From assembly GCA_021324685.1 (NCBI GenBank), contig JAJPIQ010000035.1:1-36853 (forward strand): a stretch of 36,853 nt of DNA, read 5' to 3'. Origin of the DNA: Bacteroidota bacterium (GTDB lineage: Bacteria > Bacteroidota > Ignavibacteria > Palsa-1295). Both the position numbers and the translations under genes were made by a program. This document shows, in pieces, positions 1-36,853 of this stretch. A model generated the notes under the pieces. That model saw only the letters and a list, made by a program, of their open reading frames with translations. It was not told the origin of the DNA and made no database searches. Numbering within the stretch: the stretch's first letter is position 1; each line of letters opens with the position of its first letter.

Positions 1-174
1 CTGAACATCGTGAGCATGACGGGTGAAGTGGTCGAGACGGTGCTCGACCGGCACATGGACGCAGGGACGTATGAAGTGACGCTGGATGCGGGTCAGCTAC
101 CCTCGGGTACGTATTACTGCCAACTGATCGGCGGTACGACGACCCTGGCCCGGCAGGTCATGGTCGTGAAATAA
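1..174 (+). CDS. C-terminal end of a T9SS-exported protein (partial)
   Basis: The window opens inside a gene. Frame 1 reads 57 residues to a TAA at 172-174 and gives a typical type IX secretion sorting domain: LNIVSMTGEVVETVL, then GTYEVTLDAGQLPSGTYYCQLI and a closing basic/hydrophobic strand ending VMVVK. In this family the domain directs a Sec-exported protein through the outer membrane, and it is usually removed at the surface. The cargo part lies outside the window, so its function cannot be given. A strong terminator follows. Confidence 0.85.
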   Translation: MNIVSMTGEVVETVLDRHMDAGTYEVTLDAGQLPSGTYYCQLIGGTTTLARQVMVVK

Positions 175-196
175 GCCAGGTCTTTTTTCAGACTTC

Positions 197-230
197 AAAA
201 GGCTTCCCTATCCGGGAAGCCTTTTTTATT
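197..230 (+). terminator. Rho-independent terminator of the T9SS gene
   Basis: A 12-bp stem (197-208 pairs with 214-225) with a 5-nt loop runs into a T-rich tract. It lies 22 bp after the stop codon at 174. Confidence 0.9.
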
Positions 231-359
231 TTAATGAAACGTTTTCTATTAAAAAACTTTCAAATAGCAAATCAAAAGGCTTTTTCGTGGCAAACTTGTT
301 GTTAAGAATACGGTTGGATGATTGACCGTCATCCCTGAAATGTAAGAGAAAATGTCGAA

Positions 360-400
360 ACCGGTTACTCGGGGCACCGGTCTCGGCCCGAAAGGAGTAT
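360..400 (+). promoter_or_regulatory. Near-direct repeat upstream of the HTH gene, with its RBS
   Basis: ACCGGT occurs at 360-365 and again at 376-381. Each copy is followed by a similar CTCGG-containing stretch. The pair lies just before an AAAGGAG ribosome binding site (391-397), which decides the start at 406. The spacing and position would suit an autoregulatory operator for the HTH protein, but this is inference only. Confidence 0.35.
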
Positions 401-405
401 TTTGT

Positions 406-714
406 ATGCTAAACGATCAAGAAAATCATAGTACGACCGAGACAGCGGCTGCGACACCTCCTGCTCGCGATTACCGCGATGACCTCCGCGATCTCCTGGA
501 CCGCGCTCATGACGATCGCGGCCTGACCCGTTATCGGCTCTGTAAACAGATGGGTATCGATAGCGGAACATTATCGAATGTGCTGGCCAAACGGCGGCAT
601 TTTTCTTTGGAAAAATTAGAGCAGATTCTTGGGCTATTAGGGTATCGGCTGAGCTTTACTTCCAATGGCATCAGGCGTCCGGAACCGACGAGCAACGGTA
701 TCGCACACGCATAA
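406..714 (+). CDS. Small XRE-like HTH DNA-binding protein
   Basis: The protein has 102 residues. The start at 406 is chosen for its AAAGGAG site; an in-frame ATG at 352 has none. After a low-complexity acidic/alanine N-terminus, residues about 25-85 look like a lambda-repressor-type helix-turn-helix: a leading helix (DDLRDLLDRA), then LTRYRLCKQMGIDSGTLSNV as helices 2-3, then FSLEKLEQILGLLGYRL. The last 15 residues are probably disordered. Such short proteins are often autoregulators or antitoxins, but no toxin gene is adjacent. It stands alone between the T9SS terminator and the candidate small RNA. The fold call is fairly secure; the target is unknown. Confidence 0.75.
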   Translation: MLNDQENHSTTETAAATPPARDYRDDLRDLLDRAHDDRGLTRYRLCKQMGIDSGTLSNVLAKRRHFSLEKLEQILGLLGYRLSFTSNGIRRPEPTSNGIAHA

Positions 715-728
715 TTTATATTATGGAC

Positions 729-768
729 AAAAAAAGACCCCGGCCTCTTGTGAAAGAGCAATCCGGGG
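729..768 (-). terminator. Rho-independent terminator, minus strand
   Basis: On the minus strand a two-part stem (6 bp outer, 5 bp inner, 4-nt loop) is followed by TC and seven Ts. The plus strand has no T tract after the stem, so the direction is clear. It ends the candidate small RNA and may also end response-regulator transcripts. Confidence 0.8.
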
Positions 769-836
769 CCTGGTCCGTCAATATGTGGGAGAGAAAATCA
801 AACTGCTGCCGGTCCCAAGCTCCGTCAGCAATTTTG
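729..836 (-). ncRNA. Candidate small RNA (about 105 nt)
   Basis: A consensus-like promoter on the minus strand (842-872) is followed by a region with no usable start codon. The first hairpin pairs 822-829 with 805-812 (8 bp, one mismatch, 9-nt loop). The transcript then ends in a strong terminator: CCCCGG/CCGGGG (763-768 with 738-743), an inner CTCTT/AAGAG stem, and seven Ts (complement of 729-735). Start near 836 is estimated from the usual distance to the -7 box. It does not match an RNA family that I recognise; it lacks the length of 6S RNA and the SRP apical motif. It lies 100 bp past the stop of the response regulator gene, so the hairpin could instead be only that gene's terminator. Confidence 0.45.
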
Positions 837-841
837 TAGCA

Positions 842-872
842 CAAATATAAAATATTGCGGTCAATTCCGCAA
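842..872 (-). promoter_or_regulatory. Bacteroidota-type promoter for the candidate small RNA
   Basis: On the minus strand TTG (872-870), 20 bp, then TATATTTG (849-842) matches the TTG-N19-21-TAnnTTTG pattern of the Bacteroidota housekeeping sigma factor. It points away from the response regulator gene and toward the terminator at 729-768. Confidence 0.55.
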
Positions 873-939
873 TCGGATGGTTGAGGTTTTTTGTGTGGGA
901 TTTGAAGAATACGAGTGTAGGATAAAGTCCTACATGCAT

Positions 940-1584
940 TTATGCCGCGATACCGTCAAGGAGTTTATGCTGGATTGCGTACTGTGTGAAATCGGCATTA
1001 TTGCGGAATCCCATCTTTTCCATGATCCGAGACCGGTTCGTCGAGATCGTTTTTACAGAAAGGGAGAGCTCGTCGCCGATCTCTTTGACGGTTTTTCCGG
1101 CTGCTATGAGGCGGAAGACCTGGAATTCGCGGTTCGAAAGCAATTCGTGGGGCTGAACTTCGCGATTGTTCACCATTCCAAAAACGAGCTTTTCCGCGAG
1201 CGGCATGCTCATGTACCGGCCGCCCGAGGCCACTTTGCGGATCGCCTGTATAAGCTCTTCCGATGCGCTTTCTTTCGTGACGTATCCGGATGCGCCGGCT
1301 TTGAGCATTCGGAGCGCATATTGGTCCTCCGGATGGAGGCTCAGAATCAGAACGGGCAAGTTTGGGAAGTCGCGTTTGACTTCGAGCAGGACGTCGAGGC
1401 CGGAGCGGCCGGGCATCGAAATATCGAGCAGCAGCAGGTCGAGCTTTAATTTTCGCACTTTTTCGAGCGTTTCGGCCGCATTGCTGGCCTCATCGAGCAC
1501 GACGATGTCATCCGTCTGCTGGACGATCTGTTTCAGACCGGCGCGGACGATGGCGTGGTCATCGGCGATGAGAATACGAATCAT
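940..1584 (-). CDS. NarL/FixJ-family response regulator
   Basis: The protein has 214 residues and two domains. Residues 1-120 form a receiver: the acidic pair D8-D9, phospho-acceptor D54 in LLLLDISMPG, and K104 in GYVTKES. Residues about 148-208 form a LuxR-type helix-turn-helix with the signature LSNREFQVFRLIAAGKTVKE and then LSLSVKTISTNRSRIMEKMG. Family members are phosphorylated by a histidine kinase and then bind DNA as dimers. No kinase gene is adjacent, so this is an orphan within the window. The GYVTKESASEELIQAI segment is the usual alpha4-beta5 surface. The regulated genes are unknown. Confidence 0.95.
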   Translation of the reverse strand: MIRILIADDHAIVRAGLKQIVQQTDDIVVLDEASNAAETLEKVRKLKLDLLLLDISMPGRSGLDVLLEVKRDFPNLPVLILSLHPEDQYALRMLKAGASGYVTKESASEELIQAIRKVASGGRYMSMPLAEKLVFGMVNNREVQPHELLSNREFQVFRLIAAGKTVKEIGDELSLSVKTISTNRSRIMEKMGFRNNADFTQYAIQHKLLDGIAA

Positions 1585-1642
1585 GGGCGCAAGCTGCTAA
1601 GCCCTTAAGAAGAACGTTATCACATTAAAGCATATTGACAAT

Positions 1643-1650
1643 CAAATATA
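1643..1650 (-). promoter_or_regulatory. Possible -7 box upstream of the response regulator
   Basis: TATATTTG on the minus strand lies about 60 bp before the ATG at 1584. No TTG is found 19-21 bp upstream, so this may be a chance match in AT-rich DNA. Confidence 0.25.
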
Positions 1651-1683
1651 AGCATAAACCCTCGGAGACTCATGAATTTGCCG

Positions 1684-1725
1684 AAATCAGAGCGAAGAAA
1701 AATATCCCAATCAGAGCGAAGAAAA
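1684..1725. repeat. Direct repeat at the 3' end of recO
   Basis: AATCAGAGCGAAGAAAA occurs at 1685-1701 and again at 1709-1725, 24 bp apart. On the minus strand each copy contains the TCT-TCG-CTC-TGA that ends recO. The outer copy is therefore a duplicate of the gene's last codons and stop, lying just past it. Confidence 0.8.
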
Positions 1726-2364
1726 GACCCCTGCGCTTCGCAGCGACCGCCTGGAAACGCCTGGAAGGTGTTCGGCGAAATAGGACATAAAAAAAGCACG
1801 TAGCTGCTCTTCCTGGCGAGCGTCCAACGGAATTGTACCTCCGGACCAGGATTCGATAGCATGCAGCATTTCGATCAACTTCGGGCTATAACGAAGCTCT
1901 GAAAAATCGATCTCGAAGCCCATGATCCTGGCAAAGGCCAGATAAAACTGAGCGGTGAGAATTGGCGCGGCGGATTCTTCCGAGGACGCAATTGCGTCGA
2001 GCACGTGTGAGAGCGACTGATAAAGTTCCGCATTCGCTTCTTCATCATGCATTGCATGAAGCAGAAGTTCGTGAATGGCAGTGGCGACTTCGATTTTTTT
2101 CAGGCTTCGAAGAATTCCTGAATGAGAGTTCAACGTCTCGGCCTTGGACAGCAAGTTAAGAGCGTCGGACTTGTCGCGTTTGTAGAGCACGATGTTCGAC
2201 CGTGCGAACATTTCGAGCCCGCCGCCGAATTTGCTCTTCATTTCCCTTGCGCCTTTTGCGATCGCATTCAGTTTTCCGTATGCGAGCGTATACAGCGTCA
2301 CGATCTTCGACGTCTCTCCCTGTTTCCGTGCTCGCAACACGATGGCTTCGGTGGTGACCAGCAT
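1711..2364 (-). CDS. recO: DNA repair protein RecO
   Basis: The protein has 217 residues from the ATG at 2364, which sits 1 bp after the msrB stop; a TTG at 2379 is an alternative. RecO helps RecR load RecA on SSB-coated single-stranded DNA in gap repair. The N-terminal OB fold is clear (TTEAIVLRARKQGETSKIV, then LYTLAYGKLNAIAKGARE, KSKFGGGLEMF). A helical part follows (GILRSLKKIEVATAIHELLL). The CxxC zinc-finger pairs of many RecO proteins are absent, as in several lineages. It is translationally close to msrB, which suggests co-transcription. Its stop lies in a duplicated 17-bp stretch. Confidence 0.9.
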   Translation of the reverse strand: MLVTTEAIVLRARKQGETSKIVTLYTLAYGKLNAIAKGAREMKSKFGGGLEMFARSNIVLYKRDKSDALNLLSKAETLNSHSGILRSLKKIEVATAIHELLLHAMHDEEANAELYQSLSHVLDAIASSEESAAPILTAQFYLAFARIMGFEIDFSELRYSPKLIEMLHAIESWSGGTIPLDARQEEQLRAFFMSYFAEHLPGVSRRSLRSAGVFSSL

Positions 2365-2365
2365 T

Positions 2366-2893
2366 TCATTTCGCGTCAAATGCTAAGGCGACAGAATTCA
2401 TGCAATAGCGGAGTCCCGTGGGGGGAGGCCCGTCATCGAAAACGTGGCCCAGGTGACTGCCACATCGGGCACAGAGTATTTCGGTTCGCGCCATGCCGAG
2501 CGTATTGTCCGTTCGTTCGATGATACGGTCCGCCTCGATCGGTGCCCAGAAGCTCGGCCAACCGGTTCCCGATTCGAATTTTGTATCGGAGCTAAAGAGC
2601 GGGTTCCCACACGCCGCACAGACGAACACCCCATGCCGGTGCTCGTTGAGCAAGGAGCCGGTAAACGGAGCTTCTGTTCCTGCCTCCCGCAAAACATCAA
2701 AGGCAGCCGGCGAAAGCTCGGCTCGCCACTCGCCCTCGGGTTTTTTTACCGTATCGGTCGCTTTCGGATAGGCTGAAAGATCGTAATGGGATGGGTTGCC
2801 GTCTGTCGGAGTGGCGGAGGGCTTTTGGGCACAAGCGGTAAATGCCGAAAGCAGGAAGAGTGTTGCGATAACAAGAATAGGCTTCATATTCAT
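2366..2893 (-). CDS. msrB: Peptide-methionine (R)-S-oxide reductase, lipoprotein form
   Basis: The protein has 175 residues from the ATG at 2893 (an ATG at 2887 is also possible). It reduces the R form of methionine sulfoxide in proteins. A lipoprotein signal precedes the enzyme: a hydrophobic stretch and the lipobox-like AFTAC. The MsrB fold follows, with zinc-binding pairs CAAC and CARC, the conserved [10 protein letters not shown] block, [19 protein letters not shown] and the catalytic cysteine in RYCMNS. The signal places it outside the inner membrane, where it would repair oxidised envelope proteins. It is divergent from a thioredoxin-reductase-like gene and closely followed by recO. Periplasmic reductant supply is not evident here. 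Confidence 0.93.
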
Positions 2894-2952
2894 CGTGCGC
2901 TGATTGGGGTATAATTCGAAATTTGGCTGCAAAGTTGCTATGGCGTATTTCC

Positions 2953-3864
2953 ATGGAGCGGTTTGATGCGGTTGTGATCGGAGGCGGCCCGGCAGGGCTT
3001 AGTGCCGCGCTCGTGCTTTCGCGCGCACGAAGAAAGGTCGTCGTCCTTGACCATGGGAAGTACCGCAACGCCTGCTCGCATGGTCTTCACGGCTATCTTA
3101 CACGCGATGGGATCGAACCGTCCGAATTTCTTCGTTTGGCGCGAGAAGAGATTGCGCATTATTCGGTTCCCATCCTGGCGGCGGAAGCGAACGACGTCCT
3201 TAAAAACGAGGATTTTGAAGTTCATGCCGCGCTCCTCGAATCGGGAACCGAAATTACCATCCATGCTCGATTATTGCTCATCGCTACCGGTCTTCGAGAC
3301 CGGCTGCCGGAGATAGAAGGAATGCGCGACGTTTACGGTACGAGCGCTCACCATTGCCCCCATTGCGACGGATGGGAATGGCGCGATCAGTCGATCGCCA
3401 TTCTGGCGCATGGCCCATCCGCATTCAACCTTAGCACCGAACTTCTGAATTGGTCCCGCGATCTCGTCCTTTGCACGAATGGAAGATCGAAACAAGTTCC
3501 CTCCGTCGGGATCCCGGTCATTACAAAAAGAATCGTGAAACTCGAGCAGGAAGACGGATTCCTGCGAAAAATTTGGTTCCATGACGGAACCGGGATCGAA
3601 CGACGGGCACTCTTTTTCGTCGCGCCGCAGGAACCGAGTTGCAATATTGCGCGGACGCTCGGGTGTACGGTTTTTCGAAAAGGATTAGTGCGGACCGACG
3701 GGAAACAGCGGACGAATGTCGGCGGCCTTTACGTTGCCGGGGACGCCATGCGGGATGTTCACTTTGCCATTCTTGCCGCCGCGGAAGGGGCCAGGGCGGC
3801 GATTGCAATGAATGCAGAGCTTACTCGTTCTCATCGGCCACATCCCGATCCCGGCGTCCGCTAA
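2953..3864 (+). CDS. Thioredoxin-reductase-like FAD/NAD(P) oxidoreductase
   Basis: The protein has 303 residues. The start at 2953 places the FAD-binding VVIGGGPAGLSAAL directly at the N-terminus. The redox pair is C135 and C138 in HCPHCDGWEW, in the position of the active site of low-molecular-weight thioredoxin reductases. A second FAD motif, GGLYVAGDAM, lies near the C-terminus. The NAD(P) domain is less canonical (ILAHGPSAFNLS in place of a clean GxGxxA), so cofactor choice and substrate are uncertain. The HGYLTRDGIEPSEF block is typical of a TrxB-related subgroup whose partner is often unknown. It is divergent from msrB across about 60 bp. Its last 44 bp overlap the end of rsmI on the other strand. 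Confidence 0.85.
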   Translation: MERFDAVVIGGGPAGLSAALVLSRARRKVVVLDHGKYRNACSHGLHGYLTRDGIEPSEFLRLAREEIAHYSVPILAAEANDVLKNEDFEVHAALLESGTEITIHARLLLIATGLRDRLPEIEGMRDVYGTSAHHCPHCDGWEWRDQSIAILAHGPSAFNLSTELLNWSRDLVLCTNGRSKQVPSVGIPVITKRIVKLEQEDGFLRKIWFHDGTGIERRALFFVAPQEPSCNIARTLGCTVFRKGLVRTDGKQRTNVGGLYVAGDAMRDVHFAILAAAEGARAAIAMNAELTRSHRPHPDPGVR

Positions 3865-4525
3865 GCACGAGGACGCATTCTCCTTTGACCGATTCGGGAA
3901 AGCGTTCATCCAGCCGTGTGAGTACGTCGAGAAGTGGGCCACGGACGAACTCCTCATGAAGTTTCGTAATTTCGCGGGCAAGCGAAGCTTCACGGTGCGG
4001 CCCGCAGACTCCGATCAATTCTTCGAGCAACCGTTTGATGCGGTGTGGAGATTCGTAGAGTACGACAGTACGCTCTTCGTTGGCGATCTCTGCAAGTCGA
4101 GTACGGCGGCCTTTTTTCAGCGGAAGAAATCCTTCGAAGGCAAACCGGGTGGTGTCCATACCGCTTCCGGATAGTGCGGCGATCGCGGCACAGGCTCCCG
4201 GTATTGGAACGACCTCGATATCGAGGCCAATGGCTTCTTTAACGATCGCCCACGCAGGATCTGAAATGCCAGGCGTTCCAGCGTCCGTTACGAGGGCTAC
4301 GCTGGCACCGGTGCGAAGGTCTTCGGCAAGTTCGGCTGCACGAGAGCGCTCGTTATGCGAATGATAACTGACGAGCCGGCGTGGACGAATACCATGGCGT
4401 TCGAAGAGGGTACGAGCGTGCCGCGTGTCTTCGCAAGCGATAATATCGGCTTCCTGAAGCACGCGGATTGCACGCAGAGAAATATCTTCGAGATTGCCGA
4501 TCGGAGTAGCGACGAGATATAGCAT
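3821..4525 (-). CDS. rsmI: 16S rRNA (cytidine1402-2'-O)-methyltransferase
   Basis: The protein has 234 residues from the ATG at 4525; a TTG 12 bp upstream is less likely. It 2'-O-methylates C1402 of 16S rRNA in the decoding centre, using S-adenosylmethionine. Family motifs are clear: LYLVATPIGNLEDISLRA at the N-terminus, EDTRHARTLFERHGI, VALVTDAGTPGISDPAW, the VPIPGACAAIAALSGSG block, FEGFLPLKKGRR and ESPHRIKRLLEEL. The length is a little short of the roughly 280 residues in many species because the C-terminal tail is reduced. It overlaps the convergent flavoprotein gene. Confidence 0.96.
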   Translation of the reverse strand: MLYLVATPIGNLEDISLRAIRVLQEADIIACEDTRHARTLFERHGIRPRRLVSYHSHNERSRAAELAEDLRTGASVALVTDAGTPGISDPAWAIVKEAIGLDIEVVPIPGACAAIAALSGSGMDTTRFAFEGFLPLKKGRRTRLAEIANEERTVVLYESPHRIKRLLEELIGVCGPHREASLAREITKLHEEFVRGPLLDVLTRLDERFPESVKGECVLVLSGRRDRDVADENE

Positions 4526-4640
4526 GAATAGGATCAAAACGAATAAAACGCGGACTGATTCATTCCAGGTTTTACCCGGGGTGGCATACTTCTTTCAAGC
4601 TGAACAATAACACATCCGTTTTGCTTTAAAACCCGAATAG

Positions 4641-5843
4641 TTGGCTTTTAATATTCGCGTCACCGGTCCGGAATTCGTTTCCGAAGAGAATGCTCGCGCT
4701 TTCGTTCGGGTCGAAGAAGCCGTTCGCCAATACGCGGCACATGCCCGAGAAACGGTTCTTTTGGTGCGTCGACCTTTAAGAGCGGTTTCCGAAGATCATT
4801 TCGTGCTCCTCTGGTCTCATGGTTCTGCTCTTGTAGGAATGTATCCATTGGACGGAAAGGTCCATGCTCGTTCGGTCGGACCGTGGCTTGTCGAACGAGG
4901 GGAGGCCGGAAATCGAGAAGATGCCTACCAGCGGCTTCAAAATCCTCGCATCACGTTGGAACGCGGGCGGCGCGAACTTGCAGCCATACTCGAAAGAAGT
5001 GTTTCTGTGCGCGAACCGGCGGTTGCAGGCGGCGCCGAAAGGGTGAATATTTCGGATGTTCGAACCAGCGAGATACAAAACTCGCCAACCATCGATCGTG
5101 CACCTGCGGTCGCGCTGATTGCGCTGTTCGTTGGCCCGAAGAGCGAGGTCCGATTCGATGAAACGGCGGAACAAGATCGTTCCCATAGCGCCGAGTCCGA
5201 ATTTTCTGCCATGACGCTGGAATATGCCGTTTCTCGAACGATCGTTCATATTCCTTACTTGCTTCGAGTGGCCGATCGTGGCCGGGCCGTGTATTCTGCC
5301 TCCGAATTGGAGTTGGCTGGCAAGGAGCTTGAAAGGTCAGCAGAACTTCGCGAAATAACTCAAACGAGAAACGGGGTTCCCGCTCCCTTCGAGACGGACG
5401 AATTGGAGGGCCGATCAAGATCGCTTGTTCGAAGTTGGTGGTTCGTCCCTGTGGTTTTGGCGATTGCAGTGGTCGGGTTTTACGCGCTTCGCTCGATCCT
5501 TGCGCCAAATGTGGTGTCGACGAAGATCAGTTCGCCCCCGCCAGCGGCGATCGGGCATTCGCCGAGTGAGATCGTTCTCGAGCTTCCGCAGGAAGTGCAG
5601 CTTTTTGTTTCGGCCAATCAATATAAAACGCGGCTCGATCTCGACCACGCGCTGTCGCGTGGCGAAGGGCAATGGTATCTGCCCGCGACCGAGCAAATTA
5701 TCGTCATGGACAGTGTCCGGCTGGCCAAAGGAGTCTACGGATATTTTAAGGTCGACAATGCATGGCGCAAGGGCAAATTACTCGAGACGTTGGAGCCCGT
5801 AGATACCATCACCATTGTGAAATTTTTAGATCCATTGCCGTAA
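4641..5843 (+). CDS. Membrane-anchored protein of unknown function (NERD-like N-terminus?)
   Basis: The protein has 400 residues. The frame opens at a TTG directly after an in-frame TAG, so TTG at 4641 is the likely start; no ATG lies nearby. I do not recognise a family with certainty. Residues about 45-125 (FVLLWSHGSALVGMYPLDGK ... QNPRITLERGRRELAAIL) have the strand/NP/helix order of NERD domains, but the nuclease E-x-K is not there. Residues about 266-287 are a single TM segment (WWFVPVVLAIAVVGFYALRS). About 110 mostly beta-type residues follow, presumably outside. Fifteen bases separate it from a lipoprotein gene, which suggests a three-gene operon ending at 7124. Confidence 0.7.
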   Translation: MAFNIRVTGPEFVSEENARAFVRVEEAVRQYAAHARETVLLVRRPLRAVSEDHFVLLWSHGSALVGMYPLDGKVHARSVGPWLVERGEAGNREDAYQRLQNPRITLERGRRELAAILERSVSVREPAVAGGAERVNISDVRTSEIQNSPTIDRAPAVALIALFVGPKSEVRFDETAEQDRSHSAESEFSAMTLEYAVSRTIVHIPYLLRVADRGRAVYSASELELAGKELERSAELREITQTRNGVPAPFETDELEGRSRSLVRSWWFVPVVLAIAVVGFYALRSILAPNVVSTKISSPPPAAIGHSPSEIVLELPQEVQLFVSANQYKTRLDLDHALSRGEGQWYLPATEQIIVMDSVRLAKGVYGYFKVDNAWRKGKLLETLEPVDTITIVKFLDPLP

Positions 5844-5857
5844 AAAAGGATGTTTGT

Positions 5858-6532
5858 ATGAACCGGAATCATGGAACCCCAAATTTTTTTCTTTTGCGTT
5901 ATTTTTTTTACTGTTTGCCGTTTGTCATTGGATACCTTCTGTATGGTTGCACCTCTTACGTTCCCGCCCGGCTTGCAGTCCAACGCGAGGGCGATACCCT
6001 GAGCATTGCACTTGCTGGACCGGGCGCTGCCCGGTGGGATCCCCGAAAGGATAGCCTGGTCCTTGAATGCGCGGGCTGCGCGGAAGGCAAGTCCCGCATG
6101 GTGGAACATTTCGAAGACCGTGATCGGGCCGAGTACGCACTTTCGAATAACGAAGCAGCAAACGTTGTTCTCTACTCCATGGGACACCGCGATTCGATGT
6201 TTCTCGCAGGGACCGAGCCAGCCTCGGCGGGAACTTACGAACTACGGCGCATTCCTGCTCGGCACTATCGCGCGGCACCGCCGGCACCACAAGGTACCAG
6301 CGTGGCAGTGAAAGCGCCTACTACGCAAAAAACAGAGAAAAAAGCAAGTTCGCTCAAAGTGACCGCTGCCGAAGGGGTTGCCGTCTATAAAGATAAGACG
6401 AAACGCGAAGTACTAAAAATTCTGCCGCAGGGAAGCACGCTCGTCCTTCTTGCGCGCGAAGGCGATTTATATTCCGTTTCTATCGATGGGGAAGAAGGAT
6501 TTGTCGATGCCGAAGCTGTACAGGAACAATAA
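5858..6532 (+). CDS. Lipoprotein with CxxC and C-terminal SH3-like domain
   Basis: The protein has 224 residues. The start at 5858 has a good upstream AAAAAAGGA. A lipoprotein signal (FFYCLPFVIGYLLYGC) places lipid on C31. Residues 35-135 form a small domain with a CAGC pair at 71-74. A Pro/Ala/Lys-rich linker follows, then an SH3b-like domain at about 163-222 (LKVTAAEGVAVYKDKTKREV ... DLYSVSIDGEEGFVDAEAV). Bacterial SH3 domains usually bind peptidoglycan or protein ligands. The next gene has the same plan, with CxxC at nearly the same position. The role is unknown; a cell-envelope location is likely. Confidence 0.75.
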   Translation: MNRNHGTPNFFLLRYFFYCLPFVIGYLLYGCTSYVPARLAVQREGDTLSIALAGPGAARWDPRKDSLVLECAGCAEGKSRMVEHFEDRDRAEYALSNNEAANVVLYSMGHRDSMFLAGTEPASAGTYELRRIPARHYRAAPPAPQGTSVAVKAPTTQKTEKKASSLKVTAAEGVAVYKDKTKREVLKILPQGSTLVLLAREGDLYSVSIDGEEGFVDAEAVQEQ

Positions 6533-7124
6533 AAAAGTTTTTCTTATCGCGTTTTTTGCACTCGGATGTTCGGGATGCGGGTTGTTTGGCCTTTTCGGCA
6601 GTAGCCAGCAAAAGAACCCGGATGAATATCATGTGGGAACCCACGAGTGGGTGGCCGATTCAATCTTTGTAAAAATTTACTCCACATCCCAACCGAATGT
6701 GATTGTCTCGTTACCATCCATCGAAGCAGAGTGCCGTTCGTGCAATCTTAGTGAGCCTCCAACGCAGGTAGCATTCCAGCCGGATGATGTCGGCCGTATT
6801 TATTTTCCGGAGGCTCGTTCACTCGCAAGCGTCAGAATTCATTTGCACGGACACGGGATCGATACGACGTTCATTCAAAAGCAGCGCTCGCCCAATGAGG
6901 CGACGACCTATTTCCATTTATCGGAACCGCTGATTGGCCGCGTGTTTATCGATCAATTCTCTCTGCTTTACTTAGACTCATCGGAAGATTCGTCGGTCAC
7001 CAATGCCGATATTGGCGATGAATTAAATATCTATGGGGAGCGGTCGGCATTTTACATCGTGCATCACCCGAATTTTCGCCGTCCGCTGTATCTTTTGAAG
7101 GCCGATGCCGTACGGCTCTATTAA
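6507..7124 (+). CDS. Lipoprotein paralogous in layout to its upstream neighbour
   Basis: The protein has 205 residues. The ATG at 6507 overlaps the preceding gene by 26 bp, so translation is probably coupled. A basic start and hydrophobic stretch lead to a lipobox with C21 or C24 (FALGCSGC). A CRSC pair sits at 76-79, close to the CAGC pair at 71-74 of the upstream protein. The C-terminus (GDELNIYGERSAFYIVHHPN ... LYLLKADAVRLY) has an SH3-like strand pattern. The two proteins look like diverged tandem duplicates, though overall identity is low by eye. The stop is 1 bp from the convergent esterase gene. Function unknown. Confidence 0.72.
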   Translation: MPKLYRNNKKVFLIAFFALGCSGCGLFGLFGSSQQKNPDEYHVGTHEWVADSIFVKIYSTSQPNVIVSLPSIEAECRSCNLSEPPTQVAFQPDDVGRIYFPEARSLASVRIHLHGHGIDTTFIQKQRSPNEATTYFHLSEPLIGRVFIDQFSLLYLDSSEDSSVTNADIGDELNIYGERSAFYIVHHPNFRRPLYLLKADAVRLY

Positions 7125-7125
7125 G

Positions 7126-9465
7126 TTATCGTTCCAACATGAATTTCCGTTCTTCGCTTTTTGACTCGGTTGTTAATCGCAAAAGATAACATCCCGCCGG
7201 TTCCTGCGATAGATCGAATGTCAGGAGGTCACGATGTCCCGCTGGGAATTGCAATTGCCTGACGATCGCTCCCACATCATTCAAAATCGTGACCGTGATG
7301 GCGCTGCGGAAACCGGTCGTGTTTACCGTAATGGTGCCGATTGCCGGGTTCGGAATCAATATCATATGTTCTGAAGGCGACCCATCGGGAACCGAAGAAA
7401 AAGGAGCGTCGGCAATTGCAAGTCGATGCCACAAAAGCGCTCCGAGTCCGCGTTGATTTACGATCCATGGGCCCTCGTAGACCGCCGAATCGCTGCCGTT
7501 ATACCACTGATCCGGTAAATACGCGATCGATTGTGTCGATCCGGGATGATCGAGATCGAGGAACATCGTATCGTTATCGAACGAAACCGATGTGACATGA
7601 GAATTCGTATCGTCGGGATATAAATAATCCTTGAGGGTGGCAAAAATCCCATTCACCGTAGTATCGTCCGTTGCACGGAGGATCGCATCCCAGGGAGAAA
7701 ATATAATTCCGACCTGGCTATGGTCGCTTCGAGTCCACCACGCCCAGGTCGCATTGGGACTGCGCAGGTTCGCCGTGTCTATAGCATGATAAAAATCGCG
7801 CGCGAGCGAACGGTAAAAGCGGTCGCCCATGAACCGGTAGCCAGAGTCATAATAATGACATCCATCCTGAAAGGGAAGTGCGGCGGCTGCGAGCGGTTCT
7901 ACAACGGAGATCGAATCCTCCATATGGCGTTGCACATCGCGCATGTCAAGATTCCCGAACGTGCAATAGTTGGGGCGGATTTGAAGTAAATAGATTTTTT
8001 GTAAATTCGGATAATCTTCTTTCCAACTCGTATATAATTTAAGGAACTTTTGATAATACCCCGGTGCGTAATTCGATTCCCCCTGGAGCCAAAAAATGGC
8101 ATGTACAGCAGACGCCATTCCCATTTTTGTTATGCGGTATAGCGTTCGTCCGTAGATGGTTCTCAAGTCGTAATGGTTGGAATCGTTCGGCAAATGCATT
8201 TCGATTGGCGACCCGCCAATGGCTTCATTGATACTAGACGACGGCAACCGCTGGTTTACAAGCAAGTCTTGTTGAATTCGTTGATCGGCAGCGCCAACGT
8301 CGCCTCCCGACTCGTGCCACACCGTATCTCTTAAATTTTCGCTCGCACGAAGCCCGAGCGTCCTGCAGAATTCATTTCGAAACGTATCGACATCAAATCC
8401 TTTGAAAGCATTGCTTTGGCCGTCCATCATAAACAGATCCCCGCAGGCGATGCTGTCGCATTCAGCAATGATAGAGTCGAAACCGGAATGTATGAGATGG
8501 ACTTCAAAACGGTATTCGCTTACTTCGGCATGGATGCGAGACGAAAACTGAAAAGCAGCATTGCCATTGTGATAAACAAGAGGATGTGTTGCTCTCGAAA
8601 CCGGGAATTCGTTCTTTAATTGAAGCAAAGAGACAGAGTCAAACCCAGTTCGATAGATAACGCCCGCAATAGGAACCGTGGCCGAGTCGTCCATCCCACG
8701 AGGAAACATTTGGAAGGAAGTTGGAAAACTCGTCATGGTACTGTCCGGCTTTGGCAGGGCAGCTGCCTCCGGAATTTCGAAACGAGACATTAAATAATTT
8801 TGGAGGGAAGCATTTTCATTCGAATCGAGCGTTCGATTGTATAATAACACTTCTTCGATTTCACCATTAAGAAAATATCCACCCAGATAGGACCCAATGT
8901 ACAAGGTACTATCGGTCGTTGCCTGCACCCAGCCAGAATCGGCAAAACGGCCGTTGACATCGAGGGTCGCTTGTTCGTATGCCTGATCGTAACGTGCCGT
9001 GATCGCAGAAAAGCCATTGGTCCAAATCGGGACAGGCGACACTTCCTGATACTGAAACCAGTAATGGACGACGCGTGGATAGCGATTGTTTGCAAAATAA
9101 AGTGCATGGATGTTCCCCGAGACAAGGTTATTGACCGCACTCGTATCCGTTAACTTTGCAACAACGGCGATCGTATAGTCGTGATTGGCCGGGAAAATCG
9201 GCGGACCTTGTAAATAGTTCCATCCATGGAACAGGATCGCTGGTCGCCCGGAATCGTTAGTAAGATCGGGCTGGTGTAACGTGTCGGACATGCTGACATC
9301 GTTCCCGTTACCGCTTTGGTCGAGCCAGCGTGCGATGTGCCCGTTCTCCGGAATGACTCCTTTCGACGCATCGAGCCACAGGATGGGATTTGCCGGAACG
9401 GTCTGTGCAAAGGCGCTGAGCCGAATAGAAAGAACGGCAATTGTAATCGCCGGTCCTATTTTCAT
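7126..9465 (-). CDS. T9SS-exported LamG-like / SASA-type SGNH esterase
   Basis: The protein has 779 residues from the ATG at 9465, which begins a Sec signal (AITIAVLSIRLSAFA, cut before QTVP). Residues about 28-235 form a concanavalin/LamG-like domain (ILWLDASKGV, WLDQSGNGNDV). The next part is a sialate-O-acetylesterase-like SGNH hydrolase: GQSN at about 347-350 with the nucleophile serine, QGESN near 460, and a D-x-x-H-like DGCHYYDSG near 532. The last 75 residues are a T9SS sorting domain (ILIPNPAIGTITV ... GCYLLRLTTES). It is probably a surface carbohydrate esterase that removes acetyl groups from glycans; the substrate is unknown. It is divergent from an ECF sigma gene. Confidence 0.85.
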   Translation of the reverse strand: MKIGPAITIAVLSIRLSAFAQTVPANPILWLDASKGVIPENGHIARWLDQSGNGNDVSMSDTLHQPDLTNDSGRPAILFHGWNYLQGPPIFPANHDYTIAVVAKLTDTSAVNNLVSGNIHALYFANNRYPRVVHYWFQYQEVSPVPIWTNGFSAITARYDQAYEQATLDVNGRFADSGWVQATTDSTLYIGSYLGGYFLNGEIEEVLLYNRTLDSNENASLQNYLMSRFEIPEAAALPKPDSTMTSFPTSFQMFPRGMDDSATVPIAGVIYRTGFDSVSLLQLKNEFPVSRATHPLVYHNGNAAFQFSSRIHAEVSEYRFEVHLIHSGFDSIIAECDSIACGDLFMMDGQSNAFKGFDVDTFRNEFCRTLGLRASENLRDTVWHESGGDVGAADQRIQQDLLVNQRLPSSSINEAIGGSPIEMHLPNDSNHYDLRTIYGRTLYRITKMGMASAVHAIFWLQGESNYAPGYYQKFLKLYTSWKEDYPNLQKIYLLQIRPNYCTFGNLDMRDVQRHMEDSISVVEPLAAAALPFQDGCHYYDSGYRFMGDRFYRSLARDFYHAIDTANLRSPNATWAWWTRSDHSQVGIIFSPWDAILRATDDTTVNGIFATLKDYLYPDDTNSHVTSVSFDNDTMFLDLDHPGSTQSIAYLPDQWYNGSDSAVYEGPWIVNQRGLGALLWHRLAIADAPFSSVPDGSPSEHMILIPNPAIGTITVNTTGFRSAITVTILNDVGAIVRQLQFPAGHRDLLTFDLSQEPAGCYLLRLTTESKSEERKFMLER

Positions 9466-9531
9466 TGAAGCCTTTGTTTTGAATGTCACTATTTTTAAGC
9501 AAAAAATTGTTCTTGTTAACGGTCTTTCCAG

Positions 9532-9539
9532 CAAATATA
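9532..9539 (-). promoter_or_regulatory. Possible -7 box for the esterase gene
   Basis: TATATTTG on the minus strand lies about 70 bp before the ATG at 9465, in the divergent spacer. No TTG is found at the expected distance, so support is weak. Confidence 0.25.
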
Positions 9540-9623
9540 TCCTCTGGACGCATTTTTGCATATTGGGAAAATTCATTCGTTATTTTTTCCAAAAACTTTT
9601 CGTTCGGTTCAGTCACCTATCTA

Positions 9624-10202
9624 ATGAAGGCTAAAAGGTTAAGCGTGGGGGCGGAAAAGGGCCAATTCTGGGAGCTCGTCGATCGGGAGCGCCACTATAC
9701 GTGGCGCTTATGCCGCGCGCTTACGAGGTCGTATGACGACGCCGCCGATCTTTTGAGCGATACCGTCCTTGCCGCCTACCAAAGCTTTCCCGCGCTGCGG
9801 GACGAGCAAGCTTTCCGCAAGTTTTTGAGCACGATCGCCGTGCGAATAGAACGCCGGAAACGATGGAGAAATCGGATTTTCACTCCGTTGGCAGAAGCCG
9901 AAGAATGCTTCTACGAGCCGGTTGGTGAGTCGTCGCACGATCTGAATACGCTTCTTTTAGCCTTGGACCGCTTGCCGATTCGCGAACGTGAGGCGATTGT
10001 GCTTTTCGAGATCACGGGACTCTCGATCAAAGAGATTCAGGAAATACAGGGAGGAACGCTTTCCGGGGTGAAATCTCGCATGGCACGAGCGCGAAATCGG
10101 CTAAAAGGGATGCTGGTCGAGAGCGAACTTGCCGTTTTTCAATCGTCGAATGCCGGCAAGGCGGCTTCGTCCGCCCTCGTTCCTGCGGGCGCCTTACAAT
10201 GA
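9624..10202 (+). CDS. ECF-type RNA polymerase sigma factor
   Basis: The protein has 192 residues from the ATG at 9624; a longer frame extends upstream through AT-rich DNA that does not look coding. Region 2 is at about 15-75 (YTWRLCRALTRSYDDAADLLSDTVLAAY, then FRKFLSTIAVRIERRKRW). Region 4 is at about 115-165 (LDRLPIREREAIVLFEITGL, then SIKEIQEIQGGTLSGVKSRMARARNRL). The D-A-D-L-L-S-D-T-V core is a variant of the usual DAEDLLQETF. It lies 4 bp before a one-TM protein that looks like its anti-sigma partner, so the pair probably forms an envelope-responsive switch. Confidence 0.9.
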   Translation: MKAKRLSVGAEKGQFWELVDRERHYTWRLCRALTRSYDDAADLLSDTVLAAYQSFPALRDEQAFRKFLSTIAVRIERRKRWRNRIFTPLAEAEECFYEPVGESSHDLNTLLLALDRLPIREREAIVLFEITGLSIKEIQEIQGGTLSGVKSRMARARNRLKGMLVESELAVFQSSNAGKAASSALVPAGALQ

Positions 10203-10206
10203 TATT

Positions 10207-11178
10207 ATGAATGTCTGGAATACGAACGACCGAACGAAGGACGACCTTTTCAGGCCGCTGCAGGAACTCCGTTCGCCGCTGACCACGGAGGCGCTGCGCG
10301 CCCACACTGCGGCGCGAATTGGCTCCCTCTCAGTGTTCCAGCAGTTTCGGTGGTTGATTGCAGAATTCCTATTGCTCGGTGCGATCGCGGCAATGTTTGT
10401 AAATCTTTCCGCCCCGATCTCGACCGCAACATTTCGACCGAAGGCAGCAATAAAAGAATTAACGCAGCCGGAACGAATTTCCTATGTTCACGAGATGAAC
10501 CCGATCCGAGAACAGCGTTCACACTCAAACGCAAATATTATTTATTTCCCGGCCCCAACCGAGCACCATGCGTTGACGCCAGCGCTGCAATCCATCGATG
10601 TTGCCACGGCTGCCGTTCCCGCTCCTATGTGGGGATCGCAGATTCCGGAGCTTCACTCGATCGTCTCCGCGACGGCCGACTCAAGAACACCGACATGGAC
10701 TATTGCCGGCCTGGGTGGCGCACTTTTTGAAGATCTGCGCATTCCCTCCGGAGGCGGCGAACTTGCGTTCAGAACCGGATGGCAGGTGGCGGCACTTTCG
10801 TTCCAAGCGGGCGATGCGTCGCGCGGTTTGAAGGATCTTATCGCACGGGACCCAAATGGAACGGTTCCCACTTTGTTCGGAGAACATACGCAACGCATTT
10901 CCTTCCTTTTCGGTGCAGCTTCCCAGGTCGGACCGTTCACGCTTCAAACGATGGTCGGGCCTTCCTACCGTGTTTCTTCCCTTCGGTATTTTACACCAGC
11001 GACCGGGAAAACCTCTGCCCCGGTTGCTATTCAGGGTCTTGGTATTGCGGCGCAAGCCGACATTCTTTATCCGATGTCTGGCCCCGTGAGTATTGGTCTC
11101 ACCGGGATGCTTCGGTACGGTGAGCGCCAGATGACGAGCGGCCTCAGCGCCACACTCGAGTACACCTTCGCGCCATGA
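10207..11178 (+). CDS. Putative anti-sigma / membrane protein with beta-barrel-like C-terminus
   Basis: The protein has 323 residues; the ATG at 10207 follows the sigma stop by 4 bp. Residues 1-45 are polar and would face the cytoplasm. Residues about 46-67 (FRWLIAEFLLLGAIAAMFVN) are one TM segment. A Pro/Thr-rich spacer follows. Residues about 180-323 alternate as amphipathic strands (LAFRTGWQVAALSFQAGD, FLFGAASQVGPFTLQTMVG, QADILYPMSGPVSIGLTG) and end in YTFAP, like an outer-membrane barrel. Bacteroidota have sigma-linked proteins with this N-tail/TM/barrel-like order. No HxxxCxxC zinc motif is present. The anti-sigma role is inferred from position. Confidence 0.68.
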   Translation: MNVWNTNDRTKDDLFRPLQELRSPLTTEALRAHTAARIGSLSVFQQFRWLIAEFLLLGAIAAMFVNLSAPISTATFRPKAAIKELTQPERISYVHEMNPIREQRSHSNANIIYFPAPTEHHALTPALQSIDVATAAVPAPMWGSQIPELHSIVSATADSRTPTWTIAGLGGALFEDLRIPSGGGELAFRTGWQVAALSFQAGDASRGLKDLIARDPNGTVPTLFGEHTQRISFLFGAASQVGPFTLQTMVGPSYRVSSLRYFTPATGKTSAPVAIQGLGIAAQADILYPMSGPVSIGLTGMLRYGERQMTSGLSATLEYTFAP

Positions 11179-11199
11179 TCCGTCGCGGTTCGTAAGTAT

Positions 11200-12555
11200 A
11201 TGTTAAACAAAGGACTTTCCCAAATTGGGCTTCGCCTGCTCGACCGAGCGACCGATGCCTTTCCGGCCAGTGTGCCGAAGTTTTTCAATCGCGCATTTAT
11301 TGGGCTCTTAGGAAGCCGACCGATCGCCCAGATGACCCTGAAGAAGTATCGAAAACGTTGGGACCGAATCGCGGAAGGCCTCAGCCCTCATTCCAAAATA
11401 CTGCTCATCGTTGATGTATGCATCGGAGATACGGTGCTCGCGTCCGAATGCTTGCCGGTATTGCAGGAAGCGTTCCCGAATTCCGAAGTCCACTTCGTTT
11501 GCAATCGAACGGGCGGCGAATTGATCGACGGAATGCTTGGTATACACGTCCATAATATTTTCGAGGGCGCGCGCGGTTTTCCAACGAACGGCGATCTGGT
11601 GAGGCTCCGAAGCTTGCTTACGAACGAGCGATTTGACGCAATGTTCAATCTCGGCCCCTTCCTCGACCCGAAAGCATTGCCGGACGGATCTCCTCTGATT
11701 CAACTTTTCGTTCCATTTGCCGCCCACATGCTCATTCGATGGAAGTCGGACGAGCACCGGCATATTTCCTATTGTGCTCGAACGTTCCTGCGGGAATTTT
11801 TAGGAGTAGATGCGGGACCTTCTCATAATGTTACTCTTAATACGAATACCGTGTATCTCTCCCGCGAATCGCTCGAACTTGCACACGCATTTTTAGATGC
11901 GCAGGGACTGCTCGATGCGAAAGGCCTTGTTCTTTTCAATGCAGATGCTACGAGCGCCTACGGCCAAATGCCGTTCGATGTGCAGCTTAGCGTGCTCCGG
12001 CATCTGTGTGCGATGCGCGAAATTTCGAATGTGCTCATCGGCAAAGCATATACCGCAAAGGGGATCGAACAGAAGCTGCTTGCAGAACTGCCCGAGGAAT
12101 TTCATGCCAAGATTGTCATTGTGCCTCACGTACCGATCGAAGTGTATACCGCACTTATCGATGCCTCGGATATGTTTATATCGGGCGATACCGGTCCGCT
12201 CCATATTGCAGCTTGCCGAAAGCAAGGACCGAAAGAACTTCCCTCGATGAGGAACCGCACAGCGGTCCTTGCGATCTATGGTGCGACGGACTCCAAAATG
12301 TATGGCTACGATTCGGAACAAGCCTACCACGTTCCCGCCAATCAGGATGCGCCATCGCGTTCGTTTTCGGCTCCGGCTCCGTGCCGGAACATCTCTTGCA
12401 TTAATAAATTTGGAAAATCCTGCCACGAAGTCCGATGTTTTCACGAATTACCGCTGGATGGTATCTTCGCTCATATCGATAGTTTTTTTCAAGGTCGTGC
12501 TGAGCCGCCTCCCGTAACGATCGCACTAACGGCCAAACGTGAGTACGCTATTTAA
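11200..12555 (+). CDS. Glycosyltransferase family 9 (heptosyltransferase-like)
   Basis: The protein has 451 residues. GT-B enzymes of family GT9 add heptose or related sugars to lipopolysaccharide core or other glycans. The N-terminal domain begins at KILLIVDVCIGDTVLASECL, the place of the usual GD-x-x-x-x-x-P loop. The donor-binding signature is ISGDTGPLHIAA near residues 326-337. A C-terminal cysteine cluster (APCRNISCINKF, KSCHEVRCF) resembles that of other GT9 members. An N-terminal extension of about 65 residues is longer than in WaaF or WaaC. The acceptor is unknown. Its end overlaps the LysE-type gene, so the two are probably co-translated. Confidence 0.85.
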   Translation: MLNKGLSQIGLRLLDRATDAFPASVPKFFNRAFIGLLGSRPIAQMTLKKYRKRWDRIAEGLSPHSKILLIVDVCIGDTVLASECLPVLQEAFPNSEVHFVCNRTGGELIDGMLGIHVHNIFEGARGFPTNGDLVRLRSLLTNERFDAMFNLGPFLDPKALPDGSPLIQLFVPFAAHMLIRWKSDEHRHISYCARTFLREFLGVDAGPSHNVTLNTNTVYLSRESLELAHAFLDAQGLLDAKGLVLFNADATSAYGQMPFDVQLSVLRHLCAMREISNVLIGKAYTAKGIEQKLLAELPEEFHAKIVIVPHVPIEVYTALIDASDMFISGDTGPLHIAACRKQGPKELPSMRNRTAVLAIYGATDSKMYGYDSEQAYHVPANQDAPSRSFSAPAPCRNISCINKFGKSCHEVRCFHELPLDGIFAHIDSFFQGRAEPPPVTIALTAKREYAI

Positions 12556-13324
12556 CACCGTTCTTTTTCTCGTATGCGTTTATATTATGGGCTTCTTGGC
12601 GGCGATCCCGATCGGGGCATCGCAGTTCGAGGTCGCGCGCCGCTCGCTCAACGGCTTTCTTGCTACGGCGATAATCGTAGTAGCCGGTTCCGTTTCGTCG
12701 GATTTCGTGTATGGCGCTATTGCGCTCTATGGTCTCGCTCCTTTTTTACAGAAGCCGGAGGTGGAGGCGATCTTCTGGCTGGTGAACGCGGCGCTCATCC
12801 TCGTCTTCGCTATTGGAACACTTCGCGAAAGCACACACACGGGCAAGCTTACCGTAAAGAAAAATCTTCAACCGGCGGAAGGATCCTTGGAACCATCTTC
12901 TCTTTCGGAACAAGAATCTGCACTTGGGCGAAAACTTTCGAATCGGCGCCTGGCCTATATCACAGGATTCTCTCTCGCGTTCACGAACCCGATGATGATC
13001 GCCTGGTGGCTTCTTGCCGCGCGATTTTTACGAGACCTCGGCGTTATCAATACACTTTCGAACGCGACTCGGGTCGTTTTTCTTATCGCGGGATGCCTTG
13101 GAATAGGATCTTATCTTACGCTCTTTGCGGTGGTGATCTACCGCCGGCACAAATCATTCTCGCAAAAAAATGCGAGCCGAGTGACGCGAGGCTTTGGGAT
13201 CGCAATGATTTTTTTTGCTATCTACTTCGTGATCCGCTCGATCATTATGCTTAAGTCACCCAATTCTTCCACGATGCCGATCGGGACCATTTTTCTCCAC
13301 TACGCACCGATGTGTTTGCACTGA
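12539..13324 (+). CDS. LysE/RhtB-family exporter
   Basis: The protein has 261 residues and a GTG start inside the end of the glycosyltransferase gene (17-bp overlap). About six hydrophobic segments are visible. The N-terminal family pattern is there: GFLAAIPIGASQFEVARRSL, then GFLATAIIVVAGSVSSDFVY. The central signature ITGFSLAFTNPMMIAWW also fits. Members export amino acids or related small molecules through the inner membrane. A loop at about 100-140 is longer and more charged than usual. The pairing with a GT9 gene does not tell the substrate. The final 20 residues are poorly conserved in character. Confidence 0.85.
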   Translation: MSTLFNTVLFLVCVYIMGFLAAIPIGASQFEVARRSLNGFLATAIIVVAGSVSSDFVYGAIALYGLAPFLQKPEVEAIFWLVNAALILVFAIGTLRESTHTGKLTVKKNLQPAEGSLEPSSLSEQESALGRKLSNRRLAYITGFSLAFTNPMMIAWWLLAARFLRDLGVINTLSNATRVVFLIAGCLGIGSYLTLFAVVIYRRHKSFSQKNASRVTRGFGIAMIFFAIYFVIRSIIMLKSPNSSTMPIGTIFLHYAPMCLH

Positions 13325-13364
13325 TCTTGCATATCGCAGGCGGCAATTCGGTGTCTTGTTAACC

Positions 13365-13844
13365 ATGAGCCATACACGTAGAGAATTTTTAGCCGGGCTG
13401 ACGAAGATCGCCAGCGGCACCGCGCTTGGATATGCCGCGCTGCCTATACTCGAAGCATGCACGCCAACTTCTGTACCGATGCTGCCGGAACAAACGACGA
13501 GTCCGATCGGTCCGGATGGGAGCGTTTCCGTGAATGTTTCGGCCTTAACACACGCTGATCCTGGATTTCAGGTACCGAATGTGCTGGGCGCTGATGGCTT
13601 CGGCGTGATGGTCACGCTCACGGCCGATGGGAACGTCCATGCGTTTTCGATGAAGTGTACGCATCAGAGTTGTTCTGTCGATAGTCAGCTTACACACGCC
13701 GAGATCCACTGCAGTTGCCACGGTTCGCTCTTCCGGCTGGATGGCACCGTCGATCAGGGACCGGCCAGCGCGCCGCTCGGGTCGTATCCCGTCTCCTATG
13801 ATCCCTCCACGAAAACGGCAAAAATTCAGGTTATTCCCAAATGA
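13365..13844 (+). CDS. Rieske [2Fe-2S] protein, Tat-type lipoprotein
   Basis: The protein has 159 residues from the ATG at 13365. The N-terminus carries a twin-arginine signal (TRREFLAGL) and a lipobox-like LEAC with C32, so a folded Fe-S protein would be exported and lipid-anchored. Rieske box 1 is CTHQSC (C98, H100, C103) and box 2 is CSCHGS (C116, C118, H119). By family knowledge C98, H100, C116 and H119 bind the cluster and C103-C118 form a disulfide. It carries single electrons at high potential. No cytochrome b gene is near, so it is unlikely to be a normal bc complex subunit. Its stop overlaps the next start by 4 bp, which ties it to the cytochrome-porin. Confidence 0.92.
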   Translation: MSHTRREFLAGLTKIASGTALGYAALPILEACTPTSVPMLPEQTTSPIGPDGSVSVNVSALTHADPGFQVPNVLGADGFGVMVTLTADGNVHAFSMKCTHQSCSVDSQLTHAEIHCSCHGSLFRLDGTVDQGPASAPLGSYPVSYDPSTKTAKIQVIPK

Positions 13845-15085
13845 ATTGCAACTTCCGCATGCGCGACAAATCGAGTGGCAACCGCTATGTAACTCGCATC
13901 ATTTGTCAGCTATCATTTTTAGTCGTGGTACTGGCTGCCGTGGAAGCGAAAGCAATTCCACGATTTTCACTTCTTACCGGAACACGCTGCTCCGCCTGCC
14001 ATTTCGATCCGCAGGGGAGCGGCCTGCGTACGGAACTCGGCTGGGAGATGATGAACCAGACCGGACTCTTTCAATGGCATGGCGAGGACACATCGATTTC
14101 CAACGAAACCTGGATGAATGGGAAGCTCTTTCCTGGCGGCGATGCACGCTTTCAGCTGGTACGCGTCTCGCATACGAACCAGGAACTCGTTATTCCGATG
14201 CAACTGACGGCGTCGCTTGGATATATGCCTTCACCCGAATTGAGTGCATACACCAACATCAATCTTGCCAGTCTCTACGTCCGCAGCGTCACCAGCCCGA
14301 CGGACCTGTTCGGCACGACGAGCGGGCTTTATCCCGGAGAGACCGATTACGATGCGACGATCGATTATCATCCAAGCGTGACGCTTCCTTCGATTCGTAT
14401 AGGGATGATCGAGCCGAGCATCAGTATTCGGCAGGACGACCATACCCTGTTTACGCATCAGGAAGCCGCGATTCAACAACTTGCGCTCATCCCGCCCTAT
14501 TATAACGAGGTCGGTGCCGAGCTAACCTATGAAGGGATTCGCTGGCTCACCGTCAATGCCGGGATCTTCAATGCGAAGAACCTTTCGCAAATCGATCCGA
14601 CGATCGGATCGGTGAGTTCGAGTTTCGATTTCAGCCATCCGAGCCTTTCGGGCCGAGTCGTACTCTGGCCGCAATCGCTCGAGCAAGGCCTGAACGGGGA
14701 ACTCGGTGGTTCGGTGTTGATCAATGGTTCCTTTCGAATCCTGAACGCGTTTACGGGTATCGGCCTGGCAGACAAAGCGACCTTCTTTTTGGAAGGAATG
14801 TATTCGAAAGATGCCGCACAACGCATTGTGCGAAATTTCAGCATCATTGGCAGTTACGAACTCACGGCGTGGCTGGCGCTCGAATGGAGGTACGACTGGG
14901 GGATGACGGAACTGTATCCGGGGCAGGCGCTTGCGTATGCCACGGCCTTTTTAGCGGGATTCGAATTCTTCCCGTTGCCTTACATCGAAATCCGCCCCGA
15001 ATATCGCGTAACCGATACCAATCCATTTTTTGGCACGGGAACGCACGTGGGCCAGTGGACCGCGCAATTGCATCTCTTTTATTGA
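13841..15085 (+). CDS. Monoheme cytochrome c fused to an outer-membrane porin-like barrel
   Basis: The protein has 414 residues. After a signal peptide (FLVVVLAAVEAKA) the mature N-terminus has one heme c motif, CSACH at 50-54, in the block TGTRCSACHFDPQGSG. The remaining 340 residues alternate in amphipathic strands with Gly/Tyr/Trp-rich turns and end in LHLFY, as in outer-membrane barrels. The layout recalls the cytochrome-porin Cyc2 of iron oxidisers and porins with an N-terminal CxxCH, but I cannot claim Cyc2 orthology. The start overlaps the Rieske stop (ATGA) and a CX4CH lipoprotein follows 3 bp later. Inferred role: a redox-linked pore in the outer membrane. An N-terminal start further in is possible. 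Confidence 0.8.
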   Translation: MNCNFRMRDKSSGNRYVTRIICQLSFLVVVLAAVEAKAIPRFSLLTGTRCSACHFDPQGSGLRTELGWEMMNQTGLFQWHGEDTSISNETWMNGKLFPGGDARFQLVRVSHTNQELVIPMQLTASLGYMPSPELSAYTNINLASLYVRSVTSPTDLFGTTSGLYPGETDYDATIDYHPSVTLPSIRIGMIEPSISIRQDDHTLFTHQEAAIQQLALIPPYYNEVGAELTYEGIRWLTVNAGIFNAKNLSQIDPTIGSVSSSFDFSHPSLSGRVVLWPQSLEQGLNGELGGSVLINGSFRILNAFTGIGLADKATFFLEGMYSKDAAQRIVRNFSIIGSYELTAWLALEWRYDWGMTELYPGQALAYATAFLAGFEFFPLPYIEIRPEYRVTDTNPFFGTGTHVGQWTAQLHLFY

Positions 15086-15088
15086 ACG

Positions 15089-16114
15089 ATGACAAAACGT
15101 ATTGATACTGTCGTCGCGCGGGAACCGCGCAGGACTACGTGGAAGCGAACCGTGCGGTCATTCCGCGGGAAGCGGACCGTTCTTCTGCTTTCTCTTCTTT
15201 TTTTTATCGTACAAACATCGTACGTTCTTAGCGGTTGCCAATACACGATCAATGGGAACCCGGACGTCGAACTCGTGGAGGTGCATGTCTCACCGGTTTC
15301 GGCCGTCGTTCCGCAACGCGGCTCCCTCGTGCTTTCCGCAACGGTACTCGGGTTTTCGAACACGGGGACGGTGACCTGGTCCATCGAAGGTGCGAACGAT
15401 GGAACGATTGTTCCGAACGGACTTACGGCGGTCTATACCGCTTCCGTGGGCCTTCCAACGACCGTCAATATTCGTATTACCTCCGATGAAGATGCGAACC
15501 GCTACGTTGTCTGTCCGGTCACGATCGTTATCCCGACGGATACGGCGTTTGCTCTTAGTCCCGATAGCGTGACGTTACTTACCAGTAATTCGATCTCAAA
15601 TAATGCACAGCAATTTACGCTCGACACACTGACGGACCAAAGTCCGATTCCTGCTATTCGCTGGGAAGTGGCAAGCGGACCCGGCACCATAGATCCAAAC
15701 GGACTTTATACCCCTCCTGCAAGTATCGACTCCGATGGAGTTTCTGCAACGGTCCGAGCGGTTTCGACCCTTGACAATACCGTGTTTTCACAAGCTACCG
15801 TCATTCTCCGTAATGCGAGCGACTCGATTCGCTGTTTCACGCGCGACATCCTTCCCTTGCTTTCGGGCAGCTGCGGAGCGAGCGGGTGTCATGATGCGGG
15901 TGGCCGCGGAGGATTTACGGCACTTACGTACACTGGAACGGTCAATGGCCGCAATGTTCTTGCTGGCGACGCGCGCGGAAGTCGTCTCTTTCAGGCGATC
16001 ATCGACTTCAATGCGAATACCCGAATGCCACCGCCTCCGCAGCCGATGTTACCTCCGAATCAGGTTCTTACGATCGGCCAATGGATTAACGAAGGAGCTA
16101 TTGATTGCCAGTAA
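15089..16114 (+). CDS. Lipoprotein with Ig-like repeats and CX4CH cytochrome-like domain
   Basis: The protein has 341 residues. About 30 polar residues precede the hydrophobic signal, so a GTG at 15152 may be the true start. The lipobox is LSGC (C50). Two Ig-like segments follow (about 63-150 and 153-242) with WSIEG and WEVASGPG-type strands. The C-terminal domain of 95 residues holds C262-GASG-C267-H268 and then RMPPPPQPM, which offers M313 or M320 as axial ligand, and QWINEGAIDC. This is the pattern of short cytochrome domains often described with planctomycete-type cytochromes. C249 and C340 may form a disulfide. It follows the cytochrome-porin by 3 bp and is probably its partner. Confidence 0.75.
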   Translation: MTKRIDTVVAREPRRTTWKRTVRSFRGKRTVLLLSLLFFIVQTSYVLSGCQYTINGNPDVELVEVHVSPVSAVVPQRGSLVLSATVLGFSNTGTVTWSIEGANDGTIVPNGLTAVYTASVGLPTTVNIRITSDEDANRYVVCPVTIVIPTDTAFALSPDSVTLLTSNSISNNAQQFTLDTLTDQSPIPAIRWEVASGPGTIDPNGLYTPPASIDSDGVSATVRAVSTLDNTVFSQATVILRNASDSIRCFTRDILPLLSGSCGASGCHDAGGRGGFTALTYTGTVNGRNVLAGDARGSRLFQAIIDFNANTRMPPPPQPMLPPNQVLTIGQWINEGAIDCQ

Positions 16115-16618
16115 TGTGAATTTGAAAAGTCATCGGACTTGAATTGCATGGATTCATGAACATATTCGTTTGCAAAATGCAATTTATAGAAAAAGTTTAA
16201 AAAACAAAGAAACATTGATCCTTATGTTTGAATATCCTCAAAATCAATGTATTCATCCGAAAGCATATAAAAACTAAGGCTTCTAAGTTTAATCTAAAAA
16301 AGCGAAAAATTTCAGTCAAAGACGGTTACCTTTTCGTAATTCATTGGTCTTCATAGCAAGGGAAAAGTCCGTAAGCGGGCTTATCTTATCAGGATTTTGA
16401 TTGCTTCTGCTGAAAAATGTATTATCTTTGCATAAGTAAGATTAACGTTCTCGGGGATATTCGGTTGAATTCTGCTTCTCGGATGGCTTTCAAAACGGCC
16501 GTTTCCCTTTCTGAAGTTTTTTCAAGTTGCTTTTTGAACGCCTGGAGCCCACAAGGCTGCATCGGCGATCATGCTTTTTTAATTCATTGTATCATTTAAT
16601 CACTAACCTCAAAACGAA
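16115..16618. other. AT-rich intergenic region with promoter and leader
   Basis: No convincing gene is seen in these 504 bp. The left half is AT-rich, with a 7-bp inverted pair around ATTGCAT/ATGCAAT near 16143-16183. A short stem-loop lies at 16365-16382. A promoter at 16401-16430 would give a leader of about 180 nt before the ATG at 16619. No clear terminator is found for the cytochrome lipoprotein gene. Confidence 0.5.
16401..16430 (+). promoter_or_regulatory. Bacteroidota-type promoter of the 1286-residue T9SS gene
   Basis: TTG at 16401-16403, a 19-bp spacer and TATCTTTG at 16423-16430 match the TTG-N19-21-TAnnTTTG pattern. Transcription would start near 16437. Confidence 0.6.
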
Positions 16619-19600
16619 ATGAGACGTGTTTACTACGTGTCGTTAGTCGTGTGTTTCGTGCTCGTAGCAACAGCTTCCATGATGCTGGTGCGTACGGCCG
16701 GGGCACAGTCACGCCGCGGCGAGCCAAATGCCTTATCGAGCGGCTATTATGTCGTCGATTCGGACGATAATGCTCCGACTCCGTGGCGGCCTCAATACTT
16801 CTTCATGGACACCACGTACAACCGCACGGAATGGGTTCAGATCTGGACCGGTCCGCGACAGTTCGGAGCTCCGGGGCAGTACTTTTTCGACCCGACGCAT
16901 CTCGGTTCGCCGTCCTCAATGGATACGGTGAACGATTGTATGGCTGGGCCGATCTACATGCGCCTGGGACACCAGTGGAACTTCTACGGCGGAAATTATG
17001 ACAGCGTCTATATTTCCTCGAACGGGTTTATTGGCTTCCGCCCCTATGCCGAAGCGGTGGCTGGGACCCCACCCGCTTATTGCCGTGGCAATAACGCGGA
17101 CTTAAAGAACAGCCCGAGTTCCGCTCCGCACGCTATTGTTGCCGCTCTCTGGGCGGACCTCGATATGCGCCATGGCGGTCCTCACGACACGTCGATCGTC
17201 TATTTCCGGACTTCGACCTCGCTCGACACGTTCTTTGTAAACTACTACAATTTCCGGTTACGACCGGGTGGCTATAACAGTGCTGCTCCGCCTTCTGGAT
17301 GGACATCGCCGGGTGCCGATAAGATCTTCTGCAAGAAGTTCCAAATCGTGCTCGCGAATACAGATTCCAGCATCCAGGTCAATTATGGCGGCTTCACCGG
17401 ATCGGTCAACGGATTCCCGCCGACTCTGTCCTATGCGCTCTTCGAAGGTAACTCTTCGATTGGCCTTGTGAACGAAGATGGCACCCAGGCGACCTCGGTC
17501 CTCTACGGCAAACGCGGTCCTGGCCGTTGGGATGCAATTAACCCGACGTGCCGCACCTGTAACAAGGAATGGAGCCAGACGAAGCAGTGGGCCATCAAGT
17601 TCAAGCGCTGGCACAACATCGTTCGTGCCGTGCAGGTGGACTATCCGCCCAGAAACTATGAAATTTGTCTTGGGACCTCGGTAACTCCGAAAGCCCAGTT
17701 CAAGAACGTAGATGTGGCGACGCAGACGTTTAAGGTCCGCTTTGCGATCCGCAATGTCGTGACGGGGATTGCCGTCTACAGCCGTGTCGTTTCCTTGGTC
17801 GGCATGCTGCCTGGCTCCTCGAAAGATACTTCGTTCTCGCCGTATGCAACGAACCCGAACATTCTGAGCCAGCTCGGAACGTTCAATGCTTGCGCGATTG
17901 CGACAACCTACGATACTGCCGATAAGAACATCGGTGACCGCTGGCCGTTCGACGATACGGTCTGCACAACGGTCTTTGGTGTACGCCGTACATCGACGCC
18001 GTTCCGCGATCCCTCTAACAATTATAGCAAGACGGTTTCCGCCGATATTCCGGACCAAACCCTCTGGATTTCGATCGGTGCTCAGGTCGTCGATGGCGAA
18101 AGCAATACCTGGGATCCGCCGCCGCCGAGAGATCAGGCCGGATACGGACCCGACGGTTTTGTTTCGCCGGTTATTCTTATGGACCGAGCAGATATCAACG
18201 GAAATACCTATAGCGGTTCATACGTTGGAGATACCCTCGTCAGCTTCCCGATCAACTTACAGGGAAAGACGAAAGCGAATTTAAGCTTCGACTTCCAGCG
18301 CGCAGGCCAATTCTCGGGCTATTATAAATGGCTCTGGGATGAGGACCTAATGTACGGACCGGAGCATACCGTGCTTAATTCGAATACATTAGCCGTGATG
18401 CGGCCGGGTGACTCCTTACTCCTCGAATTCAAGGATCCGGCGCAACCAGGTTGCAACCCTTCTCCGGGCGCATGGAACCGTGTTATCGCTATCGATGGCG
18501 GTCATGACTTCGAATTCAAGAAGTTCTTCATGACGCTCAATGGCGGAAAAGTCAATATCGACGGTATTGCGCCAACGACAGTTGCGCTCAAGAATTACTT
18601 CACCGCCGATTTCCGCTTCCGTCTGCGCCTCAAGGCTAAGTACGATGCGGCATTCATTCCGCCACCGAACGACGACCTCGATCCGTGGTATGTTGACAAT
18701 CCGACGGTCATCGTGCCGTTGAAGCCTGAAATCGAAGTTATGTGGGTCCGTGTGGTCAATCCATACACGAAGATCCCCGCTTCGCAGGCCGTTTCGCTCC
18801 CGGTCTATGTGAAGGTTGCGAACATGTCGACCGACGTTCAGATCGCGTTCCCGATTCGCGTTCAAATCGTCGATCCGAATGGCAATACGATCTATTGGCA
18901 GTCGATAACCGTCAATTCACTGGCCGGTGGTACCGATTCCATCATCCAGATGCCGAACTGGAACGCGCAGGATGCTACACAGGGTGGTTATGCGCAGTAT
19001 CAGGTGAATGCATGGCTCGACCAGCCGGGATATGATTCCTATGGCACGGACAACGGTACCTATACAATGTTCTTCTTGGGCGTTGAAACGGGTCCTTCCG
19101 CTGTGCAGGAATTCGCGTATGACGATGCAGGTCTGACTCCGGGACCAAACTCCGGAAACGACTGGCCATCCATTACGCAGCTATCCGGTCAGGGTGTTGG
19201 ATTTAACCAGAATAACGGTAGCTTCGCGATGAAGTTTAAACTCGCCACAAAGGATACGCTCTATGGTGTGCGCGTTTACTTTGCGAACGCCAACCAGTCG
19301 GCGGACGATATTCGTCTTTCGATTCTCGAGGGTGATCCGAGCACTTGTACGCCTGGCGACACGCTCCTGCAGGAGAATGTGCAAGCGACAATGACGGCTC
19401 AGCGCGGTGGCGGATACTTCAATCAGTTCTGGCCATATTATTTCCCGAAACCGATCGTACTGCCCGGCGGCGCCGATGGCGGTGCATCGAAAGGAATCTA
19501 TTGGCTCAGCGTCAGCCAGTTGGGTATCGTTAACATGATGATGGGTGCCAACGTATCGCGTGGCGGTGCTCTCATTCGTGAGTGGGATCCCTATATGATC

Positions 19601-20479
19601 TCGCCGCACCTCGAGCCAGCTTATGATGATATCTACGGTACGCAGTTCAGCAACTCGTCGAACGACGGCGATGTAAGCTGCGTGTGGGCTATCGAAGCCA
19701 CGGCCGGAAGCGGTGCATGGGCAGCGTGGACACCGAGCGTAGGCTGGTGGCCGACCAACGGACCTTCGGGAATTCCGTATAGCGAAATTCTTTCCTGGAC
19801 AACGGTAGGCGGAAGCCCGTCTTACATGTTCCTCGCGGGAAGCTATACCCCGATGATCCGCCCGATGGTAAGCCAGAGCGTCCTTCTGCCGGTTGAACTC
19901 GTCTATCTCAAAGGCGAACAGCAGAATGGCTCAGCGGTCCTTACGTGGGCAACGGCCAACGAGCGCGATAACAACGGCTTTGTTGTTCAGCGCAAGCTGG
20001 CGAATTCCGACGAGATGTATGGCCCGATCGGCTTTGTGGGAGCGGCGGAGAAGAACTCCTCCAGCGAACAAGGCTACGGCTATGTCGATCGTAACGTAAC
20101 GCCGGGAACCTATGACTATCGTCTTGTACAGCAGGATGTCAATGGGGCTCAGCACGTCTCGAACGAGATCCAGCTCACGATCGATGCGCCGAAGGACTTC
20201 TCCCTCGCGCAGAACTATCCGAACCCGTTCACTCCGGTGACGAGCTCGACCGATCTTACCTTTACGGTTCCTGCGTCGGCTCCGGCCACGCTGGTGATCT
20301 ATAACGAGCTCGGCGATGTCGTTCGGACGTTGTTCAATGGAACGGCAGATGCCGGTATTCATACCGTTCGTTGGGATGGTAAGGATGCCACCGGCCAGTC
20401 GGTGACTTCAGGTTCTTACCTCTGCAAACTCGTCTCCGGCGAAAACGCCGCGACGATCAAGATGACGGTGACTCGCTAA
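16619..20479 (+). CDS. Large T9SS-exported surface protein
   Basis: The protein has 1286 residues. It has a Sec signal (LVVCFVLVATASMMLVRTAGA, cut before QSRRG). Residues about 115-250 (YDSVYISSNGFIGF ... AALWADLDMRHGG ... FQIVLANTDSSIQVNYGG) resemble nidogen-like extracellular modules. A CARDB-like stretch occurs near 700-810. The end carries the usual LLPVELVYLKGEQQNGSAVL block and a T9SS sorting domain (FSLAQNYPNPFTP, then SGSYLCKLVSGENAATIKM). No catalytic motif is seen, so a structural or adhesive role is possible. The coding sequence is notably rich in C-ending codons and it has its own promoter and terminator, which would suit high expression. Function unknown. Confidence 0.88.
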   Translation: MRRVYYVSLVVCFVLVATASMMLVRTAGAQSRRGEPNALSSGYYVVDSDDNAPTPWRPQYFFMDTTYNRTEWVQIWTGPRQFGAPGQYFFDPTHLGSPSSMDTVNDCMAGPIYMRLGHQWNFYGGNYDSVYISSNGFIGFRPYAEAVAGTPPAYCRGNNADLKNSPSSAPHAIVAALWADLDMRHGGPHDTSIVYFRTSTSLDTFFVNYYNFRLRPGGYNSAAPPSGWTSPGADKIFCKKFQIVLANTDSSIQVNYGGFTGSVNGFPPTLSYALFEGNSSIGLVNEDGTQATSVLYGKRGPGRWDAINPTCRTCNKEWSQTKQWAIKFKRWHNIVRAVQVDYPPRNYEICLGTSVTPKAQFKNVDVATQTFKVRFAIRNVVTGIAVYSRVVSLVGMLPGSSKDTSFSPYATNPNILSQLGTFNACAIATTYDTADKNIGDRWPFDDTVCTTVFGVRRTSTPFRDPSNNYSKTVSADIPDQTLWISIGAQVVDGESNTWDPPPPRDQAGYGPDGFVSPVILMDRADINGNTYSGSYVGDTLVSFPINLQGKTKANLSFDFQRAGQFSGYYKWLWDEDLMYGPEHTVLNSNTLAVMRPGDSLLLEFKDPAQPGCNPSPGAWNRVIAIDGGHDFEFKKFFMTLNGGKVNIDGIAPTTVALKNYFTADFRFRLRLKAKYDAAFIPPPNDDLDPWYVDNPTVIVPLKPEIEVMWVRVVNPYTKIPASQAVSLPVYVKVANMSTDVQIAFPIRVQIVDPNGNTIYWQSITVNSLAGGTDSIIQMPNWNAQDATQGGYAQYQVNAWLDQPGYDSYGTDNGTYTMFFLGVETGPSAVQEFAYDDAGLTPGPNSGNDWPSITQLSGQGVGFNQNNGSFAMKFKLATKDTLYGVRVYFANANQSADDIRLSILEGDPSTCTPGDTLLQENVQATMTAQRGGGYFNQFWPYYFPKPIVLPGGADGGASKGIYWLSVSQLGIVNMMMGANVSRGGALIREWDPYMISPHLEPAYDDIYGTQFSNSSNDGDVSCVWAIEATAGSGAWAAWTPSVGWWPTNGPSGIPYSEILSWTTVGGSPSYMFLAGSYTPMIRPMVSQSVLLPVELVYLKGEQQNGSAVLTWATANERDNNGFVVQRKLANSDEMYGPIGFVGAAEKNSSSEQGYGYVDRNVTPGTYDYRLVQQDVNGAQHVSNEIQLTIDAPKDFSLAQNYPNPFTPVTSSTDLTFTVPASAPATLVIYNELGDVVRTLFNGTADAGIHTVRWDGKDATGQSVTSGSYLCKLVSGENAATIKMTVTR

Positions 20480-20498
20480 GTCAACCGAAAGCTTAATC

Positions 20499-20537
20499 CT
20501 AAAGCCCTTGCCAAAATGGCAAGGGCTTTAGTTTTTA
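20499..20537 (+). terminator. Rho-independent terminator after the large T9SS gene
   Basis: A perfect 14-bp stem (20499-20512 with 20518-20531) with loop AAAAT is followed by TTTTT. It begins 20 bp after the stop. The minus strand has no T tract, so it serves mainly the plus strand. Confidence 0.93.
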
Positions 20538-20581
20538 AACAGATGAAAAACTTTTAGGAATGGAAAATAAAGAAGGGGAGC

Positions 20582-21397
20582 TTAGGCGAGGCCGATAATA
20601 CCACGCTTGGAAAGCGCAATGAATTTCAGGATCTCTTGAATTTCCGGAAGTTGTGCGTCGGGACCGGTCGAGATTGCTTTCACGGCGGTGGAGACATTCA
20701 TGCCGGAATTATAGAGCGTGAAATAGGCTGACTTGATCGTCTGGATCGTTGCGGAATCTTTCCCGCGGCGCTGAAGGCCGATCCGGTTAATGCCGCTAAA
20801 CTTTGCATCGCCGCCGCCCACTAATGCGAAAGGTGGCACGTCCTTTCGGACTTCCGCACCTCCGCCAATCATACAGAGCATTCCAATGAGGCAAAATTGG
20901 TGAACGAGGCCGCCGCCGCCTACCGTCGTCCACTTATCGATGCTGACATGACCAGCGATCTGCGTGGCATTCGAAAGGATCACCCCTTCCCCCAACAAAC
21001 AATCGTGCGCAACATGCGAATAGGCCATGATGAGGCAGCCCGCGCCGACGCGCGTTACCCCATCGTGCGTGCCGGCGTTCGTGTCGGATTCATGGAGCGT
21101 CGCACGATGAATGGTAGCGAACTCACGGATCGTACAATCGTTACCAAGTTCTACATAGGTCTTTTCTGTGCCTTTGAACTTTAGGTCTTGCGGCACATTC
21201 GAAACGACGGCCGCATGGTGGATCTGGCAGCGTTCCCCAATCCGAGCCCCATTGCCGATGAAAGCATGATGGTGCACATGGGTACCGCGCCCGATCCGGA
21301 CGTCGCCCTCCACGATTGCATAGGGGCCGATTTGCACATCGTCTGCAAATTCGGCTTTTGGATCGACGATGGCCGTCGGATGGATCGTTATTGCCAT
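20582..21397 (-). CDS. lpxA: Acyl-ACP--UDP-N-acetylglucosamine O-acyltransferase
   Basis: The protein has 271 residues. It catalyses the first step of lipid A synthesis, the 3-O-acylation of UDP-GlcNAc with a hydroxyacyl-ACP. Hexapeptide repeats of the left-handed beta-helix fill residues 1-190 (IHPTAIVDPKAEFADDVQIG, IGPYAIVEGDVRIGRG). The catalytic block YSHVAHDC holds H131, which matches E. coli H125. The C-terminal helical part follows (INRIGLQRRG). Start and length agree with the family. It begins 8 bp after lpxC-fabZ, as part of one operon for lipid A. Confidence 0.97.
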   Translation of the reverse strand: MAITIHPTAIVDPKAEFADDVQIGPYAIVEGDVRIGRGTHVHHHAFIGNGARIGERCQIHHAAVVSNVPQDLKFKGTEKTYVELGNDCTIREFATIHRATLHESDTNAGTHDGVTRVGAGCLIMAYSHVAHDCLLGEGVILSNATQIAGHVSIDKWTTVGGGGLVHQFCLIGMLCMIGGGAEVRKDVPPFALVGGGDAKFSGINRIGLQRRGKDSATIQTIKSAYFTLYNSGMNVSTAVKAISTGPDAQLPEIQEILKFIALSKRGIIGLA

Positions 21398-21405
21398 AGA
21401 AAATT

Positions 21406-22812
21406 TTAGCGGTCGACGAGTGCGGCCATGAATTCAGCTTCGGCGACAACTTGTCCTTCGACCTTGGCTTCGCCCGACATCACGATCGTTTTTCCACGTC
21501 GCCGAACCATCTTAAGTTCGAACAGGAGTTGATCGCCCGGCGTAACGGGCTTGCGAAATTTCGCCTTGTCGATCGCCATGAAGAAGATGAGCTTCTTTTC
21601 GGGCTCCTCGACTGCGTTCAGCATTAGCATTCCTCCGGCCTGCGCCATGGCTTCCAAAATCAGGACGCCCGGCATGACGGGTTTACCAGGAAAGTGGCCC
21701 ATGAAGAAGGGCTCGTTGTAAGTCACGTTCTTGAGCCCAATAATTCGCTCTGCGCCTTCGGAAACTTCCATTTCGAGGATCCGGTCGACGAGCAACATTG
21801 GATACCGGTGCGGCATGATCCGCTCGATGGCTGTGATGTCGAAAACGAAATCCCTCGTCGCCGAAGGATTGTACTTTTGAATGAGCGATTTCTTTTCGTT
21901 GAGTTTTCGAAGCTTTTTCGCAAACTCTACATTCGATGCATGGCCCGGACGCGCTGCGAGGACCTGAGCCTGCATCGGCGCGCCTACCAGGGCAAGATCG
22001 CCTAAAAGGTCGAGCAATTTATGACGCGCCGGCTCGTTCTGGTAGCGAAGCGATTTGTTATTTAAAATCCCGTTCGTTCCGAGAATGACGCTCGCTCCGA
22101 TCCCCAATTTTTTTGCAAGCTCCCGAATGGCTTCGTCATCCAGTTCCCGGTCTACGATAACGATGGCATTGTCGAGGTTTCCACCGCGAATGAGGCCCTG
22201 GGCGCGCAGGGCTTCCACTTCATGGAGGAAGCAGAAGGTCCGTGCTTTCGAGAACTCGGGAACGAATTCCTTCTCCAGGGAAAACAGGCCGGAGTGCTGA
22301 CTGCCGAGCGCCGGATTGTTGTAATCGATGAGCACGGTGACACGATAATCGTTCGGCAGCGGAAGCGCGACGATCTCGACGCCTTTTTCTTCGTTTCGGT
22401 AGCTAACGGTTTCGTCGACAACGAGATACTTGCGTGCCGCCTTCTGGTCGGTAAATCCCGCGGCCATAAGGGCCTGAACATACGGTTCCGAGCTGCCATC
22501 GCCGATGGGGGGCTCGTTGGCAGTAAGCTCGATACGAACATTATCGAGTTCGAGCCCGACCACTGCGGCGAGCACATGCTCCACCGTGTGGACGCTTGCA
22601 CTTCCTACCGAGAGTGTTGTGCCGCGAGAGATATCGCTGACGTGATCGACGAGCGCCGGTATCTCCGGCGCACCGGGCAGGTCCCTGCGAATGAAACGGA
22701 TCCCGTAATCTTCGGGGGCAGGGTGGAATTCGATCGAACTTGCATTGCCGGTATGGAGACCGGTGCCTTCGAATTTCGAGATGTGGGCGACAGTGCGTTG
22801 AATAGCGCGCAT
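21406..22812 (-). CDS. lpxC-fabZ: Fused LpxC deacetylase / FabZ dehydratase
   Basis: The protein has 468 residues and two enzymes in one chain. Residues 1-300 are LpxC, the zinc amidase that removes acetyl from UDP-3-O-acyl-GlcNAc; zinc ligands are H79 (SVHTVEHV), H264 and D268 ([10 protein letters not shown]), and E78 is the general base. Residues about 325-468 are FabZ, the beta-hydroxyacyl-ACP dehydratase, with [14 protein letters not shown]373 in [11 protein letters not shown] and E387 in LILEAMAQ. This fusion is well known in Bacteroidota/Chlorobiota and supports the assignment. It is followed by lpxA after 8 bp. Coupling both activities may balance lipid A and phospholipid synthesis. 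Confidence 0.97.
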
Positions 22813-23021
22813 GAGCCGCGTAAACGGATTCGCAGCCTAAACCATTTCGTCAATACAATTATTGATACATTCGTTATGGTCGCGAGAGGCGCGTTTTGCG
22901 ACCGAAAGGGGCATTCCGCTCCCAGAAGCAATCTCTTGGTTCGGGGGTTGCTTCGCCGCCGAAATTCTTCCTAACGTCGAATTCGGCTTTTATAACGAGA
23001 TAACATGTTGTTTAGATAGCC

Positions 23022-23693
23022 ATGCGTATTGACATCGTATCTGCCGTACCGCAACTGCTCGAAAGTCCGCTCTCCGAAAGCATCGTAAAGCGTGCCCGGG
23101 AGCGCGGCGTCATCGAGATCGTCCTGCACGACCTTCGCCATTACGGCATAGGGAACTATCACCAAATCGACGATGAGCCGTTCGGTGGCGGAGCCGGCAT
23201 GGTGCTGAAACCGGAACCGCTGTTTGCACTCTTTCAAGAACTAACCTTCGAGCGCGAGTACGACGAGCGCATCTTTATGACGCCCGATGGCGAGCGCTTT
23301 TCGCAGTCCATGGCCAATGAGCTTTCGCTAAAGAACAACGTCATCATTCTCTGCGGCCATTATAAAGGGGTCGATGAGCGGGTCCGCGAGCGATGGATCA
23401 CCCGTGAAATTTCGATCGGCGATTATGTCCTTACCGGTGGGGAACTTCCGGCATGTGTCCTTGTCGATGCGATCGTGCGCCTTATTCCCGGCGCGCTCCA
23501 CGATGCCGAGAGCGCGCTGATGGATTCGTTCCAAAACGGCCTTCTCGAAGGTCCGGTCTACACTCGGCCCGCCGAATTCGAAGGCATGAACGTCCCCGAA
23601 GTCCTGCTGAGCGGCGATCATAAAAAGATCGATGCCTGGCGCTACGAGGAGGCCCTACGCCGTACGAATGAGCGCCGGCCCGATTTACTATAA
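23022..23693 (+). CDS. trmD: tRNA (guanine37-N1)-methyltransferase
   Basis: The protein has 223 residues. It methylates G37 next to the anticodon and thereby prevents +1 frameshifting; it works as a knotted SPOUT dimer. Signatures are [13 protein letters not shown] at the start, [17 protein letters not shown] (usually DxPYGGGPGM), [16 protein letters not shown] and [15 protein letters not shown]. The C-terminal helical part ([26 protein letters not shown]) is complete. The usual rpsP-rimM-trmD-rplS neighbourhood is absent here. The last 6 bp overlap the convergent DUF4386 gene. Confidence 0.97.
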
Positions 23694-24380
23694 TCCGAGC
23701 TTTTCCGTTCTCACGCCGATCACGAGTAAATAAAAGACCATCCATATCTCGGCGATCGCGCATGGGATGACGATGAAGCCGTGGATCGTTTCGCCGAAGG
23801 CAGGGAGCAGGAACGCGGAGAGGAGGTCCAGTAGGTAGCAGGCGCTGCCGAGAATGAGCGCGCCGCCCAGCCACTTCGGAAACATTCCAGACCGGTAGGC
23901 GAGATATCCTAACGGCGCCAGCCACAGTCCAAAAAATATCTGCGCGATGAGCAAGCCATAATGCTGGGAGTCGAGCAAAAGATAGATGAGGGTGTTTACA
24001 CCCATGCTTCCGAATGAGGCGGTATATACGCTGTCGGTCGCAACCCGCAAGCCCTCGAACTCGAAGACGGCATTCAGGCAGCCGATCCCTGCCGCCAATG
24101 CCACGAAGACCAGCATTGCCCTCGCCATGCTTTTGTGGACATCCTTCAGCAGGTCATAGAGTACAAGCGCCAGAAATACAAAGAACGTCTGGTCGAGCAA
24201 ATCGGCAACGACACCAATACGGAGGAGTCCGGCATTCGCAATAACATTCCCGGCCGTAACCCCGGCATTGCCGGCAGCGTACATCCTTGGTTCCACGTAT
24301 CCTTCGGCAAAACCACCGAAGATACCGACGAGCAAGTAGAGCACGCCTGCGGTCCTCGCGGTCCGTTTATGTGAAGTCAT
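23688..24380 (-). CDS. DUF4386-family membrane protein
   Basis: The protein has 230 residues from the ATG at 24380. Six or seven hydrophobic segments alternate with short loops. The start [20 protein letters not shown] and the middle LAFFVFLAL-like/[17 protein letters not shown] region fit DUF4386, an uncharacterised inner-membrane family often found in stress- or transfer-associated positions. No enzyme motif is visible. It is convergent with trmD and overlaps it by 6 bp. A 7-bp stem-loop (24413-24434) lies in its upstream region. The family call is good; function is unknown. Confidence 0.8.
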
Positions 24381-24412
24381 AGTTTCGTTTTGAATTGAGG
24401 GAGAGAAAACGT

Positions 24413-24434
24413 CATTCCCTCGAAACGGGGAATG
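24413..24434. promoter_or_regulatory. Inverted repeat upstream of the DUF4386 gene
   Basis: CATTCCC at 24413-24419 pairs with GGGAATG at 24428-24434 with an 8-nt loop. It lies 33 bp before the DUF4386 ATG at 24380. It could be an operator or leader hairpin. Confidence 0.4.
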
Positions 24435-24537
24435 CAATTGCAAATGCCATAAAATGTGTATGAATTCCGACTTCGACTAGATAGCGGAAGCAGAGTACAG
24501 GTGCTCACAATCGAGGCATAATATACCAAGAAGGGAT

Positions 24538-24561
24538 TATAAAAACGAAGGAAAGCTTCCT
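24538..24561 (-). terminator. Probable terminator of the DUF948 gene
   Basis: On the minus strand AGGAA-GCT-TTCCT is followed by TCGTTTTTAT. The stem is short (5 bp) but the T run is good. It lies just after the stop at 24570. Confidence 0.5.
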
Positions 24562-24569
24562 CTGTAGTG

Positions 24570-25067
24570 CTACTCGCGCCCGTTTTTACTCGCGCTATTC
24601 ATCGAGCTCTTCTTTCGGGTGCCGATAAGTTTGAGGACTAAGTTCACGGCTTTGACGGCGGTGCCAACGACGCCGCCCGTCGTTTCACGGACGAGCGTCA
24701 TGGGTCCTTCGACGGTCGCGACGACATCGTTCTTCAGCCGTTCGATATCATCGAGGGTACCGCGGACAATATCGAGCGCATCGTCGATCGTTTCATAGAC
24801 GCCGGACATTTGGTCGCGCACGCCGTCGGTAATAGCGCTAACGTTCCCAGTAATGTGAGTCACGTTTCCCGTGATGTTATCGACATTGCCCAGGATGGGA
24901 AGGACTTTGGTCTTGATCTCATCGGCCATGCCGACGATAGTGTGGAGATCGTCGCGGGTTTCATTGAGAACGTTTTTAATTCCGCTTACGGCGTTTGAAA
25001 GCGAGATGAAAAGCCACGCGAGCGCGAGAAGTGCAATTCCGCCGGTGATGTAAAGAATGAGTTCCAT
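24570..25067 (-). CDS. DUF948-like membrane-anchored coiled protein
   Basis: The protein has 165 residues. One N-terminal TM segment (LILYITGGIALLALAWLFISL) is followed by a long amphipathic helical region with repeated patterns (NVDNITGNVTHITGNVSAIT), as in DUF948 proteins and in the helical parts of chemoreceptors. The last 20 residues are basic and Ser-rich. DUF948 and YtxH genes are commonly adjacent in several phyla, and the next gene upstream is YtxH-like. An envelope or stress role is often suggested but not proven. A terminator follows. Confidence 0.75.
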   Translation of the reverse strand: MELILYITGGIALLALAWLFISLSNAVSGIKNVLNETRDDLHTIVGMADEIKTKVLPILGNVDNITGNVTHITGNVSAITDGVRDQMSGVYETIDDALDIVRGTLDDIERLKNDVVATVEGPMTLVRETTGGVVGTAVKAVNLVLKLIGTRKKSSMNSASKNGRE

Positions 25068-25212
25068 TGGATTCAGGGATTTGTTCCAGATTCCTTAATA
25101 AGGAGGTAATATCTTAAACAGTATCACAACGAAAAAGATAACACCCCCAACGCGCATCCCGGATACTCCCTTGCCTTTTTTTCCGTGAAAATCCCTTGCC
25201 CTGGCTTGTGCG

Positions 25213-25220
25213 CAAAGATA
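25213..25220 (-). promoter_or_regulatory. Possible -7 box for the DUF948 gene
   Basis: TATCTTTG on the minus strand lies about 145 bp before the ATG at 25067 and directly after the YtxH stop. No TTG is found 19-21 bp upstream. Confidence 0.3.
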
Positions 25221-25223
25221 TGG

Positions 25224-25637
25224 TTATTCCTCGTCCTCTTCGTGTTTTTTCCGGGTAGAAGAGGTGCGCCTTCTGGCCTCGGCGATGGCACGGTCGGCAT
25301 CTTCTAAGATATCGTCGGCTTTTTCACGCGTGCGGGCCATCGGGGAGTCTTCCTCGTCTTCATCTTCTGCTGCCAGACCTTCGCTAAACAATTTTTCGGC
25401 GCTGGTTTTTGCGCTTTTCAGAATATCCTTCGCCCCGCCGACCAAATCGTCGAGCGTTTCACTCATGCCGCGTCGCAGTTCGGCGCCTTCGGCCGGGGCA
25501 TACAGTAGCGCGAAGGCCGCGCCGATGACTCCGCCGATCACGACTCCGAGCGCGAACGGCACGATCTTCGAACCACCGGAGGGTTCTCGACGATAGGCAT
25601 AATGCTCTTCCGGGCTCATTTTTCCATTGCGTTCCAT
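25224..25637 (-). CDS. YtxH-domain protein
   Basis: The protein has 137 residues from the ATG at 25637; the ATG at 25619 is an alternative. A glycine-rich TM segment at about 24-46 (IVPFALGVVIGGVIGAAFAL) leads into LLYAPAEGAELRRGMSETLD, the typical YtxH hallmark (LYAPxxGxxxR). A charged helical tail follows, with an acidic run (EDEDEEDS) and a basic/acidic end. YtxH proteins are linked to general stress in Firmicutes, but their action is unknown. It lies upstream of the DUF948 gene in the same direction with a 156-bp gap. Confidence 0.85.
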   Translation of the reverse strand: MERNGKMSPEEHYAYRREPSGGSKIVPFALGVVIGGVIGAAFALLYAPAEGAELRRGMSETLDDLVGGAKDILKSAKTSAEKLFSEGLAAEDEDEEDSPMARTREKADDILEDADRAIAEARRRTSSTRKKHEEDEE

Positions 25638-25726
25638 ACGATCTTCTGAATTTCTTTTTTGCGACTCTAAAGCGAAATATTTCGTTTCTTTCCAAAGCAC
25701 ATGCCACGCCAAAAAGGTTTACGTTC

Positions 25727-25822
25727 GAACCGGGATTAATGAGATTATGGCGATTAATGGGATTGTGATTTTTAGGGCACATAAAAGTAAGATGATCACA
25801 TGCTTCCGATAAATCCCGGTTC
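25727..25822. repeat. 11-bp inverted repeats flanking a 74-bp spacer
   Basis: GAACCGGGATT at 25727-25737 is the exact reverse complement of AATCCCGGTTC at 25812-25822. The left part of the spacer also has a direct repeat, GATTAATGAGATT (25734-25746) and GATTAATGGGATT (25752-25764), with 18-bp period. The right arm ends 8 bp before the ATG at 25831. No target-site duplication is visible. Confidence 0.7.
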
Positions 25823-25830
25823 AGATTATT

Positions 25831-27153
25831 ATGGAATACTCGAAATACTACACGTTGATGGCCGATGGGACCATCAAGCAGATCAATCCCTTTACGGATA
25901 ATGAGGTCTGGAGCGTCCCGGGCCGCGCGGGAAAACCGGCTCCGAACGGTGCGGCGCTACTACAGACTCCGCTCAAGCCGAGCGACTTTACCGGATTCTG
26001 TGCCTTCTGTCCGGACCGGCTGTTTGAAACGCCGCCCGAAAAATCGCGGCTGATCCAGAACGAGGATGGTGGATATCGCCGCGTCGACTATGTGCCGCCC
26101 AGCGAGATGAAAGGCATGCCGTGGCTTTTTCGGCGAGTGCCGAATTTGTTCGAAATTGTGACCGTCGATTACTGGAAAAAAAATTATAATTACGTTCTTT
26201 CGCATGCGAATTTAAATTGGAAGGAAATGTACTTAGGCGATCCGGTCGGACTCGAGCATGTGCATGAGATCCTTGCCTATAAACTGCGCTCGTCTGGCTA
26301 TTCGCCGGAACGAATTCATGACTTGGCGGAGGAGCAGCTCTATCAGATGTCCGATGCGTTTTTCGGCGGTGGCCATGAGCTCGTTATCGCGTCCCCCCAT
26401 TTCCGGAATGGCGCAACGGACGCAAGTGAACTTTTTTCGAGCGGCGATATGACGCCCGAAGAACATTTTCAGTACGTTCACTTTACCATCGACGCCATGA
26501 CCGATATTTTCGCTGCAAATCGGTATATTCGGTATATTTCGATATTCCAGAACTGGCTCGCGCCAGCGGGGGCCAGTTTCGATCATCTGCATAAGCAACT
26601 CGTCGGCATTGACGACTGGGGAGCCTCTATCCGGCACCAGATCGATCTTCTTCGCCAGGACCCGAACATCTTCAATGAACTCGGGGCGAATTTAGCGGGC
26701 ATGCAAAACCTGATCTTTGCCGAGAATGACCATGCGATCGCTTACGCCGGAATTGGACATCGGCACCCGACGATCGAAATTTTTTCGAAGAGTTATTTTT
26801 CGCGGCCGTACGAGCATTCGGAGGAAGAAGTTCGTGCCATGAGCGACCTCATCCATGCCTGCCATGCCGCAAGCGGTTCACAAATTTCTTCGAATGAGGA
26901 ATGGTATTACACACCCGTGGACGCAGTCTATCAAATGCCATGGCATGTGCTTATCAAATGGCGTGTGAATACGGCTGCAGGATTCGAGGGTGGGACTTCG
27001 ATCTATATCAATCCAATCGCACCGCTCGAACTACGCGATCGTCTTGTTCCCAATTTGTATCGCCTGCGGGATGCCGGGCACATTGCAGGCAATATCCGCA
27101 TCGCCGAGGAGTGTGAAATCCGCCCGAACCCCCTAAGGTATTATCTGGATTAA
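25831..27153 (+). CDS. GalT-like HIT-fold protein (DUF4921 family)
   Basis: The protein has 440 residues. It resembles galactose-1-phosphate uridylyltransferase and related nucleotidyl transferases. A zinc-type CAFC pair is at 57-60 and the HIT-like active-site block SFDHLHKQ places H252, H254 and Q256. Classical GalT has HPHxQ, so the proline is replaced by leucine. The family to which I assign it, DUF4921, has no established reaction. A sugar-nucleotide or nucleotide transfer is likely. No Leloir-pathway genes are nearby. The start follows an inverted repeat by 8 bp. No clear ribosome binding site is seen. Confidence 0.75.
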   Translation: MEYSKYYTLMADGTIKQINPFTDNEVWSVPGRAGKPAPNGAALLQTPLKPSDFTGFCAFCPDRLFETPPEKSRLIQNEDGGYRRVDYVPPSEMKGMPWLFRRVPNLFEIVTVDYWKKNYNYVLSHANLNWKEMYLGDPVGLEHVHEILAYKLRSSGYSPERIHDLAEEQLYQMSDAFFGGGHELVIASPHFRNGATDASELFSSGDMTPEEHFQYVHFTIDAMTDIFAANRYIRYISIFQNWLAPAGASFDHLHKQLVGIDDWGASIRHQIDLLRQDPNIFNELGANLAGMQNLIFAENDHAIAYAGIGHRHPTIEIFSKSYFSRPYEHSEEEVRAMSDLIHACHAASGSQISSNEEWYYTPVDAVYQMPWHVLIKWRVNTAAGFEGGTSIYINPIAPLELRDRLVPNLYRLRDAGHIAGNIRIAEECEIRPNPLRYYLD

Positions 27154-27192
27154 TGCTTAGTCTTAGGTCTCCGACAGCAAATTACCTCACCG

Positions 27193-27246
27193 CGGAATCA
27201 GCCCACTCATCGGAATCAACTCACCAATCGGAATCAGCTCACCGGA
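27193..27246. repeat. Three 18-bp tandem repeats at the end of doxX
   Basis: CGGAATCAGCCCACTCAT (27193-27210), CGGAATCAACTCACCAAT (27211-27228) and CGGAATCAGCTCACCGGA (27229-27246) follow without gaps. The third copy holds the DoxX stop codon on the minus strand (TGA at 27236-27234). Confidence 0.85.
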
Positions 27247-27719
27247 CGGAAAGTCGCCGATCCTCCGGGGACGGCGAACGTTGTCTGCGACCGCTGACGC
27301 GGATTGAATAAGATATAATCGAGGCTATAAAGCCCAGGCCCGGCCAGCGTGATCGCGAGCGAGGTCATTGCGAGCGAAAAAGGAAATTCAAATCCCGTTG
27401 GTGCGAAGAAGCCGTTCTGGAGGTGCACTGCAAAGACCGCGACAAGCATATTGATGAGGAGCGCTATTCCGAAAAAGCGGGTGAGAATACCCAGGAGCAT
27501 TGCAATGCCTCCCAGAAACTCGACAAAAGCTGTAAAATAAGGGAGAACCGGGCCGAATTTGCCGCTCATTCCACTCACCGTGGCTTCAAGTCCCTTACCA
27601 CCGAAAACGCCGAGCACTTTTTGCGCGCCATGGGCAAAGAAAATGGCGGCCAGAGCAATCCTAAGTACAAGAAGTGCGGTGCTAATAAGCTTTTCGTTTG
27701 TCACCGTGAAGATTTTCAT
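27234..27719 (-). CDS. DoxX-family membrane protein
   Basis: The protein has 161 residues with four TM segments: about 13-33, 58-80, 82-103 and 114-134. The family pattern is clear: LLVLRIALAAIFFAHGAQKVLG, then FTAFVEFLGGIAMLLGILTRF and LAMTSLAITLAGPGLYSLDY. DoxX relatives are linked to quinone/thiosulfate metabolism in archaea and to redox homeostasis in mycobacteria; for most members the reaction is unknown. A polar 27-residue tail follows. The gene converges on the GalT-like gene, with tandem repeats between them. Confidence 0.88.
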   Translation of the reverse strand: MKIFTVTNEKLISTALLVLRIALAAIFFAHGAQKVLGVFGGKGLEATVSGMSGKFGPVLPYFTAFVEFLGGIAMLLGILTRFFGIALLINMLVAVFAVHLQNGFFAPTGFEFPFSLAMTSLAITLAGPGLYSLDYILFNPRQRSQTTFAVPGGSATFRPVS

Positions 27720-27947
27720 AAAATTATTTGTTTCAACAACTAATACGTGTTTCTTACCCTTAGTTTCGCTTCATTTTCGAAAAATTCAAGCCAGGAATTT
27801 CGAAAAAAGCTGAAATATTATTAATGATCATAAAGAATCTGTGTCAAATCGAGGGTCGCTGTGTTCTACGTTGGTGAAATGAAACTTCGCTCGGTCTTTT
27901 CCGAATAGGGCTTTGTAAGGTCTGCTCTGGGAGATTTGCCATTTTTT

Positions 27948-27986
27948 AAGCGTTCAAGCCCCGATTAAAGCGTTCATACCCCGATT
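27948..27986. repeat. Two-copy tandem repeat upstream of the sigma promoter
   Basis: AAGCGTTCAAGCCCCGATT (27948-27966) and AAGCGTTCATACCCCGATT (27968-27986) agree at 17 of 19 positions, with a 20-bp period, nearly two helical turns. Confidence 0.7.
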
Positions 27987-28015
27987 TCCGAGGTCACGGC
28001 GATTTGTGGGGCGAA

Positions 28016-28044
28016 CGGGAAGTCGGAAAATTAAAAACTTCCCG
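28016..28044. promoter_or_regulatory. Inverted repeat beside the sigma promoter
   Basis: CGGGAAGT (28016-28023) and ACTTCCCG (28037-28044) are perfect 8-bp arms 13 bp apart. They end 6 bp before the -33 element, so a dimeric regulator could bind here. Confidence 0.45.
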
Positions 28045-28049
28045 ATTTC

Positions 28050-28080
28050 TTGGATGCAGAAAAAAAATGTCGTACTTTTG
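28050..28080 (+). promoter_or_regulatory. Bacteroidota-type promoter of the sigma gene
   Basis: TTG at 28050-28052, 20 bp, then TACTTTTG at 28073-28080 fit TTG-N19-21-TAnnTTTG. A start near 28087 gives a leader of about 220 nt. Confidence 0.6.
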
Positions 28081-28138
28081 CAGACTGATTTTCGTGAATG
28101 GTCCACCCGCACGAATATGGATGGTCATTTGACGAAAA

Positions 28139-28162
28139 GGTAGCGGTTTTTCGACCGGTACC
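28139..28162 (+). other. Hairpin in the leader of the sigma gene
   Basis: 28139-28147 pairs with 28154-28162 (9 bp, one mismatch) around a TTTTCG loop. No T tract follows, so it is not a terminator. Confidence 0.4.
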
Positions 28163-28309
28163 GCAAAGAAAATTGTAACGACTTATAGGAGAGATAGGTC
28201 ACGTTATCAACATCATCGATTTCGTGAAAGAATCCCGTGTCAGCCGGCCATACGGCCAGTCTGCGGGCGTTTCCGAAGTCAGCGCGTAAACGAGAGGATT
28301 ATAGCAGCC

Positions 28310-29011
28310 ATGACGCTCAGTGAATTAGACGAAAAAGGAATCCGTGACCGGCATCGGGACTTCGAACGCGAAGCGATGCCCCACATCAACGCGCTCTATA
28401 ATTTCGCGCTCCGCATGACGGGCGATCCCGACGATGCCAACGATCTCCTGCAGGAGACGTACATGAAGGCGTATCGCTTCTGGGACAAGTTCGAACCTGG
28501 CACGAACTGCAAGGCTTGGCTTTTCCGGATTATGAAGAACTCCTATATCAATATCTACCGTAAGGAGTCGAAAGAACCGGATAAAGTCGATTACGAAGAT
28601 ATCCAGAATTTCTACAATACCATTCGTTCCGAGTACACCGACCCGAACGACATGGAAGCGCGCCTCTATCGGAATCTTTTGGATGACGATCTCACCCGCG
28701 CGGTGGAGTCGTTACCGGAGGATTTCCGCACGGTCGTTATCCTCTGCGATATTGAAGGATTTACGTACGAAGAGATCGCCGAATTTGTCGATTGCCCGAT
28801 CGGGACCGTCCGTTCGCGTCTTCATCGCGGCCGCAAACTGCTCCGTAACAAGCTGATCGAATACGCCCGCGTACGCGGATACAATGTGGACGAAGAGCGC
28901 CATCGCAAAACGACGGCCGCGCAACTCCTCGAAGCCGGTATGCCGATGATCGGCAAAGAAAGCGGCATGCCGATCGAAACGGGGCAGCATATTAACGGAC
29001 ACGGAAGATAA
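28310..29011 (+). CDS. ECF-type RNA polymerase sigma factor, SigR/SigH-like
   Basis: The protein has 233 residues. A GAGAGGA site lies 12 bp before the ATG. Region 2 is at about 20-95 (LYNFALRMTGDPDDANDLLQ, then ETYMKAYRFWDKFEPGTNCK, AWLFRIMKNSYINIYRK). Region 4 is at about 130-185 (SLPEDFRTVVILCDIEGFTY, EEIAEFVDCPIGTVRSRLHR). The sequence looks closest to the SigR/SigH group, whose members often answer thiol-oxidative stress with a zinc anti-sigma. No anti-sigma gene follows. A tail of about 35 residues after GYNVDEERHRK is Gly/Met-rich and unlike the family core. The gene has its own promoter and terminator and thus stands alone. Confidence 0.93.
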   Translation: MTLSELDEKGIRDRHRDFEREAMPHINALYNFALRMTGDPDDANDLLQETYMKAYRFWDKFEPGTNCKAWLFRIMKNSYINIYRKESKEPDKVDYEDIQNFYNTIRSEYTDPNDMEARLYRNLLDDDLTRAVESLPEDFRTVVILCDIEGFTYEEIAEFVDCPIGTVRSRLHRGRKLLRNKLIEYARVRGYNVDEERHRKTTAAQLLEAGMPMIGKESGMPIETGQHINGHGR

Positions 29012-29037
29012 ATTAGAGTTTAAAAAGAGAGTCGAGA

Positions 29038-29068
29038 AAGGCCCCGGTTTTCCGGGGCCTTTTTTTGA
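29038..29068 (+). terminator. Rho-independent terminator after the sigma gene
   Basis: A GC-rich stem (AGGCCCCGG with CCGGGGCCT, short loop TTTT) is followed by a run of Ts. It begins about 27 bp after the stop at 29011. Confidence 0.93.
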
Positions 29069-29159
29069 ATGGCTATTGGTGACGAACTCCTTTGAAACCG
29101 GAAAGGCGTGAAATATCAGCCGCAGAAAAATTGCTCGAAATATCTTTTTCGGGAAGAGC

Positions 29160-31841
29160 TTAATACAAGTTTATTTTTTTCGTGATCATCACAGTGCCGC
29201 TCTTCGCCCTTACAATATACGTTCCCCTGGGAAGCGCGCTCGTATTCCACTCGTAACTTCCTTCGATCATGAAGTGCTGAACCTCACGACTAAGCATATC
29301 GAAGATCTCAACGTTGGCAGATGGCGCTCCCTGAAGCGAAATCGTCCAGAGGCCATCGACATTAGAAATAATATTTAGTGAGAGCGTTGAAGTGGGCTCG
29401 TCGTGGACACCGGCTTCGACTCCCTTACCCGTAAGCAATGAAGTGTCTTTGGCTTGATGGATGAAGGCGGACGGTAGATTGGTCCCCCAGTCTAATCCCG
29501 ATTGGACCGGCCCAGCCTTTTCAGGGTGAAAACAAATTTCAAATGATACGGTCCGGCCAGGCGCAATTGTATCGGGAAAGAGCGCCTTGTCGAGGAACGA
29601 AAAATTGATTGAGTCTCGAAGCAACAAATCGGGTGAAAGCACAAGCGTGGCACTTCCTGCATTTTGAATTGTCACCATCTTACAAATCGTATCGCCAACC
29701 GATATATTGCCGAAGTCGAGATCGCCGGCAATGATAATTGGCGTGACGCCAATCGCCTGGAGCGGAACCCGGAATGTAGCACACTCGGTCGCGACAGACA
29801 ATGTGTCAGTTGAGAGCAAGGTGTCGGAAGGAGTATAGCACACATCGAGGTCGAGTGTATCTCCGGAATGAAGAACTTTATTGAGAATGGCTGGCGAGAA
29901 ACTAAATCGGCCGGCTGTATCGCCGCCTTCCAAGGCCGCGTTCGTGATCGTGATACTACCTGATGACTGTCCATTCCGGAGCACGATTTGTTTGCAGGAA
30001 TCGAAAGCGACAGGAACAGCACCGAACGAGATAAGGGATGGAGGAATGACGGTAAGCAACGGCGGCGAATAGGAATATTGATAGACTGTATCGTTTCCAG
30101 CCAGGTCTGTGATAAAGATTGCAGCGTAAGCAGCCTTTGTGGGATCGTTTACGGTGAGGGTCGCTGTGACCACGCTGTCCGCCACAGCGAAATTTGAATC
30201 CTGTGTAAAGCTGTAATTATAGGATGGCGTTGCCCAGCGCGGATCTCGGGAATCCGTGATCACCGAAAGATAGGCAATGCGAGTATCGTTCGAGCGAGGT
30301 TCGGAAAATCGTATATGAAAATTGCCGCAAGAGCTGTCGAGTGTTTGCGCGAGCGGTGGCAACGTGTCGGTTGAATTGGTGGCGAGACCCAAGCTTGCGG
30401 GATGGCCGTAACTTTCATAACTGGACCATCCATAAAGATAGCACCCGAATGGTTCGGGGCACGTGGCGAGATAGGCGGTTGCATCGCCAGGAAACTGAAC
30501 TCTGTATGCTCCCATTAGTGGCGTCGTACCCTGGAAAGTAAGGTGCCCGGCGGGGGTATAAGCGCCGATCGGTTTTCCATTAATCATTATTTTGAGAATG
30601 GAATCTTCTCGACAAATAAAGGTCCCATAGTGATAAAAGGCAGCCACGCCCGCCCGAATCGGTGTCGAAAAAATCAACTTCTTTTGAAACTGCTGGTGCG
30701 GGGTAAGAACAGTGGAGAACGGGTCCGATATGCCTGGATCGCCCAGGTAATTCTGACTGTATGCCATCTGGACTGCGAGGAATTTTTTCCCGCCTTGTGA
30801 AGAAAAGACCGTGGGATCGGTGATCTGGTCGAAGTCATAAAAATCTCCCGCTTTAGAAAGCTGTGCCACCACTGACCGATTCGAGCTGGTTGCGGTAACG
30901 GTAACACTGTCTTGACCCGCGATAACGCGGACTAAATCTCCGCAAACTGTTCTTGTTGCTGTCGGCATGTCATAATACTCCGAGCCCCATTTGTCGAGCG
31001 ATGGGACCATCTCCATTATTTCGTCCTTGGAGCCATCTTGATCTGCGAGTTCGCCAATGGGAATAGAACAGAGTTGATGCCCGGAGATCAATGCGATGGG
31101 TTTTGTGCTTACGATATGAGTGCCGGTGAGATCACCATCGCCATAATTCAGCCCGGTGGACTGAACGAGATAGGTCTGGCCTTTCATCAATTTTACGTTC
31201 CAGGTATCGCCGCGCTGGTGTAAAATAGTATCGGCATTCGGATCGCTTCGAGTCGGGGTTTTTAGCGGCCCAATCGTAACGACGTTATTGTCGTAGGGAG
31301 AAATAATGAGGAATTGTCCCGCTAAGGGATTCGACGGACCGAGGGAATAATGATCGTCATAATAGCACGAAGGATAATACTCGGTTCCTAATGCGGGTGT
31401 AGGCAGGGCAAGATAGCTATCTGTCGAAGAAGTATTAACTCCGGTATATTGGTATCCATAGACTGCGATCGGGCTCCTGGCATAGACGTGGATTGCTCGG
31501 TAAGCAACACGTTCGGTGACATCTGTCTCCCAATTCGCCTCAGAGGGTGCGGTAACCGTCCAGACCGAATTCGCTGTCATCTGTTGATCATGAGTCTCAT
31601 TTGGGATTTGCGACCCACCATACACATCAACGTGAACGTCATTATCGGTAGCGGAAGCGATAAATAGCATTACACCCTGCGGCGGACAACAATTGAGAGA
31701 GAGCGAATTCGGCATAAAGCCGAGCCAATAATCGGTCCCCATCGATGTTAGGCCGTTCTGCGAAAATACTAACGGCGGAAATAAGAGGACACTCGCCGCA
31801 AAAAGGGCGAACAGCATTCCATAAGTCAGCAATTTTTTCAT
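29160..31841 (-). CDS. T9SS cargo with IgGFc-binding-like and HYDIN-like domains
   Basis: The protein has 893 residues. It has a Sec signal (YGMLFALFAASVLLFPPLVFS, cut before QNG). Residues about 33-440 resemble the IgGFc-binding N-terminal domain (MGTDYWLGFMPNSLSL, VYGYQYTGVN, ALPTPALGTEYY). Residues about 590-810 hold two choice-of-anchor-D/HYDIN-like segments (LISFGAVPVAFDSCKQIVLR and LDFGNISVGDTICKMVTIQN). A T9SS sorting domain closes it (VEIFDMLSREVQHFMIEGSY, then EWNTSALPRGTYIVRAKSG). Such proteins are surface displayed; adhesion is plausible but not shown. It begins 3 bp after its upstream neighbour. Confidence 0.85.
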   Translation of the reverse strand: MKKLLTYGMLFALFAASVLLFPPLVFSQNGLTSMGTDYWLGFMPNSLSLNCCPPQGVMLFIASATDNDVHVDVYGGSQIPNETHDQQMTANSVWTVTAPSEANWETDVTERVAYRAIHVYARSPIAVYGYQYTGVNTSSTDSYLALPTPALGTEYYPSCYYDDHYSLGPSNPLAGQFLIISPYDNNVVTIGPLKTPTRSDPNADTILHQRGDTWNVKLMKGQTYLVQSTGLNYGDGDLTGTHIVSTKPIALISGHQLCSIPIGELADQDGSKDEIMEMVPSLDKWGSEYYDMPTATRTVCGDLVRVIAGQDSVTVTATSSNRSVVAQLSKAGDFYDFDQITDPTVFSSQGGKKFLAVQMAYSQNYLGDPGISDPFSTVLTPHQQFQKKLIFSTPIRAGVAAFYHYGTFICREDSILKIMINGKPIGAYTPAGHLTFQGTTPLMGAYRVQFPGDATAYLATCPEPFGCYLYGWSSYESYGHPASLGLATNSTDTLPPLAQTLDSSCGNFHIRFSEPRSNDTRIAYLSVITDSRDPRWATPSYNYSFTQDSNFAVADSVVTATLTVNDPTKAAYAAIFITDLAGNDTVYQYSYSPPLLTVIPPSLISFGAVPVAFDSCKQIVLRNGQSSGSITITNAALEGGDTAGRFSFSPAILNKVLHSGDTLDLDVCYTPSDTLLSTDTLSVATECATFRVPLQAIGVTPIIIAGDLDFGNISVGDTICKMVTIQNAGSATLVLSPDLLLRDSINFSFLDKALFPDTIAPGRTVSFEICFHPEKAGPVQSGLDWGTNLPSAFIHQAKDTSLLTGKGVEAGVHDEPTSTLSLNIISNVDGLWTISLQGAPSANVEIFDMLSREVQHFMIEGSYEWNTSALPRGTYIVRAKSGTVMITKKINLY

Positions 31842-31844
31842 GGT

Positions 31845-34022
31845 TCAGTTCTTCAGAACACGCTTGCTCAGCACTACGCCGCCCATATTTACACGGACAA
31901 TGTACGCTCCGGCCGGCAGCATACTCGTGTTCCACTCGTAACTACCTTCGACATGAAATTTTGTTACTTCCCGTCCGAGGATATCGAAGATTTCGATTTC
32001 GGCGGAGGGCGAACCGAACAGACGGAACACGGCGATCTCCGAAGATGGGTCGAAGGACAACGAGAAGTTGGCGGGGGATTCCGTTACAAGGACCGACGCC
32101 GTAGCAAGGCTACTAAAGCATGTATCGAAACGGTTCCCAGCCAGGTCGATCGCCGTCACGCAAAAACTTGATTCCTGAGACGGATTGATTATTTGACCCT
32201 CGAAACTCGTAACGCGTTCATTTTTAATCGAAGAGCTGCCTCCGAGAGACATGTTTGTAACGTTGGAAAAATAAAGCGTGTCGAGCCCTCGATCCCATGC
32301 CTGTGAATCAGTGACCGTATAAAAGCAAGGACCGTTTACCGTATCGATGCAAACGATACGTGCGAGTCGAGGCGGATTTTTATCTGCGATCGTGCAATAG
32401 GTAAATTGCGTAGTATCGGAATGCCCCAGGGAATCCACAATCATGATCGTTGCCGAGCCATTAAGCATCGAGTCGATAACGCAGACCGAATAAAACATCG
32501 AATCCTGATGCGTCTTAACGAGCGAAAGCACCATATTCTGAATCGCCGAAGCCGTTACGGATTTCACCGGCACCGTCGTTACACCAGTATCGTACGCGAC
32601 GGCGTTGTAGCACCGGGCATTACACGGGTTATCGCCGAAGCTGCCGATGCTCGAAAGGACGTTGGAGACGGGTGAACTATTGTAAGCGATGTATGGCGAT
32701 TGGCAATCGACGGCAATCGGAGTCGCACAGGGCGACGTAATAAGGATCGGTGCCGGGATACCCGTAGCAGCGAGCGAAACGGAAATATTGAATGTCGAGT
32801 CGCCCGAGCAATTAATCAGTGAACCCATTACCGTATCTTTCCACGTAACCGCGGATGCTCCGTAGGCAGGAACGATTGCGCGTGAAAAATTCTGTTGCTG
32901 CTGATATCCGTTCGTCGAGACCGGTTCCGGACTGACGATCTGTATCGGGCCCGCTTGAACACCCGCCGCGTTTGTCACGGTCTGCGTGGCCGAAGCGTCC
33001 ACCGCGGAACTGTAATGCGGGTTCCAGACTACGGCATCGACCGGAAAGCTGGAAGGAATATACACGCTGTCCTTTGCGTCCCATGTTATATGGTCCGGAT
33101 GGACGGTTATCGCATCGAGGTTCCCATAACAGAACGAATTCGAATAGGCTGCCGTACCGTAGCTTCCACGACCGAGCTCTTGCGTTGAGTTCGGACCAAT
33201 AGCCGTATCCGGCCATTGAATAAGTAAAGCTGCATCTGTCGAGTGGTTAAAGAATGTACTGGGCAAGCCCCATGTATAACCGGTCACGATCGTCGGCCAA
33301 TCGACATACGCAACGCGGCTTGGCTGCATAAGTCCCATCGGTCCCGGAGCGAGGCTGTCGTTATTGAAGCCGATGGCAAGGTTGCCGGGAAAAGTTATCG
33401 AAGAGATCGGCCGCTCTGTCGCAATGAAGTACGGAGGGATAGGCGAAAAGTCTTGCCAATCGTAGGTGTAACCAAAGCGCGTGGTGATGGGATTATCATC
33501 GTTCGATGTGTCGACCGAGGAAAGAAATCCGTCAAGAAGGAGTTGCGCTTGAACGTTTACCGTGGAATCTTCATGATTGACAGCGCTGAACTTATAAACG
33601 ATTTGACCGGAGTTCGAGAACGAGAAAAAAACCGGGTAAACGTCCTGAACGATGTCAATGGCATTCGGTCCCATCGGTTGCCAGACCGTTCGAACGGTGT
33701 CCTGAATCTTCATCGTCTTACCATTCTGAAGGTAGCCAGTCGGATTGGAGGGAACAGCACCGGTAACCGGTGCAAGCGCGATATACATGTTGTTCGTATA
33801 AAACTTCCCATTGATGGCGACCGTAAGATAGGAATGTTCTTCATACGAAAGCCAATTTTTTGGCGTTGAGGGCCCGGCGAGATAGATGCCTATAAGCCCT
33901 GCACCGTCCCTCGAAACGTCCACTTTTACGGCCGCATTGCCCGTCGTAAGAAATTGTGCGTGAGCGGCTGTTGAAATTGCAAGGAGAAGGCCTGGGACCG
34001 TGAAGAGATATGACCGAGACAT
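31845..34022 (-). CDS. T9SS-exported protein of unknown function
   Basis: The protein has 725 residues. The signal peptide is LFTVPGLLLAISTAAHA, cut before QFLTT. No enzyme domain is recognised. Residues 20-290 are beta-rich and describe a repeated exposed module; later parts have Ig-like strand patterns (CVTAIDLAGNRFDTC, FTYCTIADKNPPRL) with paired cysteines. The sorting domain (IEIFDILGREVTKFHVEGSY, EWNTSMLPAGAYIVRVNMGG) is nearly the same as in the downstream protein. The gap to that gene is 3 bp, so both are probably transcribed together from the spacer at 34023-34124, which has a palindrome. Confidence 0.8.
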   Translation of the reverse strand: MSRSYLFTVPGLLLAISTAAHAQFLTTGNAAVKVDVSRDGAGLIGIYLAGPSTPKNWLSYEEHSYLTVAINGKFYTNNMYIALAPVTGAVPSNPTGYLQNGKTMKIQDTVRTVWQPMGPNAIDIVQDVYPVFFSFSNSGQIVYKFSAVNHEDSTVNVQAQLLLDGFLSSVDTSNDDNPITTRFGYTYDWQDFSPIPPYFIATERPISSITFPGNLAIGFNNDSLAPGPMGLMQPSRVAYVDWPTIVTGYTWGLPSTFFNHSTDAALLIQWPDTAIGPNSTQELGRGSYGTAAYSNSFCYGNLDAITVHPDHITWDAKDSVYIPSSFPVDAVVWNPHYSSAVDASATQTVTNAAGVQAGPIQIVSPEPVSTNGYQQQQNFSRAIVPAYGASAVTWKDTVMGSLINCSGDSTFNISVSLAATGIPAPILITSPCATPIAVDCQSPYIAYNSSPVSNVLSSIGSFGDNPCNARCYNAVAYDTGVTTVPVKSVTASAIQNMVLSLVKTHQDSMFYSVCVIDSMLNGSATIMIVDSLGHSDTTQFTYCTIADKNPPRLARIVCIDTVNGPCFYTVTDSQAWDRGLDTLYFSNVTNMSLGGSSSIKNERVTSFEGQIINPSQESSFCVTAIDLAGNRFDTCFSSLATASVLVTESPANFSLSFDPSSEIAVFRLFGSPSAEIEIFDILGREVTKFHVEGSYEWNTSMLPAGAYIVRVNMGGVVLSKRVLKN

Positions 34023-34041
34023 TGGATACCCCCAATTATAT

Positions 34042-34075
34042 GTTCAAATAGAACTTTTCATTCATACGTATGAAT
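34042..34075. promoter_or_regulatory. Two dyads in the divergent spacer
   Basis: GTTC-AAATA-GAAC (34042-34054) and the perfect 16-bp palindrome ATTCATACGTATGAAT (34060-34075) lie between two divergent genes. The first also reads TCTATTTG on the minus strand, one base from a -7 box. Confidence 0.5.
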
Positions 34076-34124
34076 CCCCCAGGCATTCGCACAGAACTTA
34101 AAAAACGGGTGTTGCAACAACCTT

Positions 34125-35147
34125 ATGGAACTCGAAGAACGCTACCGAATAGTCAAATCAAATGTCGGCGTAACGGATGTGAGCCAGCAATATGGCCGTT
34201 TGTTCGCCAAAGGCAAGGATGCTTTCGATCTCCTTCACCGGATGTCCACGAACGATATTACGCCGCTCGAATCAGGAAATCGTGCAGTCCTCACTGCACT
34301 GCTCAATGAGAAGGGCCGTTTTGTCGACCTTGTCATCGTCATTAAGCATAGCAAAGACGAAACCTTACTTGTGACAAGTGCGGGCAAAGAGGAAGCGGTG
34401 ATCCAATGGCTCGATAAATTCACGATCATGGAAGATGCTCGTTTCGAGCGTGCGTCGGAAAAAATTGTTCAATTTTTTGTGTGCGGTCCAAACGCGTTGG
34501 AACTTTTACAGAAATTTACAACCGGAAAAATAGATGGATCGCGAAGCGAAGTATGCGACCTTTCTTTCGGCACGGCACCAGCATCGCTCGTAAAGGTTCT
34601 GGGCCTCGCGATGAAGGGGTGGTTCCTTCTTACGAGCACGGACCATGCTCCCAAAGTGAGGGAGGCTTTGCTTTCTGAGGCGGAACGGCTTGGTGGAGCT
34701 GCATTCGAACGCGATCTCTTTGAAATCCTTCGTATCGAAAATGGAATGCCCATTGCGCCGAATGAAATAAATGAAAAACATAATCCGCTCGAAATTCCTG
34801 GAATCGGTCGCGAAGCCGTAAGCTTCACAAAAGGTTGTTACATCGGGCAGGAAGTCATTGCTCGACTCGACGCACAGGATAAGGTTCAGCGACAGCTTGT
34901 GGGGTTATGTTTTGCCGACGAATTGCCTTCTCCGGGCGACCGCATTTCGGATGAATCACTTGTCGGAACGGCGCTCGGAGATGAAATCGGCGAGGTCACA
35001 AGCACGGTAAATTCCCCTCAGAAAGGGCCGATTGCTCTCGGATACGTACGTGGAAAATATGCGAATCCTGGCCGGAAGATTTCCGTAAAATCTGCTAACG
35101 GCAATATAATGCCAGCAACCCTCGTTAGCCTGCCATTCGATGACTGA
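34125..35147 (+). CDS. ygfZ: YgfZ/GcvT-family folate-binding protein
   Basis: The protein has 340 residues. It is related to the glycine-cleavage T protein, and family members help maintain Fe-S enzymes in a folate-dependent way. The diagnostic motif KGCYIGQEVIARLDAQ is present near residues 236-251, with the cysteine typical of YgfZ. The N-terminal GcvT part includes FDLLHRMSTNDITPL and LNEKGRFVDLVIV. It is complete in length. Its end overlaps nadA by 8 bp, so they are co-translated. NadA carries a [4Fe-4S] cluster, and the pairing fits a maintenance role. Confidence 0.92.
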   Translation: MELEERYRIVKSNVGVTDVSQQYGRLFAKGKDAFDLLHRMSTNDITPLESGNRAVLTALLNEKGRFVDLVIVIKHSKDETLLVTSAGKEEAVIQWLDKFTIMEDARFERASEKIVQFFVCGPNALELLQKFTTGKIDGSRSEVCDLSFGTAPASLVKVLGLAMKGWFLLTSTDHAPKVREALLSEAERLGGAAFERDLFEILRIENGMPIAPNEINEKHNPLEIPGIGREAVSFTKGCYIGQEVIARLDAQDKVQRQLVGLCFADELPSPGDRISDESLVGTALGDEIGEVTSTVNSPQKGPIALGYVRGKYANPGRKISVKSANGNIMPATLVSLPFDD

Positions 35148-36279
35148 TATTCTGGAACTGGACGTCATGCCTTCGGCCGAACCGGTCGAAGAAGCGCTCG
35201 TTGCCGAAACGACTTCCGAGGAAGTGGTAAGCCGAATTCACGCTTTAAAAGAGGAACTGCGTGACAGGGTCGTCATCCTCGGACACCACTACCAGCGGGA
35301 TGACATTGTCCAATTTGCCGACCGGACGGGAGATAGCTTCGAACTTGCGCGGTATGCTTCGGAACTTCACGACAGGGAATTTATTATTTTCTGCGGGGTC
35401 CATTTTATGGCCGAAACCGCGGATATTCTTTCGGCTAAACATCAAAAAGTAATTCTGCCCGATCTTAAGGCCGGGTGCTCCATGAGCGATATGGCGCGTG
35501 CCGAACAAGTCTTCGACGCCTGGGAGGAAATGGCCGAGCACGTCGATACCTCGAAGGTCTGTCCTGTCACGTACATGAATTCCAGCGCCGCGATCAAAGC
35601 ATTTTGTGGCGAGCATGGCGGCACCGTGTCGACGAGTTCCAATAATCGCTCGATCTTCGAATGGGCATTTGCTCAAGGATTTGAAAAGATCTTTTTCTTT
35701 CCCGATCAGCATTTGGGAAGGAATACAGCGTACTATCAATTGGGGATCCCTCTTGAAGAGATCCGTCTGTATGATCAGACAAAACCGTTTGGCGGCCTAA
35801 CCCCGGAAGAACTTCAGAAAGCGAAAATTCTCTTATGGCGCGGGCATTGTTCGGTCCATCAGCATTTTCAGCCATCGCACCCCGGAATTATGCGTGCGCT
35901 CTATCCCGGTATTCAGGTGATGGTGCACCCGGAGTGTATGTTCGAAGTCGTGAAGCAGGCGGACAAGGTCGGTTCGACTTCTTTTATTATCAAGACAGTC
36001 GACCAGGCCCCATCGGGAAGCAAATGGGCGATCGGCACCGAGCACCACATGGTGAATCGCTTAAAAAAGCAGCATCCCGAACAATTTATTACGACGCTTG
36101 CCCCGTATGCCTGCGAGTGCGCGACGATGTTCCGGATTTCGCCGGAATCTCTCCTCGATGTCCTGGAACATCTAAAGTTGGGAATTATAAAAAATCGGAT
36201 CGAAGTATCGGATTCCGATAAAAAGTGGGCGAAGGTTGCGCTGGATCGAATGTTGGAAATAACGAGGAAAGCAGCGTAG
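35140..36279 (+). CDS. nadA: Quinolinate synthase
   Basis: The protein has 379 residues. It condenses iminoaspartate with dihydroxyacetone phosphate to quinolinate in de novo NAD synthesis. The cluster-binding cysteines are C113 (KAGCSMSD), C266 (HPEC) and one in ACEC (C325/C327). Other family blocks are ILGHHYQRDDIVQFAD, CPVTYMNSSAAIKAFCGEHG and FFPDQHLGRNTAYY. About 35 N-terminal residues precede the conserved core and are Glu-rich. nadB and nadC are not in the window. It overlaps ygfZ by 8 bp. Confidence 0.97.
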   Translation: MTDILELDVMPSAEPVEEALVAETTSEEVVSRIHALKEELRDRVVILGHHYQRDDIVQFADRTGDSFELARYASELHDREFIIFCGVHFMAETADILSAKHQKVILPDLKAGCSMSDMARAEQVFDAWEEMAEHVDTSKVCPVTYMNSSAAIKAFCGEHGGTVSTSSNNRSIFEWAFAQGFEKIFFFPDQHLGRNTAYYQLGIPLEEIRLYDQTKPFGGLTPEELQKAKILLWRGHCSVHQHFQPSHPGIMRALYPGIQVMVHPECMFEVVKQADKVGSTSFIIKTVDQAPSGSKWAIGTEHHMVNRLKKQHPEQFITTLAPYACECATMFRISPESLLDVLEHLKLGIIKNRIEVSDSDKKWAKVALDRMLEITRKAA

Positions 36280-36293
36280 GGCCATAATTGTTG

Positions 36294-36301
36294 TAGTTTT
36301 G
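36294..36301 (+). promoter_or_regulatory. Possible -7 box directly before the Sel1 gene
   Basis: TAGTTTTG ends 4 bp before the ATG at 36306. A start at the usual distance would make the mRNA nearly leaderless. No TTG lies 19-21 bp upstream, so the call is weak. Confidence 0.25.
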
Positions 36302-36305
36302 CCGT

Positions 36306-36853
36306 ATGACCTACCGGAAATATTTTCTGTGTGTTGCGTTCCTTCTAAGTTCGACCGATTATTCCCAGGCCCAAAATCGAGACAGCCTCGATGCAAAAGC
36401 GGTGCAATACTTACAAAATCAGGACTTTGGACACGCCGTTCCGATTCTTAAAGAGGCTGCGGCGGCAGGTTCTCCAAAATCGCAGTATAATTATGCCGTT
36501 TGTTTACTCCAAGGCGCCGGTGTGGCTCAAAACGATTCCCTTGCCAATATTTTTTTAGAACGATCTGCCAATCAAAATTATGTCGATGCCGAGTTCAAAT
36601 TGGCTTCCAGTTACCGGATGGGGCGAGGTGTACAGGCCAATTCGCAGAAAGCAGTATATTGGTACAGCCGGGCTGCGGAACTCGGCGACGTCGAAAGTGA
36701 GCTCGATCTTGCGATATATTATCGTGGCGATAATGGGATTCCACGCGATACCGTAAAAATGTTATACTGGCTTACGCGCGCAGCCACACAACGAAATCCG
36801 AAAGACGATACCGTGGCTACCTCTTCTTCGGGTCCTGTGACCGTTAGTACAAC
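36306..36853 (+). CDS. Sel1-repeat protein, secreted (partial)
   Basis: The gene runs off the right edge; 182 residues are visible. A Sec-type signal (YFLCVAFLLSSTDYSQA) is followed by Sel1-like TPR repeats of about 36 residues: AVQYLQNQDFGHAVPILKEA, then AGSPKSQYNYAVCLLQGAGV, ANQNYVDAEFKLASSYRMGR and ELGDVESELDLAIYYRGDNG. Such solenoids mediate protein contacts in the envelope or outside. It follows nadA by 26 bp and could be read through from it. The partner is unknown. Confidence 0.85.
   Translation, partial: MTYRKYFLCVAFLLSSTDYSQAQNRDSLDAKAVQYLQNQDFGHAVPILKEAAAAGSPKSQYNYAVCLLQGAGVAQNDSLANIFLERSANQNYVDAEFKLASSYRMGRGVQANSQKAVYWYSRAAELGDVESELDLAIYYRGDNGIPRDTVKMLYWLTRAATQRNPKDDTVATSSSGPVTVST

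Follow-up and report, generated by a model that had tools for sequence, protein, structure and literature searches.

The window, meaning the whole stretch of DNA analysed here, spans 36,853 nucleotides (positions 1–36,853, forward strand, of contig JAJPIQ010000035.1 in the Bacteroidota bacterium assembly GCA_021324685.1) and contains three closely packed genes that encode a Rieske lipoprotein, a putative monoheme cytochrome-porin and a lipoprotein with a CX4CH heme site. The genes and the features within them are as follows.

12539–13324, + strand: LysE-type transporter gene, directly upstream of the trio (PF01810, E = 1.3e-17)
13365–13844, + strand: Rieske [2Fe-2S] lipoprotein gene, 159 aa (PF00355, NCBIfam and homologue alignment)
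13458–13460, + strand: lipobox Cys32 codon of the Rieske protein (invariant in 24 homologues)
13656–13673, + strand: first Rieske cluster loop, CTHQSC (from the sequence; C98 and H100 invariant)
13710–13727, + strand: second Rieske cluster loop, CSCHGS (from the sequence; C116 and H119 invariant)
13841–15085, + strand: monoheme cytochrome-porin gene, 414 aa (AlphaFold2 model, OprP/OprO structure matches and family alignment)
13988–14002, + strand: heme c site CSACH (from the sequence; C50, C53 and H54 invariant in 37 homologues)
14435–14446, + strand: DDHT motif in the connection between strands 5 and 6 (conservation; DSSP strand order on the model)
15089–16114, + strand: CX4CH lipoprotein gene, 341 aa (PSCyt1 in homologues; structure model)
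15872–15892, + strand: CX4CH heme site CGASGCH (C262, C267 and H268 invariant in 13 of 13 homologues)
16025–16027, + strand: codon of Met313 within RMPPP, a candidate axial ligand of the heme (no variation among 13 homologues)

The porin reading frame overlaps the Rieske stop by 4 bp (ATGA), and a gap of 3 bp separates it from the third reading frame. The Rieske frame starts at position 13365 (ATG); a TTG in the same frame at 13356 is a possible alternative start. Outside the trio, the non-overlapping reading frames of the window contain no other CxxCH, CX3CH or CX4CH motif, and no cytochrome b match was found among the window proteins scanned. A sequence-only reading made before this analysis had described a tight three-gene unit with no cytochrome b or multiheme genes nearby; the coordinates, overlap and gap that it gave were all confirmed, and the motif and protein scans agree with it. 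Promoter and terminator scans of the window gave results at chance level. The LysE gene accompanies the trio in five loci of the genus, the window included, as detected by neighbour clustering, and is probably a neighbour rather than a functional part of the trio. Farther upstream lies an ECF-type sigma factor gene (9483–10202), followed by genes for a 349-aa protein without a Pfam match, a GT9 protein and LysE; several members of the genus likewise have the sigma factor, GT9 and LysE genes ahead of the trio. Elsewhere in the window, 16619–20479, 29160–31841 and 31845–34022 encode large proteins whose C-terminal sorting domains resemble those of type IX secretion, scoring below the Pfam cut-off in the latter two; the 29160–31841 protein additionally bears an IgGFc_binding domain.

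The first protein of the trio matches PF00355 (E = 1.2e-12), and its best NCBIfam match is b6f PetC (6e-10, under the cut-off of that family). It carries a Tat motif (TRREFL), a lipobox ending in ILEAC and a GPA proline loop, and its C-x-H and C-x-x-H cluster loops fall within the PF00355 domain. An alignment of 24 homologues shows no variation at Cys32, C98, H100, C116 or H119. These features bear out the proposal of a Tat-exported Rieske lipoprotein. The cluster loops and the proline loop are shared with bc1/b6f-type Rieske proteins, and the nearest solved structures are b6f-type, the closest being 5cxm, a cytochrome b6/f iron-sulfur subunit entry (hmmsearch E = 1e-18). Unlike the bc1/b6f subunits, which have an N-terminal membrane anchor helix, the window protein has a lipobox, and no cytochrome b gene adjoins it among the window proteins scanned; assignment as a subunit of a bc1/b6f complex was ruled out on these two grounds. 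Residues known to tune the potential vary in the clade described below (CHGS in the window protein, CHRA in some members of family f14), and the disulfide cysteines are missing in some members of f7 and f19. A single fixed potential range is therefore unlikely.

The second protein matches no Pfam or NCBIfam family. It is laid out as a signal peptide, assigned by eye, an N-terminal heme segment (AIPRFSLLTGTRCSACHFDPQGSG) and a predicted 16-stranded barrel. Its only CxxCH motif, C50-x-x-C53-H54, lies about 12 residues past the likely cleavage site, and the mature protein is expected to start just ahead of the heme segment AIPRFSLLTGTRCSACH. An AlphaFold2 model computed from an alignment of 37 relatives (mean pLDDT 82, pTM 0.80) places the 16 strands between residues 96 and 413; within the N-terminal heme segment of this heme-free model, confidence falls below 50 at residues 28–40 and 86–88. 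Structure comparison returned OprP as the best match (Z 24.9, r.m.s.d. 2.9, 287 residues aligned), together with OprO (Z 24.7, r.m.s.d. 3.7, 290 residues aligned), and a sequence search of the PDB with the barrel profile gave no significant match. The barrel-like part that had been suspected after CSACH is thus a predicted 16-stranded barrel, and the fold prediction for 13841–15085, chosen beforehand as the result on which that suspicion could fall, came out as a barrel.

The DDHT motif falls within the long stretch that joins strand 5 to strand 6, where porins have their constriction loop, L3. Within the motif, D200 and H201 are invariant, and D199 and T202 are at least 90% conserved; besides the heme site and this pair, M120 and H411 are also invariant in the family. 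Conservation makes DDHT a candidate heme ligand or metal site, and one of M120, D200, H201 and H411 may serve as the second heme ligand or as a metal site. The highly conserved polar residues of the barrel family comprise D101, R103, R197, D200, H201, E227, E383, R389 and H411.

The third protein combines a lipobox (VLSGC), two Ig-like domains and a helical C-terminal CX4CH cytochrome domain, and its lipobox cysteine, C50, is invariant in 13 of 13 homologues. Both Ig_3 and PSCyt1 score under their cut-offs on the window protein (17.8 bits for PSCyt1, cut-off 22). Among the homologues, 10 of 13 match PSCyt1 (PF07635) at E ≤ 0.01, the best at 4e-9; unlike in PSCyt1 domains, the CX4CH site of the third protein lies downstream of two Ig-like domains and on a lipoprotein. 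The full-length model reached a pTM of 0.38, with a helical C-terminus, and its structural matches cover the Ig-like part only (residues 59–245), so that the assignment of a cytochrome fold to the C-terminus rests on the motif and on PSCyt1. A weak match to FoxE was also recorded (E = 0.0035). The proposed lipoprotein with Ig-like parts and a cytochrome-like C-terminus is in keeping with the Ig-like model matches, the invariant CX4CH site and the PSCyt1 matches of the homologues.

Neighbourhoods in other genomes were gathered using the barrel as the query, so that the presence of a Rieske gene near a barrel was not selected for. A maximum-likelihood tree was built from 63 barrels of 62 loci and rooted at the midpoint, and a Rieske lipoprotein gene was counted if it shared the strand of the barrel gene and lay no more than 4 kb away. 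Such a gene is present near 37 of the 39 barrels of a clade with 100/100 support, which comprises nine families (f1, f2, f4, f7, f14, f15, f19, f23 and f24), whereas an adjacent Rieske gene occurs at none of the 24 barrels of the sister clade (Fisher p = 2e-15, calculated on related, non-independent rows). By our own estimate, with 7 Rieske domains in 3.47 Mb, a same-strand Rieske neighbour this close to a given gene would arise by chance in about 1 case in 100. A gene for a CX4CH/PSCyt1-type lipoprotein lies near 23 of the 39 Rieske-clade barrels. The families display several gene orders: (i) Rieske–barrel–lipoprotein, (ii) Rieske–lipoprotein–barrel, (iii) lipoprotein–X–barrel–small TM–Rieske and (iv) barrel–small TM–YceI–Rieske. 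As the orders differ, the link appears to be maintained by more than the inheritance of a single operon. The association at the heart of the proposed three-gene set is therefore kept (37 of 39), although its order is not fixed between families.

Within an evenly drawn sample of 296 genomes from the phylum, full-length members of the porin family were found in the source class only, and the matches outside this class were nearly all short and located at the heme segment. A pattern scan of the genome contigs returned two close loci and no more. The Rieske-free sister clade holds a related porin with other partners; one of its members is a paralogue of the window porin in the source genome (contig 10, 8271–9605), with a biotinyl-domain-like gene directly downstream. 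Genome G099 carries a tandem duplicate unit (locus L054, 5368–12058) that encodes a 5–6-heme lipoprotein cytochrome, a heme-porin and a Rieske-like lipoprotein from which the disulfide cysteines have been lost. In G099, the 5–6-heme cytochrome takes the place of the CX4CH lipoprotein, and a third partner of this kind in one family favours electron transfer.

Neighbour clustering showed that a YceI lipocalin accompanies the trio, as does a small protein with two hydrophobic segments, which brings the set to at least five members. Profile searches located YceI near 14 loci and the small two-helix protein near 20 loci of the Rieske clade, and neither near any locus of the sister clade. Both genes follow the trio in one genome of the genus (G001) and in one of the same family (G009), and YceI follows it in another genus member (G002). 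The YceI/small TM pair occupies a separate place in the source genome (contig 74) and in G004, G005 and G006. A YceI orthologue was detected in 7 of the 7 genus members searched.

In genomes, single-heme cytochrome-porins are used as markers of iron oxidation. The definition of Cyc2 comprises AXPXFAR[Q/K][T/Y] five residues before CXXCH, PXL four residues after it and a 16-stranded, OprO/OprP-like porin barrel (PMC8406198). The window porin shares with Cyc2 of Mariprofundus and Acidithiobacillus (PMC8406198) a signal peptide and a single N-terminal CxxCH heme, as well as the 16 strands, OprO/OprP as nearest folds and AxPxF ahead of the heme. It differs in that (i) FAR[QK][TY] is missing from the whole family, the window protein having AIPRFSLLTGTRC and FAR being absent from all rows of the 37-row alignment, (ii) the PxL after the heme is replaced by CHFDPQGSGLR in the window protein and CHxxPxGGxxR in the family, (iii) the family has the invariant D-H pair within DDHT and (iv) a Rieske lipoprotein and a CX4CH lipoprotein serve as its partners. 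When the family profile was compared with a Cyc2-like profile built from 28 proteins found in the source class, the majority of which carry the complete motif, 344 columns aligned (probability 99.1, E = 1.6e-18), although part of this match may come from the common porin fold. BLASTP between the window barrel and a Cyc2-motif protein of its own genome matched around the heme site only (E = 0.005), and the relation to Cyc2 rests on the profile comparison. With matching profiles and parts of the signature missing, the window porin is related to Cyc2 and is not Cyc2 by the published definition. Of the Cyc2-type comparison drawn in the sequence-only reading, a distant kinship thus survives, but it is to a distinct family without the Cyc2 signature. 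MtrAB, MtoAB and PioAB likewise pair a barrel with heme at the outer membrane, but with a 26-stranded barrel and a separate decaheme protein (PMC8406198).

Another comparable set occurs in Bacteroidia, where DUF5777 (PF19089) barrels (loci L169–L198) are found with cytochrome c lipoproteins and YceI, and with a Rieske gene at 3 of 30 loci; one of these loci, L178, encodes a plastocyanin-type copper protein. The two sets resemble each other in having an outer-membrane barrel, a cytochrome c lipoprotein, YceI and sometimes a Rieske protein, whereas the DUF5777 barrel, unlike the window porin, has no heme motif. DUF5777 was rejected as a homologue of the window barrel (hhalign probability 4.3), and the source genome contains no PF19089 match. 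The likeness is one of gene content. In the literature searched, which consisted of main texts outside subscription journals, DUF5777 was not found by name; nor was any account found of Rieske proteins together with YceI, DUF5777 or extracellular electron transfer, or of Kapabacteria with Rieske proteins. The three-gene set, with the route that it would form, was not found described there.

Other electron-transfer genes are scattered over the source genome. On contig 36 (locus L086, 11500–31400), the gene of a Cyc2-motif protein (AMPNFARKY...CGSCH...PKL; 4023–5360 of the locus) adjoins genes for a bc-type Rieske protein and cytochrome b, and that of another such protein with the altered motif FAHKY (12584–13816) adjoins genes for a diheme cytochrome and oxidase-type genes; haem-copper oxidase genes also lie near these Cyc2-motif proteins. 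Contig 35 holds a second Rieske/cytochrome b pair, the cytochrome b of both contigs having been spotted by eye, and on contig 15 an NrfD-type gene adjoins a haem-copper oxidase. The names bc1, cbb3 and alternative complex III for these complexes would be an interpretation based on Pfam matches and the arrangement of the genes. On contig 87 (locus L085, 5821–6288), another Rieske lipoprotein gene has no adjacent porin or cytochrome. Since bc, Cyc2-motif, oxidase and NrfD genes are located elsewhere, the trio would be an additional electron-transfer system of the cell.

On balance, we lean towards the view that the trio is an uncharacterised envelope electron-transfer module ending in the heme-porin, a view founded on sequence and modelling to which we give slightly more credence than doubt. 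The pairing of a heme-porin with an iron-sulfur carrier and a heme lipoprotein, and the multiheme replacement in one family, make electron transfer the best reading, and the cofactor residues are invariant in the porin, Rieske and lipoprotein alignments. The computed results are the gene association, the motifs, the predicted barrel and the distant relation to Cyc2; from sequence and predicted structure we infer that heme is loaded, where the parts lie, how they interact, which way electrons run and on what substrate, as follows. The heme-porin would reside in the outer membrane and carry its heme on the N-terminal segment, either inside the barrel or at its mouth. The lipid-anchored Rieske and CX4CH heme lipoproteins would relay electrons between the porin heme and the respiratory chain, and the YceI lipocalin and the small two-helix membrane protein would act in the same module. 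On the outer side, the partner would probably be either a dissolved metal, for instance Fe(II), or a small redox-active molecule entering the pore, in line with what has been proposed for Cyc2; export of electrons is also conceivable. The earlier suggestion of electron movement between the periplasm and the cell surface may therefore stand as the best reading, helped by the conserved association and the cofactor sites.

YceI makes a protective quinone or lipid system the main rival. By analogy with the BcnA (YceI)–cytochrome b561 system, a quinone or lipid would be held by YceI, and at the outer membrane the three proteins of the trio would regenerate it or scavenge peroxides or lipid peroxyl radicals. 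In favour of such a role, YceI lipocalins are known to bind ubiquinone-8 or isoprenoids and BcnA/LcoA to guard against lipid peroxidation (PMC9113575); the YceI genes at 14 Rieske-clade loci, the orthologues throughout the genus members searched and the analogous Bacteroidia set with its DUF5777 barrel, cytochrome c lipoprotein and occasional Rieske gene also speak for it. The presence of YceI also fits this role, and BcnA–LcoA (PMC9113575) likewise ties YceI to an envelope electron carrier, but with cytochrome b561 where the window set has Rieske, porin and cytochrome c. Beside the trio, a gene for cytochrome b561 was not noticed, many Rieske-clade loci have no YceI in their neighbourhood, and lipid repair alone hardly explains a heme-bearing porin or a 5–6-heme cytochrome; we regard protection as possible but rather unlikely.

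True Cyc2-type Fe(II) oxidation, in which the porin would be the iron oxidase and electrons would pass from the lipoprotein to the Rieske protein and on to a terminal oxidase, draws on the profile kinship, the 16 strands, the single N-terminal heme and AxPxF. We consider it unlikely, as FAR[QK][TY] and PxL are missing in the whole family and Cyc2-motif proteins are already encoded elsewhere in the source genome, next to bc- and oxidase-type genes. We give little credence to a bc-free quinol route, in which YceI would carry (mena)quinol, the outer-membrane Rieske protein would oxidise it and electrons would leave or enter via the single-heme porin. Least probable in our estimation is an uptake pore for a metal or small molecule, whose heme and Rieske partner would merely shift the redox state of the cargo during import: the highly conserved polar barrel residues and the L3-like position of DDHT agree with it, but the set has no conserved gene for a transporter or binding protein with it, LysE being limited to the genus.

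The analysis defines a five-protein set that can be expressed and assayed, and this set points to an analogous, uncharacterised one in Bacteroidia that comprises DUF5777, YceI, cytochrome c and an occasional Rieske protein. Not every heme-porin should be called Cyc2, since a related yet distinct family spans much of the class. In one large clade, this related heme-porin family has a Rieske lipoprotein as its constant partner, rather than a bc complex.
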